Assembly: GCF_025200925.1 (NCBI RefSeq)
Contig: NZ_CP104174.1
Location: forward strand, 6,014,001 to 6,078,000
Direction: 5' to 3'
Length of the DNA stretch: 64,000 nt
DNA from: Bradyrhizobium sp. CB1015
GTDB taxonomy: Bacteria; Pseudomonadota; Alphaproteobacteria; Rhizobiales; Xanthobacteraceae
In this document: positions 1 to 64,000 of the stretch, piece after piece
Numbering within the stretch: position 1 is the first letter of the stretch
How the letters are laid out: every line of letters begins with the position of its first letter
The notes under the pieces: model-generated
The model's database searches: none
What the model was told of the DNA's origin: nothing
Seen by the model: only the letters and a program-made list of their open reading frames with translations
Translations under genes and position numbers: made by a program

Positions 1-375
1 CGCCACCCGCGCCTCTGCGACACGCAGGGCGGACACGGCGGCATCGAGATTGGCCTGCGTGCCCGAACCGGTCTTGCTCAGCGAGGCCGCACGGTCATAG
101 GTCTGCTGCGCGTTCGCGAGCGTCGCCTTCTGCTGGTTGAGGTCGGCAAGCTGGAGATCGTCATCGACGGAATAGAGGTGATCGCCGACCTTGACCTCGT
201 CGCCTTCGCGGACGTTGAGCTTGGTGACGCGCCCGGCTTCGTCGGGGCTGACGAAGATCATGTCTGCCTCGACCCAGCCCTGGAAGCCGGGATCGCGCTT
301 CTCCTTGCACCCGGCAAGCCCGGTTGCGAGCACACCGAGCAATGCCAAGACAAAAATTGCTTGCGACGACCTCAT
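1..375 (-). CDS. HlyD/AcrA-type periplasmic adaptor lipoprotein (N-terminal part)
   Basis: Membrane-fusion (adaptor) subunit of an efflux pump, expected to link an inner-membrane RND or ABC pump to an outer-membrane channel. The visible 125 residues begin with a lipoprotein signal peptide ending in a lipobox (Leu-Ala-Gly-Cys near residue 22), followed by a barrel-sandwich half (Gly-Arg-Val-Thr-Lys-Leu-Asn-Val) and the start of the alpha-hairpin rich in Gln, Ala and Leu. The gene runs off the left edge, so its C-terminus and the pump gene are not seen. Its ATG overlaps the stop of the upstream TetR gene in an ATGA, which implies translational coupling and local repression. Family assignment is firm; substrate is unknown. 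Confidence 0.85.
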   Translation of the reverse strand, partial: MRSSQAIFVLALLGVLATGLAGCKEKRDPGFQGWVEADMIFVSPDEAGRVTKLNVREGDEVKVGDHLYSVDDDLQLADLNQQKATLANAQQTYDRAASLSKTGSGTQANLDAAVSALRVAEARVA

Positions 376-1064
376 GTCGTGCTCCGTTCGCCAAAAATCA
401 AATCGAGATGAACGCGCAGCATCTCCTGCGCGTCGAGCGGCGCATGCCGCGCAAACAGGCTCTGCCAGATCACAGCGATCATCGCCGGCGCGACCAGGAT
501 CTGCGGATAGCGCGCGAGGTCCTTTTCGCGAATCTCGCCGCGGGCGATGCCGAGCTCGATCAGCGCGCGCATGGCGGCGATCCCGCGCGAGACCACTTCG
601 CGGTAGTAGAAGTCGGCGACCGACGGAAAGCGCGGCCCCTCCGCCACGATCAGGCGCACCAGATCGCCGCGCCTCGTGCCGATCACCTCCTTCAGGAAGT
701 TGCCGGCGAAAGTCTCGATGAGGTCGCGTACCGATCCCGCCGGCGGCGGCAGCGTGGTCAGCCGCGCGACCACGGGAACGATGACGATGCGCACCAGCTC
801 CTCGAACATCGATTCCTTGTCCTTGAAGTGCAGGTAGATCGTGCCCTTGGCGACGCCGGCGCGCTTGGCGATGTCGTCGAGCCTGGTCGCGGCAAAGCCG
901 CGCGCGATGAACTCCTCCATCGCCGCCTCCACGATCGCCGCACGCCGCTCGGCCGCGCGGGTGGCGCGGTTCGAGGCAGGCGTCGCATCGGGGCCTGCAG
1001 ACGCAGGGGCGTTCGCGTGGGGAGCCGCAGAGGGCAAGGCGGCTTTGGTCGGTTTCTTCGTCAT
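372..1064 (-). CDS. TetR/AcrR family transcriptional repressor of the adjacent efflux genes
   Basis: 230-residue TetR regulator. After an Ala/Pro/Thr-rich N-terminal tail of about 35 residues comes the helix-turn-helix (RLDDIAKRAGVAKGTIYLHF, around residues 61-80), the family signature. The C-terminal ligand domain is less conserved. The first gene of a two-or-more gene operon with the adaptor gene, which it overlaps by 4 bases. A perfect 9-bp-arm palindrome lies just upstream of its start, so it is probably autoregulated together with the pump. The long N-terminal tail could mean that translation starts further in, but the only other methionine candidates are inside the helix-turn-helix domain. 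Confidence 0.9.
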   Translation of the reverse strand: MTKKPTKAALPSAAPHANAPASAGPDATPASNRATRAAERRAAIVEAAMEEFIARGFAATRLDDIAKRAGVAKGTIYLHFKDKESMFEELVRIVIVPVVARLTTLPPPAGSVRDLIETFAGNFLKEVIGTRRGDLVRLIVAEGPRFPSVADFYYREVVSRGIAAMRALIELGIARGEIREKDLARYPQILVAPAMIAVIWQSLFARHAPLDAQEMLRVHLDLIFGERSTT

Positions 1065-1073
1065 CTAAAATAG

Positions 1074-1093
1074 ATGACTGACTGGTCAGTCAT
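1074..1093. promoter_or_regulatory. TetR-type operator palindrome
   Basis: ATGACTGAC-TG-GTCAGTCAT is an inverted repeat with perfect 9-base arms and a 2-base centre, starting 10 bases upstream of the TetR start codon on the minus strand. Its size, symmetry and place fit an autoregulatory TetR operator. Seen directly; the binding protein is inferred. Confidence 0.75.
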
Positions 1094-1124
1094 AGTCAAG
1101 CCTGGAAAGTGGCCGAGCAAACGA

Positions 1125-1158
1125 ATTAGTATTGACTAATGCATTAGTATCTACTAAT
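1125..1158. promoter_or_regulatory. Two ArsR-type operator palindromes
   Basis: Two copies of ATTAGT-N4-ACTAAT (1125-1140 and 1143-1158) lie head to tail, 18 bases apart, one to two helical turns, and end 8 bases before the ArsR start codon. This AT-rich dyad stands out from the GC-rich surroundings and resembles known ArsR/SmtB operators. Because the sites almost touch the start codon there is no room for a normal ribosome binding site, so the ArsR message may be leaderless. Confidence 0.75.
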
Positions 1159-1166
1159 CCGATCGC

Positions 1167-1502
1167 ATGATCGAAGCCACTCCCAACCCCGTCACCACCG
1201 TGATGCGCGCCCTTGCCGATCCGACCCGCCGCGCCGTGTTCGAGCGTGTGTTCGAGAGCAAGGAGATCAGCGTCGCCGAGCTGACGCGCGGCAGCGGCGT
1301 CACGCAAGGAGCCGTCTCGCAGCACCTGAAGTCGTTGAAACAGGCGGGCCTCGTCGCCGAGCGCGCCGAGGGCCGCAACGTCTATTACCGCGCCGCGCCG
1401 CAAGGACTCGAGCCGCTGGTCACCTGGATGGACCATTACGGCGTCTTCTGGCGCGAGCGTTTCCAGAACCTGCGTGACCTCTTGAAGGAGATCGACCCGT
1501 GA
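1167..1502 (+). CDS. ArsR family winged-helix regulator
   Basis: 111-residue ArsR-type repressor. The winged helix spans about residues 10-85, with the recognition helix in GSGVTQGAVSQHLKSLKQAG. No metal-binding cysteine pair is present, so it belongs to the non-metal group usually paired with START-domain (SRPBCC/AHSA1) proteins. It overlaps the next gene by 4 bases (GTGA), which is the typical ArsR-SRPBCC pair. The twin palindromes directly upstream suggest autoregulation. The inducer is unknown. Confidence 0.9.
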   Translation: MIEATPNPVTTVMRALADPTRRAVFERVFESKEISVAELTRGSGVTQGAVSQHLKSLKQAGLVAERAEGRNVYYRAAPQGLEPLVTWMDHYGVFWRERFQNLRDLLKEIDP

Positions 1503-1960
1503 GTGCTGCCGCGTTGAAAGCCGACACACGAGACATCGTCATCGACGAGGTCTTCCCTCACACAGCCGAGACGATCTGGAAGGCGCTGACCAGCGCGCAG
1601 CTGATCGGGCGCTGGCTGATGCAGCCGACCGGCTTTGAGGCCGTCGAAGGCAAGACCTTCACCTTCCAGACCACCCCGGGGGGCAACTGGGACGGCGTGA
1701 TCCATTGCCGCGTTCTGGAGGTCGTGCCGCATCGCCGCCTCGTCTACGCCTGGAAGGGCGGCGACGAGCGCAACACCGGCTATGGCGCCCCGCTCGACAC
1801 CGTCGTGACCTGGTCCCTCACCCCGGTCGAAGCCGGCACGCGGATCCGCCTCGTCCATGCGGGCTTCGTCCTGCCCAGGAACGAGTCGGCCTACACGGTG
1901 ATGAGCGGCGGCTGGAAGAAGGTCGTTCGCAAGCTCGATGAGATCAGCGGCGAAGGTTGA
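1499..1960 (+). CDS. SRPBCC (AHSA1/activator of Hsp90 ATPase-like) domain protein
   Basis: 153-residue single-domain protein of the START-like fold (AHSA1 family). Residues 11-145 carry the helix-grip pattern: an N-terminal strand with FPHTAETIWKALTSAQLIGR, a central Trp-rich sheet and a long C-terminal helix (GGWKKVVRKLDEI). Such proteins bind hydrophobic ligands, and partners of ArsR repressors are often implicated in sensing or clearing small lipophilic compounds. The GTG start overlaps the ArsR stop, so the two are coupled. Specific ligand unknown. Confidence 0.88.
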   Translation: MSAAALKADTRDIVIDEVFPHTAETIWKALTSAQLIGRWLMQPTGFEAVEGKTFTFQTTPGGNWDGVIHCRVLEVVPHRRLVYAWKGGDERNTGYGAPLDTVVTWSLTPVEAGTRIRLVHAGFVLPRNESAYTVMSGGWKKVVRKLDEISGEG

Positions 1961-1975
1961 GTGGGAGATATCGCG

Positions 1976-2389
1976 ATGGAGAAGCCCTATACCGGCGGCT
2001 GCGCCTGCGGCGCGATCCGCTATTCGATCGAACGGGAGCCCCTCTTCAGCAATCACTGCCAATGCCGCGACTGCCAGCGGGAAAGCGGCAGCGGCCATGG
2101 CTCGTACGCGACCTTCGCGCGCGCCGGTGTCACGCTGACGGGCGATGCCAGGCACTGGGACATGGTCGCCGATAGCGGCAAGGTGAAGACGCGCGGCTTC
2201 TGCACACAATGCGGCGTAGCCGTCTACATGACCTTCGCCGCGCAGCCCGATGTCTTCACGATCCGCGCGGCAAGCCTCGACGAGCCCGCCCGCTACAAGC
2301 CGCAGGCGGTGACCTTCGCCGCGCGCGGCCAGGCGTGGGACCCTCTCGACCCTGGCCTGGTGAAATTCGAGGGCATGCCGCCGGGGTAA
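1976..2389 (+). CDS. GFA (glutathione-dependent formaldehyde-activating type) zinc protein
   Basis: 137-residue CENP-V/GFA family protein. It shows all zinc ligands: GGCACGAIRYSI near the start, NHCQCRDCQ around residue 25 and FCTQCG near residue 75. The ATG at 1976 is preferred because GGGAGA lies 7 bases upstream of it; an in-frame GTG at 1961 would add five residues and place the start just after the SRPBCC stop. It is likely the third gene of the ArsR operon. Biochemical role of most GFA proteins is unproven, so no reaction is assigned. Confidence 0.88.
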   Translation: MEKPYTGGCACGAIRYSIEREPLFSNHCQCRDCQRESGSGHGSYATFARAGVTLTGDARHWDMVADSGKVKTRGFCTQCGVAVYMTFAAQPDVFTIRAASLDEPARYKPQAVTFAARGQAWDPLDPGLVKFEGMPPG

Positions 2390-2390
2390 A

Positions 2391-2455
2391 GCGCTAGATT
2401 TTTGACGCGTTTTCTTTACGCGAACCCGGTATCCACTTCGCTCGAAAACGCTTTA
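2391..2455. repeat. Intergenic palindromic repeat (GCGTTTTC...GAAAACGC family)
   Basis: The sequence between two converging genes contains GCGTTTTC and GAAAACGC as outer arms with GCGAACCCGG and ATCCACTTCG between them. I recognise this as an abundant intergenic element of Bradyrhizobium genomes; here it may act as a bidirectional transcription end. Confidence 0.6.
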
Positions 2456-3478
2456 GCCAAAATCCAGCACCATGCGGCCGTCGATCTTGCCGGCCTTCAT
2501 GCGGTCGAAGACGTCGTTGATTTGCGCGAGCGGCACTTTCGTCACCTCGGCCTTGACCTTGCCGTCGGCGGCGAATGCGATGGCTTCGTCGAGGTCGCGG
2601 CGGGTGCCGACGATGGAGCCGCGCACGGTGATGCGCTTGAGCACGACGTCGAAGATCGGCGTCGGGAATTCGCCCGGCGGCAGGCCGACGAGGCTGACGG
2701 TGCCCTTGCGGCGCACCATCTTGAGCGCCTGCGCGAAGGCCGGCGTCGAGACCGCGGTCACCAGCACACCGTGGGCGCCGCCTCCGGTCGCCGCCAGCAC
2801 CTTGTCCACCGCACCGGCCGCAAGCGCGTTCACGGCGAGATCGGCGCCGGTCTCACGAGCAAGCTCGAGCTTGTCTTCGGCGATGTCGATGCCCACAACC
2901 TTCAGCCCCATCGCCTTGGCGTACTGGATCGCGACATGGCCGAGCCCGCCTACACCGGAGATCACGACCCACTCGCCGGGCTTTGCCTCGGTCTCCTTCA
3001 ATCCCTTGTAGGTGGTCACGCCGGCGCAGAGGATCGGCGCGATGGCCGCGAAATCGATCGTCGCCGGCAGCTTGGCGGCGAACGCGGCCGAGGCGATGAC
3101 ATATTCGGCAAAGCCGCCGTTCACGCTGTAGCCGGTGTTGTGCTGGTGCTCGCACAGCGTCTCCCAGCCGGTCTCGCAATATTCGCAGGACATGCAGGCG
3201 TCGTGCAGCCAGGCGACGCCGACGGCATCGCCAACTTTCAGATTCTTCACGCCGGGCCCGAGCGCGGCGACGATGCCGGCGGCCTCATGACCGGGGATGA
3301 ATGGCGGCACCGGCTTCACCGGCCAGTCGCCGGAGGCGGCATGCAGATCGGTGTGACAGACGCCGCAGGCCTTGACCTTGACCAGAACCTCGCCCGGACC
3401 GGGCTGCGGCACCGGCACGTCCTCGATCACCAGCGGCTTGCCGAACTGCTTGACGACTGCGGCTTTCATGGTCGGCAT
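2453..3478 (-). CDS. adhP: Zinc-dependent alcohol dehydrogenase (AdhP type)
   Basis: 341-residue medium-chain dehydrogenase that interconverts primary alcohols and aldehydes with NAD(H). Catalytic zinc ligands are in CGVCHTD and GHEAAG, the structural zinc cluster is [15 protein letters not shown], and the Rossmann glycine motif is [19 protein letters not shown]. An upstream extension of the frame by 44 codons was rejected because GAGGAG lies 8 bases before the ATG at 3478 and because the extension would run through the predicted promoter. A FixK/FNR-type box sits 55 bases upstream, so expression in low oxygen is likely, fitting a role in fermentation-type redox balance. Confidence 0.92.
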
Positions 3479-3499
3479 CGGTCTGCTCCTCTGTGCTTT

Positions 3500-3548
3500 G
3501 TAAAGCAGAATAGCGACGCCGCCCGGCGCACCTTTGACGGGAGTCAAA
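3500..3548 (-). promoter_or_regulatory. FixK/FNR-dependent promoter of the alcohol dehydrogenase
   Basis: TTTGAC-TCCC-GTCAAA on the minus strand (3548-3533) is a perfect dyad and contains TTGA-N6-TCAA, the pattern recognised by FixK/FNR regulators in Bradyrhizobium. TATTCT at 3512-3507 is a plausible -10. With the box centred at about -41, transcription would start near 3500 and leave a leader of about 20 bases with the GAGGAG ribosome site. This is the geometry of a class II activated promoter. Confidence 0.7.
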
Positions 3549-3551
3549 CAG

Positions 3552-3607
3552 CACAAAGTTTGCGCAAGGGCGGGTCCATCACAAAGTTTGCGCAAGGGCA
3601 GGTCCAT
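3552..3607. repeat. Tandem 28-bp direct repeat upstream of the FixK box
   Basis: Two head-to-tail 28-base copies (3552-3579 and 3580-3607) differ at one position. Each holds the self-complementary octamer TTGCGCAA. The copies lie directly upstream of the FixK-type box, where further regulator sites would be expected, but could equally be a recent slippage duplication. Confidence 0.7.
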
Positions 3608-3646
3608 CATGACACCACGATGACGCCGCGCGGTGCTCTCGACCTG

Positions 3647-4057
3647 TCAGCTATGGAACTTCAGACCATCGACGATCTTGTCGATCACCTTGCGTTCGGC
3701 GCGCATCGCGATGCCGACGAGATTGAGCTCAGTGCGCGCAACCGCCCTCACCGCCTCGCGATTGGCGGCATCATGCGTGGTCTTGAACATGTCCTCGGTA
3801 TAGACCGCCGCCTTGACGTTGCGGGTGAGCGCGCGGTCCAGCGCGCGCGACAATGCAGGACCATCGGCGCCATAGATCAGAATCGGCTGGCCGATCAGCG
3901 CATGATACCTCGTGCCCGAGGCGTCCTCATAGGCTTCGCCGATGCATTCCGGAAAGGCCGCGGCGATGCCGCTGGTGAGGAAGGAGGCTACGTTGAGCTT
4001 CTGCCAGGCCTGAAGATCGGTGCGGATCACGACCGCGATCTTGGTGTCGAACTGCAT
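3647..4057 (-). CDS. DUF2000 family protein
   Basis: 136 residues with the DUF2000 pattern: an N-terminal strand IAVVIRTDLQAWQKLNVASF, a central YHALIGQPILIYGADG and a C-terminal AEVERKVID-like stretch (here MRAERKVIDKIVDGL). The family is fold-related to peptidyl-tRNA hydrolase 2 but has no assigned function. The start is supported by GAGGGA 5 bases upstream. It lies downstream of an intergenic palindrome and upstream of the adh regulatory region on the same strand as adhP, but far enough (about 100 bases plus promoter) to be a separate unit. Confidence 0.85.
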   Translation of the reverse strand: MQFDTKIAVVIRTDLQAWQKLNVASFLTSGIAAAFPECIGEAYEDASGTRYHALIGQPILIYGADGPALSRALDRALTRNVKAAVYTEDMFKTTHDAANREAVRAVARTELNLVGIAMRAERKVIDKIVDGLKFHS

Positions 4058-4071
4058 GTATTCCCTCGACT

Positions 4072-4170
4072 GTCATTCCGGGGCGCGCCGCTTGGCGCGA
4101 GCCCGGAATCCATACTCCCGATAGTGGTTATGGATTCCGGGCTCGATGCTACGCATCGCCCCGGAATGAC
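4072..4170. repeat. GTCATTCCGGGG palindromic repeat, copy 1
   Basis: Begins GTCATTCCGGGGC and ends GCCCCGGAATGAC, with inner arms of the form AGCCCGGAATCCATA and TATGGATTCCGGGCT, so the whole element can fold into a long hairpin. It lies between two genes on the minus strand. Six further copies occur in this window. Confidence 0.85.
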
Positions 4171-4197
4171 AGCAAGAGAAATTCAATGATCGAAAAA

Positions 4198-4587
4198 TCA
4201 GCCCTTTGCGTCGCAGGCCCAGGCGCGGATCACGCATTCCTTGCCGCCGTATTTGTAGCATTCGCGGGTAGCGGCATTGAGCGAGGCCGAGATCTTCGGC
4301 TTGACGGCGTAGCCATAGGCGCCGCACGGATTTGTCATATCGACCGACATCGCAGCGCAGGCGCGCTTCATCGTCACGGTCGTGCAATCGCCTTTGCATT
4401 GCTTCTGTGCCGCAGCGCGCGCCTCGTGCTCGTGGCCATAGTCAAAGGCCTGGCCATAGGCGCCGCACTTGCCGACTGCAAACGCGCCGGCCGCGTGCGC
4501 ATCCGTGATGTGGCGAGCGCCGGCGACGCAAACGGACAGCGCAAAGAAAAACATCGCGCAACGGCGCGCGACGACGTTCGAAGCCAT
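4198..4587 (-). CDS. Exported DUF4189 family protein
   Basis: 129 residues with a signal peptide (residues 1-31: MASNVVARR then a hydrophobic stretch and AHA at the cleavage site). The mature part is a single DUF4189 domain with paired cysteines (GKCGAYGQAFDYGHEHEARA, KQCKGDC, RACAAMSVD, YGGKECVIRAWACD), probably disulphide-bonded in the periplasm. The start at 4587 is chosen over a longer frame because GGAGGGG lies 6 bases before it and the signal peptide begins there. No function is known for the family. Confidence 0.8.
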   Translation of the reverse strand: MASNVVARRCAMFFFALSVCVAGARHITDAHAAGAFAVGKCGAYGQAFDYGHEHEARAAAQKQCKGDCTTVTMKRACAAMSVDMTNPCGAYGYAVKPKISASLNAATRECYKYGGKECVIRAWACDAKG

Positions 4588-4687
4588 GGAAAAACCCCTC
4601 CCCCCAAGGCAGGTCGGAGGAACTTTAAGCGGCGGTCGTTTCCAGATGGTGAATGAGGCGTTGAAATCGGTCGCCTTGGGGGGTGCC

Positions 4688-4800
4688 GTAGGGTGGATTG
4701 GCGCAGCGTAATCCACCAAGATCGTTCGGCAAACGCGGAAACATGGTGGGTTACGCCCGGCGTCTGCGCTTCGCGCAGTCGCGAGACTAACCCACCCTAC
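4688..4800. repeat. GTAGGGTGGATTAGC-type intergenic repeat
   Basis: Starts GTAGGGTGGATTGGCGC and ends CTAACCCACCCTAC, with internal GTGGGTTACGCCC and TAATCCACC segments, giving a long imperfect inverted repeat. This is a second palindrome family, common between genes in Bradyrhizobium. It separates the cox cluster from the DUF4189 gene. Confidence 0.7.
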
Positions 4801-4815
4801 AGCAGCACGGCACCT

Positions 4816-6420
4816 TCATCCGCGTCTTGCCGCTTCCAGCGCCTGCGGCGTGTCGATGTCCAGGAAGGCGCTCTCGCCGTCCACTGGAACCTCAGCGACG
4901 GCCTCGGTGTGCTTGGCGATCAAATGCCGCGCGCCGATGTCGCCATCGAGCGTCATCAGCTCCTTGAAGAAGCGGCGCGACCACAGCACGGGGTTGCCGC
5001 GCCTTCCTTCGCTGACGGGGACGACGATGAGATTGCCGCGGTCCGGCGCGAAACTGTCGATGAGCCGGTCGATCAGGCCTGAGTCGATCAGCGGCATGTC
5101 GCCGAGACATACCAATGCGCCGTCGCAGGTCTCGGGCACGGCCGCGATGCCGGCCTTCACAGAACTTGCGATGCCGCCGGCGAACTCCGGATTGCGGACG
5201 AATTTCACCTTCAGGCCTTGCAGCGCCTGCTCGACGAGCTCGGCCTGATGACCGGTGACGACGATCACCTCGGAGGCCTTGGAGGCCAGCGCCTGCTCGG
5301 TCGCGAGGCGCACCAGCTTCTTGCCGTCGAGCTCGGCGAGCAGCTTGTTCGGCCCGCCCATCCGGGTCGAACGGCCGGCCGCGAGCACGATGGCCGCGAC
5401 GTGGCTGTTGCCCTCGGTCTCCGGCTTGGCGCGCGGCTGCGGCCGCGTCACGATCTCCATCAAGAGGCCGCCGACGCCCATGCCCATCAGCTCGGAGCGC
5501 GTCACCCTGATGCCGGCGAGAAGCCGCATCAAGACCCAGTCAAAACCGTTCTCGACCGGCGAGCGCGCGCAGCCCGGCGCGCCCAGCACAGGCACCTCGC
5601 CGGCGCGGGCGATCAGCAGGAGATTGCCGGGGTCGACCGGCATGCCGAAATGCTCGATCTCGCCGCCGATCCCGGTGACGGCCGCCGGAATCACGTCGCG
5701 GCGGTCGGCGATCGCGGATGCACCGAACACGATCACGAGCTCGGCGCCGAGGCCGAGCAATTCCTTGATCGCGGCCGACAGCGCCTGCTCCTCGTGCGGG
5801 ACCCGGCGCTCGGCGATGATGCTGGCGCCGGCCGGCGCCAGCCGTTCGGCGGTGACGCGCAGGGTCTTGTCGATCACCTTGGTGGACAGGCCCGGCAGCA
5901 GCGTCGAGACCACGCCGACGCGCTTGATCACGTAAGGCGCGACCTTCAACACGTCCTTGCCGGCGGCCCTCACCGCGGCATCGCGCAAGCTCGCCTCGAC
6001 GCCGAACGGGATGATCTTGACGGTGCCGACCATCTCGCCCTCGACCACCGGCTTGTAGGCCGCGAGCGTGGCAAAGGTGATGGCTTCGTCGATGTTGTTG
6101 ATGCGGTCGACCGCGGCGCGGTCGATCACCAGCACGCCCGCTCGCGCGGCGAACAGATTGGCGCGGCCGGTGAACGCGCGCTCGACATGGATGCCCTCGC
6201 CGCCGATGGCGAGCGCGATGCTGGCGGCCGCAACGTCCTCGGAGACGTCGCCCGCCTCCATGCGCACCACGACGATGTCCTTGATGCCGGCGCGCTCCAG
6301 CGCCTCGACCTCGGCCGGCCCGATCGTCGTGCCCTTCTTCAGCACCAGCGATCCCTGGCGCAGGGTGTGGACGGTCACCCCGCCGATCGCATCCCTGGGG
6401 CTCGCCGGGCCGAACTTCAT
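4816..6420 (-). CDS. MoeA-like molybdopterin-binding domain fused to MobA/MocA-like nucleotidyltransferase
   Basis: 534-residue two-domain protein for molybdenum cofactor supply. Residues 1 to about 335 form a molybdopterin-binding (MoCF_biosynth/MoeA-like) domain, with ELVIVFGASAIADRRDVIPA and GMPVDPGNLLL. From about residue 340 a nucleotidyltransferase domain begins (AAIVLAAGRSTRMGGPNKLL, then LVCLGDMPLID), as in MobA/MocA, which attach CMP or GMP to molybdopterin. The ATG overlaps the XdhC stop (ATGA). A much longer frame upstream is only overlap with the XdhC gene. Its place at the end of the cox cluster suggests it makes the dinucleotide cofactor for a cox-type hydroxylase; the choice of nucleotide is not visible. 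Confidence 0.9.
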   Translation of the reverse strand: MKFGPASPRDAIGGVTVHTLRQGSLVLKKGTTIGPAEVEALERAGIKDIVVVRMEAGDVSEDVAAASIALAIGGEGIHVERAFTGRANLFAARAGVLVIDRAAVDRINNIDEAITFATLAAYKPVVEGEMVGTVKIIPFGVEASLRDAAVRAAGKDVLKVAPYVIKRVGVVSTLLPGLSTKVIDKTLRVTAERLAPAGASIIAERRVPHEEQALSAAIKELLGLGAELVIVFGASAIADRRDVIPAAVTGIGGEIEHFGMPVDPGNLLLIARAGEVPVLGAPGCARSPVENGFDWVLMRLLAGIRVTRSELMGMGVGGLLMEIVTRPQPRAKPETEGNSHVAAIVLAAGRSTRMGGPNKLLAELDGKKLVRLATEQALASKASEVIVVTGHQAELVEQALQGLKVKFVRNPEFAGGIASSVKAGIAAVPETCDGALVCLGDMPLIDSGLIDRLIDSFAPDRGNLIVVPVSEGRRGNPVLWSRRFFKELMTLDGDIGARHLIAKHTEAVAEVPVDGESAFLDIDTPQALEAARRG

Positions 6421-7118
6421 GCCGCTTCTTCTTTTTCCTTGGGAGGCAGCCGAAGCACGGCCGTGATCTCGGCCATGATCGCCACCGCGATCTCGGATGG
6501 CGACACCGCGCCGATCGCAAGACCGATGGGCGCGTGGATGCGCGCGATGTCGCTTTCCTTGGCGCCCTGCGCCCGCAGCCGGTCGGCACGCTTGGCATGC
6601 GTCTTCCGCGAGCCGAGGGCGCCGATGTAGAAGCAGTTGCGCTCGAAGGCGTGCAGCAGAGCAGGGTCGTCGATCTTGGGATCGTGAGTCACCGCGACAA
6701 ACGCCGTGTAGGCGTCGACGTTGAGCGGCGGCAGCGCCGTGTCGGGCCATTCGGCGATCAGCGGAATATCGGGAAAGCGCTCCGGGCTCGCAAAGGCCGT
6801 GCGCGGATCGACCACGGTGACGTCATAGCCGAGCGAGCGCGCCAGCGGCGCCAGCGCCTGGCTGATGTGGACCGCGCCGATGATGACGAGCTTTGCCGTC
6901 GGCGCGTAGACGTTGAGGAACAGCTTCTTGCCGCCGGCCTCGACACTGGCGCTCTTGCCCATGCGAAGCTGCTTTTCCAGCTCGGCTCGCAGCGGATCCT
7001 TGGCGAAATCCTTCGCCTTCACCAGCCGCTGCTCGCCGCTCTCGGTGTCGGTCACCAGGATGACCGGCCGCCGCGCGGCGCGCTCGGCATTGAGTTCGTG
7101 CAGGATATCGAGCTTCAC
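6417..7118 (-). CDS. XdhC/CoxF-type maturation factor
   Basis: 233 residues, XdhC family: a short N-terminal XdhC_CoxI-like part followed by a Rossmann domain (KLVIIGAVHISQALAPLARS, around residues 78-97, and YIGALGSRKTHAKRADRL near residue 175). XdhC proteins bind the molybdenum cofactor and hand it, sulphurated, to the hydroxylase large subunit. The gene overlaps the MoeA-MobA fusion by 4 bases and follows a second, shorter XdhC-type gene by 2 bases, so the three are translated from one message. Together the two XdhC genes correspond to coxF/coxI of other cox clusters. Confidence 0.9.
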   Translation of the reverse strand: MKLDILHELNAERAARRPVILVTDTESGEQRLVKAKDFAKDPLRAELEKQLRMGKSASVEAGGKKLFLNVYAPTAKLVIIGAVHISQALAPLARSLGYDVTVVDPRTAFASPERFPDIPLIAEWPDTALPPLNVDAYTAFVAVTHDPKIDDPALLHAFERNCFYIGALGSRKTHAKRADRLRAQGAKESDIARIHAPIGLAIGAVSPSEIAVAIMAEITAVLRLPPKEKEEAA

Positions 7119-7120
7119 GG

Positions 7121-7444
7121 CTAACCGACCTTCTCGACGAAGACGCGGATGGTGCCGCCGCAGGACAGCCCGACGTTCCAGGCGGTCTCGTCGGCGACGC
7201 CGAATTCCAGCATCTTCGGTTTGCCGCTCTGGATCACATCCATGGCTTCGGTGACCACGGCGCCCTCGACGCAGCCGCCGGAGACGGAGCCCAGGAAGGT
7301 CCCCTCGTCATTGATGACGAGGCTCGAGCCCGCCGGGCGTGGCGCCGAGCCCCAGGTCTCGACGACCGTCGCCAGCGCGACGCCACGGCCGGCCTTCTGC
7401 CAGTCCTCCGCCGCCTTCAGGATGTCCTCGTCGCGATCGAGCAT
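7121..7444 (-). CDS. Short XdhC N-terminal domain protein (CoxI/XdhC_CoxI domain)
   Basis: 107 residues comprising only the XdhC_CoxI domain, with the signatures VVETWGSAPRPAGSSLVIND, GSVSGGCVEGAVV and GLSCGGTIRVFVE. The invariant cysteines of the family (in SGGCVEG and SCGG) are present. Usually this domain is joined to the Rossmann part in one protein; here the halves are two adjacent genes separated by 2 bases, so they probably work as a complex. It follows coxE by 10 bases. Confidence 0.9.
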   Translation of the reverse strand: MLDRDEDILKAAEDWQKAGRGVALATVVETWGSAPRPAGSSLVINDEGTFLGSVSGGCVEGAVVTEAMDVIQSGKPKMLEFGVADETAWNVGLSCGGTIRVFVEKVG

Positions 7445-7454
7445 GGCTGGCCTC

Positions 7455-8657
7455 TCAAGCTGCGGAGCGGATCAGGCTGCGGTGATGCGGCGGCAGCGGC
7501 TGGGAGAGCGTCGTGATCAGCTCCTGGATCGAACTCAAATTATGCACCGGGCGGAATTCGTCAACGTGGGGCAGCATCATTTTGATGCCCTGCGCCTTGG
7601 CTTCGAAGCCGCCAAACCGCAACAGCGGGTTCAGCCAGATCAGCCGCCGGCAGGACCGGTGCAGCCGGTCCATCTCGAAGGCGAGCTTGGAATCGGCCTC
7701 CCGTTCCAGCCCGTCGGAGATCAGGAGCACGATAGCGCCCTGGCTCAGCACCCGCCGCGCCCACAATTTGTTGAAGTTGTGCAGCGAGGCCGAGATGCGG
7801 GTACCGCCGGCCCAGTCCTCGACGGAGGCCGAGCAGCTCGCCAGCGCCTCGTCCGGATCGCGCTGGCGCAGCGCGCGGCTGACATTGGTGAGGCGCGTGC
7901 CGAACAGGAACACCGAGACGCGCTTGCGGGCATCCGTGATCGCATGCAGGAAATGCAGGAACAGGCGGGTGTATTCGCTCATCGAGCCCGAGATGTCGAG
8001 CAGCGCCACGATCGGGGCCGGCTTCTCGATCCGCCCGAGGCGATGGATGTCGATGATGTCGCCGCCGGTGCGCAAGGAGGCGCGCAGCGTGCGGCGCAGG
8101 TCGAGGCGCAGGCCGCGGGCATCGGGCCGCTGCCGGCGCGTCAAGAGCTCGGCCTGCGGCAGGTGCATCCGCTCAATGGCACGGAGCGCCTCGGCGATCT
8201 CCGCCACACTCATCTGCGCAAAATCCTTCTTCTGCAGGATCTCCTTGTCGGAGACCGACAGGCGCAAATCCTGCTCCTGGTGCTGCGGCGTCTCGGTCAT
8301 GCGCGGCCGTGACATCGCCTCCTGAACGCGGCGGGCGCCGGCCTGCGGCTTCTTCTTGGCCTCTTCCGGCAGCGGCACCGAGTCCAGCATATGCTTCCAC
8401 TCTTCCGACGCGCGGAAGAACAGGTTGAAGGCTTGGCTGAAGATCAGCGCATGCTCATGGCGCTTGACGAAGATCGCCTCCAGCGTGGTGAAGACGTCGG
8501 ATCGGTTGCCGATGTCGATCACCTGCAGCGCGCTCATGGCATCGATGACAGCGCCCGGCCCGACCGGCAGGCCGGCGGCACGCAGCGCGCGGGCGAAGCC
8601 GACGATGTTGTCGGCGAATTGCTCGGTCTTTTCGGGGGCAAGGTGGTTGATGGCCAT
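7455..8657 (-). CDS. coxE: CoxE-type von Willebrand factor A domain protein
   Basis: 400 residues. The C-terminal half is a VWA domain with a MIDAS motif (VALLDISGSMSEYTRLF) and LLISDGLERE. The N-terminal half is helical and conserved in CoxE. In cox systems CoxE works with the AAA+ ATPase CoxD to insert or mature the copper/molybdenum active site. The ATG at 8657 has GGGAG upstream; 19 more codons in frame lie inside a repeat and were excluded. It is followed closely by the XdhC genes; upstream, a palindromic repeat of about 115 bases separates it from coxD. Confidence 0.9.
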   Translation of the reverse strand: MAINHLAPEKTEQFADNIVGFARALRAAGLPVGPGAVIDAMSALQVIDIGNRSDVFTTLEAIFVKRHEHALIFSQAFNLFFRASEEWKHMLDSVPLPEEAKKKPQAGARRVQEAMSRPRMTETPQHQEQDLRLSVSDKEILQKKDFAQMSVAEIAEALRAIERMHLPQAELLTRRQRPDARGLRLDLRRTLRASLRTGGDIIDIHRLGRIEKPAPIVALLDISGSMSEYTRLFLHFLHAITDARKRVSVFLFGTRLTNVSRALRQRDPDEALASCSASVEDWAGGTRISASLHNFNKLWARRVLSQGAIVLLISDGLEREADSKLAFEMDRLHRSCRRLIWLNPLLRFGGFEAKAQGIKMMLPHVDEFRPVHNLSSIQELITTLSQPLPPHHRSLIRSAA

Positions 8658-8675
8658 CGATCTACACTCCCAGCC

Positions 8676-8790
8676 GTCATTTGGCGCGCCACTTGGCGCG
8701 AGCCCGGAATCCATACTCCCGATCGTGGTTATGGATTCTCAGGTGCGCAATTGCGCACCATAGCTCGCGCTACGCGCGCCCCGGAATGAC
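8676..8790. repeat. GTCATTCCGGGG palindromic repeat, copy 2 (variant)
   Basis: A diverged copy: left end GTCATTTGGCGCGCC, right end GCGCCCCGGAATGAC, with the internal AGCCCGGAATCCATACTCCC shared with copy 1 and an extra GGTGCGCAATTGCGCACC palindrome. It interrupts the cox operon between coxD and coxE. Confidence 0.8.
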
Positions 8791-8811
8791 GAGCTCAATT
8801 GTGGCGCGAGA

Positions 8812-9750
8812 TCAATTCTCGCTCGTCACGTCCTTCAGCACCTTCTGCAGCGTGTCGCCCTGCATGCGGGTGATGTCGTCCTGGTACTTGAGCAGCGCAC
8901 CCAGCGTGTCGCCGACCACTTGCGGGGTCAGCGAGCGGGCATCGAGCTCGGACAGGGCGGTGGCCCAATCGATGGTCTCGGCAACACCCGGCGACTTGTA
9001 GAAGTCCTGGTTGCGCAGCGCCTGCACGAAGCGCACGACCTGCTGCGACAGCTTGGCCGAGATGCCGGGCACACGCGTCTTGACGATCGCGAGCTCACGC
9101 TCGGCGGCGGGATAGTCGACCCAGTGATACAGGCAGCGCCGCTTCAGCGCGTCGTGGATCTCGCGGGTACGGTTGGAAGTGATGATGACGATTGGCGGAT
9201 GCGGCGCCTTCACGGTGCCGAATTCGGGGATGGTCACCTGGAAGTCACTGAGGATTTCGAGCAGGTACGCCTCGAACGCCTCGTCGGCGCGGTCGAGCTC
9301 GTCGATCAGCAGCACCGGCGGGCCGGCGACATCAGGCTCCAGCGCCTGGAGCAGCGGCCGCTTGATCATGTAGCGATCCGCGAAGATGTCGCTCGAAAGC
9401 TGATCGCGATCGGTGTCGCCGGCGGCTTCCGCCATCCGGATCGCGATCATCTGCGCCGCGCTATTCCACTCGTAGACGGCGGAGGAGACGTCGAGGCCTT
9501 CGTAGCATTGCAGGCGGATCAGCTTCCGCCCTAGCGCCGCCGACAGCACCTTGGCGATCTCGGTCTTGCCGACGCCGGCCTCGCCTTCCAGGAACAGCGG
9601 CCGGCCCATGCGCAGCGACAGGTACGTCACCGTCGCCAACGAGCGCTCGGCCAGATAGCCGCGCGACGTCAGGAGTTCGAGCATCGCATCGACCGATGCC
9701 GGAAATACAACTGAAGTATTGGCACCGGAACTATTGGCCGCTGAAGTCAT
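8812..9750 (-). CDS. coxD: CoxD-type MoxR AAA+ ATPase
   Basis: 312-residue MoxR-family ATPase. Walker A is LEGEAGVGKTEIAK, Walker B is PPVLLIDELDRADE, sensor 1 is IIITSNRTRE and an arginine-finger region follows (LKRRCLYHWVDYP). CoxD is a chaperone-like ATPase needed for maturation of the CO dehydrogenase active site and partners the VWA protein CoxE, encoded next. Full length for the family. No strong ribosome site is seen before the ATG at 9750. Confidence 0.92.
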   Translation of the reverse strand: MTSAANSSGANTSVVFPASVDAMLELLTSRGYLAERSLATVTYLSLRMGRPLFLEGEAGVGKTEIAKVLSAALGRKLIRLQCYEGLDVSSAVYEWNSAAQMIAIRMAEAAGDTDRDQLSSDIFADRYMIKRPLLQALEPDVAGPPVLLIDELDRADEAFEAYLLEILSDFQVTIPEFGTVKAPHPPIVIITSNRTREIHDALKRRCLYHWVDYPAAERELAIVKTRVPGISAKLSQQVVRFVQALRNQDFYKSPGVAETIDWATALSELDARSLTPQVVGDTLGALLKYQDDITRMQGDTLQKVLKDVTSEN

Positions 9751-9810
9751 GAAAGGCCAGTCTCGTTTGCGCCCTCACCGGGCAAGTATTGGGCCAAGGC
9801 GTGAGGCTCG

Positions 9811-10617
9811 TCATTCCTTGGCATTGGCGGCATCGACGGCGCGCCGCGTCAGCACCCCGATGAGATGCGCGCGGTATTCGGCGCTACCGTGGATGTCGCT
9901 GTTGAGGCCTTCCGCCGGTACCGCGATGCCCTCCAGCGCCTTCGAGGCGAAGCGCTTCTTCAGGGCCTCCTCGAATGCGGTGACGCGGAACACGCCTTCG
10001 GAGCCCGCACCGGTGACGGCAACGCGCACGTCCGAAGGACGCCGTGCCACGAACACGCCGACCAGCGCATAGCGCGAGGCCTGGTTGCGGAACTTGATGT
10101 AGGCGGCCTTCTTCGGCAGCGGGAACATCACCTTGGTGATGATCTCATCCGCTTCGAGCGCGGTCGTGAACAGGCCCTGGAAGAACTCTTCCGCCTTGAG
10201 GCGGCGCTTGTTGGTGACGATGGTGGCCCCGAGCGCAAGCACCGCGGCCGGATAATCCGCAGTCGGATCATTGTTGGCGAGCGAGCCGCCGATCGTGCCC
10301 CTGTGGCGCACGGCGGGATCGCCGATTCCGCCGGCGAGATTCGCCAGCGCGGGAATCGCCTCACCGACAACGGCGGAGGTCGCGACCTCGGCGTGCTTGG
10401 CGGTGGCGCCGATCACCAGGGAGCGGCCCTTCATCTCGATCGTGTTGAGCCCCTCGATATGGGAGAGGTCGACCAGGTGCGGCGGGCTCGCGAGGCGCTG
10501 CTTCATGACCGGAATCAGCGTGTGACCGCCGGCGATCACCTTGGCGTCCTCGTTCTTCACCAGGAGGTTGGCCGCCTGGCGAACGGTCCCAGGGCGATGA
10601 TATTTGAATTCGTACAT
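9811..10617 (-). CDS. coxM: CoxM-type FAD-binding medium subunit of a molybdenum hydroxylase
   Basis: 268 residues. The FAD_binding_5 domain shows KVIAGGHTLIPVMKQRLASP (about residues 25-45) and the second FAD contact ATIVTNKRRLKAEEFF preceded by RHRGTIGGSLANNDPTADYP; the C-terminal CO_deh_flav_C domain follows. It passes electrons from the iron-sulphur subunit to the quinone or NAD acceptor. The gene follows coxS by 27 bases with AGGA before its ATG. In ordinary clusters coxL lies next to these two genes, but none is present here. Confidence 0.92.
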   Translation of the reverse strand: MYEFKYHRPGTVRQAANLLVKNEDAKVIAGGHTLIPVMKQRLASPPHLVDLSHIEGLNTIEMKGRSLVIGATAKHAEVATSAVVGEAIPALANLAGGIGDPAVRHRGTIGGSLANNDPTADYPAAVLALGATIVTNKRRLKAEEFFQGLFTTALEADEIITKVMFPLPKKAAYIKFRNQASRYALVGVFVARRPSDVRVAVTGAGSEGVFRVTAFEEALKKRFASKALEGIAVPAEGLNSDIHGSAEYRAHLIGVLTRRAVDAANAKE

Positions 10618-10644
10618 CTGTATGTCCTGATCGCGGGATGCGCG

Positions 10645-11130
<486 letters not shown>

Positions 11131-11279
11131 AAGCACTCTCTGTCAGCGCCCCGACGGGTCCCGTCGAAGCGGTTCTTATAATTATTCCAACCTATCATAT
11201 GGGCCATTATGCCCCGGGGCAACATCGCCCGGGGCGCAAGGCGCCATGCCGAAGGCGCTATGCTAAGGGTATTGGACCT

Positions 11280-11726
11280 TCAGCTCTGTACGGCCTTGGC
11301 GAAGTTCGCGAAAAACTCGTCGGCCAGCTTCTTGGCGGCGCCGTTGATGAGGCGCTGGCCGAGCTGCGCCAACTTGCCGCCGATCTGCGCCTCGACGTCG
11401 TAGGAGAGCAGCGTGCCGCCGTCCTTCTCGGCGAGTTTGACGGCCGCGCCGCCCTTGGCGAATCCGGCCACCCCGCCCTCGCCCTCACCGGAAATCCTGT
11501 AGCCGTTCGGCGGGTCGAGATCGGACAGCGTGACCTTGCCCTTGAAGCGCGCCGACACCGGGCCGACCTTCATTTTCGCCGTCGCGCGGAAGCCGCCGTC
11601 GTCGGTCTTCTCCAGCTCCTCGCAGCCGGGGATGCAGGCCTTCAGCACCTCGGGATCGTTGAGCTTGGCCCACACGGCCTCGCGCGGCGCCGCAAGCTGG
11701 ACTTCGCCGTTCATCGTCATGGCCAT
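11280..11726 (-). CDS. coxG: CoxG-type SRPBCC protein
   Basis: 148 residues, CoxG subfamily of the START-like fold (MNGEVQLAAPREAVWAKLND at the start, ACIPGCEELE, then a C-terminal helix LINGAAKKLADEFFANF). In CO-oxidising bacteria CoxG helps anchor CO dehydrogenase to the membrane. The start at 11726 has GGGAGG 7 bases upstream; an upstream in-frame codon was rejected. A GC-rich hairpin (GCCCCGGGGC/GCCCGGGGC near 11210-11235) lies after its stop and may end or attenuate its transcript. Confidence 0.9.
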   Translation of the reverse strand: MAMTMNGEVQLAAPREAVWAKLNDPEVLKACIPGCEELEKTDDGGFRATAKMKVGPVSARFKGKVTLSDLDPPNGYRISGEGEGGVAGFAKGGAAVKLAEKDGGTLLSYDVEAQIGGKLAQLGQRLINGAAKKLADEFFANFAKAVQS

Positions 11727-11898
11727 GAGGGTGCCTCCCGGATCGCGCAACTATAGTGCAGATGAAGTAACGCAGGGACGCGGCAAAGAAAAGGCCGGCG
11801 CTCGGTCACGTGCAATGCATATTCGCAACTGCAAAATGACGTGTGCGGGCGGTGGGGGATTGGCAGGGCCCGGCCATGATGATTAGGTCGCTCGCAAG

Positions 11899-13254
11899 AT
11901 GAGCACATCCATCTCCCCCCTGCTCGCACCGATGCTGTCGAGCGCCGCCATGCGCGTGGTCTGCGACGATCGGTCGACCCTGCAGAACATGCTCGATTTC
12001 GAGGCAGCCTTGGCACGCGCCGAGGCGGCCAGCGCGGTGATTCCGGCATCCGCCGTCGGACCGATCGAGGCTGCGTGCAAGGCCGATTGCTTCGATCTGG
12101 CCGCACTGGCCGGCGCCGCGACGCGATCGGGCAATCTCGCGATTCCTCTGGTCAAGACGCTGACCGCCAATGTCGGCAAGAATGACGTGGAGGCCGCGCG
12201 CTATGTGCACTGGGGCGCGACCAGCCAGGACGTCATCGACACCGCGACCATGCTGACGCTGCGCGCCGGCATCGCGGCGCTGGATACCGACCTCAGCCGC
12301 GCCATCAAGGGCTTTGCCGCGCTGGCGCGCAGCCATCGCAATACCGCGGTGGTGGCGCGGACCTGGCTCCAGCACGCGCTGCCGATGCCGTTCGGGCTGA
12401 AGACCGCCGAATACGCATCAAACCTTGCCCGCGCCCGCTGCCGCCTGCGGCGGCTCTCCCGCGAGGGCCTCGCGCTGCAATTCGGCGGCGCGGCCGGCAC
12501 GCTCGCTGCGCTCGGCGACAAGGGACTCGTTGTGGCCGAACGGCTGGCACAGGAGCTCGATCTGCCACTGCCCGAGGCGCCCTGGCATACCCATCGCGAC
12601 CGCATTGCCGAGGCCGCCTCCTGCTTCGCCATTCTCGCCGGCAGCTGCGGCAAGATCGCGCGCGACGTCTCGCTGCTGATGCAGACCGACGTCGCCGAAG
12701 CGTTCGAGCCGGCCGGCGAAGGCCGCGGCGGCTCCTCGACCATGCCGCACAAGCGCAACCCGGTCGCCGCCGCAAGCGCGCTGGGCGCTGCGACCATGGC
12801 TCCGCAGCTCGCCGCGACGATCTTCACCGCCCAGGTGCAGGACCACGAGCGCAGTGCCGGTCCCTGGCACGCGGAATGGCCGACGCTGCCGCAATTGATG
12901 CTGGTCACCTCCGGCGCGCTGGCTGCCGTCGTCGACATCGCCGAGGGTCTCGAGGTCGATGCGGCGCGCATGCGCAGCAATCTCGATGCGACGCATGGGC
13001 TGATCATGGCGGAGGCCGTCACCTTCGCGCTCGCCGAGCAAATCGGCAAGAGCGATGCACATCATCTCGTCGAGGCCGCGAGCAAGCGCGCCGTCGCCGA
13101 GAAGAAGCATCTGCGCGAGGTGCTGTCGGCCGATTCGCAAGTCACCGCGCACCTGACGCCGGAAAAAATTGCGGCATTGTTCGAGCCGATGGCCTATCAA
13201 GGGGCGTCACAGGCGCTGATCGACCGGTTGCTCGACAGCCTCGATCAAGACTAA
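11899..13254 (+). CDS. pcaB: 3-carboxy-cis,cis-muconate cycloisomerase
   Basis: 451 residues, fumarase/aspartase superfamily. The superfamily signature is GGSSTMPHKRNP (about residue 280) and the early HWGATSQDVIDTA contains the second active-site segment. It converts beta-carboxy-cis,cis-muconate to gamma-carboxymuconolactone in protocatechuate degradation. It is the first gene of pcaB-pcaD-pcaC, and its promoter should lie in the 148 bases shared with the divergent coxG. The dioxygenase genes pcaHG are not adjacent. Confidence 0.93.
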   Translation: MSTSISPLLAPMLSSAAMRVVCDDRSTLQNMLDFEAALARAEAASAVIPASAVGPIEAACKADCFDLAALAGAATRSGNLAIPLVKTLTANVGKNDVEAARYVHWGATSQDVIDTATMLTLRAGIAALDTDLSRAIKGFAALARSHRNTAVVARTWLQHALPMPFGLKTAEYASNLARARCRLRRLSREGLALQFGGAAGTLAALGDKGLVVAERLAQELDLPLPEAPWHTHRDRIAEAASCFAILAGSCGKIARDVSLLMQTDVAEAFEPAGEGRGGSSTMPHKRNPVAAASALGAATMAPQLAATIFTAQVQDHERSAGPWHAEWPTLPQLMLVTSGALAAVVDIAEGLEVDAARMRSNLDATHGLIMAEAVTFALAEQIGKSDAHHLVEAASKRAVAEKKHLREVLSADSQVTAHLTPEKIAALFEPMAYQGASQALIDRLLDSLDQD

Positions 13255-13260
13255 TTGTTT

Positions 13261-13309
13261 GAGCATGATCTTGTCGGAAAACCGCTCCACACTTTTCCGG
13301 ATCATGCTC
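13261..13309. repeat. GAGCATGATC palindromic repeat
   Basis: GAGCATGATC at the left and GATCATGCTC at the right enclose GTCGGAAAACCG and CTTTTCCGG, so the element forms a hairpin. I recognise it as a common Bradyrhizobium intergenic element. It lies between pcaB and pcaD inside the operon. Confidence 0.8.
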
Positions 13310-13326
13310 CAGAACGGAGACGCCGC

Positions 13327-14109
13327 ATGCCCATGATCGATGCCGACGGATGCCTGCTCAACGTCTCCGTCGAAGGCCGCGACGGCGGGCCGACCTTGAT
13401 GCTGTCGAACTCGCTCGGCTGCACGCTGCAGATGTGGGAGCCGCAGATGAAGGCGCTGACGCAGGTGTTCCGCGTCATCCGCTACGATCGCCGCGGCCAC
13501 GGCAAATCGAACGTTCCGCCCGGCCCCTACACGATGGAGCGCTTCGGCCGCGACGTGCTCGCGATTCTCGACGATCTCAACATCGAGAAGGTGCATTGGT
13601 GCGGCCTGTCGATGGGCGGCATGGTCGGGCAATGGCTCGGCGCCAATGCGCCCGAAAGGTTCGGCAAGCTCATCCTCGCCAACACCTCCTGCTATTATGC
13701 CGAGCCGACCCGATGGCTGGAACGTATCGAGGCGGTGAAAAAAGGCGGCATCGGCGCGGTCGCCGACGCCGTGATCGCGGGCTGGCTCACCCAGGATTTC
13801 CGCGAGCGCGAGCCTGCGATCACTGCAAAGATGAAAGCGATGCTGCTGGCGTCTCCGGTCGAAGGCTACCTCGCCTGCTGCGAGGCGCTGTCGACGCTCG
13901 ATCAGCGCGCGCTGCTGCCGAAGATCAAGAGCCCGACGCTGGTGATCGCCGGCCGCCACGACGTGGCGACGCCGATCTCGGCGGCCGAATTGATCCGCTC
14001 CAGCATTCCCGGCGCCAGCATGACCATCATCGACGCCGCGCACATTTCGAACGTCGAGCAGCCGCATGCGTTCACGGATGCGGTGGTGGGGTTCCTGACG
14101 CAGCGCTGA
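13327..14109 (+). CDS. pcaD: 3-oxoadipate enol-lactonase
   Basis: 260-residue alpha/beta hydrolase. The nucleophile elbow is WCGLSMGGMVGQ, the acid is in AGRHDVATP and the histidine in IDAAHISNVEQP. It hydrolyses beta-ketoadipate enol-lactone to beta-ketoadipate, the step after pcaB and pcaC. The start at 13327 was chosen because GGAG precedes it and the longer frame runs through the palindromic repeat; the ATG at 13333 is also possible. Confidence 0.9.
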   Translation: MPMIDADGCLLNVSVEGRDGGPTLMLSNSLGCTLQMWEPQMKALTQVFRVIRYDRRGHGKSNVPPGPYTMERFGRDVLAILDDLNIEKVHWCGLSMGGMVGQWLGANAPERFGKLILANTSCYYAEPTRWLERIEAVKKGGIGAVADAVIAGWLTQDFREREPAITAKMKAMLLASPVEGYLACCEALSTLDQRALLPKIKSPTLVIAGRHDVATPISAAELIRSSIPGASMTIIDAAHISNVEQPHAFTDAVVGFLTQR

Positions 14110-14120
14110 TTGCAACCATC

Positions 14121-14219
14121 GTCATTCCGGGGCGATGCGCAGCGTCGAACCCGGAATCTCGATCGGCATTCACAACCCTCAAGATTCCGGGGTCGCCTCT
14201 TTGAGCGCCCCGGAATGAC
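14121..14219. repeat. GTCATTCCGGGG palindromic repeat, copy 3
   Basis: Left end GTCATTCCGGGGCGATGCGC, right end GCGCCCCGGAATGAC, with inner GAACCCGGAATCTCG and AAGATTCCGGGGTCG. It separates pcaD from pcaC without breaking their co-orientation. Confidence 0.85.
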
Positions 14220-14236
14220 TGATCCGGAGAAACACC

Positions 14237-14629
14237 ATGGACGACCAGAAGCGCCGCGATGCCGGCATGAACGTGCGGCGAAAAGTGCTGGGCAATGCCT
14301 GGGTCGACAAGTCGATCGCGAACCGCAATGCCTTCAACACCGACTTTCAGGACCTGATCACCCGCTACGCCTGGGGCGAGATCTGGACGCGGCCGCATTT
14401 CGACGAGCGCACGCGGCGCGTGCTCGTGATCGGCACCATGGTCGCGCTCGGGCAATGGGACGAATTCCGCCTGCACGTGCGTGCGGCGCTCGCCGAGGGC
14501 GGCTTCACGCCCGACGACATCAAGGAGATCCTGCTGCAGCAGGCGATCTATTGCGGCGTGCCGGCCGCGAACCACGCCGTCAAGGAAGCCTCAGCGATTG
14601 TGCAGGAGCTCGGCCTGCTCAAGACCTAA
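14237..14629 (+). CDS. pcaC: 4-carboxymuconolactone decarboxylase
   Basis: 130 residues forming one carboxymuconolactone decarboxylase domain (ITRYAWGEIWTRPHFDERTR, then LQQAIYCGVPAANHAVKEA). It decarboxylates gamma-carboxymuconolactone to the enol-lactone used by PcaD. CGGAG is spaced 8 bases before the ATG. The last 39 bases overlap the tail of a convergent membrane-protein gene. Confidence 0.92.
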   Translation: MDDQKRRDAGMNVRRKVLGNAWVDKSIANRNAFNTDFQDLITRYAWGEIWTRPHFDERTRRVLVIGTMVALGQWDEFRLHVRAALAEGGFTPDDIKEILLQQAIYCGVPAANHAVKEASAIVQELGLLKT

Positions 14630-15130
14630 AGGCTGGAGATTCGGCGGCGCGGCGACCTCGGGCGTCTTCGGCGCAGCCGCCGGCTGCTCGATCACGACCA
14701 CGATGGCCGCGCCGAGCAAGACCAGAACCTCGGTGGCGTGCAGCCGAAGCGCGGCCAGCTCGCCGACCTTCGAGGCCATCACCATGCTGGCAAAGGAGAT
14801 CAGGCTGCCGATCGCGAGCGCAATACCGAGCGCCTCGTCACTGCCGCCGCCCTTGCGGGTTCGGGGAATGCAGAGCAGCACCAGGTAGATCGCGAAGAAC
14901 GCCACCACGGTCAGCCGTCCGAGCGCCAGCAGCCAGGCGGCACGCACCGTGTCCATGCCCGCCATCTGCAGATGGTCGCTCAGGTACAGCGCCACCGCGA
15001 CGCTCGGCCGCTCGTAAAGGCCGTGCACCGGCGCGACAATGATGTTGAAGGCGACGAGGCTCCATACGGGAATGAAATAGGCCGCCAGCAGCGCGCCGTT
15101 GACCGAGCCGATCCGCCAATTCCTGAACAT
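14591..15130 (-). CDS. Hypothetical membrane protein (four predicted TM segments)
   Basis: 179 residues with four hydrophobic stretches (about residues 12-33, 65-87, 98-121 and 131-146) and a Pro/Ala-rich cytoplasmic tail (EQPAAAPKTPEVAAPPNLQP). I recognise no domain. It converges on pcaC and overlaps its end by 39 bases in the antisense direction, so either the C-terminal tail is poorly conserved or the two messages interfere. Confidence 0.7.
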   Translation of the reverse strand: MFRNWRIGSVNGALLAAYFIPVWSLVAFNIIVAPVHGLYERPSVAVALYLSDHLQMAGMDTVRAAWLLALGRLTVVAFFAIYLVLLCIPRTRKGGGSDEALGIALAIGSLISFASMVMASKVGELAALRLHATEVLVLLGAAIVVVIEQPAAAPKTPEVAAPPNLQPLGLEQAELLHNR

Positions 15131-15265
15131 GCCGCTTCCCGCTTAGTTTGCCGAGCCTTCGGAGGAAGGCGCGGCCATGCCGGAGCTAACTCGCATCAGA
15201 CTATGGCGGCAATTTAAACCCTTTGTTTACCTTAACTGCCTGACTGCCTGCTCCCTCCCCGTGGC

Positions 15266-15363
15266 GTCAATTCCGGGATGGTGCGCAGCACCAGACCCGG
15301 AATCTCGAGATTCTCAGGTGCGCAGGCACCGGAGTTCGGCACTTCGAGCCGCCCCGGAATGAC
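15266..15363. repeat. GTCATTCCGGGG palindromic repeat, copy 4
   Basis: Left end GTCAATTCCGGGATGGTGCG, right end CGCCCCGGAATGAC, with internal AGACCCGGAATCTCGAGATT and GGTGCGCAGGCACC variants. Slightly diverged at the left end compared with the other copies. Confidence 0.8.
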
Positions 15364-15374
15364 TCTTTTGCAAG

Positions 15375-15401
15375 AAAAAGGCCCCGCCTTGTGGCGGGGC
15401 C
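15375..15401 (-). terminator. Rho-independent terminator of the PGQQ small gene
   Basis: Read on the minus strand, GGCCCCGCC-ACAA-GGCGGGGCC followed by TTTTT. Perfect 9-bp GC-rich stem with a 4-base loop, placed 28 bases after the stop of the small gene. Confidence 0.85.
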
Positions 15402-15428
15402 CCTCCTGCTCCTGGGCTCCAAAACTCG

Positions 15429-15596
15429 CTATTCCTGGTCGCGCTGGCCGCCCTGCTGCTGGCCCGGGCGATCGCCCTGGCGCGGATCCTGATGCTGCTG
15501 TCCGGGTTTCTGACCGCCGCCCTGCTGCTGGCCGGGGCGCTGCTGGCCGGGGTTCTGACTCTGCTGACCCGGATTCTGGTTCTGCTGCTTCGTCAT
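15429..15596 (-). CDS. Small Pro-Gly-Gln-Gln repeat protein
   Basis: 55 residues of low complexity built from repeats of (N/R/K/D)PGQQ: nearly half the residues are Gln or Gly and there is no hydrophobic core, no signal peptide and no membrane segment, so it is probably intrinsically disordered and soluble. A ribosome site (GGGAG, 9 bases before the ATG) and a dedicated terminator make it a real gene. Function unknown; such hydrophilic, glycine-rich small proteins are often stress-induced (hydrophilin-like), but that is inference. Confidence 0.75.
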   Translation of the reverse strand: MTKQQNQNPGQQSQNPGQQRPGQQQGGGQKPGQQHQDPRQGDRPGQQQGGQRDQE

Positions 15597-15861
15597 TCGG
15601 GGAAACTCCCTTGTTGGACGTCAGAGGCAAGACAACGGCCAGCATCCATTTTGGTTGCCTGGGGAACCCGGTTCCTCGCAGCGACCGAGGAACTCGGCGG
15701 CAAAATGATCTCTGTACAAGCCTTAAGGCGGAGACCGGGCCAGTTGCGGCCGCCAGTTCCCTCCTGTTACAAAACCTGCAGAACGCTCAAGGGCTGCCGG
15801 GGCCCAAGAACTCTCTGCAAGAGCTCCCTTTGAGCCGCGTCAAGTTTGGGTACGGCAGCTT

Positions 15862-16779
<918 letters not shown>

Positions 16780-16784
16780 CGCGC

Positions 16785-18104
16785 GTGACAGCTCCCTCGC
16801 CCCACACGACCAAACCTGCAACGGGCATCCCCGCTCTCCTCAAGACCGCCTTCATCAACGCAGTGATCGCGCTGGTGCTGTTCTCGCTGATGGTCGGCAT
16901 CCGCACCGAGGCGGGTTCCGACGGCCAGCTCACCTACTGGACGCGTTTTGGCGAGCTCGCCGCGCTCGTCGCCGCCGTGTTCGGCGGCTCGATCGTGATC
17001 GAGCTGCTCAGGCAATGGATCGGCCCGGCCGGCACCGAGAAGCTGGTGCCGCCGGCGGTGCAGAAGGGCATGTCGCTGGTCGGCCGCTACCTTGCGCCCG
17101 CGCTGCTGATCTTCACGCTGCTGGTGCCCGTCATCTTTTATAACCAGCGCTACATCCTCGACCTCGCCATTCTCGTGCTCACCTATGTGATGCTGGGCTG
17201 GGGCCTCAACGTCGTGGTCGGGCTCGCCGGCCTGCTCGATCTCGGCTATGTCGCGTTCTATGCGGTCGGCGCCTATTCCTACGCCCTGCTCGCCACCAAT
17301 TTCGGCTGGTCGTTCTGGATCTGCCTGCCGCTCGCCGGCATCCTCGCCGCATTCTGGGGCGTGCTGCTCGGCTTTCCCGTGCTGCGCCTGCGCGGCGACT
17401 ATCTCGCCATCGTGACGCTCGCCTTCGGCGAAATCATCCGCCTCGTCCTGATCAACTGGCAGAGTCTGACCGGCGGACCGAACGGCGTATCCGGTATTCC
17501 GCGTCCGACCCTGTTCGGCATTCCGCTCAACAACAGCGACGATGGGCTGGCCGCCAAGCTCGGCATCGAGTATTCACCGACCCACCGTATCGTCTTCCTG
17601 TTCTATCTGATCCTGGCGCTGGCGCTGCTCACCAACTGGGTGACGATCCGCCTGCGCCGGCTGCCGATCGGGCGCGCCTGGGAGGCCTTGCGCGAGGACG
17701 AGGTCGCCTGCCGCGCGCTCGGCATCAACACCACGACGACCAAGCTCACGGCGTTCGCGACCGGCGCCATGTTCGGCGGCTTCGCCGGCGCCTTCTTCGC
17801 CACCCGCCAGGGCTTCATCAGCCCGGAATCCTTCACCTTCCAGGAATCCGCGCTGGTGCTCGCCATCGTCGTGCTCGGCGGCATGGGCTCGCAGCTCGGC
17901 GTCGCGCTCGCGGCGCTGACCATGATCGGCGGGTTCGAGCTGTTCCGCGGCCTCGAGACCTATCGCATGCTGGTGTTCGGCTGGGCCATGGTGCTGATCA
18001 TGATCTGGCGGCCACGCGGCCTGGTCGGCCATCGCGCGCCAACCGTCTATCTGAAGAAGGCGCAGGCCATCTCCTCCGACCTCGTCAAGGAAGGCCACGG
18101 ATGA
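16785..18104 (+). CDS. livM: Branched-chain amino acid ABC transporter permease LivM
   Basis: 439 residues, second permease of the Liv importer. The N-terminal extension of about 120 residues has two extra membrane segments; the conserved core begins near residue 125 with WGLNVVVGLAGLLDLGYVAF and ends with VVLGGMGSQLGVALAAL. A GTG at 16785, 5 bases after the livH stop, is the likely start, since the frame further upstream is only the livH shadow. The stop overlaps livG by 4 bases. Confidence 0.94.
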   Translation: MTAPSPHTTKPATGIPALLKTAFINAVIALVLFSLMVGIRTEAGSDGQLTYWTRFGELAALVAAVFGGSIVIELLRQWIGPAGTEKLVPPAVQKGMSLVGRYLAPALLIFTLLVPVIFYNQRYILDLAILVLTYVMLGWGLNVVVGLAGLLDLGYVAFYAVGAYSYALLATNFGWSFWICLPLAGILAAFWGVLLGFPVLRLRGDYLAIVTLAFGEIIRLVLINWQSLTGGPNGVSGIPRPTLFGIPLNNSDDGLAAKLGIEYSPTHRIVFLFYLILALALLTNWVTIRLRRLPIGRAWEALREDEVACRALGINTTTTKLTAFATGAMFGGFAGAFFATRQGFISPESFTFQESALVLAIVVLGGMGSQLGVALAALTMIGGFELFRGLETYRMLVFGWAMVLIMIWRPRGLVGHRAPTVYLKKAQAISSDLVKEGHG

Positions 18105-18934
18105 GCGGCGAACGTATCCTCGACGTCGATCAGCTCACCATGCGCTTCGGCGGCATCGTTGCCGTGCAGGACCTGTCGTTCACGGCAGAGCGGCGCAAGA
18201 TTACGGCGCTGATCGGACCGAACGGTGCCGGCAAGACCACCGTGTTCAACTGCATCACCGGCTTCTACAAGCCGACCGGCGGCGCCATCCGCCTCACCCA
18301 CGATGACGGCAGGGAAATCGCGCTCGAGCGGCTCAACGACTTCCGTATCGCCAAGCAGGCCAAGGTCGCGCGCACCTTCCAGAACATCCGACTGTTTCCC
18401 GGGATGACCGTGCTCGAAAACCTGATGGTGGCGCAGCACAACATGCTGATGCGCGCCTCGGGCTTCACCTTGCTCGGCCTTGTCGGCGTGCCCGCTTATC
18501 GCGACGCCGAAAAGCGCGCGATCGATCTCGCCACCGACTGGCTGAGGCGGGTCAACCTGTTCGACCGCGCCGACGATGCGGCCGGCAATCTCGCCTATGG
18601 CGATCAGCGCCGCCTCGAGATCGCACGCGCGATGTGCACCGAGCCTGCACTCCTGTGCCTTGACGAGCCGGCTGCCGGCCTCAACGCGCGAGAGAGCGCC
18701 GCGTTGAACGCGCTCCTGCTTTCGATCCGCAACGACCTGGGAACGTCGATCCTCCTGATCGAGCATGACATGTCGGTCGTGATGGAGATCTCCGACCACA
18801 TCGTGGTGATGGATCACGGCGTGAAGATCGCACAAGGCACGCCGCGCGAGGTGCGCGACGATCCCAAGGTGATCGCCGCCTATCTTGGCGCCGACGAGGA
18901 AGAGGCCATGGCCGTCATGGAGAGCGGATCGTGA
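18101..18934 (+). CDS. livG: Branched-chain amino acid ABC transporter ATPase LivG
   Basis: 277-residue ABC ATPase. Walker A GPNGAGKTTVFNCITGF, signature NLAYGDQRRLEIARAM and Walker B LLCLDEPAAGLN are intact; the C-terminal BCA_ABC_TP_C extension is present. Note the signature has YGDQ in place of LSGGQ, usual for LivG. Overlaps livM (ATGA) and livF (GTGA). Confidence 0.95.
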   Translation: MSGERILDVDQLTMRFGGIVAVQDLSFTAERRKITALIGPNGAGKTTVFNCITGFYKPTGGAIRLTHDDGREIALERLNDFRIAKQAKVARTFQNIRLFPGMTVLENLMVAQHNMLMRASGFTLLGLVGVPAYRDAEKRAIDLATDWLRRVNLFDRADDAAGNLAYGDQRRLEIARAMCTEPALLCLDEPAAGLNARESAALNALLLSIRNDLGTSILLIEHDMSVVMEISDHIVVMDHGVKIAQGTPREVRDDPKVIAAYLGADEEEAMAVMESGS

Positions 18935-19668
18935 CGGCGGCATCCCCCCTGCTCGCGATCCGGGGCCTGCACGCGGCCTACGGCAAGATCGAGGCCTTGA
19001 AGGGCGTCGACGTCGACATCAATTCCGGCGAGATCGTCGCGCTGATCGGCGCCAACGGCGCCGGCAAGTCGACGCTGATGATGACGATCTTCGGCAAGCC
19101 GCGCGCCCGCGCCGGGCAGATCCTGTACGAGGGCAAGGACATCACGGCCGTCCCGACCCACGAGATCGCCCATTTGCGCATCGCGCAGTCGCCCGAAGGC
19201 CGCCGCATCTTCCCGCGGATGAGCGTCGCCGAGAACCTCCAGATGGGGGCCGACGTCACCGAGAGCACGCCGGCGGAACGGGAGAGCACGCTCGAGCGCG
19301 TGTTTGCCCTGTTTCCCCGCCTGAAGGAACGTTTCGCCCAGCGCGGCGGAACCCTGTCCGGCGGCGAGCAGCAGATGCTGGCGATCGGCCGCGCCTTGAT
19401 GAGCCGCCCTCGCCTGCTCCTGCTCGATGAGCCCTCGCTGGGGCTCGCCCCGCTGATCGCGCGGCAGATTTTCGACGCCATCCGCACACTGAACCGGCAG
19501 GACGGCTTGACCGTGCTGATCGTCGAGCAGAACGCCAACCACGCGCTCAAGCTCGCTCATCGCGGCTATGTCATGGTCAATGGCCTTATCACGCTGGCCG
19601 GCAGCGGTGCCGAATTGCTGCAGCGCCCCGAAATCCGCGCCGCTTATCTGGAAGGCGGCCGGCACTGA
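18931..19668 (+). CDS. livF: Branched-chain amino acid ABC transporter ATPase LivF
   Basis: 245-residue ABC ATPase with Walker A GANGAGKSTLMMTI, signature GGTLSGGEQQMLAIGRAL and Walker B LLLLDEPSLGLAP. It starts with GTG overlapping the livG stop, so all four transport genes livH to livF are translationally linked. It is followed after 151 bases by the binding-protein gene. Confidence 0.95.
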   Translation: MTAASPLLAIRGLHAAYGKIEALKGVDVDINSGEIVALIGANGAGKSTLMMTIFGKPRARAGQILYEGKDITAVPTHEIAHLRIAQSPEGRRIFPRMSVAENLQMGADVTESTPAERESTLERVFALFPRLKERFAQRGGTLSGGEQQMLAIGRALMSRPRLLLLDEPSLGLAPLIARQIFDAIRTLNRQDGLTVLIVEQNANHALKLAHRGYVMVNGLITLAGSGAELLQRPEIRAAYLEGGRH

Positions 19669-19819
19669 CCGGCCCCGCCCTGCGCGAGAATGCGGCTAGA
19701 TATCTTGACCTATGCCCGTATTTTGCCGGTGACTTCTCCTCGAATTCATTCAAGAATGGCGCCGGTTTGAACCGGGCATGCCCGGCAACTTCCACAGGCG
19801 ACCACCCGCGAGGTATCTC

Positions 19820-20938
19820 ATGAAATCACTGAAGCTCATCGGTCTAGCATTCGGCGCATCGCTCGCGCTGTCGAGCGCGGCATTCGCGCAGGATGTCACC
19901 GTCGCAGTCGCAGGCCCGATGACCGGCGGCGAGTCCGCCTTCGGCCGCCAGATGAAGAACGGCGCCGAGATGGCCATCGCCGACATCAACGCCGCCGGTG
20001 GCGTCAACGGCAAGAAGCTCGCGCTCAACGCCGAGGACGACGCCTGCGATCCGAAACAGGCCCGCTCGGTGGCGGAAAAGATCGCCGGCGCCAAGATCCC
20101 GTTCGTCGCCGGCCATTTCTGCTCGTCGTCTTCGATCCCGGCCTCTGAAGCCTATGCGGACGGTAACGTCCTGCAAATCACCCCGGCTTCGACCAACCCG
20201 CTCTTCACCGAGCGCAAGCTGTGGAACGTGGCGCGGGTTTGCGGCCGCGACGACCAGCAGGGCCTGATCGCCGCGCAATACATCGCCAAGAACTACAAGG
20301 GCAAGAACATCGCGATCCTCAACGACAAGACCACCTACGGCAAGGGTCTTGCCGACGAGACCAAGAAGGCGCTCAACAAGGCCGGCATCACCGAGAAGAT
20401 GTACGAATCCTACAACAAGGGCGACAAGGACTTCAACGCGATCGTCTCGCGCCTGAAGAAGGAGAATGTCGAGCTCGTCTATGTCGGCGGTTACCATCAG
20501 GAAGCCGGCCTCATCCTGCGCCAGATGCGCGATCAGGGCATGAAGACGGTGCTGATGTCGGGCGACGCGCTCGCCGACAAGGAGTACGCCTCCATCACCG
20601 GTCCCGCCGGCGAAGGCACGCTGTTCACCTTCGGTCCCGATCCGCGCAACAAGCCGACCGCGAAGAAGATCGTCGAGGCGTTCAAGGCCAAGGGCATCGA
20701 TCCGGAAGGCTATACGCTCTATACCTACGCTGCGCTGCAGGTCTGGACGCAGGCGGTCAAGAAGGCCGGCACCACCGACGCCAAGAAGGTCATGGAGACC
20801 ATCAAGGCCGGCAAGTGGGACACGGTGCTCGGCCCGATCGAAATTGATGCCAAGGGCGACCTCAAGCAGATCGACTATGTCGTCTACAAGTGGGACGCCA
20901 AGGGCAATTACGCCGAGCTCGGTGCCAAGGGTTCCTGA
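19820..20938 (+). CDS. livK: Periplasmic branched-chain amino acid binding protein LivK
   Basis: 372 residues: a signal peptide (MKSLKLIGLAFGASLALSSA, cleaved after AFA-Q) and a Peripla_BP_6 domain (VAVAGPMTGGESAFGRQMKN; FVAGHFCSSSSIPASEAYAD; YVGGYHQEAGLILRQMRDQG). The Ser-Ser cluster after FCS matches the ligand carboxylate contact of Leu/Ile/Val-binding proteins. The start at 19820 is preferred because the 14 preceding residues do not fit a signal peptide and GAGG is spaced before this ATG. It has its own terminator. Confidence 0.94.
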   Translation: MKSLKLIGLAFGASLALSSAAFAQDVTVAVAGPMTGGESAFGRQMKNGAEMAIADINAAGGVNGKKLALNAEDDACDPKQARSVAEKIAGAKIPFVAGHFCSSSSIPASEAYADGNVLQITPASTNPLFTERKLWNVARVCGRDDQQGLIAAQYIAKNYKGKNIAILNDKTTYGKGLADETKKALNKAGITEKMYESYNKGDKDFNAIVSRLKKENVELVYVGGYHQEAGLILRQMRDQGMKTVLMSGDALADKEYASITGPAGEGTLFTFGPDPRNKPTAKKIVEAFKAKGIDPEGYTLYTYAALQVWTQAVKKAGTTDAKKVMETIKAGKWDTVLGPIEIDAKGDLKQIDYVVYKWDAKGNYAELGAKGS

Positions 20939-20997
20939 TCAAGGAGGCTCGTCGGGGATCTCGATCAGCGGTCTCCGAAGGCTCTGCCAACGCGACC

Positions 20998-21025
20998 ACG
21001 CCCCGGCTTGCCGGGGCGTTTTTTT
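20998..21025 (+). terminator. Rho-independent terminator of the liv operon
   Basis: ACGCCCCGG-CTTG-CCGGGGCGT with seven consecutive T from 21019: a perfect 9-bp stem, 60 bases after the livK stop. On the other strand there is no U-run, so it serves livK only. Confidence 0.95.
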
Positions 21026-21031
21026 GCCCGG

Positions 21032-21414
21032 TCAGACCGCGGCCGACATCTCGCCGCCCGCCGCGGCCTGGGCCTTGCGGAGCGCCTGCAGGAGATCGTT
21101 CGGCCGAAACGGCTTTTGCAGGCAGGCCACGTTGGCGAGATGGGGCGATTGGTCCATGAAATCGAGCGCCGTCATCCCGGATACCGCAACGACGGGCAGC
21201 GCCGGCGCGCGCTCGCGCAGGGACGTGATGACATCGACGCCGCTGGTATCGCCGAGGAAGATGTCCACGATCGCGGCGTCAAAGGGGCTTTCCGCAAAGG
21301 CCTTCAGCCCCGCCGCGCCGCTTTCGGCCTCCACGACCTCGAAACGATTGCCCCGAAGCACGATCGCGACCATCGGACGTCCTTGTGGTCGTCGATGATG
21401 AGAACGCGTGGCAT
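21032..21414 (-). pseudogene. Single-domain response regulator, frameshifted
   Basis: A stand-alone CheY-like receiver split over two frames. From the ATG at 21414 (GGGAG upstream) the frame reads MPRVLIIDDHKDV, which holds the acidic pocket, and then goes out of frame; from 21373 the second frame continues with MVAIVLRGNRFEVVEAESG, the phospho-acceptor in AAIVDIFLGDTSG, the switch residue in VVAVSGMTA and the conserved lysine in CLQKPFRPNDLL. Only two bases (CG) stand between the codons GTC and ATG, so one base (or four) is missing. Either a true inactivating frameshift or a sequencing error. Neighbour of a large hybrid kinase transcribed divergently. Confidence 0.8.
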
Positions 21415-21633
21415 GGGAGCAACTCCCGATCTCGAAACCGAAATCGCTTGTTTCAAAGCTGGAACCCGCTGCCGCGGATGGGCATTATGACACCGCCCTG
21501 TAAAGCGCCCCTTACCGATCCCTGTTCCGTGCATCCACCGAAATTAGGTAAACTGTAACCCTCGGTTGAGTCGTAAACCGGTTCCGTCACGACCCGCGCC
21601 CAAAACCCGCTACGATGCACGGATTACCGGCGA

Positions 21634-24474
21634 ATGAGACTAGCGGAGATGCTCAAACCCGACCTGCTCAGCACCGACTCGCGCGAACTGGACGTGCCTG
21701 CGACGATCGACCGAAACGCCTTTCTGTCGACCCTCCCGGCCACTTCGGCCGACCGCACTGCAGCATTGACGATTGTCGGTGTGTCCTCCCTGCTGTTCGC
21801 CGCGGCCGTGCCCTTCGCCGGTACCCCGCTCCTGCCGGCCCCCGCCTTCGTCGCCAGCTATCAATCCGCGCTGGCCGTGAGCGACATCGTCACGGCCGTG
21901 CTGCTGCTATCGCAATTTGCGATCTTGCGGACCCGCGCGCTGCTGTGGCTCGCGAGCGGCTATCTCTTCACCGCCGCGGCGGCGCTGGTACATGCCCTCA
22001 CCTTCCCCGGCCTGTTCACGCCGACCGGACTCTTCTGTGCGGGCCGGCAGACCACGGTCTGGCTCTACATGGTCTGGCACGCCGGCTTTCCGCTCTGCGT
22101 GATGGCGTATGCCTGGCTGAAAGAAAAGGACGGTGGACCCCGGGTCCGCGGCGCGGCAAGCAACGCAATTTATGCCAGCGTGCTCTGCGTCATCGCCGTG
22201 ATGGCCGTGTTCGCCTGGATCGTCACCGCGCAGCACGATCTGTTGCCGGTCCTGCTGAGCGAGGGCCGCTACACGGCGACCATGATCGGAGTCGTGTCCT
22301 TCGTGTGGTCGCTGAGCTTTGCCGCGCTGGTCTCGCTCTGGTTCCGCAAGCCGCATACGGTGATCGACATCTGGCTGATGGTGGTCATGTGCGCCTGGCT
22401 GTTCGACATCGCCCTGTCGGCGATCGTCAACATCGCACGCTTCGATCTCGGCTTCTATGCCGGCCGGCTCTACGGCCTCGCGGCGGCGACCTTCGTGCTC
22501 GCGGTGCTGCTGATCGAGAATGTCCGCCTGCAGGCGCGCACGGTGGGCCTCGTCGGAAGGCTGCGCCAGCAATCGGCCTCTGAACGCGACTATTTCGGCA
22601 AGCGCCTCGCGCTGTACGGCGCAGTCGTCGAATCGTCCAACGACGCGATCATCACCAAGTCGCTCGACGGCATCATCACCGGCTGGAACAAGGCCGCCGA
22701 ACATCTGTTCGGCTACTCCGCCGCCGAGGCCGTCGGCAGGCCGATCGACATCATCGTGCCGCCGGATCGCAAGGGCGAAGTCAGAAGCATCCTCAACCGG
22801 ATCGCCAGCAACGAGTCGATCGCCCAGCACGAGACGGTCCGAATCCGGAAAGACGGCCGCCCGCTCGACGTCGTCCTGAACATCTCACCGCTGCGGACCG
22901 ACGATGGCGAGATCATCGGCGTCTCCAAGATCGCCCATGACATCACCGAAGAAAAGCAGGCCAGAGAGAAGCTGCGCCGCGAGACCGAGGAACGCCAGCG
23001 CATCTTCGAGACATCGCAGGACCTGATCCTGGTCACTGACGGCTATGGCAATTTCATCCAGGTCAGCCCGAGCGTGCGGAACATTCTCGGCTACAGCCCA
23101 GAGGACATGGTCGGGCACAGCGCGATCGAATTCATCCATCCCGACGATCTCGAGAGGACGCGGAACGAGATGCGCGCAGCCCGTCGCGGCGCGGTCAAGC
23201 GCAGCTTCGAGGCGCGCTACTACCATTACGACGGTCACGAGGTCGCGCTGAACTGGATGGGCACCTGGTCGGAGCCGGTGAAACGCCACTTCTTCATCGG
23301 CCGCGACCTCACCGACAAGCAGGCGGCCGAAGCCCAGCTCCGGCAGGTCCAGAAGATGGACTCGATCGGCCACTTGACCGGCGGCGTCGCCCACGACTTC
23401 AACAACGTGCTGACCGTGATCACGGGCACGATCGGCATTCTCAGCGACGCGGTCGCCGACCGGCCCGAGCTTGCCGCGATCACCAAGCTGATCGACGACG
23501 CCGCCGAGCGCGGCGCGCAGCTGACCAAGCATCTGCTCGCCTTCGCCCGCAAGCAGCCGCTCCAGCCGCGCGAGATCGACGTCAACGCACTGGTGCTCGA
23601 AGCCGCCAAGCTGCTGCATCCGACGCTCGGCGAGCAGATCACCATCATGCCGCAGCTCACCGAGGATGCCTGGCCGACGCTGGTCGACCCGGGCCAGCTC
23701 TCCACCGCCATTCTCAATCTCGCGCTGAACGCGCGCGACGCCATGCCCGACGGCGGCACCCTGGTGCTGGAGACCCGCAACATCTTCCTCGACGACGGCT
23801 ATGCCAGCATGAATCCCGACGTCCTTGCCGGCAATTACGTGATGATCGCCGTCAGCGACACCGGCAGCGGAATTCCTGCCGAGCTGATCGACCGGGTGTT
23901 CGATCCTTTCTTCACCACCAAGGAGGTCGGCAAGGGCACCGGCCTCGGCCTCAGCATGGTGTTCGGCTTCGTCAAGCAATCGGGCGGCCACATCAAGATC
24001 TACAGCGAGGAAGGCCATGGCACGAGCGTGAAGATCTACCTGCCGCGCTCGACCGGGGTGCAGGAGACCGAGTTCGAGGCGCTCCAGAACGCGCCCATCA
24101 CCGGCGGCAACGAGAAGATACTGATCGTCGAGGACGATGCGCTGGTCCGGCAGTATGTCATGACGCAGGTCAAGAGCCTCGGCTATACCGCGCTCGAGGC
24201 CGCCAACGGCGCCGAGGCGCTCAATATCATCGACAGCGACGAGACTATCGACCTGCTCTTCACCGACATCATCATGCCCGGCAACATGAACGGCCGCCAG
24301 CTGGCCGACGAAGCGCACAGGCGCCGCCCCGATCTGAAGACGCTGTTCACCTCGGGCTACACCGAGAACGCCATCGTCCATCACGGCCGACTTGATTCCG
24401 GCGTGCTGCTGCTGGCCAAGCCCTACCGCAAGTCCGAGCTCGCCAAGATGCTGAGGACCGCGCTCGCCAGTTGA
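21634..24474 (+). CDS. Membrane hybrid sensor histidine kinase (MASE-PAS-PAS-HisKA-HATPase-REC)
   Basis: 946 residues. Residues about 40-300 are a membrane sensor of MASE4 type with seven or eight hydrophobic segments. Two PAS domains follow (SNDAIITKSLDGIITGWNKA near 335 and QDLILVTDGYGNFIQVSPSV near 465). The HisKA box is GHLTGGVAHDFNNVL with His587; the ATPase motifs include NARDAMPDGGTL and GTGLGLSMVFGF. The C-terminal receiver begins KILIVEDDALVRQY, with phospho-acceptor Asp878 in LFTDIIMPG and lysine in LAKPYRKSE. No output domain, so it needs a partner; the neighbouring receiver is frameshifted. The start could also be the ATG at 21649. Confidence 0.92.
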   Translation: MRLAEMLKPDLLSTDSRELDVPATIDRNAFLSTLPATSADRTAALTIVGVSSLLFAAAVPFAGTPLLPAPAFVASYQSALAVSDIVTAVLLLSQFAILRTRALLWLASGYLFTAAAALVHALTFPGLFTPTGLFCAGRQTTVWLYMVWHAGFPLCVMAYAWLKEKDGGPRVRGAASNAIYASVLCVIAVMAVFAWIVTAQHDLLPVLLSEGRYTATMIGVVSFVWSLSFAALVSLWFRKPHTVIDIWLMVVMCAWLFDIALSAIVNIARFDLGFYAGRLYGLAAATFVLAVLLIENVRLQARTVGLVGRLRQQSASERDYFGKRLALYGAVVESSNDAIITKSLDGIITGWNKAAEHLFGYSAAEAVGRPIDIIVPPDRKGEVRSILNRIASNESIAQHETVRIRKDGRPLDVVLNISPLRTDDGEIIGVSKIAHDITEEKQAREKLRRETEERQRIFETSQDLILVTDGYGNFIQVSPSVRNILGYSPEDMVGHSAIEFIHPDDLERTRNEMRAARRGAVKRSFEARYYHYDGHEVALNWMGTWSEPVKRHFFIGRDLTDKQAAEAQLRQVQKMDSIGHLTGGVAHDFNNVLTVITGTIGILSDAVADRPELAAITKLIDDAAERGAQLTKHLLAFARKQPLQPREIDVNALVLEAAKLLHPTLGEQITIMPQLTEDAWPTLVDPGQLSTAILNLALNARDAMPDGGTLVLETRNIFLDDGYASMNPDVLAGNYVMIAVSDTGSGIPAELIDRVFDPFFTTKEVGKGTGLGLSMVFGFVKQSGGHIKIYSEEGHGTSVKIYLPRSTGVQETEFEALQNAPITGGNEKILIVEDDALVRQYVMTQVKSLGYTALEAANGAEALNIIDSDETIDLLFTDIIMPGNMNGRQLADEAHRRRPDLKTLFTSGYTENAIVHHGRLDSGVLLLAKPYRKSELAKMLRTALAS

Positions 24475-24532
24475 GCCTGCGGCATTGCTGCGCTATCGCA
24501 GATCGTGAATTGCTCTCAACGACGAGGCCGCC

Positions 24533-25531
24533 GTGAAGAACCTTCTCACCGATATCGCCGGCGTGCGGGTCGGCCATGCCGAGGACCCGAAAGTCGGCTC
24601 CGGCGCGACCGCGATCATCTTCGATTCTCCCGCCATCGCCGCGATCGACGTTCGCGGCGGCGGCCCCGGCACGCGCGAGGATGCACTGCTCGATCTCGCC
24701 AACACGATCGAGCGCGTCGACGCCATCGCGCTGTCGGGCGGCTCGGCCTTCGGCCTCGACACCGGCGGCGGCGTACAGGCCTGGCTCGCCGAGCAGGGCC
24801 GCGGCCACCGGGTTCGCGAAGCGCTGATCCCGATCGTGCCGGGGGCGATCCTGTTCGACCTGCTCAATGGCGGCGACAAGGCCTGGGGACGCTTCTCGCC
24901 TTATCGCGACCTCGGCTATGCCGCGGCCACCGCCGCCACCAGCGCGGATTTCACGCTTGGCAGCGTCGGCGCCGGCTTCGGCGCCACCACCGCGACGTTC
25001 AAGGGCGGCCTCGGCTCCGCATCGGCCGTGACGCCGAGCGGAATCAAGGTCGCGGCGATCGTCGCCGTCAACGCCGTGGGCAGCGTCACCGTCGGCAATG
25101 GCCCGTGGTTCTGGGCGGCGCCGTTCGAGATGGACGGCGAATTCGGCGGACGCGGCCTGCCGGACAAGTTCACCGAGGACATGCTCCGCATGCGCATCAA
25201 GGGCGGGCCTGCCGCGAGCGCGCGGGAAAACACCACCATCGGCGCCGTCGTGACCAACGCGGTGCTGACCAAGCCCCAGGCCAAGCGGCTGGCGATGATC
25301 GCGCATACCGGCTTCGCCCGCGCGATCTATCCGGTGCACGCGCCGACCGACGGCGACGTGCTGTTTGCCGCTGCCACGTGCGAAAAGCCGATCGAGCCGC
25401 TGGTCGGCCTCACCGAGCTCGGCACGATCGCCGCCAACGTGGTCGCCCGCGCGATCGCCCGCGGTGTCTACAGCGCGACGGCCTTGCCGTTTCCGGGCGC
25501 GCAGCCGGCTTGGCAGGACCGGTTCGGCTAG
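24533..25531 (+). CDS. P1 family self-processing peptidase (DmpA/NylC-type Ntn hydrolase)
   Basis: 332 residues of peptidase family S58 (P1). It begins with IAGVRVGHAEDPKVGSGAT, has VDAIALSGGSAFGLDTGGGV and the processing site ENTTIGAVVTNAVL, where cleavage before Thr234 would expose the N-terminal nucleophile. Family members include beta-aminopeptidases and nylon-oligomer hydrolase NylC. Asn-Thr at the cut, rather than Gly-Ser, is the NylC-like form, but the substrate cannot be read from sequence. GTG start with GAGG 7 bases upstream. Confidence 0.9.
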   Translation: MKNLLTDIAGVRVGHAEDPKVGSGATAIIFDSPAIAAIDVRGGGPGTREDALLDLANTIERVDAIALSGGSAFGLDTGGGVQAWLAEQGRGHRVREALIPIVPGAILFDLLNGGDKAWGRFSPYRDLGYAAATAATSADFTLGSVGAGFGATTATFKGGLGSASAVTPSGIKVAAIVAVNAVGSVTVGNGPWFWAAPFEMDGEFGGRGLPDKFTEDMLRMRIKGGPAASARENTTIGAVVTNAVLTKPQAKRLAMIAHTGFARAIYPVHAPTDGDVLFAAATCEKPIEPLVGLTELGTIAANVVARAIARGVYSATALPFPGAQPAWQDRFG

Positions 25532-25583
25532 GAGAGAAACGAAACGGCCCTCAACGCGTTACCGGCGGACAAGGTGCGCGGCC

Positions 25584-25796
25584 ATGCCCGCTTCCGTGAT
25601 CCGCTTCTTTCGCTATGCGCCCGAGAAACGCGAGCTGAAGGTAACGTTCGTCAGCGGGCGTCTCTATGTTTATGAGGATGTTCCGCCCGAGGTCGCTGCC
25701 GCGTTCGAGGATGCGCGCGCAAAGGGAACGTTCTTCAATCGCGAAATCCGCGACCGCTACGTCTATCGTGACGCCACGCGCGAGCATGCGGGCTGA
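25584..25796 (+). CDS. KTSC domain small protein
   Basis: 70 residues making one KTSC domain (SVIRFFRYAPEKRELKVTF, VYEDVPPEVAAAFEDARAKG and FFNREIRDRY). The namesake motif is degenerate here. KTSC domains occur alone or attached to lysyl-tRNA-synthetase-like and DNA-interacting proteins; function is not established. Follows the P1 peptidase by 52 bases on the same strand. Confidence 0.75.
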   Translation: MPASVIRFFRYAPEKRELKVTFVSGRLYVYEDVPPEVAAAFEDARAKGTFFNREIRDRYVYRDATREHAG

Positions 25797-25809
25797 TGTC
25801 GGATGCCGC

Positions 25810-26565
25810 TCAGACGCTCACGGACAGCGACGAACCAGCCGTCGACGCGGCGCTTTGCCCCTGCCCGCCTTGCTGCTGCATCAGCTGCGCGAACAGATCA
25901 TAGGCCGAATTCCGCGGGCTGGAAGCGCCCGGCACCGTCGTCGACATCTTGAAGCCGTCGGCATAGGTGACGGTGGTGGTGGTCGAGCCGTCGGCATTGG
26001 TCGTCGTGGTCGACGTCGAGCCGCGGCTGGATTGTGACGAGGAATCCGACCCATCGCCCGCGCCCTGCGCATGATGACGACCGCCCCCCAGCGCCTTCGT
26101 CATCTCTCCGAGATTGATGCTGCCATCCGCATTCGCGTCCATCTTCGAGAACACGTCGTCGGCCTGGGCCAGGTTGGTGCCGCCCGCACCGAGCGCGCCC
26201 TCGAACTCCGACTTGGTGATCTTGCCGTCGCCGTCCGCGTCGATCTGCGAGAACAGGTCCTTCAGGGCGGCCTCACGGCTCTTCGGCGTCGAGGATGTCG
26301 AGCTCGACAAGGCCGCGCCGTCGGCCGACTGGCTCTGCGCCGCGAACAGCGCGTTCATCGTCTCCGACGAGATCTGCGGATATTTGCCTGCATTGACCGA
26401 CGAGGTTGCGCCGGCCGTGCTGCTGCTGCCGCTGTCGATTGCGAACGGATTGGCCGGCGCGCTCTGCGAAGCGCCCGTCTTGTGCGCCGCCGACGACGAT
26501 TTCGAGTTCGTCAGCGACTGGATCGCGTCGAGCGCGCTCGAGACCGCACTTAGGGCGAACAACAT
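25810..26565 (-). CDS. EF-hand calcium-binding protein
   Basis: 251 residues. Two EF-hand loops are clear: DADGDGKITKSEFE (about residue 128) and DANADGSINLGEM (about residue 162), each with calcium ligands at positions 1, 3, 5 and 12. The flanks are low-complexity Ser/Thr/Gln-rich (GSTSTTTTNADGSTTTTVTY), and there is no classic signal peptide; the N-terminus is MLFALSAVSSALDAIQSL. The layout resembles the XopAW-type EF-hand proteins that are secreted in some plant-associated bacteria, but secretion is not shown by sequence. Start supported by GGAG 8 bases before the ATG at 26565. Confidence 0.85.
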   Translation of the reverse strand: MLFALSAVSSALDAIQSLTNSKSSSAAHKTGASQSAPANPFAIDSGSSSTAGATSSVNAGKYPQISSETMNALFAAQSQSADGAALSSSTSSTPKSREAALKDLFSQIDADGDGKITKSEFEGALGAGGTNLAQADDVFSKMDANADGSINLGEMTKALGGGRHHAQGAGDGSDSSSQSSRGSTSTTTTNADGSTTTTVTYADGFKMSTTVPGASSPRNSAYDLFAQLMQQQGGQGQSAASTAGSSLSVSV

Positions 26566-26819
26566 TGCACAACTCCAACAGGATGCGGCACGCCGCGACC
26601 AATGTTCTGCGGCTGAAGTCAGCAAGCGCCGTGCCATCGCGAAAAGCTCAATGAAATCCACGTCCATCAGGTCGTGCAGGTCGCGGGAACATCGGCAATT
26701 CATGCCGCCAGCGGCAGAAATTTCCGCCCACAGGAAGCGCGCCCCTCCTGCATTGCCCGCCACAAGGGCCCATGTTAGGCGAGGCCATTCGTCGTCCATC
26801 CGCCACGGGAAAACGTGCC

Positions 26820-27521
26820 ATGACCCAAGCTTTCGTCCCCCGCCCCCTCGCCATTGCGCCCTCGATCCTGGCCTCGGACTTCTCGAAGCTCGGCGAGGAG
26901 GTGCGCAGCGTGGACGCCGCCGGTGCCGACTGGATCCATCTCGACGTGATGGACGGGCACTTCGTTCCGAACATCTCCTACGGCCCTGATGTCGTCAAGG
27001 CGATGCGCCCGCACACCAAGAAGATCTTCGACGCGCATCTGATGATCTCGCCCTGCGATCCCTATCTCGAGGCCTTCGCCAAAGCCGGCTGCGACCACAT
27101 CACCGTGCACGCGGAGGCGGGTCCCCACCTGCACCGCTCGCTCCAGGCGATCCGCGCGCTCGGCAAGAAGGCCGGCGTCTCGCTCAATCCGGCGACGCCG
27201 ATCAGCGCGCTCGAATACGTCCTCGACCTCGTCGACCTCGTGCTGGTGATGTCGGTCAATCCGGGCTTCGGCGGCCAGGCCTTCATTCCCTCCGCGATCA
27301 ACAAGATCCGCGACATCCGGGCAATGGTAGCCGGCCGTCCGATCGACATCGAGGTCGACGGCGGCGTCGGCCCCGATGTTGCGGGCGCGCTTGCCGCGGC
27401 CGGCGCCAACGCCTTCGTCGCCGGCACCTCGGTGTTCAAGGGCGGCACGCTGGACTCCTACAAAACCAACATCGCCGCGATCCGCAACGCGGCACTTGGG
27501 GCACGCGGCGAGGCGGTCTGA
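26820..27521 (+). CDS. rpe: Ribulose-phosphate 3-epimerase
   Basis: 233-residue TIM-barrel enzyme interconverting D-ribulose 5-phosphate and D-xylulose 5-phosphate in the pentose phosphate and Calvin cycles. Metal and catalytic residues appear in [49 protein letters not shown] and EVDGGVGPD. Full length. The start at 26820 fits the family N-terminus; a frame 16 codons longer has no ribosome site. Confidence 0.96.
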
Positions 27522-27568
27522 GACCATCGCTATCCGAACCGGAGCTGCGGCCGCCGCGACCAACGGGA

Positions 27569-28168
27569 ATGGATGAACTCCGCGCCACTCCGTTTTCTGC
27601 CGGCCTGCTTCGTCTTCTCGCCGAGTCGCTTCAGGATGGAGAGCAAGTGGTCTGGCAGGGGCAGCCCGACGGCATCGCCCGCGCGGCAATGTGGCGATTT
27701 CTCTGGTGGATCGGATTTCCCTGGTTGTTGCTCACCGTCGTCGCCGTCAGGAACGATTGGATCGGCCAAGCGACCCAACCTCTCGCGATGCTTGGAGTCG
27801 GGATGGTTGCAGCTCCGTTCGTGATGCTGCTGCAAGACCTGCAGACGCTTTATGTGATCACCGACCGCCGCGCGCTGATCGTGCGCACGGCCTGGAGCAG
27901 ACGCAGCGTGACCGCGACTTCGTTCGACGCCATGGATGCAGTGTTCGAAATCCTCGACATCGGCGGCGGCGTCGGCCACCTCAACTTTGCGTCAGGGCGC
28001 TCGACCCGTTCGCCCGATACCGACTACACCGGGCGCTATGGGTTTCGCTGTGTTCGAGACGCACGGCGCATCCGGGATATCCTCGACGATGCGCGCACCG
28101 GCAAAGTACGCCGGTCGCCCTCGGGAAGAACTGCGGCTTCTACGGGTGCTGCAAGGCGCAAAGCTTAA
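27569..28168 (+). CDS. Membrane protein with bacterial PH-like domain
   Basis: 199 residues with two membrane segments (about residues 45-61 and 72-90), followed by a region typical of bacterial PH domains (TLYVITDRRALIVRTAWSRRSVTATSF, where only the first twenty residues are quoted in part: TLYVITDRRALIV). The C-terminus is basic and Ser/Thr/Ala-rich. Function unknown. Lies 47 bases downstream of rpe on the same strand, but no functional link is evident. Confidence 0.7.
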   Translation: MDELRATPFSAGLLRLLAESLQDGEQVVWQGQPDGIARAAMWRFLWWIGFPWLLLTVVAVRNDWIGQATQPLAMLGVGMVAAPFVMLLQDLQTLYVITDRRALIVRTAWSRRSVTATSFDAMDAVFEILDIGGGVGHLNFASGRSTRSPDTDYTGRYGFRCVRDARRIRDILDDARTGKVRRSPSGRTAASTGAARRKA

Positions 28169-28258
28169 AATTGTAGCCTTGGTCCGTACTCATCCGGACT
28201 TCACTGATTCGCGCAAATCATTGCAAGTGGTTCCTGCCTGTTATCGCGGGAGCACATC

Positions 28259-28399
28259 ATGACGACGACTCTGGTTTGGACTGGCGTGGCGTTGTGGATC
28301 GGTTTCAGTGCATTTGTCGTGTTCGGTCCGTCGGCCGGACCGGTCGAGGCCCCGGTACGTTCAGCCAGCAACATCCGTCGCGCCCGCGACAGGGGCTGA
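28259..28399 (+). CDS. Small single-TM protein
   Basis: 46 residues: MTTTLVWTGVALWIGFSAFV then a short polar basic tail ending RRARDRG. One N-terminal membrane segment (residues 4-22) and a cationic C-terminus. GGGAG stands 8 bases before the ATG, which supports translation. Too short for family assignment. Confidence 0.55.
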   Translation: MTTTLVWTGVALWIGFSAFVVFGPSAGPVEAPVRSASNIRRARDRG

Positions 28400-28404
28400 C
28401 GTCC

Positions 28405-28587
28405 ATGCAGACCGCACTCGTGAAGCGTCATCACCCGAGGCGCAGGTGCCGGATTCCACGGCGTCCGCATCCGAGCCTCGACTATTTCTTCGGCCGCCTC
28501 GAGCGCGCCGTTGGCACGCTGGACGATGATGCCGGGCTCGACAATTCGGACCTCGACCGTTCGCTTGCCTCGCCGCGCCGACACTGA
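28405..28587 (+). CDS. Small basic hypothetical protein
   Basis: 60 residues. An Arg/His-rich N-terminus (KRHHPRRRCRIPRRPHP) is followed by an acidic stretch (TLDDDAGLDNSDLDRS). The start is 5 bases after the preceding small gene, with AGGGG 10 bases upstream, so translation coupled to that gene is possible. Real coding status is uncertain; an antisense frame of 127 codons covers the same stretch. Confidence 0.4.
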   Translation: MQTALVKRHHPRRRCRIPRRPHPSLDYFFGRLERAVGTLDDDAGLDNSDLDRSLASPRRH

Positions 28588-28610
28588 GACTTCTTTTCCC
28601 GGACCGCCCC

Positions 28611-28799
28611 ATGAAACCGCATTGCCCGAACTGCCTGAAGGAAATGACCAAGGCGTCCGCGTCGCGTAACCTGTTCAATTGCGAGCCCTGCCGCGAGATC
28701 ATCCAGTATTTCGGCGGCAGCGCGGATCACGGCGAGCGAGGGCCGCAATTCTCCTGGCCGATCCGCCGCAAGCGCGCCATGGCCGTCCACGCGGCCTGA
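28611..28799 (+). CDS. Small zinc-ribbon-like protein
   Basis: 62 residues with a CPNC-N21-CEPC arrangement (MKPHCPNCLKEMTKAS then NCEPCREIIQYFGG), suggestive of a zinc ribbon. The C-terminal half is basic. It lies 23 bases after the preceding small gene on the same strand. No function known. Confidence 0.6.
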   Translation: MKPHCPNCLKEMTKASASRNLFNCEPCREIIQYFGGSADHGERGPQFSWPIRRKRAMAVHAA

Positions 28800-28826
28800 T
28801 CCAGCCCGCAAGTCGCCCCCGCCGGC

Positions 28827-30260
28827 CTAACCTTCGCCGGCCTCCGCTCCCCCGGCGTCCCCCGCCATCCGCGGCGGCCGCACCACGGTGACGGTGCAGC
28901 TCGCCTCCGCGGCCACCTTGGCCGACACGCTGCCGAGCAGGGTGCGCCGGAACGAGCTCTGCCGCGCGCCGATGATGACGTGGTCGACCTGGTTGGCCTC
29001 GGCAAACTCAAGGATCGCGGCGGCGGGGTCGACCGCCTCCAGCACGTGAGCCGACAGCCGGCTCTCGTCCAGCTTGAGCGGCGTTGCCCAATGCCTGAGC
29101 GCGACCAGGCGATCGATGTGCTTGTTGGAGCCCTGCTCGTCCAATGTCCGATCGATCGCGATGCGGTTCAGCTTGAGCACGTTGACGCAGGCAAGCCGCG
29201 CCGACGGCAAGGTGGCGAGGATACGCTCGGTGGTCACGCGCAGCGCCTCGTTCAGCTCCGGAGCGCCCTCCGCGGTGTCGAGCGCAACGGCGAGGATCGG
29301 GCTCGATGCGATCTGGGCTGCCACATCCGATTTCGCGCGCGGCGCCATGGCGCCCTGGTTGAAGCGCCGCCGCCAGGCGACGCCGAGGGAATCGCGTTTC
29401 ACCCGCTCCGAGCGCGCAGTGAGCTTCACCTTGTCCGGATGGGCGAGATCGAAGGCGAGCTGGGACGCCGTCGGATAGCGCCACACCGGCTCGATCTCGA
29501 GACACCGCAACACCACCTCCTGAAGCCAGGGCGGATAATCCGCACGAAGCTTCCGCGGCGGATGCGGATCGCGCCACAGCCGGCGCCGCATCGCCCGCAG
29601 CGTCTCGCCCTCGCCGAACGGCCGCTCGCCGGTGGTGAAGAAGTAGAGCAGCACGCCGAGCGAAAACAGATCGCTGCGCGGATCGTCGCGCACCCCGAGC
29701 AGCCGCTCGGGTGCCATATAGGGCGCGGTGCCGTAAGGCAGGCGGAATTCCTCCTGCAGGAGGTCCGGCAGGTGGTTGTGATGCGACAGGCCGTAGTCGA
29801 TCAGCACCGCTTCGCCGCTCTCGCGGACCATGATGCTGCTCGGCTTGATGTCGTGATGGATCACGTTCTGCCGGTGCAGATCGGCAAGCGCAGTTGCGAT
29901 CCTGGCGACGAGCTGCCGCGCCTCGTCATAGGGCAGCGGCAGGTCGGGGAGCCGCTTGTACAGCGTGGCGCCTGGAATGCGCTCGATCACGACATAGGCT
30001 TGGCGGGCGAAATCGCCGGTGCCGGAGCAGGCCGGCACGTGCGGCCCCGCAAGCCGCGGCAGGATCATCATCTCCATCTCGAAGGACACGATCGCGGCGG
30101 GGTCCTCGCCCTCCGACACCCGCGGGATCTTCATCAGCAGGGGCACGTCGATGCCGGGATGCGTGACGGTCCACAGCGTCGCCATGCCGCCGGCATGAAC
30201 GCATTCGCCGATGATGTAACCGTCGATCTCCGCACCTGATTTCACCAGGGGTTTCGGCAT
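28827..30260 (-). CDS. Ser/Thr protein kinase fused to a universal stress protein domain
   Basis: 477 residues. Residues 10-280 are a Hanks-type kinase: Gly-rich segment GECVHAGGMATLW, Lys44 in LLMKIPRV, catalytic Asp137 in VIHHDIKPSSIM, Asp155 in IDYGLSHH in place of DFG, and the APE-type YMAPERLLG. The catalytic-loop Asn is replaced by Ser142. Residues about 320-463 form a Usp domain ending with the ATP-binding-type GARQSSFRRTLLGSVSAKVA and SCTVTVVRPP. No membrane segment, so cytoplasmic. Starts 6 bases after the phosphoesterase stop; the two are co-transcribed. The fusion suggests stress-responsive signalling, but targets are unknown. Confidence 0.9.
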   Translation of the reverse strand: MPKPLVKSGAEIDGYIIGECVHAGGMATLWTVTHPGIDVPLLMKIPRVSEGEDPAAIVSFEMEMMILPRLAGPHVPACSGTGDFARQAYVVIERIPGATLYKRLPDLPLPYDEARQLVARIATALADLHRQNVIHHDIKPSSIMVRESGEAVLIDYGLSHHNHLPDLLQEEFRLPYGTAPYMAPERLLGVRDDPRSDLFSLGVLLYFFTTGERPFGEGETLRAMRRRLWRDPHPPRKLRADYPPWLQEVVLRCLEIEPVWRYPTASQLAFDLAHPDKVKLTARSERVKRDSLGVAWRRRFNQGAMAPRAKSDVAAQIASSPILAVALDTAEGAPELNEALRVTTERILATLPSARLACVNVLKLNRIAIDRTLDEQGSNKHIDRLVALRHWATPLKLDESRLSAHVLEAVDPAAAILEFAEANQVDHVIIGARQSSFRRTLLGSVSAKVAAEASCTVTVVRPPRMAGDAGGAEAGEG

Positions 30261-30266
30261 CGGCCT

Positions 30267-31007
30267 CTAGCGCCCCAGCGACAGCCGGTCGGCCAGCCAG
30301 GACGGCAGCCCGTTGTCGCGAATCCTGCTTGCTGCGGTCGCGATGTCGTAAGGCGCGCGGCAATAGGTGATCTGGCACGACTCGGTGTCGAACAGTGCGA
30401 AGGCCGCCGACGGATCGCCGTCGCGGGGCTGGCCGACCGAGCCGAGCACGGCGAGCCATTGCCGTCCGCGCAGCAGCTGCACGGGGACGTCGGTCTTCGG
30501 CACGAAGCTCGTCATCTTCGCCGTCACCGACATCGAATAGAGCGCCGGCCTGTGGATGTGGCCGCAAAAGGTGACGTGGGCCTGTGTCGCAATCAGGCTC
30601 TTGGCGGCGTCCACGGTGGTGCGGACATAGTGCCAGCGCTGCGGATGCGAGGCTTCCGCGTGCACGAACAGGCGGCCATCGTCCTCCACCTGGATCGGCA
30701 ATTCGGCCAGGAACCGCCGCTGCGCGGTGTCGAGGCGGCCGCGAGTCCATTCGATCGCGATCTGCGCCTCGGCGTTCATGGTCTCGGCCGTGGAATTGAT
30801 CGCCTGGTCGTGATTGCCGCGCACCGCGACCGCGCCCTGCGCGACCAGCTCCATCGCGGTGTCCACCGCCCATTCCGGATCGGCGCCATAGCCGACGAAG
30901 TCGCCGAGCAGGGCGAACTGCTCCGCGCCCCTGGCGCGGGCAACCTTCAGGCAGGCCTCGAACGCCTGCCGGTTGCCATGGATATCCGAGAAGACAGCGA
31001 GAAGCAC
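30267..31007 (-). CDS. Calcineurin-type metallophosphoesterase
   Basis: 246 residues with the five metal-binding blocks of the family: FSDIHGN (start), LLGDFVGYGADPEW, VRGNHDQAINS, FVHAEASHPQ and TFCGHIHRPAL. Class closest to the YfcE/ApaH-like single-domain group. Directly upstream of the Usp-kinase by 6 bases, a phosphatase-kinase pair that may act on the same targets or on a nucleotide signal; this is inferred from the gene order only. Confidence 0.9.
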   Translation of the reverse strand: MLLAVFSDIHGNRQAFEACLKVARARGAEQFALLGDFVGYGADPEWAVDTAMELVAQGAVAVRGNHDQAINSTAETMNAEAQIAIEWTRGRLDTAQRRFLAELPIQVEDDGRLFVHAEASHPQRWHYVRTTVDAAKSLIATQAHVTFCGHIHRPALYSMSVTAKMTSFVPKTDVPVQLLRGRQWLAVLGSVGQPRDGDPSAAFALFDTESCQITYCRAPYDIATAASRIRDNGLPSWLADRLSLGR

Positions 31008-31124
31008 GCACCCTCCACCCTCAAATTCTTATTGGAGGCCGATGAGGCCAAATTGAGGGACGTCAACAAGATGCGCCAGCACCGCGCCGTTTGCCAGCAC
31101 TGCCCTGCGGTGATGGTGAAGGGC

Positions 31125-31730
31125 CTATTGCTCGTCCTTCGGCGGCATTCGGGGCGGTGGAATCGGGGTGAATACCGCGCCTTCCGCGCCGGCCGGCGGG
31201 GCATTGAACTCGCCGGTCGAGGAATCGCCGCCGCTGGTCTCCAGGATGGTCTTCGGCGTCACATATTCCCGGACCATGTCGATCAGGCTGCCGTCGCCGC
31301 CGCCGAAATCCGCGGCGCGCCCTCCTTGCGGATGACCCGCCGCGATCTCGTTCTCCGCGGCGTGGGTCTTGTCCGCCAGCCGGTCATTGTAGGGCACACG
31401 AAAGGCGCGCGGGATGCCGCTCGGCCGATTGTCCTCGTCCAGCGCCTCGACCCAGAGGTAGATCGAGCCGGGGTCGCCCTGAAGCGAATGCGGCTCGACG
31501 ATGCGGGCCTTCAGCAGCTTGAAGGTGGCCGGCAGCCGGTCGGAGCTGGCCCAGCCGAGCAGCCCGCGCATTTCGGTGAAGCTGACGATGTAGAAGGTGC
31601 TGGTCACGACCACGGCGATCGCCTTCAGCGACCAGTGCAGACGCGCATAGACCAGAACGACCAGCAGCAGTGCGCCGATGACGGCATAGGCGACCGACAG
31701 CGTCAGGATGACCGTTTGCGGATTACTCAC
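31125..31730 (-). CDS. Hypothetical two-TM protein of the ExbB/ExbD-like operon
   Basis: 201 residues: two N-terminal membrane segments (about residues 6-27 and 34-52), then a soluble part with a central strand-rich region (GSIYLWVEALDEDNRPSGIP) and a Pro-rich C-terminus (PIPPPRMPPKDEQ). I do not recognise the family. Starts with GTG and overlaps the ExbD-like gene by 8 bases, so it is made with it. Confidence 0.75.
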   Translation of the reverse strand: MSNPQTVILTLSVAYAVIGALLLVVLVYARLHWSLKAIAVVVTSTFYIVSFTEMRGLLGWASSDRLPATFKLLKARIVEPHSLQGDPGSIYLWVEALDEDNRPSGIPRAFRVPYNDRLADKTHAAENEIAAGHPQGGRAADFGGGDGSLIDMVREYVTPKTILETSGGDSSTGEFNAPPAGAEGAVFTPIPPPRMPPKDEQ

Positions 31731-32394
31731 GGCGCACCCTCACCCGGGTCTTCGGATCGACATCGGCGCCGTTGCGCCAGCTGCTTCGGAACGTCTCCAG
31801 CAGCGATTTCGGGCGCTGATCGACATTGACGACCTTGCCTTCCGCATCGATGCGGAATCGGACCGCGGTCTTCTCGTCGCCGGTGTGGTCGAGCGTGAAC
31901 TTGTTGTCGAAGATCACCTGCGCAGTCGGATTGAGCTTCTGCACCTTCACATTGGCCGTCACAGGCTCGCCGGTGGTGGCGACGAAATGCGAGACGTTGA
32001 CGGTGTATTCCCCGGCGAGGATGCCGCGCACGGTGACGATCTCCTCGCGGATGGGCGAGGCGATCCTCTTGCCGTTGACGACGATGAAATCGTTGGCTCC
32101 GCCGCGGTCGTCGCGGTCGAGTGTCAGGAAGCCGGCCTCGCGGTGGCGATACCAGGCGATGTTGCCGGCGGGATCCTGCACGAACAGGTCGAGATCGTCG
32201 GGGTGATTGTCCGGCCAGTCCAGCGTGATCATGAACTCCGCCTTGGAGTCGATCTTGCCGTCCTTGGCATCCGGGGAGACCGCGAGCAACGCCAGGAAGA
32301 ACAGGAACGCGATCACCTGGAGCGCCTTGAACAGCATCACGCCCAGCGGGTCGAACGGCTCCTCGCGCGGATAGAGACCGAAATCATCCATCAT
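31723..32394 (-). CDS. ExbD-like single-pass protein with a periplasmic beta domain
   Basis: 223 residues with one membrane helix (about residues 16-38, FDPLGVMLFKALQVIAFLFF), preceded by a short cytoplasmic tail: ExbD/TolR topology. The periplasmic part contains a strand-rich region with WPDNHPDDLDLFVQDPAGNI, similar to DUF2135-type domains, then a second beta region. The usual ExbD intramembrane Asp is not at its expected place; the helix has Asp at its start and a Lys inside. Translation is coupled to the upstream channel gene (ATGA). Confidence 0.75.
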   Translation of the reverse strand: MMDDFGLYPREEPFDPLGVMLFKALQVIAFLFFLALLAVSPDAKDGKIDSKAEFMITLDWPDNHPDDLDLFVQDPAGNIAWYRHREAGFLTLDRDDRGGANDFIVVNGKRIASPIREEIVTVRGILAGEYTVNVSHFVATTGEPVTANVKVQKLNPTAQVIFDNKFTLDHTGDEKTAVRFRIDAEGKVVNVDQRPKSLLETFRSSWRNGADVDPKTRVRVRRE

Positions 32395-33176
32395 GACGGC
32401 GTTCCGGCGCCTTTAATTCCAGCGCCTTTGCGCTCGAGGACCGGCGTCACATAGGTCTCGGTCAGCACCACCGCGTCCGAGAACACCCGCTGGGTCGCGG
32501 CATCCAGCATGTAGTACTGGATGCGGACCAGGATCGAGCCGACGAGGCCGGCGAGCGTGGTGTACATCGCGACCGCCATGCCGTCGCTCATCAAGCCCAT
32601 CGAGGAGCGCATCGCGACCTTGTCGGCGGCATCCAGCCCCGCGATCGGCGCCAGCATGATGATGAAGCCGATGATGGTGCCGAGCAGGCCGAGCTTCATC
32701 AGCGTGTCGGAGACGAAGGCCCCGAAGCCGTTGGAGCCGCGCAGGCGATCGGCGAGCGTCCGCAGCAGCAGCGTCTGATCGACCGGGCGATAATCCTGCG
32801 CGGCGGCCTTGGTCACCAGGCTTTCGATATGGTCGCGCACCAGACCACGCGGCAGCGCCACCGCGCTCGCATCGAGCGCCTTGCTGCCGCCGGTCGCCGA
32901 CAGCACTGCGCGGCAGCGCCGCGCCGCCGCCCCTTCCCGCGCGATCGCCCGCGTCCGCAGGAAGCAATGGCCGCAGGTGACGACATAGAGCGCCGCGATG
33001 ACGCTGGAAATGTAGGTGCGGTCCGAGGTCAACATCAGATGGATCAGGCCGAAGCGCCACAGCAGCACGACGGCGAAGATCGACAGCCCGGTGAAGATCA
33101 TCCAGAACAACAGCGCGCTCCGCTCGGATGGATCGGCCGCCTGGCTCGCGATTGGTCCAATCGTCATCGAACTCAT
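32391..33176 (-). CDS. MotA/TolQ/ExbB-like proton channel protein
   Basis: 261 residues. Four hydrophobic segments; the last two, GLLGTIIGFIIMLAPIAGLD and AVAMYTTLAGLVGSILVRIQ, carry the TolQ/ExbB/MotA signature with the polar Thr residues of the proton path. A large cytoplasmic loop (about 65-155) lies between TM2 and TM3. The start at 33176 has AGGAG upstream; a longer frame was rejected. First gene of the operon with the ExbD-like and two-TM proteins. What the channel energises is unknown. Confidence 0.85.
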   Translation of the reverse strand: MSSMTIGPIASQAADPSERSALLFWMIFTGLSIFAVVLLWRFGLIHLMLTSDRTYISSVIAALYVVTCGHCFLRTRAIAREGAAARRCRAVLSATGGSKALDASAVALPRGLVRDHIESLVTKAAAQDYRPVDQTLLLRTLADRLRGSNGFGAFVSDTLMKLGLLGTIIGFIIMLAPIAGLDAADKVAMRSSMGLMSDGMAVAMYTTLAGLVGSILVRIQYYMLDAATQRVFSDAVVLTETYVTPVLERKGAGIKGAGTPS

Positions 33177-33563
33177 GCTGCACCGCTCCTGGCTTGCAAG
33201 CACCGGCCTGCAACGTGTCCTCACCGATTAGATCAAAGCCGCCGTTTCAGGTCCAAAGACCCATGCCCAATCCGGCTTGGGAAATTTGCCCGAGCTGCAA
33301 TCCCGACGTTCGCTGCGATTGGCAAGGCACGCTGCGTTGTCAGGCTGACCTTACCAAACGTCGGGGGTGATCGCATGCGCCTCGTGCTTCAGCTTATAGC
33401 CCGCCTGCTTCGGATCGTAGCGCTGTGACCGGTGGGCTGACGCGGATTTAGCAGCAAAGCTGCCACACAGCCTCATCCCTTGAGGGGCCTTCAATCTGCT
33501 GAACGAAATTGGAACGGTTCCGATCCGGCTCCGGTTAGTACGGCAGAGAAGGAGTAAAGGGTC
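33177..33563. other. Gene-free stretch holding divergent promoters
   Basis: The region between the ExbB-like gene and the small plus-strand gene at 33564. It contains an EcfG-like promoter (33511-33536) for the latter. A 35-codon Cys-containing frame at 33263-33370 has no ribosome site and is not annotated. I see no RNA gene or repeat here. Confidence 0.5.
33511..33536 (+). promoter_or_regulatory. EcfG-like promoter
   Basis: GGAAC (33511-33515), 17 bases, GGTT (33533-33536): one mismatch to the EcfG pattern GGAAC-N16/17-CGTT of alphaproteobacterial general stress genes. The expected start would be near 33543, giving a leader of about 20 bases that still contains the GAAGGAG ribosome site before 33564. 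Confidence 0.45.
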
Positions 33564-33869
33564 ATGAGTAAGGGTCACCCCAAAGCAGTCGACCATCCCC
33601 CGATCATCACCGTAGGCGAGCTCATCGACGAACTTTGCCGCCTGCCGGACACGGCCATCGTCCACTTTCGCTGCCCGATGTTCGATCAGGAGCTGACATT
33701 CTACCGGCTTCGAAGGCGGTCAAAGGACGCCGTCGAAATCGCGGTCAATGTGTATCCGGATAGTCCGCCGGTCGTGCCCTCGTCCGATCCTGCCTTCCAC
33801 ACGCGAAGACATTCTTCATCCGCGCCCTCGCTCCGCGACGGCGCCGCTCTCCAAAAGACCCGAGGTTGA
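33564..33869 (+). CDS. Hypothetical protein with probable stress promoter
   Basis: 101 residues. The N-terminal 70 residues look ordered (IITVGELIDELCRLPDTAIV, FRCPMFDQELTFYRLRRRSK), while the rest is low-complexity and runs up to the start of the adjacent repeat, so it may be an extension created by repeat sequence. GAAGGAG lies 9 bases before the ATG. I recognise no family. The upstream EcfG-like promoter suggests a general stress role. Confidence 0.6.
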   Translation: MSKGHPKAVDHPPIITVGELIDELCRLPDTAIVHFRCPMFDQELTFYRLRRRSKDAVEIAVNVYPDSPPVVPSSDPAFHTRRHSSSAPSLRDGAALQKTRG

Positions 33870-33888
33870 TTGAGAGCACCCAGGGGAG

Positions 33889-34055
33889 CGCTCACCCTCC
33901 CCCTGGAGGGGAGGGGCGGCATGCTATCGAGCGAAGCGAGATTGCATGACGGGGTGGGGTGACAGTCTCTCGACCGATACGGTGCCCGCGTGGAGAGATC
34001 ACCCCACCCCGCTAGCGCTTCGCGCGATCGACCCTCCCCCTCCAGGGCAGGGCTA
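33889..34055. repeat. CACCCTCCCCCTGGAGGGG-type palindromic repeat
   Basis: Contains ACCCTCCCCCTGGAGGGG at the left, ACGGGGTGGGGTGA and its complement TCACCCCACCCCG in the middle, and CCCTCCCCCTCCAGGGCAGG at the right. A further fragment (AGCCCTGCCCTCCAGGGGAG) occurs inverted at 34249-34270, beyond the second element. Confidence 0.7.
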
Positions 34056-34081
34056 TCGCATTTGAGAATTTTCCCTGCGGC

Positions 34082-34213
34082 CATCCTTCGAGACGCCCGC
34101 TTTGGGCGGGCTCCTCAGGATGAGGGCGGAGTGCGCGGCATCAGTTTCAACAAGCACTGACGCTGATTAGCCTCATCCTGAGGAGGCGCATAAGCGCCGT
34201 CTCGAAGGACGAG
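34082..34213. repeat. CATCCTTCGAGACG palindromic repeat
   Basis: Left arm CATCCTTCGAGACGCCCGC, right arm GCGCCGTCTCGAAGGACGAG, with inner CTCCTCAGGATGAGG and CCTCATCCTGAGGAGG. It appears to have inserted inside the preceding repeat, since AGGGCAGGGCTATCGCAT occurs inverted on both sides of it. Confidence 0.75.
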
Positions 34214-34280
34214 GCGTGCGCGCAGGCCGCCGCCACGAGTGATATGCGATAGCCCTGCCCTCCAGGGGAGGGTAAGAGCA

Positions 34281-34865
34281 TCAAGCCTTCAGCCCACGCA
34301 GCAGCAGCGCCAGCGTCGCATCGACGCGCGCGGGGAGATCGGCGTCCTTCCATTCCTCGGCATGGGCCGGATGGTGGAAGCGGACGGTCGCATCGAAGAT
34401 CGCGCGCGCGGTCGCCTTGGCGTCGCCCACGGCGAACTCGCCCCGCTTCACGCCGTCGGTCAGGATCGCCGCGATCTGGTCGATCATGGTGTCCTTGTGG
34501 CATTTGACGGCCGCGCAGGCCTCGCGTGCCAGGGTCAGATAAGTCTGGAACATCTCGGGGTCGTCGAGCACACGCGAACGCTTGGCTGCGAACAACGTGC
34601 GCAGCCAGCGGTCGAGCCTGTCGGGCGCCGGCCCCTGCTCCTTGGCGATCGCCAGCAGCGGGGCGTCGATGCGGTCCAGCCAGCGCTTGGCAACGGCCTC
34701 GCGCAGCGAGGCCTTGCTGGGGAAATGGCGGTAGACGCTGCCGTGGCTCACATCGAGCGCACGGGCAACGTCGACCACGGTGGCCTTGGCGAGTCCGTAG
34801 CGCCTGAGCACGTCCTCGGTGACTTCGAGGATCCGCTCCGGCGTCAAGACAACGGCTTCATTCAT
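34281..34865 (-). CDS. TetR family transcriptional regulator
   Basis: 194 residues. N-terminal helix-turn-helix with KATVVDVARALDVSHGSVYR (about residues 27-46). C-terminal ligand domain with FKTYLTLAREACAA-like helix (here MFQTYLTLAREACAAVKCHK). No neighbouring target gene is obvious; a palindrome at 35193-35216 lies 330 bases upstream. The ligand is unknown. Confidence 0.88.
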   Translation of the reverse strand: MNEAVVLTPERILEVTEDVLRRYGLAKATVVDVARALDVSHGSVYRHFPSKASLREAVAKRWLDRIDAPLLAIAKEQGPAPDRLDRWLRTLFAAKRSRVLDDPEMFQTYLTLAREACAAVKCHKDTMIDQIAAILTDGVKRGEFAVGDAKATARAIFDATVRFHHPAHAEEWKDADLPARVDATLALLLRGLKA

Positions 34866-34955
34866 GCCAGCACCATGTTCCCGTTAGGGGCTCAGTTACC
34901 CGGCAGTAGGGCTGCTTCCGAAGCGCCTGTGCCGGTCGTTCGGAAAGCCTATGCC

Positions 34956-35057
34956 TTAATGAGGCAGTTTTGCAGCCTGCGCCGCGATCTGGCGCGCCAC
35001 CAGCAAATTGAGCCAATGCCCAATCGCGCCGGTGAAATTGAGGATTTCGGTCGTCAT
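34956..35057 (-). CDS. Possible 33-residue small protein
   Basis: Reads MTTEILNFTGAIGHWLNLLV then ARQIAAQAAKLPH. An amphipathic helix pattern is likely, with a Trp-Leu-rich centre. GGAG lies 11 bases upstream of the ATG at 35057. Placed 90 bases upstream of the TetR gene on the same strand. Coding status uncertain. Confidence 0.4.
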   Translation of the reverse strand: MTTEILNFTGAIGHWLNLLVARQIAAQAAKLPH

Positions 35058-35192
35058 TGTCCAAGTCTCCATTCGTCCGCGGTTCCCGTTCTTCAATCCG
35101 CCCTCCGATCCGACCTACGTCGGATGTCAGGCTCCCCGGGGCTGTCGCGGGACGCCCAATCGGAGCGTCCGAGAACGGATATACACGTCACG

Positions 35193-35216
35193 CTGACAGA
35201 TTTCAATATCTGTCAG
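35193..35216. promoter_or_regulatory. Operator-like palindrome upstream of purB
   Basis: CTGACAGAT-N6-ATCTGTCAG, perfect 9-base arms; an extra partial half-site (TCAGTCAATGAT...TGATTGACAG) follows. It is AT-richer than its surroundings. Symmetry and size fit a TetR-type operator; the TetR gene at 34281-34865 is a candidate binder. It could also be a hairpin at the end of a transcript. Confidence 0.55.
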
Positions 35217-35416
35217 TCAATGATCCGTGATTGACAGTTAATATCTGCGGCCAGGCTCCGCCACCGGCCGGTCCGGTGGAAAGCTCGGCCATCCCCCTCT
35301 CCGATCGGCCCAGATCGTTTGTTTCGCCCTGCCCGCTCTGTTAAATCACGGCGTAAAAAGCATTTTGGCCGGCGCCGCCCTTCGAGGTCGCCCGCCCACC
35401 TTCCTGGAGCCGTCCA

Positions 35417-36724
<1,308 letters not shown>

Positions 36725-36731
36725 TCTTCCC

Positions 36732-36843
36732 GTCATTCCGGGGCACGCGAAGCGTGAACTAGGGTGCGCAATCGCGCACCTGAGAATCTCGCGCTACAAT
36801 CTCCGGATTCCGGGTTCGATGCTTCGCATCGCCCCGGAATGAC
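36732..36843. repeat. GTCATTCCGGGG palindromic repeat, copy 5
   Basis: Left end GTCATTCCGGGGCACGCGAA, right end GCATCGCCCCGGAATGAC, with an inner GGTGCGCAATCGCGCACC hairpin. Between purB and the amidohydrolase gene. Confidence 0.85.
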
Positions 36844-36872
36844 GACAAAAGCCACAAGAAACGGATTCCCTC

Positions 36873-38045
36873 ATGCCCATCGTCAACCGCGTCGCCGCCC
36901 TCTCCGACGAAATGGCCGCCTGGCGCCATGACTTCCACGAGAACCCCGAGCTGCTCTACGAAGTCCACCGCACCGCCGGCATCGTCGCCGATCGCTTGCG
37001 CGAATTCGGCTGCGACGAGGTGGTGACGGGCATCGGCCGAACCGGCGTGGTCGGCGTGATCCGCGGCCGCAAGTCGGCCTCCGGCAAGACCATCGGCCTG
37101 CGCGCCGACATGGATGCGCTGCCGATCATGGAGACCTCGGGCGTGCCCTATGCCTCAAAGGTCCCCGGCAAGATGCACGCCTGCGGCCATGACGGCCACA
37201 CCGCGATGCTGTTGGGCGCGGCCAAATATCTCGCCGAGACGCGCAATTTCGACGGCACGGCCGTGATGATCTTTCAGCCCGCCGAGGAAGGCGGCGGCGG
37301 CGGCAAGGCCATGGTCGAGGACGGGCTGATGACGCGCTGGAACATCCAGGAGGTCTACGGCATGCACAATATGCCGAACCTGCCCGAGGGCCATTTCGCC
37401 ACCACGCCCGGCCCGATGCTCGCCTCCTCCGACAACATCCAGATCATTGTTCGCGGCAAGGGTGGCCACGCCGGCGCCGGTCCGCACAAGTCGGTCGACA
37501 GCGTGCTGATCGGCTCGCAGATCGTGAACGCGCTGCAATCGATCGTGGCGCGCAACGTCGATCCGCTGAAATCGGCGGTCATCTCGATCACGCAATTCCA
37601 CGCCGGCACCGCCTTCAACATCATCCCGGAGGTCGCCGAGCTCGCCGGCACGGTGCGCACGCTCGACCCCGACGTGCGCGATCTCGTCGAACGCCGTATC
37701 GGCGAGGTCGCCGACAGCATCGCCCGCGCCTATGGCGGCTCGGCCGAAACGAAATACACGCGGATGTATCCGGTGACGATGAACCATGCCCGCGAGGCCG
37801 GCCTTGCCGCCGACGTCGCCCGCGACATCGTCGGCGCTGATCGCGTCAACGACAAGTTCGTCCCGATGATGGGTGCCGAGGACTTCTCCTTCATGCTGGA
37901 GGCGCGTCCCGGCGCGATGGTGCTGGTCGGCATGGGCGACGGCAACGAGTGCCACCACCCGGCCTACACCTTCAACGACAACATCCTCGGCCACGGCGCC
38001 TCGTTCTGGGCGCGCCTGGTCGAGACGCGAATGCCGGCGGACTAG
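36873..38045 (+). CDS. M20 family amidohydrolase (hippurate hydrolase type)
   Basis: 390 residues of the M20D group. Metal and catalytic residues are in GLRADMDALPI, MHACGHDGHTAMLLGAA, FQPAEEGGGGGKAM (catalytic Glu pair) and MGAEDFSFML. The lid domain with the dimerisation HAGTAFNIIPEVAEL is complete. Such enzymes remove an acyl group from N-acyl amino acids (for example hippurate or indole-3-acetyl conjugates); the actual substrate is not evident. Confidence 0.93.
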   Translation: MPIVNRVAALSDEMAAWRHDFHENPELLYEVHRTAGIVADRLREFGCDEVVTGIGRTGVVGVIRGRKSASGKTIGLRADMDALPIMETSGVPYASKVPGKMHACGHDGHTAMLLGAAKYLAETRNFDGTAVMIFQPAEEGGGGGKAMVEDGLMTRWNIQEVYGMHNMPNLPEGHFATTPGPMLASSDNIQIIVRGKGGHAGAGPHKSVDSVLIGSQIVNALQSIVARNVDPLKSAVISITQFHAGTAFNIIPEVAELAGTVRTLDPDVRDLVERRIGEVADSIARAYGGSAETKYTRMYPVTMNHAREAGLAADVARDIVGADRVNDKFVPMMGAEDFSFMLEARPGAMVLVGMGDGNECHHPAYTFNDNILGHGASFWARLVETRMPAD

Positions 38046-38082
38046 GACCGGTCTTGGTAATGGGAGACGAGGTCCGGTCTGG

Positions 38083-39924
38083 TCAGTTGCAGATCTCGCC
38101 GGTAACCTTCATGACTCCGATGCCTGCACTGGCCACCGAACCAAGGCGGCAACCCTTTGCGACCGGTCTGCAGCCGGCTTGATTGCAGATCATCTGACCG
38201 GACGCTTGCGACTTTGGGGCCGCAGATTCCGCCTCTTTCCGGTCCTGATCGCGCTTCTTCGGTTCCTCGCGCGTCGCGACCGGCTTCTTCTCTTGCACCT
38301 TCTCGCACTCGTTGTCGTCGCCGACGCGATAGCCGGGGCGGCAAGTGATCTTCACGCATTGATCGCCGTCGGCCTTGAAGCCGAAATTGCACACCAGCGG
38401 ACAGACCCGTCCCGGTTTGGCCTTCAGCGCGTCGAGCGCGTCGATGCTGGCGAGCTTCACGTCGAACTGCGTGCCGGCATATTTGTTGAAGAGCGTCAGC
38501 GAACGCTGCGCGGCCGAACTCCACTCGCCCTCCGCCGCCGAGGTCAGGCAGCCGACTCGGCGCAATTCGCTCTGCACGGATTTCGTGAGTTCGGCCGCGG
38601 ATAAGGTCGTCTTCGGCCCCGGCGAGAGCGCAGCCACTTTCTGGTTCTCGACCTCAGGCATCTGCCGATCGGCAGCCGGCTTGGCGCCCTGCTCCGCCTT
38701 CTCGGCGGCCTGCTTGGCCGCCAGCTCGGCCTTGGCCTTCTCCGCTGCCTGTTTCTCGGCCAGCGCTTTCGCGGCCGCCGCCTCGGCGGCCTTGCGCTGC
38801 TGCTCGGCCGCGTCCGCCCTGGCCTGTTCGATCTGCTTCTGTTTCTCCGCCGCGATACGCGCCTCCTCGGCCGCCTTGGCCGCAGCAGCCGCCTTCTCCT
38901 GCTCGGCTTTCTGGGCGCGCTCGGCGATAAGCCTTGCCTTTTCCTGCTCGGCCGCCTTGGCCTTCTGCTCGGCGGCCACGCGCGTCTCTTCAGCGCCGAT
39001 CTTGTTCAACTGTCCCTTGGCGAGGCTGGCATAGAAGCCGTCCGGATAGGTCGCCAAAAAGGCTTCCCAGGCATCGCGCGTCGCAAGCTGGAGCGCGAGC
39101 TCGTAGTCCCTGCGAACCGCGTCCTGCGGGTTTGCCTGCGGACCGGTTGCGGCCGGCTTCGCCACGAGCGGCACGTCGTCGCCGCCGAGCGAGCCGTAGA
39201 CGTAAGGCTCCTGCTTGTAGCCGGTAGCCTTGAGCACGTCGTCGCGCACGAAGCCGAACGCCTTGCGCAGATCGAGGCCCGGCTTCGGCAGGTGCTCGAC
39301 CAGCGCGGTGGCGAACGGACTGTTGCGAGAATCGCCGTCGGATGCGGTCGAGCCGGCCTTCGCGGCGAAGGCAATCATCGTATTCGGGCTGGTCGGCTCG
39401 ACCTTGGCGAGGCCCCGTCCGATCGCGCGCGAGGCCAGCGTGCGCTTCATCGTCTTCGCAAAGGGGTTATCGCGGCAGGCATCGAGGATGATCAGGCGCA
39501 GCTGCTTGGCGGGCTCGACTGCGAACAATGCGCGCTCGACAGGGATGGTTTCGTCGAGAACGTCGCCATCCGTTTCCAGCGTCGCGTCGGTCGGAATCAG
39601 ATAATTGCTGCCATCGAGCTCGATGCCGTGGCCGGCATAGTAGATCACCGCCATCTCCGCATCACGCGACCTGCCGGCGAACTCGCGCAACATGCGCCGC
39701 ATCTCGCTCGCACTGAGATCCAGCCTGACGTCGACGGAATCGAATCCCGCCTTCTTGAACATGCCGCCGATCAGCGTGGCATCGTTCACGGGATTGTTGA
39801 GCTTGGGCGCGCTCTTGTAGGCGGAATTGCCGATGACGAGCGCGACCCGCCGATCGGCATGTGCCGATCCGCAGGCCAGCAAGGTCGCAAAAATCAATAA
39901 ACCAAACAGCCGAAACGGAATCAC
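38083..39924 (-). CDS. Exported caspase-like (C14) protein with coiled coil and Cys-rich tail
   Basis: 613 residues. A signal peptide (residues 1-23) is followed by a caspase-fold domain (about 25-250) with the catalytic pair His99 in IYYAGHGIELDG and Cys150 in LDACRDNPF. Then comes a link, a charged Lys/Glu/Ala-rich coiled coil (about 305-425), and a C-terminal part with cysteines (CLTSAAEGEWSSAAQRSL, CPLVCNFGFKADGDQCVKIT and a final QMICNQAGCRPVAKGCR) that looks disulphide-bonded. GTG start with GAGGGGG upstream. Predicted periplasmic or membrane-associated; protease target unknown. Confidence 0.88.
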   Translation of the reverse strand: MIPFRLFGLLIFATLLACGSAHADRRVALVIGNSAYKSAPKLNNPVNDATLIGGMFKKAGFDSVDVRLDLSASEMRRMLREFAGRSRDAEMAVIYYAGHGIELDGSNYLIPTDATLETDGDVLDETIPVERALFAVEPAKQLRLIILDACRDNPFAKTMKRTLASRAIGRGLAKVEPTSPNTMIAFAAKAGSTASDGDSRNSPFATALVEHLPKPGLDLRKAFGFVRDDVLKATGYKQEPYVYGSLGGDDVPLVAKPAATGPQANPQDAVRRDYELALQLATRDAWEAFLATYPDGFYASLAKGQLNKIGAEETRVAAEQKAKAAEQEKARLIAERAQKAEQEKAAAAAKAAEEARIAAEKQKQIEQARADAAEQQRKAAEAAAAKALAEKQAAEKAKAELAAKQAAEKAEQGAKPAADRQMPEVENQKVAALSPGPKTTLSAAELTKSVQSELRRVGCLTSAAEGEWSSAAQRSLTLFNKYAGTQFDVKLASIDALDALKAKPGRVCPLVCNFGFKADGDQCVKITCRPGYRVGDDNECEKVQEKKPVATREEPKKRDQDRKEAESAAPKSQASGQMICNQAGCRPVAKGCRLGSVASAGIGVMKVTGEICN

Positions 39925-40096
39925 TGCAGCCCCCTCGGATGCAATTTCCTGAGACTATTCGGAGCGTCGATGAAAGCCAAATTTTTCTATGTGAGGTCCA
40001 TCACAGAAACTCCTCGATCGCGGCTTATGGCTAATGCGGTCAGGCCTCGCCCCGCACGCGCGGCGCGAGCTTGGTCGACCCGACGTGCCATCATAC

Positions 40097-42004
40097 CTAT
40101 CCCTGCACCACCTCGTGGCGCATCACGAAGGGTGCAAGCAGTGCGTGCACCTCGCTCTCCACCGCTTCGCGCTGGTCCGGCGGCAGGCCCGTCAGCGTCA
40201 CGGTGGCGATCGAGCCGTGGCTGCCGTGCGGACCGACCTTGACCTTGCAATCGATGCCGCGCTCGACCAGCGGCGCCAGCACTTTGGTGAACACGCGCGC
40301 GGCCGCGTCCCAGCGCAGTTGCGGCTTGAACACCTTGCCGACGCCCGTTACCGGCATCGGATCGATTGGGATGACCTGCACCGGAACGGCAGCGCGCTCC
40401 GGCGTGCGCTCGCGCACCCAGGCTTCCAGCTCGCCCTGCTCGACCTTTGCGCCGGGCTTCAGCTGCACGTAGCCCACCGGCAGTTCGCCCGCGTAGGCAT
40501 CGGGCTGGCCGACCACCGCGGCGAAGCCGACGGCGGGATGGCGGAACATGATCTCCTCGATCGGCGCCGGATCGATGTTGTGGCCGCCGCGGATGACGAG
40601 ATCCTTGGCGCGGCCGGTGATCCACAGATAGCCGTCGGCATCGAGCCGGCCGAGATCGCCGGAATTGACCCAGACCCCGTCGATGAAGGCACCCTTGTTG
40701 TGCTCGTCGTTGAGATAGCCGCCGAACACGCCGGGTCCGGCCATGATGACGACACCGATCTCGTCCGGCTTGCAATCGCGGATCAGGCGGCCGTCGGCGT
40801 CGAGCTGCACGATGCGCACCCGCGCGTAGGGCATGGGAAGGCCGACCGAGCCGAGCCGGATCGGCCGGCCCGGATAAGCGAGCGTGTGCACGCTCGAGGT
40901 CTCGGTCATGCCGTAGACCTCGACCACCGGCAGCTTCAGCTTCTCCTGTATAGCCGAGCCGACGGCGACCGGAATCGCCGAGCCGCCGCCGGCCGCATAT
41001 TTCAGGCTTGAGATATCCGCGTTCCCCGGCGGCACCGCCAGCGTCGCGGCGAGCACGGTCGGCACGCTCGACAGAGCTTCGGGCTTGAAGCGCTCGACGA
41101 GCTGCCAAATGTTCTTCACCGCATTCGGGTTGCGCCAGCCGCTCGGCGACAATACGACCAGCGAGCCCCCGCTCGACAGCGTCGTCAACACCTGTGTCAG
41201 CGATCCCCCGACGTGAAACAGCGGCATGCCGAACAGCAGATTTGCGCCGGGCGTCCCCTGCAACAGCAGATTGAGCGCCCAGGCCTGATAGACTTGGTTG
41301 GCATGGGTATGCCGCACCAGCTTCGGCGTGCCGGTGGTGCCGCCGGTGTGGAAATAGGCGGCGATGTCGGCACCCGAAATCTGGCGTCCGCTGACGAGCC
41401 GGTCTGACGGCTGCTGCTTGATCAGATCGCTGAAGGCGAAGATGCCATTGGCCGGATCGCCGCCGCCGAACACCTGCACGATGGCTTTCAAATGCTTTAG
41501 CTGCGGGCGAATCTGCTCGACCTTCTGCCAGATGTCGGTGCCCGGCATCGGCCCGAGCGCCACCAGGATCTTGGTGTTCGCGGCTTCCAGGATTTCGGCG
41601 ATCTGGTGCGGCTCGAGCAGCGGATTGACGGGATTGGCGATGCCGGCAGCCTCGGCGCCGAACAGAGTGACGAACGCATCCGGCACCAAGGGCAGCATGA
41701 AGCTGATGACGTCGCCCTTCTCGGCGCCGAGCGCGTGAAACATGTTGGCGGCCTGGGTGACGCGCGCGACGAAGTCGCGGTGCGTGACGACCAGCGGCGT
41801 ATCGGCGGGATCCGCATTTTGCAGGAACTGGATCGCCGCCCCGTCGGGATTGCGCTCCGCACCAAGCCTGATCGCGTCGTAGGTGCTCTCGGCCGCGACG
41901 CGGTCGGCGTAGGGGACTTGCTCGAACGCCCGGACCTCCTCGTCCGTGAGCAGAGCCGGATAGTCGTTGCCGATCAACCGATCGAGCGCGTGGATGCCCG
42001 CCAT
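40097..42004 (-). CDS. Acyl-CoA synthetase (AMP-forming)
   Basis: 635-residue ANL superfamily enzyme that activates a carboxylic acid through an acyl-AMP. AMP-binding motif YFHTGGTTGTPKLVRHTHAN, then VYGMTETSSVHT, GWVNSGDLGRLDADGYL-like region (VWVNSGDLGRLDADGYLW) and ITGRAKDLVIRGGHNIDP. The start at 42004 has GGGAGGA upstream, so the longer frame was trimmed. A C-terminal extension of about 60 residues follows the usual Lys region (RHEVVQG at the end). Substrate chain length cannot be told. Confidence 0.92.
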   Translation of the reverse strand: MAGIHALDRLIGNDYPALLTDEEVRAFEQVPYADRVAAESTYDAIRLGAERNPDGAAIQFLQNADPADTPLVVTHRDFVARVTQAANMFHALGAEKGDVISFMLPLVPDAFVTLFGAEAAGIANPVNPLLEPHQIAEILEAANTKILVALGPMPGTDIWQKVEQIRPQLKHLKAIVQVFGGGDPANGIFAFSDLIKQQPSDRLVSGRQISGADIAAYFHTGGTTGTPKLVRHTHANQVYQAWALNLLLQGTPGANLLFGMPLFHVGGSLTQVLTTLSSGGSLVVLSPSGWRNPNAVKNIWQLVERFKPEALSSVPTVLAATLAVPPGNADISSLKYAAGGGSAIPVAVGSAIQEKLKLPVVEVYGMTETSSVHTLAYPGRPIRLGSVGLPMPYARVRIVQLDADGRLIRDCKPDEIGVVIMAGPGVFGGYLNDEHNKGAFIDGVWVNSGDLGRLDADGYLWITGRAKDLVIRGGHNIDPAPIEEIMFRHPAVGFAAVVGQPDAYAGELPVGYVQLKPGAKVEQGELEAWVRERTPERAAVPVQVIPIDPMPVTGVGKVFKPQLRWDAAARVFTKVLAPLVERGIDCKVKVGPHGSHGSIATVTLTGLPPDQREAVESEVHALLAPFVMRHEVVQG

Positions 42005-42231
42005 GAAATTCCGTCCTCCCTCAGATGCTTGTCCCCGCCCCGTATCTTTTGACATTTTGGTTCGGCGAGGGCTCGGCCGATGGCCGGCCGAGCCGGACCA
42101 GAATGATGGATGATTTCGCGTTCGTCCATTGCCAACCCGCTATGACGCTTGAACCTCTGCGGCTGGTCTGGGGACCAAGAACTGGCACTGAATTCGCTTG
42201 CCAGCGCCCTGCCGCAAGACACGAGGTCATC

Positions 42232-43302
42232 ATGACGACGCCCCTGCGGAACCGGATCATACGGCTGATCGCTGCGTTCGCGATGGTCGCCCTGCCCGGT
42301 GTCGCGCTTGCCGACGGCCCGCGCGACAAGGTGCGCGTCAAGGTCGCGGCCTTCATCGCCGACAAGATGGAGAAGCTGGGCGGATCGCGCATCGTCTACA
42401 GGGTGGACACCGACGCCTTGCGGGAGGCGGTCGTCACGGACCTGCGCGACGACGCCTACAAGGCCCTACGCGAGGGCCGGATCGCGTTCTCCGGACTTGC
42501 GATCCGCGACGGCGGCGTCGACGTGAAGATCGTGGACGCCAAAGGCCGCGAACAGCTCAACCGCAAGCTCGCCGCGGCGGAGGAGGGGTTGCCCACGCAC
42601 GCGCTCAACGTCACCGACGCCGGCGACGGGCTGCTCAGGCTCGCGCCGACCGATGCCGCATCCGCCGCGCGGCTGCGCGATCTCGTCGAAGATTCCATCG
42701 CCATGATCGAGCAGCGCCTCAAGGACGCCGGCGTCAAGTTCGCCAGCGTCCAGCCTGAGGGGACGGACCGCATCCGCATCTTCCTGCCCGGCGTGATGGA
42801 GCCGGAGCAAATCACCGCGATCTTCGCCAGGAAGGTCAGGGTCGGCTTCCGCCTGATCGACCTCTCGATGTCCGCGGAGCAGGCGCAATCGGGCACGCCG
42901 CCGGCGGGCACGGAAGTCCTGCTCGGCTTCAAGGACCAGCGTCCTTATCTCGTCGCCAAGGACAGTGCGCTCGAGGGCGGCGATATCAACTATGCCGGCC
43001 CGGGGTTGACCGGCGAGAGCAAGGAACCGATCGCCTCGTTCCGCTTCAACGGACGCGGCACGCGGCGCTTCGCCCATATCACGGCAGAGAACGTCGGAAA
43101 GCCCTTTGCCATCGTGCTCGACGACAAGGTGATCTCCGCTCCGGTGATCCGCGAGCCCATCACCGGCGGCTCCGGCCAGATTTCCGGCAGCTTCACCCTG
43201 GAGGAGGCCAACAGCGTCGCCATGCTGCTGCGCGCAGGCTCGCTGCCGGGGCGCCTTGGCCTCGTCGAGCAGCAGGTCGTGCAACCCGCCACCAAGCCGT
43301 AA
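42232..43302 (+). CDS. Exported SecD-P1-like protein without transporter domain
   Basis: 356 residues. A cleavable signal peptide (residues 1-28, ending VALAD) is followed only by the periplasmic SecD P1 region: the base subdomain (TDALREAVVTDLRDDAYKAL) and head (RIFLPGVMEPEQITAIFARK; RRFAHITAENVGKPFAIVLD; GSFTLEEANSVAMLLRAGSL). The RND-type transmembrane part of SecD is absent. In the Sec translocase this region catches emerging proteins; alone it may act as a periplasmic chaperone or be a derived, unrelated function. GAGG lies 8 bases before the ATG. Confidence 0.85.
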   Translation: MTTPLRNRIIRLIAAFAMVALPGVALADGPRDKVRVKVAAFIADKMEKLGGSRIVYRVDTDALREAVVTDLRDDAYKALREGRIAFSGLAIRDGGVDVKIVDAKGREQLNRKLAAAEEGLPTHALNVTDAGDGLLRLAPTDAASAARLRDLVEDSIAMIEQRLKDAGVKFASVQPEGTDRIRIFLPGVMEPEQITAIFARKVRVGFRLIDLSMSAEQAQSGTPPAGTEVLLGFKDQRPYLVAKDSALEGGDINYAGPGLTGESKEPIASFRFNGRGTRRFAHITAENVGKPFAIVLDDKVISAPVIREPITGGSGQISGSFTLEEANSVAMLLRAGSLPGRLGLVEQQVVQPATKP

Positions 43303-43536
43303 GCGAAGGTCGCCCTCGCCGGCTGTCGCCCAGCCCCGCCCGCGACGCCCAAGCCCGCACGGCTGGCCCGAATCACGGCCGCCCGCGCAACCAACGGGCA
43401 ATTGCCGAAACGCCCGATCAGGCTAAAATTTGCCCCTTGCGGCACGATGGCCGGAAGCGTCATTCAAGCGGTCGTCATTCGATTTCGGCTATACGGGTGC
43501 CGACCAGGACTGAATGCCTTACGTGGGGTTAGTACC

Positions 43537-44343
43537 ATGCCGTCCGGCAGCGCAGACATTTCGTCGATCCTCGACCGCATCCTCGAGGCGGCCACGGACA
43601 ACCTCAGGATCGCGAAAATCCTGGTCCAGATGGGCCTCGATCCCGACAACGTCACCTACGAGGCGATCTTCAACCGGCTCCTGGAGATCTTCGTCCACAA
43701 CATCACGTTTGCCAATCTGTTCGCTGCGGTGGGCGCCGGCTTCTTCGTTGCCACGCTCCTGATGCGGACGATGGTCCCCTTGCGCGTCGCCAACATGATC
43801 GGCTGCGCGTTCTTCGCCGCTTTCGGCGCGCTCTCGGCCAACGTCGCCACGTTCCTGCTCTATCTGCTGCTGCTTCCGATCAACGCCCTGCGCCTGCGGC
43901 AGATGCTCAAGCTGGTCAAGAAGGCGCGGCATGCGGCCGAAGGCGACATGTCGATCGAATGGCTCAAGCCGTTTATGACCGAGCGCAGATACCGCCGCGG
44001 CGACATCCTCTTCAAGCTGCGCGATCCGGCGCAGGAGATGTTCCTCACCGTCACCGGCAAGTTCCTGGTCAAGGAGATCAACGTCGAGATCCTGCCCGGA
44101 GCGCTGATGGGCGAGCTCGGCTTCCTCACGCCGGACAACCGGCGCACGGGAACGGTCGAATGCATCGAGGACGGCCAGGTGCTGACGATCACCTATGACC
44201 GGCTGCTCGAGATCTACTTCCAGGATCCGCAGTTCGGCTATTACTTCCTGGTGTTGACCAGCCAGCGCCTGTTGCAAAACATCGACCGCCTGCAGAAGCA
44301 GCTGGCAACCGAGCGCGGGCCCACCACGAACAGGATCGCGTGA
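43537..44343 (+). CDS. Three-TM membrane protein with cyclic-nucleotide-binding domain (Popeye-like layout)
   Basis: 268 residues. A soluble N-terminus (1-55) is followed by three hydrophobic segments (about 58-76, 82-99 and 102-118) and a cNMP-binding domain (about 140-255). Its phosphate cassette is GALMGELGFLTPDNRRTGTV: GE and the Arg-Thr are kept, so ligand binding is plausible. No helix-turn-helix or ion-channel pore helix is present. The start at 43537 is preferred over a longer frame since GGGG precedes it. Function unknown. Confidence 0.85.
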   Translation: MPSGSADISSILDRILEAATDNLRIAKILVQMGLDPDNVTYEAIFNRLLEIFVHNITFANLFAAVGAGFFVATLLMRTMVPLRVANMIGCAFFAAFGALSANVATFLLYLLLLPINALRLRQMLKLVKKARHAAEGDMSIEWLKPFMTERRYRRGDILFKLRDPAQEMFLTVTGKFLVKEINVEILPGALMGELGFLTPDNRRTGTVECIEDGQVLTITYDRLLEIYFQDPQFGYYFLVLTSQRLLQNIDRLQKQLATERGPTTNRIA

Positions 44344-44475
44344 GCGCTGCGCGGCCGCTGTGACGCCGGGGCTGACGACGCAGCGCGTCCGGGACACGCC
44401 TTCCGGGTCCTTGCGGGGCCGCCGCAAAATCGCCCTAAAAACCGAATGGTAACCATGCTGGGCTAGGGTGGCGAC

Positions 44476-45273
44476 GTGACCAATTCTCCGACGATCCTGG
44501 TGTTCGATTCCGGCCTTGGCGGGCTCACGGTGCTGCGTGAGGTCGTGGCCGCGCGCCCGGACGCGCATTATGTCTACGTCGCTGACGACGCCTTCTTCCC
44601 CTATGGCCACCACAGCGAGGACGAGATCATCGCCCGCGTCGTGCCGCTGATGGGGGAGCTGATCGGCCGGCATAATCCAGACCTCGTCGTCATCGCCTGC
44701 AACACGGCGTCCACCCTGGTCCTGTCTCACTTGCGCGCCGCCTATTCCGTACCCTTCGTCGGCACGGTGCCGGCGATCAAGCCGGCCTGCGCGCAGTCCA
44801 AGACCCGCCGCGTCTCGGTGCTCGGCACCAAGGGCACGGTGAAGCGCGAGTACACCAAGGCGCTGATCCGCGATTTCGCGCAAGGATGCGAGGTGACGCT
44901 GGTCGGCTCGCCCGAGCTCGCTTCGCTGGCCGAAGCCGAGCTCAGCGGGGCTCCGATCAGCGACGAAGCCATTCTCGCCGAGCTCGCTCCCTGCTTCGTC
45001 GGCGACGCCTCGGATGCAACATCGCGCACCGACACCGTGGTGCTCGCCTGCACGCACTACCCGCTTCTGCTCGACCGGATGAAGAAGCTCGCGCCCTGGC
45101 CGGTCGACTGGATCGATCCGGCGCCCGCGATCGCGCGCCGCGTCTCCGACCTGCTCGGCCAGGGGATCGGCAGCATCGTGCAGTCCGGCGCCGAGATGAT
45201 TTTTACATCGAACCGCGTGCATGGTCTCAGCGCCACGCTGACGCCGTTCTTCGGCGGACGCGCGGTGGCCTGA
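44476..45273 (+). CDS. murI: Glutamate racemase
   Basis: 265 residues. The two catalytic cysteines are in VVIACNTASTLVL and VVLACTHYPLLLDRM; the substrate Asp is in VFDSGLGGLTVLREV. It makes D-glutamate for peptidoglycan. GTG start. Confidence 0.95.
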   Translation: MTNSPTILVFDSGLGGLTVLREVVAARPDAHYVYVADDAFFPYGHHSEDEIIARVVPLMGELIGRHNPDLVVIACNTASTLVLSHLRAAYSVPFVGTVPAIKPACAQSKTRRVSVLGTKGTVKREYTKALIRDFAQGCEVTLVGSPELASLAEAELSGAPISDEAILAELAPCFVGDASDATSRTDTVVLACTHYPLLLDRMKKLAPWPVDWIDPAPAIARRVSDLLGQGIGSIVQSGAEMIFTSNRVHGLSATLTPFFGGRAVA

Positions 45274-45334
45274 GCTTGCGCCCTAGCGGCGCGCTGCTAG
45301 GCTTTGCCGTCGCCATCGTCCCGCAGGTTTTTCC

Positions 45335-46108
45335 ATGTCGGTCCCCGCAAAGCCGCTGAACCGCCTCCGTCAATTGTGGCGCGAGGGCCGCCCCGCCTTC
45401 GGTGCGATCGCGACCATCCCGAGCGTGCAGTTGGTGCAGATCATGGCGCGCTCGCTGGACTGGATCATCGTCGATCTCGAGCATGGCCCGATCGGATTGA
45501 CCGAAGCACACGCGATGATCGCCGCGACCACGGGCACGCCATGCACGCCCCTGGTGCGGATCGCCGCGAACGAGCCGTGGCTTGCGAAGGCGCCGATGGA
45601 CATCGGTGCTTTCGGCATCAACTTCCCGATGATCACGAGTCGCGCTGACGCCGAGAAAGCAGTGCGCAGCGTGCGCTACCCGCCGCGCGGCGACCGGCTC
45701 TGGGGCCCCTTCCACGCGCCGTTCCGCTGGGGCCAGTCGATGCCTGATTACATGGCCTCTGCCGACGACGAGATGATCTGCATGATCACGATCGAGCACG
45801 TCGATGCGGTCGATCGCATCGACGAGATCATGGCAACGCCCGGTATCGACGTCGCGGTGATCGGTCCCGGCGATCTCGCCACCTCCATCAACAAGCGCGG
45901 CCAGATGGACGATCCGGAATTGCTGGACCTGATCGCACGCGCCGAGGCCGGCATCCTCAAAAGCGGCGTACCGATCGGCGGCGTGGCGCGCAGCGCCGAC
46001 CAGGCCAACGCGCTGATCGACCGCGGCTACCGCGCGATCGCGCTGGGCTTCGACTGGTCGCTGTTCCAGCGCGGCATCATGTCGGCATTCGACGGTATCA
46101 AGCGCTGA
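45335..46108 (+). CDS. HpcH/HpaI aldolase family protein
   Basis: 257-residue TIM barrel. Active-site segments are VDLEHGPIGLTEAHAMI, TPLVRIAANE (arginine of the pyruvate pocket), MICMITIEHVDAVDRIDEIM and VAVIGPGDLATSI. Enzymes of this family cleave or form 2-keto-3-deoxy or 4-hydroxy-2-oxo acids with a divalent metal; the specific substrate is not clear. It follows murI by about 60 bases. Confidence 0.88.
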   Translation: MSVPAKPLNRLRQLWREGRPAFGAIATIPSVQLVQIMARSLDWIIVDLEHGPIGLTEAHAMIAATTGTPCTPLVRIAANEPWLAKAPMDIGAFGINFPMITSRADAEKAVRSVRYPPRGDRLWGPFHAPFRWGQSMPDYMASADDEMICMITIEHVDAVDRIDEIMATPGIDVAVIGPGDLATSINKRGQMDDPELLDLIARAEAGILKSGVPIGGVARSADQANALIDRGYRAIALGFDWSLFQRGIMSAFDGIKR

Positions 46109-46171
46109 ATCGCAGATGCCTTGCCCGGACCCGCGACGCTGCTAGGGTCAGCGGCTCCGGGGAGGGAGATC

Positions 46172-46384
46172 ATGCCTAAAAGGACGTTGCTCGCCGTTGC
46201 CTTTTGCCGGGCCAAGGCTCACGGCGACAAGCCCATGAAAGTGCTTGGGATTTACGTCGTCGACAAGACCAGCCGCTGGCCTCGCCGGCACCCTGATGCG
46301 GCGAACCGACCGGCCCCAAGCGGGTTGGTTCATGCTAGAGCGAGCGGGCGGGCCCCGGCTCGCTGCACATATTTTGATCTTTGA
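46172..46384 (+). CDS. Orphan 70-codon frame behind a strong ribosome site
   Basis: MPKRTLLAVAFCRAKAHGDK starts 4 bases after GGAGGGAGAT, a stronger ribosome site than most genes here have, but the reading frame continues into Arg/Pro/Ala-rich, non-globular sequence, stops near 46384 and has no similarity that I know. The opening residues resemble the beginning of a signal peptide, so this may be the stub of a degraded gene. Confidence 0.3.
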   Translation: MPKRTLLAVAFCRAKAHGDKPMKVLGIYVVDKTSRWPRRHPDAANRPAPSGLVHARASGRAPARCTYFDL

Positions 46385-46401
46385 TTTGGAACCGGAGGCC
46401 T

Positions 46402-47169
46402 ATGCGCGGGACGCCCAAGACCATTTCGCTGCGGCGCCGTCTGATCTGCGACCTCATGCACGCCTCGATGGGCGTACCTTTCGTTTCACTGGCCCGTTCG
46501 CTCAATATCCGCCCCCTGCTGGAGGCCCGCGCAGACGCAACCGCGCCCGCCGGCTGGGCCGCGATGTTCGTCAAGGCTTTCGCCCTGGTTGCAAAGGACG
46601 AGCCGATCCTGCGCACGGTTTACACCAAATGGCCCTGGCCGGCCCTCTATGAGCTGCCGAAGAGCGTGGCGACGGTCGCGATTGCGCGGGTCGATGATGG
46701 CGAGGAATGCGTTCTGCCGCAGCGAATCGCCGCTCCCGAGGCCCTTTCGCTGGCAGCCGTCGATGCGGAAATCCGACGCGGCAAGACGGCCCCGATCGAG
46801 GACGTCCCGATGTTCCGCAAGATCATGCGGGCCACGCGCCTGCCGCTGCCATTGCGGCGACTGTCCTGGGCCGTCGGTCTGAATTTCGGCCGTCAGCGCG
46901 GCAACTGGTTCGGCAGCTTCGCCGTGAGCTCGGTGGCTGCCTATGGCGGCGGCGAGCTCCACCCGATCACGCCGGGCCCCTTTGTCGTGAGCTACGGGCT
47001 GGTCGAGCCGGATCAGACCATCCACGTCGTGATCCGCTGGGATCACCGGGTCACCGACGCCGCCCCGATCGCGAGGGTCCTGACCCGGCTGGAACAGGTC
47101 CTGAACACTGAAATTGCTGCCGAATTGCGGGCGGCGGGGTCAAAGCCGGTCCGGGCGGTCAGGACGTAG
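46402..47169 (+). CDS. 2-oxo acid dehydrogenase acyltransferase-like protein (E2 core only)
   Basis: 255 residues resembling the catalytic domain of E2 acyltransferases, without lipoyl or peripheral-subunit-binding domains. The catalytic pattern HxxxD is in RWDHRVTDAAPIAR; upstream is VSSVAAYGGGELHPITPGPF, typical of the E2 core. The start at 46402 has GGAGG 6 bases upstream, so 7 residues of the longer frame were removed. Could act on a free acyl-CoA acceptor; substrate unknown. Confidence 0.8.
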   Translation: MRGTPKTISLRRRLICDLMHASMGVPFVSLARSLNIRPLLEARADATAPAGWAAMFVKAFALVAKDEPILRTVYTKWPWPALYELPKSVATVAIARVDDGEECVLPQRIAAPEALSLAAVDAEIRRGKTAPIEDVPMFRKIMRATRLPLPLRRLSWAVGLNFGRQRGNWFGSFAVSSVAAYGGGELHPITPGPFVVSYGLVEPDQTIHVVIRWDHRVTDAAPIARVLTRLEQVLNTEIAAELRAAGSKPVRAVRT

Positions 47170-47172
47170 AAC

Positions 47173-47253
47173 GTCGTTCCGGGGCGGCTCGGAAGAGCCG
47201 AACCCGGAACCTCGAGATTCCGGGTCCGATGCTGCGCATCGCCCCGGAATGAC
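47173..47253. repeat. GTCATTCCGGGG palindromic repeat, copy 6
   Basis: Left end GTCGTTCCGGGGCGGCTC, right end GCATCGCCCCGGAATGAC, with inner GAACCCGGAACCTCGAGATT. A short version of the element (81 bases), between the acyltransferase and rpsD. Confidence 0.85.
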
Positions 47254-47277
47254 GGGCTAAAGAGACAGGCTAAAGAA

Positions 47278-47306
47278 TTGACAGCCAACCCCAAACTCCC
47301 CTAAAA
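47278..47306 (+). promoter_or_regulatory. Sigma-70-type promoter of rpsD
   Basis: TTGACA (47278-47283), 17-base spacer, CTAAAA (47301-47306). The -35 is perfect and the -10 matches in four positions. Transcription from here would give a leader of about 145 bases before rpsD. Confidence 0.6.
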
Positions 47307-47315
47307 GCCGCCTGC

Positions 47316-47339
47316 TCGCGGGCCGGTTTCGGCCCGCGA
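47316..47339 (+). promoter_or_regulatory. Leader hairpin of rpsD
   Basis: TCGCGGGCCG-GTTT-CGGCCCGCGA: a perfect 10-bp GC-rich stem with a 4-base loop just inside the predicted rpsD leader. There is no T-run after it, so it is not an intrinsic terminator. Ribosomal protein S4 is known to bind its own or operon mRNA in other bacteria; a similar role is possible here. Confidence 0.5.
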
Positions 47340-47458
47340 AGCGTTTCGCGACCCGTGGTCCTCTCCCTTAAGCTTTGGGGATCGGACCTGTCGGTGCCGG
47401 GACCATCCCGTCACACAGGAGGGCGCGTTTCCTCAAACCATGACCTGAAGAGGACGCG

Positions 47459-48076
47459 ATGACTAAGCGCAGTGAGGCGAAGTACAAGATCGATCGCCGT
47501 ATGGGCCAGAACATCTGGGGCCGCCCGAAGAGCCCCGTGAACCGCCGGGAATACGGCCCCGGCCAGCATGGCCAGCGCCGCAAGGGCAAGCTCTCCGACT
47601 TCGGCGTGCAGCTGCGCGCCAAGCAGAAGTTGAAGGGCTATTACGCCAACATCAGCGAGCGCCAGTTCCACGGCATCTATGTCGAGGCCAGCCGCCTCAA
47701 GGGTGACACCGGCGAGAACCTGATCGGCCTCCTGGAGCGTCGTCTCGACGCGGTCGTGTACCGCGCCAAGTTCGTCTCCACGATCTTCGCCGCACGCCAG
47801 TTCATCAACCACGGCCACGTCAAGGTGAACGGCCGCAAGGTCAACATCTCGAGCTATCAGCTCAAGGTCGGCGACGTGGTCGAGGTCAAGGAAAGCTCCA
47901 AGCAGCTCGCCCACGTCCTCGAGGCCAGCCAGCTGCCCGAGCGCGAGGTCCCGGACTATCTCGAAGTCGACCACGGCAAGATGACCGCGAAGTACACCCG
48001 CGTCCCCGGCCTCTCCGACGTGCCGTTCCCGGTGCAGATGGAGCCGCATCTGGTCGTCGAATTCTATTCGCGCTAA
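47459..48076 (+). CDS. rpsD: 30S ribosomal protein S4
   Basis: 205 residues, complete. The N-terminal region ([20 protein letters not shown]) and the S4 RNA-binding domain ([40 protein letters not shown]) are conserved. It binds 16S rRNA early in small-subunit assembly. Single-gene unit with its own leader and terminator. Confidence 0.97.
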
Positions 48077-48091
48077 GATCTGAAAGATCGA

Positions 48092-48118
48092 AAGGCCCCG
48101 GTTCGCCGGGGCCTTTTT
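48092..48118 (+). terminator. Rho-independent terminator of rpsD
   Basis: AAGGCCCCGG-TTCG-CCGGGGCCTT then TTT: a perfect 10-bp stem with a UUCG tetraloop, starting 16 bases after the stop. Confidence 0.95.
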
Positions 48119-48164
48119 GCTTAAGAGCCACACTTCAGTGGCCGCATTGCTTAGGAGCCGTTGC

Positions 48165-49232
48165 ATGCTCTACACCCCTCTCCCCATCGATCCCAAGGCG
48201 CCGCCGGTACGCATCAATCTGCTCTCGGACACGCAGACCAAGCCGACGGCAGGGATGCGCGAGGCGATGGCGCGAGCGGAGGTCGGTGACGAGCAGGTCG
48301 GCGACGATCCGACCGTGAACGCGCTATGCGAGCGCGTGGCCGATCTGCTCGGCAAGGAAGCGGCGGTCTACATGCCCTCGGGGACGATGTGCAACGTCAC
48401 CGCGACGCTGGTGCATTGCCGTCCCGGCGACGAAATCCTCGCCCATGAAACCGCGCATATCATCGCACGCGAAGGCGGCGCGCATGCCGCGATCGGCGGC
48501 TTCCAGGTCACCCAGCTCAAGGGCCCCGATGGCCAGTTCACGCCGGAAACTCTTCGCAAGGCGCTGCATCCGCGCACGCGCTACCAGCCGCCGCAGACCG
48601 TCGTCAGCGTCGAGCAGACCGCCAATATCGGGGGCGGCACGATCTGGAAGAAGGCGGTGCTCGACGAGATCGTCGCGATCGCCAGGCAACACGGTCTCGT
48701 CACCCATATGGACGGCGCGCGCCTGCTCAACGCCACGGTTGCGAGCGGCATCTCGGCACGCGACATGACCGCGGGCTGGGACTCGGCCTGGATCGACTTC
48801 TCCAAGGGCCTGGGCGCGCCGATCGGTGGCGTGCTCGCAGGCTCGCGCGCCTTCATCGACGCGGTCTGGCAGTGGAAGCAGCGGCTCGGCGGCTCGATGC
48901 GGCAGGCCGGAATCTGCGCCGCCGCCTGCATCTACGCGCTCGATCATCACGTCGAGCGCCTGGCCGACGACCACGCCAATGCGCGCGCGCTCGCCCGCGG
49001 ATTGTCGCAGATCTCAGGCATCGAGGTGCAGGAGCCCGAAACCAATCTCGTGTTCTTCAAGCCCGACGGCGCCGGCATTCCCGGCGACAAGATGGTGGCC
49101 GCACTGCGCCAACGCGGCGTGACGCTCGCGATGATGGATGGCCGCATCCGCGCCTGCACGCATCTGGACGTCGATGCGAGCCAGATCGAGGAGACGATCG
49201 GGTACGTGCGCGAGATCGTGCGCGGAGCGTAG
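48165..49232 (+). CDS. ltaE: Threonine aldolase (low-specificity type)
   Basis: 355-residue PLP enzyme of fold type I splitting L-threonine (and allo-threonine) to glycine and acetaldehyde. Motifs: NLLSDTQTKPTAGMREAM at the start, VYMPSGTMCNVTAT, THMDGARLLNATVA and the PLP lysine in WIDFSKGLGAPIGGVLAG. The ATG at 48165 has AGGAG 9 bases upstream; the longer frame was trimmed. Some relatives act on other beta-hydroxy amino acids. Confidence 0.92.
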   Translation: MLYTPLPIDPKAPPVRINLLSDTQTKPTAGMREAMARAEVGDEQVGDDPTVNALCERVADLLGKEAAVYMPSGTMCNVTATLVHCRPGDEILAHETAHIIAREGGAHAAIGGFQVTQLKGPDGQFTPETLRKALHPRTRYQPPQTVVSVEQTANIGGGTIWKKAVLDEIVAIARQHGLVTHMDGARLLNATVASGISARDMTAGWDSAWIDFSKGLGAPIGGVLAGSRAFIDAVWQWKQRLGGSMRQAGICAAACIYALDHHVERLADDHANARALARGLSQISGIEVQEPETNLVFFKPDGAGIPGDKMVAALRQRGVTLAMMDGRIRACTHLDVDASQIEETIGYVREIVRGA

Positions 49233-49244
49233 GACTCGGGTCCC

Positions 49245-49331
49245 GTAGCCCGGATGGAGCGCGCAGCGCAATCCGGGATCTATTCGCGCGGTAAGAAAGT
49301 CCCGGATTGCGCTGCGCTCCATCCGGGCTAC
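49245..49331. repeat. GTAGCCCGGATGGAGC palindromic repeat
   Basis: GTAGCCCGGATGGAGCGC at the left and GCGCTCCATCCGGGCTAC at the right frame AATCCGGGATC/GTCCCGGATT arms: a nearly perfect long hairpin between convergent genes. A second, shortened copy lies at 59065-59097. Confidence 0.85.
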
Positions 49332-49344
49332 GAAGGCGACCGCT

Positions 49345-50604
49345 TCACCGCCCCATCGCCTGATAGATCAGCGTCTTCAGCGCGAGCTGTATCCGGCCGC
49401 GCTGCGACGGGGCCTGCACCATGAAGATTCCGAACAGGTCGTCTTCAGGATCGATGAAGAAGAAGGTGCCGCCGACGCCGTCCCAGCGATATTCGCCAAC
49501 CGGCCACTTCGTGCCCGGCGGCACCGCGGTACGTACGGCAAAGCCCAAGCCGTAGCCGCTGGTCTCACCCGGATAGTAGTTCTTGTCGCGCTCGACGCGG
49601 GTTTCGGGACCGATATGATCCGACGCCATCAAGGCGATGGTTTCCGGCTTCAGGTAGCGTCGACCTTCAAGCGTGCCGCCATTGAGCAGCATTTGTGAGA
49701 AGCGCGCATAGTCGCCGACCGTGCCGACGAGGCCGCCGCCGCCCGACTCCCATCGCAGCGGCTTCCTGATATCGCGAACCTGCGTCGTCGGGCTGATCGC
49801 GCGATCCTGCGGCATCGGCTCGGCGATACGCGGCCATTTGGCGGGATCGGCGACGTAAAACGCCGTATCCTTCATCCCGAGTGGGTCGAGCAGCCGCTTC
49901 TTCGCGAACTCGAACAGCGATGTCCCCGAGATCACCTCGATGATGCGCCCGAGCACGTCGGTGGAGTGGCCGTAATCCCAGATCGTGCCGGGCTGTTCGG
50001 CGAGCGGCAGCGCGGTGATCTTCGCGACGAGTTCGGCATTGGTCGAATTCCTGTCGAACAGTCCGGCGTCGGCATAGAGCTTGTTCACCAGGTCCCCGCC
50101 ATAATAGCCGTAAGGGATCCCTGCGGTATGCCGCATCAAATCCTCGATCGTCACCGGACGGTTGAGCGGCTCCAGCTCCAGCGAGACCTTGTTGTCCTCG
50201 GCCTTCTTCTCGACGCCGACCTTCATGCCGGCAAAGGCCGGAATGTATTTCGAGACGGGATCGCTGATCGCAAGCTTACCCTCCTCGACCAGCATCATCG
50301 CCAGGACTGAGGTGATCGGCTTGGACATCGAATAGAGGCGGAAGATCGTATCCGTGCTCATCGAAAGTTCGGTCGCGAGGTCGCGGACGCCGAAATTCTC
50401 GCAGTAGACCGGCTTGCCGTGTTGCTGGAGCAGCAGAATCGCCCCGGGAAATTTGCCGGCCGCGATCTCGTTCCTGATGTAGTCGGAGACTTTTGCCAGG
50501 CCTTCGGGCGTGAAGCTGTGCGCGCGGCCCTCTGAGCCCGCCCGCGCACCTACGGTGCCGAACAAAAGGACGAGCGCCGCAAACAGCGCGCGGCGCCCGT
50601 TCAT
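49345..50604 (-). CDS. Exported serine hydrolase, class C beta-lactamase type (paralogue 1)
   Basis: 419 residues. Signal peptide (1-22), then a beta-lactamase/transpeptidase fold with Ser92 in the SxxK motif YSMSKPIT, the YxN-type motif YGHSTDVLG and a late HTG-like segment. Probable esterase or peptidase acting in the periplasm. It starts 1 base after the stop of its paralogue, with which it shares the motif arrangement; the ribosome site GGAG lies inside the end of that gene. Confidence 0.9.
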   Translation of the reverse strand: MNGRRALFAALVLLFGTVGARAGSEGRAHSFTPEGLAKVSDYIRNEIAAGKFPGAILLLQQHGKPVYCENFGVRDLATELSMSTDTIFRLYSMSKPITSVLAMMLVEEGKLAISDPVSKYIPAFAGMKVGVEKKAEDNKVSLELEPLNRPVTIEDLMRHTAGIPYGYYGGDLVNKLYADAGLFDRNSTNAELVAKITALPLAEQPGTIWDYGHSTDVLGRIIEVISGTSLFEFAKKRLLDPLGMKDTAFYVADPAKWPRIAEPMPQDRAISPTTQVRDIRKPLRWESGGGGLVGTVGDYARFSQMLLNGGTLEGRRYLKPETIALMASDHIGPETRVERDKNYYPGETSGYGLGFAVRTAVPPGTKWPVGEYRWDGVGGTFFFIDPEDDLFGIFMVQAPSQRGRIQLALKTLIYQAMGR

Positions 50605-50605
50605 G

Positions 50606-51892
50606 TCAGTTCTCCATGGCTTCATAGACCAGCTGCTTCAATGTCCGCTGCACGCGCTGGCGCTCGCTCGGGGTCTGCTCCAGCAGCACGAAGAACATGT
50701 CCTGCTTGGGGTCGATCACGAAATAGCAGCCGGAGGCACCGTCCCACTTGAGTTCGCCGAGGTTGCCGGGCGGCGGCGGCTTGGCGTTGCCGGGATCGGT
50801 ACGGACCGCCAGCCCGAGACCGAAGCCAAAACCGTCGCCGGGGAAGTAGAAATAATCGCGCTCGACGCCGGAGCCCGGGCCGACCTGATCGGTCGCCATC
50901 AGCTTGAACGTCTCGGGCTTGAGGATGGTCTTGCCGTCGAGACTGCCGCCATTGAGCAGCATCTGCGAAAAGCGCTTGTAGTCCGCCATGGTCGTGACCA
51001 TGCCGCCGCTGGCGAACTGGATTTTCTTGACGACCGTCGGATCATTGATGCGGCCGACGCGGAAATCGGAATCGTTCGGCACCGGCTGGGCCAGAAGCTT
51101 CTGCTTCTCAGGGTCCGTGACCAAAAAGCCGGTATCGACCATGCCGAGAGGATCGAGCAGCTTCTCGCGCATGATGTCGATCAGCGGCTTGCCGGCAGCG
51201 ACCTCCATCACACGGGCCAGCACGTCGGTGGAGTGGCCGTATTGCCAGAGCGCGCCCGGCTGGTTGTGCAACGGCAGCTTGGCGATGCGTTCGGCGAACT
51301 CGGCCAGATCGAAATCGCCGGCATAGATGTTGGCCTCGCGATAGGCCTTGCGGACCAGGCTGTCGCCGTAGAAGCCGTAGGTGATGCCCGAGGTGTGCGT
51401 CATCAGATCGTGCACGGTCATCGCGCGCTTCGGCGGCACCAGCTCGAGCGACTTCGTGCCGTCCTCGGCCTTCTTCTCGACGCCGACTTTCACATTGGCG
51501 AAGGACGGAATATATTTCGAGACGGGATCGTCCAGCTTGATCTTGCCGTCCTCGACCAATTGCATCGCGACCACCGCGGTGATCGCCTTGGTCATCGAGA
51601 ACAGGCGGAAGATGGTCTTGTCGGTGATCGGGGCCTTGCTGACCACGTCCTGCACGCCGAAGACTTCGTGATAGACCGGCTTGCCATGCTGCTGGATCAG
51701 CACGTTTGCACCGGCGATCTTGCCGGTCGCGACCTCGTTCTTGAAGAACTCGGTGATCCTGCCGAGCTTCTCCTGATTGAAATGCGCGCCGGCTGGAATC
51801 TCGTAGGTGCCCTCGGCGCGCGCCAGCGACATCGCGGCAAGCGACACCAGTGCGCCGCAGGCGATCACACGCAGCCCAGATCGTGAAATCAT
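50606..51892 (-). CDS. Exported serine hydrolase, class C beta-lactamase type (paralogue 2)
   Basis: 428 residues. Signal peptide (1-27, ending ARA-E), SxxK motif with Ser99 in FSMTKAIT, YxN-type WQYGHSTDVLARVMEV and the conserved VGVEKKAEDGTKSLELVPPK insert also found in paralogue 1. The two are clearly tandem duplicates with long parallel stretches. GGAGGGG just before the ATG at 51892. Substrate not known; many such enzymes are esterases rather than beta-lactamases. Confidence 0.9.
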   Translation of the reverse strand: MISRSGLRVIACGALVSLAAMSLARAEGTYEIPAGAHFNQEKLGRITEFFKNEVATGKIAGANVLIQQHGKPVYHEVFGVQDVVSKAPITDKTIFRLFSMTKAITAVVAMQLVEDGKIKLDDPVSKYIPSFANVKVGVEKKAEDGTKSLELVPPKRAMTVHDLMTHTSGITYGFYGDSLVRKAYREANIYAGDFDLAEFAERIAKLPLHNQPGALWQYGHSTDVLARVMEVAAGKPLIDIMREKLLDPLGMVDTGFLVTDPEKQKLLAQPVPNDSDFRVGRINDPTVVKKIQFASGGMVTTMADYKRFSQMLLNGGSLDGKTILKPETFKLMATDQVGPGSGVERDYFYFPGDGFGFGLGLAVRTDPGNAKPPPPGNLGELKWDGASGCYFVIDPKQDMFFVLLEQTPSERQRVQRTLKQLVYEAMEN

Positions 51893-51938
51893 ATCCCCTC
51901 CCCGGAACATGGCGCGTCGGAGTGTACTGACCGCGTCA

Positions 51939-52490
51939 TCAGGCACAAGGGCTGCCGTACCGCGCCAAGACGTCCGAATGGAGTGCGGCGCTTGCCTCCG
52001 AGAAACAACAAAATATGACGTGAGCCACCAGCGGTGCAGCCGGCAGGGCTTCGATGGCGGCATCGACCGCGATCTTCGCCGCCTGGTCGGCAGGGAAACG
52101 ATATACGCCGGTCGAGATGGCGGAGAACGCCAGCGAAGTCAGCCCATTGGCCTGGGAGAGCTCCAGCGCACGGCAGTAACAGGAACGAAGCGCCGCCGCC
52201 TCACCGCGGCTGCCGCCGTGCCAAACCGGACCGACGGCATGGATGACGTATCGGGCGGGCAGACGATAGCCCTTCGTGATCTTGGCATCGCCGGTCGGGC
52301 ATCCCCCGAGCGTCTGGCATTCAGCGAGAAGCTCGGGACCAGCGGCGTCATGGATCGCACCATCCACGCCGCCCCCGCCAAGAAGCGACGTGTTCGCGGC
52401 GTTGACGATGGCGTCAACGCTCAGTGTAGTGATATCGGCGACGACAACCTCGAGCTCCGCACCGCCAATCCGGCGCGTCAGCACGGTCAC
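51939..52490 (-). CDS. Macrodomain protein (O-acetyl-ADP-ribose deacetylase type)
   Basis: 183-residue macrodomain. ADP-ribose-binding loops are [39 protein letters not shown] and [20 protein letters not shown]. It should hydrolyse O-acetyl-ADP-ribose or remove ADP-ribose from proteins. A GTG at 52490, 3 bases after the grxD stop, is the best start; a GTG six bases further in is the alternative. Co-transcribed with grxD and probably with the two hydrolase genes. Confidence 0.9.
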
Positions 52491-52493
52491 GTG

Positions 52494-52820
<327 letters not shown>

Positions 52821-53061
52821 ATCCGTGTCCTTCTGGGGCAGAGCCCTCACCAATTGCTTCGGGCCGGCTCAGCCGATTTAACCCGATACCTGCACATATA
52901 TGTAGCCCAAACCGTTGTGCATCCAAAGCAAAATGGCGGCGACGGGTCCCCGGCAGCCGGTTTGACCCCAGCCGGGTCCATAGGCTGATGACATCAATAT
53001 CATCGCAGCAGAGGACTTTCATACCGTAACGGAGCCCCTATCTAGGACGAACCCTGTTCAT

Positions 53062-53086
53062 GGAACCGGGTCACGCGAACAACGTT
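53062..53086 (+). promoter_or_regulatory. EcfG-type general stress promoter of egtBD
   Basis: GGAAC (53062-53066), 16 bases, CGTT (53083-53086): an exact match to the EcfG consensus GGAAC-N16/17-CGTT. With a start near 53093 the leader would be about 18 bases and contain the GGAG at 53101-53104. This makes the ATG at 53060 untranslated and fixes the GTG at 53111 as the start of egtB. Confidence 0.75.
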
Positions 53087-53110
53087 CTCTTGTCCTGTCT
53101 GGAGAAAAAC

Positions 53111-54358
53111 GTGACGAAACAAGCCTCAGCCACGGCCGCCTCCCAGCTTTCGTCACCGTCCTCCCGCCAGGACGACCTCGCCCAGCGGCTGGAAGCGGCG
53201 TTTCTCACCATCCGCAACGAGACCGAACGCCGGGCCGCGCCGCTATCACCCGAGGACCAGCAGATCCAGTCCATGCCCGATGCCAGCCCGACCAAATGGC
53301 ACCGGGCCCATACCACCTGGTTCTGGGAGCAATTCCTGCTCGGCGAGCATGCTGCGGGCTACCGGCCCTTCCACCCCGATTTCGCGTTCCTGTTCAACTC
53401 CTATTACGTCAGCGCAGGCCCGCGGCATGCCCGCAATCATCGCGGCGACATCACCCGCCCCAGCGCCGACGAGGTCGGCGCCTATCGCAAATACGTCGAT
53501 GCGGCCGTCAGCAAATTCTTCCGCGAGGCCGGCGCGGACAAGCTCCGCACAATCGCGCCGCTGGTGGAGGTCGGGCTCAATCACGAGCAGCAGCATCAGG
53601 AATTGATGTTCACCGACATCCTGCATGCCTTTGCGCAGAACCCGATCTACCCGGCCTATGATCCGGACTGGCGCTTCCCGGCCGCGACGCGCGGCGGCGA
53701 TGACTGGCTGCCCCTCACCGAAGGCATCCACACCGTCGGCCATGTCGACGACGGCTTTCATTTCGACAACGAGAAGCCGGCGCACCGCGCCCTGGTCGGT
53801 CCGGTCAGGATCGCCCGCAATCTGGTCACCAATGCCGAGTGGCTCGCCTTCATGCAGGATGGCGGCTATCGGACCGCAACTCTGTGGCTGATGGACGGCT
53901 TTGCCGCGGCCAGTAAGGAAGACTGGCAGGCCCCCGGCTACTGGCGCGAGGTCGACGGCGCATGGCAGGTGATGACGCTGGCCGGCCTCAAGCCGATCGA
54001 TCCGGACGCACCGGTCTGCCATGTCAGCTATTACGAGGCGGATGCGTTCGCGCGCTGGTCCGGCAAACACCTGCCGACCGAGATGGAATGGGAGGTCGCG
54101 GCCCGCACCGGCCAGCTCAACGACGCCTTCGGCATCGTCTGGCAATGGACCCGCAGCGCGTACGCGCCCTACCCCGGCTATCGCGCCGTCGAGGGCGCGC
54201 TCGGCGAGTACAACGGCAAGTTCATGGTCAACCAGCTGGTGCTGCGCGGCTCCTCGCTTGCAACTCCGGCGGACCACAGCCGTATCACCTATCGTAACTT
54301 CTTCTATCCGCACCACCGCTGGCAGTTCACCGGACTGCGGCTTGCCGACTACGACTGA
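53111..54358 (+). CDS. egtB: Ergothioneine biosynthesis protein EgtB
   Basis: 415 residues. The N-terminal DinB_2 domain has the iron-binding HxxxHxE motif (NHEQQHQELMFTDIL) and an earlier His in WHRAHTTWFWEQFLL; the C-terminal FGE-sulfatase domain shows HVSYYEADAFARWSGKHLPT and EMEWEVAARTG. It is the iron-dependent sulfoxide synthase joining hercynine and a cysteine or glutamylcysteine donor. GTG start with GGAG 6 bases upstream; an ATG 17 codons earlier lies upstream of the predicted transcription start. Operon with egtD, 48 bases apart. Confidence 0.93.
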   Translation: MTKQASATAASQLSSPSSRQDDLAQRLEAAFLTIRNETERRAAPLSPEDQQIQSMPDASPTKWHRAHTTWFWEQFLLGEHAAGYRPFHPDFAFLFNSYYVSAGPRHARNHRGDITRPSADEVGAYRKYVDAAVSKFFREAGADKLRTIAPLVEVGLNHEQQHQELMFTDILHAFAQNPIYPAYDPDWRFPAATRGGDDWLPLTEGIHTVGHVDDGFHFDNEKPAHRALVGPVRIARNLVTNAEWLAFMQDGGYRTATLWLMDGFAAASKEDWQAPGYWREVDGAWQVMTLAGLKPIDPDAPVCHVSYYEADAFARWSGKHLPTEMEWEVAARTGQLNDAFGIVWQWTRSAYAPYPGYRAVEGALGEYNGKFMVNQLVLRGSSLATPADHSRITYRNFFYPHHRWQFTGLRLADYD

Positions 54359-54406
54359 AAATTCCGACGACAGATGCGCGCCGGACAGCGCGTTCAGGAG
54401 AGTATC

Positions 54407-55378
54407 ATGAATGTGCACGCCAGCGCTTTGGCCCAAGCCCATCTTCCCGACGAGCAGACCACCGCCTTCGCCCGCGAGGCCATCGAGGACCTCTCGCAGC
54501 AGCCGAAAAAGCTGTCGCCGAAATATTTCTACGACGCGACCGGATCGGAGCTGTTCGAGGCGATCACGAAGCTGCCGGAATATTATCCGACGCGCACCGA
54601 GCTATCGATCCTGAAGGAGCGCGGCAGCGAGATCGCAAGAATCATCCCCGAGCACGCCGCGCTGGTCGAGTTCGGCGCCGGCGCGACCACCAAGGTCCGC
54701 CTGCTGCTCCATCATTGCAAATTCGCAGCCTATGTCCCCGTCGACATCTCCGGCGACTTCCTGAAGGCACAGGCAAACGGCCTCAAGCGGGATTTCCCCT
54801 CGCTCGGCATCTATCCGGTGGCCGCCGATTTCACCACGCCCTTCGAGTTGCCCAAGCCGGTCGCATCGATGCCGAAGGTCGGCTTCTTCCCCGGCTCGAC
54901 CATCGGCAATTTCGAGCCGCAGGAAGCGCAGGCCTTCCTGAGAAGCGCGCGCAAGATCCTCGGCAAAGGCGCGCAGATGATCATCGGCGCCGACCTCGAG
55001 AAGGACGAGCGGATCCTCTTTGATGCCTATAACGATGCCGCGGGCGTCACCGCGCGCTTCAACCTCAATGTGCTGGTCCGCATCAACCGCGAGCTCGGCG
55101 GCAATTTCGACCTGTCCGCCTTCACCCATCGCGCGATCTACAATCGCGAGCGGCACCGCATCGAGATGCATTTGATCAGCAAGAAGAGCCAGACCGTGCG
55201 CCTGCTCGGCACCAGCTTCTCGTTCCGCCCGGGCGAGAGCATCCACACCGAGAACAGCTACAAATACAGCATCGAGCGCTTTGCCGCGCTAGCCCAGGGC
55301 GCGGGCTGGCGCGTGCGCGAGAGCTGGACGGATGCGGCGAAGATGTTCTCGGTGCACGCGCTGGAGGTCGCGGAGTGA
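54407..55378 (+). CDS. egtD: L-histidine N-alpha-methyltransferase EgtD
   Basis: 323 residues; SAM-dependent enzyme methylating histidine to hercynine, the first step of ergothioneine synthesis. Motifs: SPKYFYDATGSELFEAITKL, ALVEFGAGATTKVRLLL, VGFFPGSTIGNFEP and the C-terminal ESWTDAAKMFSVH. AGGAG is 8 bases before the ATG, and the longer frame was trimmed. egtA, egtC and egtE are not nearby. Confidence 0.95.
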   Translation: MNVHASALAQAHLPDEQTTAFAREAIEDLSQQPKKLSPKYFYDATGSELFEAITKLPEYYPTRTELSILKERGSEIARIIPEHAALVEFGAGATTKVRLLLHHCKFAAYVPVDISGDFLKAQANGLKRDFPSLGIYPVAADFTTPFELPKPVASMPKVGFFPGSTIGNFEPQEAQAFLRSARKILGKGAQMIIGADLEKDERILFDAYNDAAGVTARFNLNVLVRINRELGGNFDLSAFTHRAIYNRERHRIEMHLISKKSQTVRLLGTSFSFRPGESIHTENSYKYSIERFAALAQGAGWRVRESWTDAAKMFSVHALEVAE

Positions 55379-55401
55379 GCGCTCCGACGCATCCTTCCAG
55401 G

Positions 55402-56598
55402 TCAATGCTCCTCAGCCTCTTCCGGCGCCGACCCCAGCGACACCGACTCCCACACCGCCACCACGATCAAGATGGCGCTCGTCGCCATTGACAGCCACAG
55501 CGGCGACAGTTCCGACGCGAACCACCACAGCACCAATAGCAGGACGATGCCGATGCCGTGCGAAAGCTGGAGGAAGCCGCGGATCGAGTGCTTGAACAGG
55601 ATGGTGCCAACCAAAAACACCAGCGGGCCGCCGATCGTGCTCAAAACCGTACGGATGTCGGAATGGCCGGTCGGATGCTTCAGCACCAATTCGTCCGACA
55701 CCGCCGTCAGAATGATGCCGGCAACGATCGGCAGGTGCAGATAGGTGTAGGCGAGCCGCGCCAGACGGCCGGATTCGGTGGACTTCGAGATCCACGCGGC
55801 CCCGGCTTCCGCGCCCTTGTGGAAATAGACCCACCACATCGCGATGGCGCCGACCAGCGCCGAGACGAAGGCCAGGATGTTGGCCGCGGTCCATTCCAGC
55901 TCGGCGAAGGTCGCGCCGTTGACGACGACGGCCTCGCCGAGCGCAATGATGACGAAGAGAGCGCAGCGCTCGGCCATGTGGCCGCCCTCGACGGCCCAGG
56001 CCTCGACAGAGGAGAAGCCGAGCCTGGGGATCCAGAAGCGGGCCGCGGGCGAGATGTATTCGATCGTCAGGGCGGCGATCCAGAACCACAGCCGGGCCTC
56101 GTCATGGGCGAAGCCGCCGAGGATCCAGAAGATGGCGGAGACGGAGAGCCAGACCAGGATGCGGATCGCGTTGTGCCGCACCAGGGTCCGGTGCGGCGGC
56201 GTTGCGAGCAGCCAGAACGCGGTACGTCCGACCTGCATGGCGGCGTAGGCAAGGGCGAACCACAAGCCACGCCCCTCGAAGGCGGTCGGGATCGTGGTCG
56301 ACAGCACGAGGCCGCCCAGCATCATCGAGAACAGCAGCAGGCGGACCGGCGTCAGCTCGGGATTGAGCCAGTTGGTGACCCAGGCGGTGTAGACCCAGAC
56401 CCACCACACCGCGAGAAACAGCACCGCGACGTGCACCGCGCCGAGCGGCGTGAAATGGTGCAGCAGCGTGTGCGAGACCTGGGTGACGGCAAAGACGAAG
56501 ACGAGGTCGAAGAACAGCTCGGCATTGGTGACGCGGCTGTGCTGGTTCGGCGTGATGACGCGGAACATCGCGCCGCGCGGATTGTCCGCAGCCATCAT
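55402..56598 (-). CDS. Low temperature requirement protein A (LtrA) family membrane protein
   Basis: 398 residues, about ten or eleven hydrophobic segments. The family opening motif is TNAELFFDLVFVFAVTQVSH; IALGEAVVVNGATFAELEWT and the C-terminal hydrophobic helices are also present. LtrA was named from a Listeria cold-growth locus; the molecular role is not established. Converges with egtD. Confidence 0.85.
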   Translation of the reverse strand: MMAADNPRGAMFRVITPNQHSRVTNAELFFDLVFVFAVTQVSHTLLHHFTPLGAVHVAVLFLAVWWVWVYTAWVTNWLNPELTPVRLLLFSMMLGGLVLSTTIPTAFEGRGLWFALAYAAMQVGRTAFWLLATPPHRTLVRHNAIRILVWLSVSAIFWILGGFAHDEARLWFWIAALTIEYISPAARFWIPRLGFSSVEAWAVEGGHMAERCALFVIIALGEAVVVNGATFAELEWTAANILAFVSALVGAIAMWWVYFHKGAEAGAAWISKSTESGRLARLAYTYLHLPIVAGIILTAVSDELVLKHPTGHSDIRTVLSTIGGPLVFLVGTILFKHSIRGFLQLSHGIGIVLLLVLWWFASELSPLWLSMATSAILIVVAVWESVSLGSAPEEAEEH

Positions 56599-56636
56599 CG
56601 TCCCTCGTGGCGCTGGTCAGGTCAGGTGCAGCTTCG

Positions 56637-56873
56637 TCAGTTACCTGGTACGCCGGTCTGCAGTGCCAGCGCGTGCAGCACGCCCCCCATCTGGCCGCGC
56701 AGGGACTGGTAGACGATCTGGTGCTGCTGGACGCGCGACTTGCCGCGGAAGGATTCCGAGATCACGGTCGCGGCATAGTGGTCGCCGTCGCCGGCGAGGT
56801 CACGGATGGTCACCTCGGCATCGGGGATCGCTGCCTTGATCATCGCCTCGATATCGTGGGCGTCCATGGGCAT
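56637..56873 (-). CDS. bolA: BolA family protein
   Basis: 78 residues with a BolA fold: MDAHDIEAMIKAAIPDAEVT, the loop GDGDHYAATVISESFRGKSR and VQQHQIVYQSLRGQMGGVLH. The family usually works with CGFS glutaredoxins (one is encoded about 4 kb away) in iron-sulphur assembly or sensing. Confidence 0.93.
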   Translation of the reverse strand: MPMDAHDIEAMIKAAIPDAEVTIRDLAGDGDHYAATVISESFRGKSRVQQHQIVYQSLRGQMGGVLHALALQTGVPGN

Positions 56874-57050
56874 TCGGGTCTTGCTCCTGTCTCATCATCG
56901 ATTCGCTGCCGGGGTCCCCTCGCCGGCAAGGCCAAACTTAGCGTGAACGGCCTTCTACGTCACGCTTTCCCGCACTATATCCCTGATCCCATCAGGACAA
57001 AGGCACGACAAGTGCCGCGCGCGGCAGATTGATCGAAAGGGCGTGAAATC

Positions 57051-57410
57051 ATGAAGCTTCCAGGGCCCGACCACCCGATCACCATCACCCCAAACCCGAG
57101 GCGCGTCCGCGTCACGGCGGGCGACATTGTGATCGCCGAGACCAGCAAGGCGCTGACTTTGAAGGAGGCCAGATATCCGGCGGTGCAATATGTGCCGCGG
57201 GAGGACACCAACATGGCCCTCTTGGAGCGTACCGACCGTGTCACCCATTGCCCCTACAAGGGGGACGCGAACTATTACAGCGTCAAGGCCGACGGCAAGA
57301 CGCTCGACAACGCGATCTGGACCTACGAGACGCCCTTCCCCGCGATGACGGAGATCTCAGGCCATCTGGCGTTCTATCCGGACAAGGTGAAGATCGAGGA
57401 GGTGGGGTAG
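57051..57410 (+). CDS. DUF427 family protein
   Basis: 119 residues containing one DUF427 domain (VRVTAGDIVIAETSKALTLK, VQYVPREDTNMALLERTDRV, THCPYKGDANYYSVKADGKT, AIWTYETPFPAMTEISGHLA). Function unknown. Single gene with its own start. Confidence 0.9.
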   Translation: MKLPGPDHPITITPNPRRVRVTAGDIVIAETSKALTLKEARYPAVQYVPREDTNMALLERTDRVTHCPYKGDANYYSVKADGKTLDNAIWTYETPFPAMTEISGHLAFYPDKVKIEEVG

Positions 57411-57421
57411 CTCTCGATGTT

Positions 57422-57502
57422 GTCATTCCGGGGCGGTCCGCAGGACCGAACCCGGAATCTCGAGATTCCGGGTCTGGTGCTGGCGCACCATCCCGGAATG
57501 AC
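57422..57502. repeat. GTCATTCCGGGG palindromic repeat, copy 7
   Basis: Left end GTCATTCCGGGGCGGTCCG, right end CACCATCCCGGAATGAC, with GAACCCGGAATCTCGAGATT inside. Sits between two convergent genes and may end transcription from both. Confidence 0.85.
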
Positions 57503-57514
57503 GAATGGAATCAG

Positions 57515-57688
57515 CTACGCCCTGAAGATCGTGAGCCCCAATATCAGCAGCACCAGGAAGATCACGACGAAGACGTAGAACAGGAAGCGGGCGATGTCGG
57601 CGGAGGCGGCCGAGATGCCGGTAAAGCCGAGCACGCCGGCCACGATCGAGACAAGCAGGAAGATCAGCGCCCATTTGAGGATCGTCAT
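57515..57688 (-). CDS. DUF1328 small membrane protein (YtjA family)
   Basis: 57 residues, two membrane segments (about residues 4-21 and 34-53) joined by [15 protein letters not shown], the family signature. GGAG precedes the ATG at 57688; the longer frame was trimmed. DUF1328 proteins are common in stress regulons of alphaproteobacteria, in line with the EcfG-like promoter upstream. Confidence 0.88.
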
Positions 57689-57741
57689 CACCAGCTCCGA
57701 ACTGCCGCGTCTCACGGCCTTCGCCGTTTTCGGCGGACGCT

Positions 57742-57766
57742 AACTTCGCTGCGCGGAACTGGTTCC
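57742..57766 (-). promoter_or_regulatory. EcfG-like promoter of the DUF1328 gene
   Basis: On the minus strand, GGAAC (57766-57762), 16 bases, AGTT (57745-57742): one mismatch to the EcfG pattern GGAAC-N16/17-CGTT. It lies about 54 bases upstream of the DUF1328 start. The GGAAC is part of the palindrome GGAACTGGTTCC. Confidence 0.4.
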
Positions 57767-57844
57767 TAAAGGGGAGTCCAGGCCCTTGCTGAATCGAGTT
57801 CCCGGCGGCACATTCCAGCCGGAATCAGGATCGGGGCGGCCACG

Positions 57845-59032
57845 ATGACGATGTCACATTCAGCGACGATCGGCGCAGAGGTGCATGCCGCGCCGCAGAG
57901 CAAGGTGCGCAATTTGGCGATTGATCGCGCCCGCACCTTCCTCACTTTGGTGGTGCTGCTGCATCACGCGGTGATCCCCTATACTTATTTCGGTCATACC
58001 GATCCGAAATATTTCTTCGGCTTCGACATGATCGTGCTCGCCACCGACAGTTTTTTCATGGCGATGTTCTTCTTCCTGTCGGGACTGTTCGCCTGGTCTG
58101 GCATCGCCCGGAAGGGAGCGCGGAGCTATTTGGCAGATCGCCTGCTTCGGCTTGGCTTACCCTTCGCGATCTGTGCCCTTACGGTCATTCCGCTCGCCTA
58201 CTATGCGATCTCCCTGCGGGAGCATCCCGAGATCGGCTTTTCGGAATTCTGGTGGAATATGGTCACGAAGGGCCCGTGGCCGAGCGGGCCGATCTGGTTC
58301 CTTTGGGTCTTGTTCGCCTTCGACCTGGTTGCCTGCCTGCTGCACCGGCTGTCGCCCAATCTGCTCGATCCGATCAATCGCCTCTCGCTACATGGTCGCC
58401 GTCGGCCCGCCGTGTTCTTCGCGGTGATGCTGGCCGTCACCGCTGCCTTCTACATTCCCGGGCGGGTTCACTTCGGAGCAAGCAATTGGTTCGAGTTCGG
58501 GCCGTTCTCGGTCCAGCACGGGCGCGTGATGCTCTACGCGACCTACTTCTTTTTCGGTGCCGGCATCGGCGTTGCGCAAATGGATCGCGGGCTGCTCGCT
58601 GTCGACGGCCGCATGGCAAAGGTCAGCTGGGACTGGATGGTACTGGCGATCGTTCCGTATTGCCTGTTGTGGGGGCTGATCTTCATCAAGCGCGAAATAC
58701 TGGGCAACCCGTCGCATTTACCGGATTGGTATGAAGCGCTCTATGCCATCTGCTTCACTGTCTTCAGCGTGGCCATCATGTTTCTGATCCTGGCCTTTTT
58801 CCAGAGATTCAAGCAATCAGGCTCAGCCAGGCTGCTCGATCCAATGCAGGGCGACGCGTTCGGCATGTTCCTGGTGCACTATCCAATCGCACTGTGGCTG
58901 CAATACTGGCTGTTCGACTATGACCTGCCGGCGATCGTCAAGGCCACGATCGGGTTTGTACTGACTGTCGCGGCGAGCTGGGCGCTGACGCGCGCGTTGC
59001 GGCAGATCCCGGGCGCGTCGAAGGTGTTGTGA
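57845..59032 (+). CDS. Acyltransferase-3 family membrane protein
   Basis: 395 residues with about ten membrane segments. The family catalytic motif is at the start, RARTFLTLVVLLHHAVIPYT, and the C-terminal LVHYPIALWLQYWLF helix is typical. These enzymes move acyl groups onto exported sugars (OpgC, OafA types); the acceptor is unknown. Single gene, separated from purL by a short palindromic repeat. Confidence 0.88.
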   Translation: MTMSHSATIGAEVHAAPQSKVRNLAIDRARTFLTLVVLLHHAVIPYTYFGHTDPKYFFGFDMIVLATDSFFMAMFFFLSGLFAWSGIARKGARSYLADRLLRLGLPFAICALTVIPLAYYAISLREHPEIGFSEFWWNMVTKGPWPSGPIWFLWVLFAFDLVACLLHRLSPNLLDPINRLSLHGRRRPAVFFAVMLAVTAAFYIPGRVHFGASNWFEFGPFSVQHGRVMLYATYFFFGAGIGVAQMDRGLLAVDGRMAKVSWDWMVLAIVPYCLLWGLIFIKREILGNPSHLPDWYEALYAICFTVFSVAIMFLILAFFQRFKQSGSARLLDPMQGDAFGMFLVHYPIALWLQYWLFDYDLPAIVKATIGFVLTVAASWALTRALRQIPGASKVL

Positions 59033-59064
59033 GGCCAGGCCTCTAGTCACTGTGATGATAGCGG

Positions 59065-59097
59065 GCCCGGATTACGCTTACGCTCCATCCGGGCTAC
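59065..59097. repeat. GTAGCCCGGATGGAGC palindromic repeat, short copy
   Basis: GCCCGGATTACGCTTACGCT-CCATCCGGGCTAC: a shortened copy of the element at 49245-49331. Lies in the 85 bases between two convergent genes. Confidence 0.7.
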
Positions 59098-59117
59098 GGG
59101 ACTGAGTTCGCGACGCC

Positions 59118-61328
<2,211 letters not shown>

Positions 61329-61516
61329 GGATTCGAGGCTTTCGGCGGCGGTTTGGCCGTTCTTAGGAACATCGGACGGCTTCGAAAAGCCCTTTATGGC
61401 GCATTTTCCCGCTGTCCCACGTTTTGCGCCCGGGGGCTCCCGCGGGAACGGGGAATTGCACGGCGCGGTCGGATCGGATTTAAGGTCTAAAGACCCGCTA
61501 TTGAAGGCCTATTTCC

Positions 61517-61996
61517 TTGCACGAATTGACCAAAGCGCCCCCGCCGCGCCGCCCCGAGCTCCATGTCGCCACCGAGGGCGAATTTGTGGGCTGGCGGACC
61601 TGGATTCGCGACAGTTTTGAGTCCCATGTCGGCCCCTTCTGGCACCGGATCGAGGCGGACGGCAGCGTCCGCAGCGCCTTCCGGGTCGAGAAGAAGCACC
61701 TCAACGGCTCCGGGAACGTCCACGGCGGCTGCTACATGGCCTTCGCCGATTATTCCCTGTTTGCGATCGCCACCCATGTCCTGGACAGCCGGGCGGTGAC
61801 GACCAATTTCGCCTGCGAATTCCTCGACGCGGCACGCGAGGGCGAGCTGATCGAATGCACCGGCGAGGTCACCCGCGCCGGCGGTTCGCTGATCTTCCTG
61901 CGCGGCAAGATGATGTCGGGCGAGCGCCTGCTGCTCACCTTTTCCGGAACGATCAAGCGGATGAAGCGGAAGGCACTCCCGCAGCCAGACGCATAG
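61517..61996 (+). CDS. PaaI-type thioesterase with TTG start
   Basis: 159 residues of hot-dog fold: NGSGNVHGGCYMAFADYSLF carries the conserved active-site region, followed by VTTNFACEFLDAAREGELIE and FLRGKMMSGERLLLTFSG. Acts on an acyl-CoA thioester, substrate unknown. The only start in place is TTG at 61517, with GAAGG upstream; no ATG or GTG lies within the first 35 codons that would keep the fold. Divergent from purL. Confidence 0.85.
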   Translation: MHELTKAPPPRRPELHVATEGEFVGWRTWIRDSFESHVGPFWHRIEADGSVRSAFRVEKKHLNGSGNVHGGCYMAFADYSLFAIATHVLDSRAVTTNFACEFLDAAREGELIECTGEVTRAGGSLIFLRGKMMSGERLLLTFSGTIKRMKRKALPQPDA

Positions 61997-62072
61997 CTCG
62001 ACGCCTTCCCTTTTCGCGCGCCCTCGCCCAGACTTCCCGGCAAGCGCTGTTGGCGCCGGGGAGCAGAACAAG

Positions 62073-63038
62073 GTGCCGCAGAGCACATCCGAGGCGGGCC
62101 GCGCGACGGCGGCCGCATCAACGCCGTTGCCGTCCATGGCCGCCAAAGGTGCGCACAGCTGGCGCGATTACGCGCTGCTCCTTGCGCTCGCCTGCTGCTG
62201 GAGCTCGACCTATCCGCTGGCCAAGCTGGCGCTCCCCACCATCCCGCCCATCACCTTCATCTCGGCACGCTCACTGATCGCCGCCGCCTTCCCGTTCGCG
62301 ATCCTGTGGATGCGCGGCACCAGGATCCCGACCGAGGCGAAAGCCTGGAAGCTGTTCGCGACCCAGCAATTGATCAACTCGACCTTCCCGTTCCTGATCA
62401 TCACCTGGTCGCAGCAATATGTGCCGGCCTCGAACACGGTGGTGCTGGCCTCGACCACGCCGATCTTCGCCTTCCTGATCACCTCGCTGATCACGCGGCA
62501 CGAGCCGGCGACGCTGCTCAAGCTCACCGGCGCGATCCTCGGCCTTGGCGGTACCGTCGCCATCGTCGGCCTCGATGTGCTGCGCGGCTTCGGCAGTGAG
62601 ATTGTGGCGGAGATCGCGATCCTGCTCGCCACCATCTCATTTGCCTGCGCAACGATCTTCGGCCTCCGCCTGTCCGAATACGACCCGATGGTGGTGGCAG
62701 CGGGCTCGCTGCTGTTCGGCGGCCTCGTGCTGCTGCCGCCCGCGCTGCTGATCGACCAGCCGTGGACGCTGCAGCCCACGCCGACGGCGCTCGTGGCCAC
62801 CATCGTCATGGGCATTGTGTCGAGCGCATTAGGCCTGATGCTGTTCTACGTTTGCCTCGGCCGGCTCGGCACGCTGACCACCAACGCGCAAGGCTATCTG
62901 CGCATGCCGATCGGCGTCGGCTTGTCCGTGCTGCTGCTCGGCGAGAGCGTGCCGTCGAACCTCGCGCTGGGGTTGTTGCTGGTCATGGCGGGGGTTGCGG
63001 CGATGACGCTGCCGGCGGAGAAGTTGAAGCTACGGTAG
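62073..63038 (+). CDS. EamA/DMT family transporter
   Basis: 321 residues, ten hydrophobic segments in two EamA repeats (ALACCWSSTYPLAKLALPTI; INSTFPFLIITWSQQYVPAS; LGTLTTNAQGYLRMPIGVGL). A drug/metabolite exporter of the EamA superfamily. Starts with GTG at 62073, with GGGGAG 9 bases upstream; an ATG at 62136 is the alternative. Follows the thioesterase by 76 bases. Confidence 0.9.
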   Translation: MPQSTSEAGRATAAASTPLPSMAAKGAHSWRDYALLLALACCWSSTYPLAKLALPTIPPITFISARSLIAAAFPFAILWMRGTRIPTEAKAWKLFATQQLINSTFPFLIITWSQQYVPASNTVVLASTTPIFAFLITSLITRHEPATLLKLTGAILGLGGTVAIVGLDVLRGFGSEIVAEIAILLATISFACATIFGLRLSEYDPMVVAAGSLLFGGLVLLPPALLIDQPWTLQPTPTALVATIVMGIVSSALGLMLFYVCLGRLGTLTTNAQGYLRMPIGVGLSVLLLGESVPSNLALGLLLVMAGVAAMTLPAEKLKLR

Positions 63039-63130
63039 GCAGAACGAAATTTGGTTGAATGGATGCGAGCCGAGCGCTCGGTCCACCTCTCCCGCTCGCG
63101 GGAGAGGGAGTCGAGTCCCACCGCCACCAT

Positions 63131-63868
63131 TCAGGTCGACAGCTGCTTCTCCGCGATCGACAGCCATTCCGCCTGCGTCTTGCGCAAATAGTTCGGCGCG
63201 CGGCGCATCTGGATCAGCAGTTCGTTGAAGACCATGCGCGCTTCAGTGGTGCGGCCGACCATTTGCAGCAGCATGCCGTAGCGCACCCGCGCCTCGGCGC
63301 CGGGGAAGTAGCCGGTCAGCGCGTGATATTCCTCCAGCGCCTCATCGACACGTCCAACTTCCGCCAGTGCACGGGCATAGAGCAGATGCGCGTCGGCGGA
63401 GTCGAAGTCGGGCCATTGCTTCTGCAGATCGTCGAGCGTCGCGAGCGCATCGGCCGGGCGGCTGGCGGCAAATTGCGCCTGCGCCTTGCGCAGCGCATAA
63501 GCGGGATCGTGGCCCATGGGCAGCTTCAGGACGTGATCGTAATGCGCTTCCGCTTCGGCGAACCGGCCGATATTCGCACACTCTTCCGCCAGCGCCGCGC
63601 GGTTGGCGATGGTGTCGGTGCCGGCCAGCCGGTCGGACAGTTCGCGATAGCGTTTCTCGGGATCGAGGCGATTGGCGAGGTGCTGGCGCGCCTGCCGCGC
63701 GCCGGGGCTCGAAAACCATTCGGGAAGGAGCTCGACCGCGATATAGGCGATCGCGCCCATCAGCGGTACCAACAGGATGATGAAAGCCCAGGGCCGCAGC
63801 CGTCCGGTTCGCGAGGCGTGATAGATCAGCGTGATTTCGAGCAGCAGAACGACCAAAGCGACGGGCAT
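63131..63868 (-). CDS. Membrane-anchored PLDc_N/TPR protein
   Basis: 245 residues. The N-terminal 60 residues have two membrane segments of the PLDc_N type (LLLEITLIYHASRTGRLRPW, LLVPLMGAIAYIAVELLPEW). The rest is TPR-like helices (AEECANIGRFAEAEAHYDHV, YARALAEVGRVDEALEEYHA, RYGMLLQMVGRTTEARMVFN). Probably a scaffold; partner unknown. The start at 63868 is preferred for the membrane segment. Confidence 0.85.
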   Translation of the reverse strand: MPVALVVLLLEITLIYHASRTGRLRPWAFIILLVPLMGAIAYIAVELLPEWFSSPGARQARQHLANRLDPEKRYRELSDRLAGTDTIANRAALAEECANIGRFAEAEAHYDHVLKLPMGHDPAYALRKAQAQFAASRPADALATLDDLQKQWPDFDSADAHLLYARALAEVGRVDEALEEYHALTGYFPGAEARVRYGMLLQMVGRTTEARMVFNELLIQMRRAPNYLRKTQAEWLSIAEKQLST

Positions 63869-64000
63869 GTGACATCCGGAAAACACAACGACAGCGCCGG
63901 CGCCCTGATATCGCAAAAGAGATGAAACAACCTTGAGTTGCTTCGACCAGCAAAAATCAGCGAACCCGGATCTGCGCCAAGAAAGTGACCAGGAGTCAGT

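Follow-up and report, generated by a model that had tools for sequence, protein, structure and literature searches.

An ExbB-type membrane trio whose one-helix protein lacks the expected membrane aspartate and a separate phosphoesterase/kinase pair in Bradyrhizobium sp. CB1015

Within a window of 64,000 nucleotides from Bradyrhizobium sp. CB1015 (NZ_CP104174.1, positions 6,014,001 to 6,078,000), a cluster of minus-strand genes raises the question whether a proton-channel-like trio, a phosphoesterase and a kinase form one energised envelope complex, as a preliminary description had proposed, or whether they belong to separate systems. ORF and translation checks confirmed five minus-strand ORFs within 28827-33176, with overlaps of 4 bases (A/B) and 8 bases (B/C) and spacings of 117 bases (C to D) and 6 bases (D to E), exactly as had been described; since the gene order is conserved in relatives, the arrangement is not due to chance. 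The features of the locus are as follows.

32391..33176, minus strand: gene A, membrane protein of the ExbB/TolQ/MotA family, 261 aa (ATG start; the ORF extends to 33224)
31723..32394, minus strand: gene B, 223 aa, one N-terminal membrane helix (residues 16-38) and a beta-sandwich (AlphaFold2)
32317..32340, minus strand: K-form site in the membrane helix of B (Val19, Lys23, Gln26)
31819..32235, minus strand: beta domain of B, residues 54-192 (tentative TerD-like fold)
31125..31730, minus strand: gene C, 201 aa, two membrane helices and a small beta-alpha domain
30267..31007, minus strand: gene D, calcineurin-like metallophosphoesterase, 246 aa, separate module (PF12850)
28827..30260, minus strand: gene E, Ser/Thr kinase domain at about residues 13-275 joined to a universal stress protein domain at 326-461, separate module (PF00069, PF00582)
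33375..33425, plus strand: remnant of a divergent NarL-type histidine kinase gene, first 17 codons (tblastn and blastn against locus L050)
31053..31066, no strand: TTGA-N6-TCAA box of FixK2/FNR type, beginning 59 bases upstream of the D start

Gene A matches Pfam MotA_ExbB (PF01618; E 1.4e-8, 35 bits versus a curated cut-off of 22.9), D matches Metallophos_2 (E 2.9e-19) and PDB entry 3rqz over residues 3-245 (E 1.4e-31), and E matches Pkinase (E 1.5e-27), Usp (E 3.4e-15) and PknB structures (E about 1e-27). B and C gave no Pfam match at E<=1, which for C bears out the earlier statement that it has no known family. Scans of 28600-34300 returned no sigma-70 promoter site (shuffle mean 0.8) and a single terminator-like site, at 32398 of the plus strand (shuffle mean 2.5).

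A fixed trio and an independent pair

Conservation was surveyed in 100 relatives, including 60 genomes of the genus and genomes of other families, with cut-offs of 1e-60 for E and 1e-20 for D. The five genes are two modules, a fixed trio A-B-C and an independent pair D-E: A and B are neighbours in 48 of 48 genus genomes that have both, B and C in 50 of 50, and D and E in 51 of 51, while C and D lie within 300 bases of each other in only 26 of 50. For the trio, the earlier suggestion of a real ExbB-type membrane cassette, conserved and with an atypical periplasmic domain, is supported, and the cassette is widespread. Membership of the kinase and phosphoesterase is not supported, and the surveys led to rejection of a five-gene unit as the general arrangement. 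The outcome that the preliminary description had itself named as refuting its proposal, a trio occurring without the pair, is what was observed.

A single unit in which the channel trio is controlled by the kinase and phosphoesterase would fit the shared strand and close spacing of the two modules, found in 26 of 60 genus genomes, and also the VWA-FHA gene located directly downstream of C in several gammaproteobacterial (gamma) loci; an FHA domain would bind phosphothreonine. We nevertheless regard it as highly improbable, because trio and pair occur apart in both directions. The trio stands without D-E in all three other-family survey genomes having A, B and C, and tblastn found no D- or E-like gene in the available DNA (flanks of at most 8 kb, many shorter) of any of the 73 trio loci searched outside the genus. 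The pair, in turn, occurs without A in three other-family and seven genus genomes, five of which also lack B and C, and in four genus genomes A-B-C and D are present but E has no match at 1e-60.

D also carries its own upstream box in most loci. The 117-base gap between C and D contains TTGA-N6-TCAA, fitting the FixK2-type consensus TTGA/C-N6-T/GCAA given in PMC9104804. Of the 38 loci with D (window locus L001 counted), 30 have such a box 57 to 60 bases upstream of it, including loci whose trio is kilobases off or missing; the eight loci without the box include L014 of the window's own clade. D-E would be read as an independent phosphoesterase/kinase-Usp pair that low oxygen may induce through a FixK-type site of its own.

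Two mutually exclusive forms of protein B

Protein B exists in two mutually exclusive forms, a D-form (typically DPFTDLLFN) and a K-form (typically DPxx[AV]xLFK); the K-form has Val or Ala in place of the presumed ion-carrying Asp, with Lys and Gln on the same helix face. Among the 357 proteins listed, the residue pair is Asp/Asn in 123, Val/Lys in 119 and Ala/Lys in 108, with seven not readable by this pattern, and the K-form, lacking this Asp, accounts for 227 of the 357. The window protein is a K-form, with Val19, Lys23 and Gln26 where the D-form has Asp, Asn and Leu/Ile, respectively, and Lys23 sits one helix turn from the missing acidic position. In the review PMC9389320, the proton-binding site is given as the conserved Asp of the MotB helix, and the same Asp is noted in TolR and AglQ/S. 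With the presumed proton-carrying Asp gone from B, the earlier view of an energised complex is doubtful here. Nearly all forms of B retain Asp15, which lies four residues ahead of the lost Asp and which the AlphaFold2 model (mean pLDDT 86.3) places just before the membrane helix.

The change in B goes along with changes in A. Window A carries Phe72 and Phe151, which by alignment columns go with the K-form; one alignment has Phe151 in all 9 K rows and in none of the 26 D rows, and a wider one has it in fewer than 6% of D rows. The conserved Thr and Gly in the last two helices of A are kept in both forms. We also considered whether Lys23 pairs with an acid newly gained in A, namely the Asp in SDGMAVAM of the window protein, and dropped this because K-form locus L101 has no Asp there and D-form locus L071 does. 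Inspection of the membrane helices of C by eye brought out no acid that stood out.

The K-form recurs, with matching changes in A, in Gammaproteobacteria, where D-form and K-form loci occupy a common chromosomal site. On a tree built without the membrane columns, a single clade of K-form beta domains is rejected (p-AU 4.16e-6), while one of K-form A proteins is not (p-AU 0.18), so that separate origins of the K-form are a tentative reading. The interleaving of D-form and K-form beta domains on the tree led us to consider a heterodimer of both forms; six K-form gamma genomes (G522, G624, G665, G741, G773, G865) each gave one B match, which speaks against it. One K-form gamma clade (five loci, L229-L233) has two full copies of C throughout. 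Duplication of C is no K-form rule, as D-form L119 also has two copies and a single one is found in L101 and in Bradyrhizobium, apart from a partial second copy in L037.

The designation of B as ExbD-like stands on architecture and gene order. In sequence, homology to ExbD/TolR is not detectable: Pfam gave no match, and B profiles compared by hhalign with 15 ExbD/TolR sequences from relatives produced none of significance, although the part shared with them would be one short helix. The proposed likeness to DUF2135 is weak: 22 of 49 alignment members match PF09906 (E<=10), the best at only 0.0014, and the window protein is unmatched, although one source annotates a few relatives as "YfaP (DUF2135 family)". 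Fold searches with B returned TerD matches, and the beta domain is tentatively TerD-like, in fold only.

A divergent two-component system beside the trio

The steadiest neighbour of the trio in the genus is a divergent two-component system. Its histidine kinase gene adjoins A in 43 of 43 genus genomes having it and is found in 0 of 12 without an A match, counts that are uncorrected for kinship. Five genus genomes have A and no such kinase, among them that of the window, where a deletion of about 1.9 kb removed the response regulator and all but the first 17 codons of the kinase gene; the best match of the kinase elsewhere in the window genome has 34% identity. A similar two-component pair stands beside the K-form trio L237 in another genus of the family, and genes for histidine kinases and sigma-54 regulators are near many gamma loci. 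Expression of the trio or its signal would normally be tied to the divergent system, deleted in the window strain.

These neighbours would fit a non-conducting relay, in which the K-form trio senses the periplasm and passes a signal to the two-component system without doing work. The kinase is missing in the five genomes just mentioned, however, the closeness in gamma loci may be inherited gene order, and D-form loci carry kinase genes too, so that we hold this reading to be possible but distinctly tentative.

Candidate workings of the trio

The reading we favour, and consider reasonably probable, is that A-B-C is an ExbB/ExbD-like complex departed from the Asp-based cycle, with D-E as an independent pair. 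A would form the ring of an inner-membrane complex of the ExbB/ExbD type (5:2 motor, five A around two B), B a single-helix axle whose beta-sandwich head probably lies in the periplasm, and C an added two-helix subunit; the axle role, and the equivalence of the D-form Asp to that of ExbD, are suggested by position and gene order. In the window lineage this axle would present Lys23 and Gln26 in place of the ring-facing Asp, and a complex lacking that Asp should not run the standard Asp protonation cycle. Either Lys23 may join a changed ion cycle, or the complex may act as a non-conducting relay from periplasm to ring.

Like ExbB-ExbD and TolQ-TolR, the trio pairs a ring-type protein bearing a MotA_ExbB domain with a one-helix protein, encoded next, that has a further domain, and the D-form has an Asp at the helix start. 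It differs from them in the predicted beta-sandwich of B, in the constant third protein and, for the K-form, in the absence of the conserved mid-membrane Asp at what would be the equivalent position (Val19 in the window). No TonB, TolA, TolB or Pal was recognised among the scanned representatives of neighbour clusters, which cover a minority of neighbours.

An ordinary proton-driven motor of the ExbBD/TolQR type, in which Asp-to-Val and Asn-to-Lys were neutral and another acid such as Asp15 carried the proton, would agree with the Thr and Gly kept in A and with the near invariance of Asp15. But Asp15 is also in the D-form and so was not brought in to replace the lost Asp, and the change is all-or-none, Lys and Gln arriving together with changes in A; we consider this reading unlikely. 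A Zorya-like anti-phage motor is far less credible still. In PDB, the A profile matches 8vvn most closely (E 1.7e-4), an entry entitled MotA/TolQ/ExbB proton channel domain-containing protein that we take to be ZorA, ahead of motility protein A 8gqy (E 0.0026), and weak PADLOC ZorA matches to A reach 1.5e-6, a likeness of the channel helices. Against this, B and C match no PADLOC family at E<=1, NCBIfam ZorA models score 14.5 to 16.4 bits versus cut-offs of 100 to 700, and the trio is a steady chromosomal feature in most sampled genomes of the genus; Zorya identity was rejected on the PADLOC and NCBIfam scores.

A bolder extension of the favoured reading, which we put forward only as a speculative possibility, is that the K-form is a lysine-based 5:2 rotary motor in which Asp was replaced, probably repeatedly, by a membrane Lys and a same-face Gln, with matched ring changes and the same kind of periplasmic head. 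If true, its chemistry of ion/force coupling would differ from that of the described Mot, Exb, Tol, Agl and Zor motors. The K-form is a natural subfamily without this Asp beside Asp-bearing sisters, and their shared gamma site offers matched pairs for testing the need for Asp versus a relay role. The trio would also add a cassette to the envelope genes of many environmental Pseudomonadota; in titles and abstract openings of the open-access literature on ExbB/ExbD with DUF2135, the motor family, YfaP/DUF2135, TerD with TerY or ExbD, TerD structure and Asp loss, we found no earlier description of it. Elsewhere, the window genome has five further MotA_ExbB and two ExbD matches. An A-B fusion in the protein database (P0067) was judged a frame error.

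Gene content and module structure

The closest named relatives of B place the window in Bradyrhizobium. The five minus-strand genes of the preliminary description are present and arranged as it claimed, and together with two further features of the window they are the following.

33375-33778: remnant of a divergent histidine kinase gene (codons 1-17 at 33375-33425) and deletion joint
32391-33176, minus strand: A, ExbB-like
31723-32394, minus strand: B, one helix and a beta domain
31125-31730, minus strand: C, two helices
31053-31066: TTGA-N6-TCAA box, beginning 59 bases before the GTG start of D
30267-31007, minus strand: D, phosphoesterase
28827-30260, minus strand: E, kinase-Usp fusion

Family searches gave A a MotA_ExbB domain, identified D as a calcineurin-like phosphoesterase and showed that E joins a Ser/Thr kinase to a universal stress protein domain. 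For B and C, nothing matched at E<=1 in Pfam, NCBIfam or PADLOC, except for one NCBIfam match to B, whose 14.1 bits fell below the cut-off of 1100. The cassette is real and unusual, as first described, but its proposed coupling to a D-E partner is not supported, since the modules occur apart.

Each protein was surveyed in 100 relatives, comprising 60 Bradyrhizobium genomes (the window's among them) and another 40 that belong to other families of the order, with presence cut-offs of 1e-60 for E, 1e-20 for D and 1e-90 for the divergent histidine kinase (H), and with two more distant B matches excluded. The Bradyrhizobium genomes showed the patterns HABCDE (39), ABCDE (5), HABCD (4), DE (5), BCDE (2) and none (5). 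Wherever both genes were present, A adjoined B (48/48), B adjoined C (50/50) and D adjoined E (51/51), but C and D lay less than 300 bases apart in only 26 of 50 genomes, with 1.1-9.2 kb between them in 19 and separate contigs in five. A TetR gene stands between C and D in some Bradyrhizobium genomes and beyond A in the window and in loci L031 and L050, so the trio has shifted place relative to it. In the other families, three genomes had A-B-C without D-E and three had D-E without A-B-C. Furthermore, scanning a single genome from each species yielded 73 B-bearing loci, by title from Gammaproteobacteria, Burkholderiales, Hyphomicrobiales and other Pseudomonadota with the one exception of 'Bacterium MnTg02', and neither D nor E was found in any of them (tblastn at 1e-4; flanks of at most 8 kb, often shorter). 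A-B-C and D-E are therefore two modules, not one.

Separately, E is reduced to a 49-residue match beside an intact D in G028 (L048, 3528-3674) and broken into pieces in G031 (L037, 13358-14782), and G038, G039 and G057 have D with no E match at 1e-60. A protein with EF-hand-like DxDxDG motifs, beyond rpe (window 25810-26565), stays near D-E in several Bradyrhizobium genomes.

Partners and signals of the two modules

The steadiest partner of the trio in Bradyrhizobium is a two-component system, a NarL-type kinase (HisKA_3 and HATPase_c) with a LuxR-type regulator. Of the 48 genomes that have A, 43 carry this system head to head with it, and none of the 12 that lack A has it (raw counts, kinship ignored). 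Similar pairs, labelled by BLAST to L050 only, adjoin A in L237, from another genus of the family, and occur in the gammaproteobacterial D-form locus L239 with the regulator two genes from A. The window's genome is one of five with A that lack the kinase. Compared with L050, homology ends at kinase codon 17 and restarts just past the regulator, a deletion of ~1.95 kb with ~7 bases shared across the joint. No other kinase match in this genome exceeds 34% identity. The other four genomes (G012, G026, G030, G035) have no kinase match at 1e-90.

Within the C-D gap, conservation is concentrated just before D, where the box lies 57-60 bases upstream in 30 of 38 D-bearing loci, including five in which the trio is kilobases off or absent (L031, L032, L036, L037, L047); eight lack it (L014, L033, L034, L035, L043, L044, L045, L048). 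As the window holds three such patterns against 0.34 expected, the evidence is the conservation of the box and not its mere presence. It matches the FixK2 consensus TTGA/C-N6-T/GCAA of PMC9104804, whose FixK2 table includes a universal stress protein; a text search of PMC6515984 returned no mention of a phosphoesterase or protein kinase. The D-E pair appears to have a signal of its own, a predicted FixK2-type box, and may respond to low oxygen.

Two exclusive forms of B and matching residues in A

The strongest new point is an exclusive Asp/Lys switch in the putative axle helix of B, together with a matched change in the putative ring. Among 357 best-listed relatives, a non-random set of nearest neighbours of three queries (best 120 each of 3421, 1498 and 1849 matches), B carried Asp/Asn in 123, Val/Lys in 119, Ala/Lys in 108 and a mixed pair in none, with seven unread. 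The D-form helix starts with a DPFTDLLFN-like motif, and all 74 D-form rows have both the Asp and the later Asn. The K-form, to which the window belongs (Val19, Lys23, Gln26), reads DPxx[VA]xLFK with a Gln three residues after (41 Bradyrhizobium rows and the gammaproteobacterial L101); two gammaproteobacterial K-form loci have FDV instead of FDP. Residues 16-38 of the window's B form one helix in the predicted model (pLDDT 86.3), which by helix arithmetic places 19, 23 and 26 on one face. We infer that the missing Asp is the counterpart of the ExbD/MotB Asp; a profile comparison of B with ExbD gave no match. Each of six gammaproteobacterial K-form genomes holds a single B match. In a distant trio (L041 3301-5043, L042 8752-10435), B has Arg-Asp (FRD) where Lys/Asn is expected.

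Judged from the alignments, A changes along with the B form. Phe151 occurs in 9/9 K rows versus 0/26 D rows, and position 72 is Phe (4), Leu (4) or Met (1) in K rows and Ala or Gly in 23/26 D rows; across the 74 D rows of a wider alignment, both positions show Phe at below 6%.

Origins and distribution of the K-form

A tree built only from the beta domain, the likely periplasmic head of B, with trait columns removed and 28 K-form rows, required six changes for the K-form and rejected a single clade (p-AU 4.16e-6). In the A tree (11 K rows, with A available from just six gammaproteobacterial K loci), the gammaproteobacterial K sequences, L101 among them, cluster together (100/99), and the Bradyrhizobium group makes up a second clade; 0/200 bootstrap trees unite them, but one K clade is not rejected (p-AU 0.18). 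The K-form was likely gained separately in Bradyrhizobium. L101 combines a K-type A with a beta domain that groups with D-forms, a sign, drawn from this small A set, that motor part and head may have reassorted between forms. D- and K-form gammaproteobacterial loci occupy one common site.

With Pfam names from one representative per cluster, many gammaproteobacterial loci run YkuD L,D-transpeptidase, DUF302, A, B, C, VWA-FHA, flanked on one side by a histidine kinase and sigma-54 regulator and on the other by four genes that we take from sequence to be tilS, accA, dnaE and rnhB. From the transpeptidase neighbour, one might guess that the trio helps to maintain peptidoglycan or the envelope. 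A Sel1-repeat gene often precedes A in Hyphomicrobiales and Granulosicoccaceae loci, and in Thiothrix and Thiodiazotropha a gene without a family name follows C, with quinoprotein-relay genes close by. B was present in 14 of 398 genomes sampled across the phylum, the window's own counted. In the class of G340, which was picked for having B, 38 of 369 genomes carried it.

PQQ quinoprotein-relay genes (SoxYZ-like carrier, zinc metallohydrolase 1, CXXCW protein) lie near the trio in Thiodiazotropha-type and Granulosicoccaceae loci:

L088, 13165-14106: relay genes
L094, 9002-10030: relay genes
L057, 2168-2983: relay genes

A bufferin-maturase gene (MNIO_BufB) and its neighbour adjoin the trio in five Hyphomicrobiales loci (L086, 9834-11516). 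C stands in two tandem copies in 5/5 loci of one gammaproteobacterial K-form clade (L229-L233) and likewise in two copies in the D-form locus L119.
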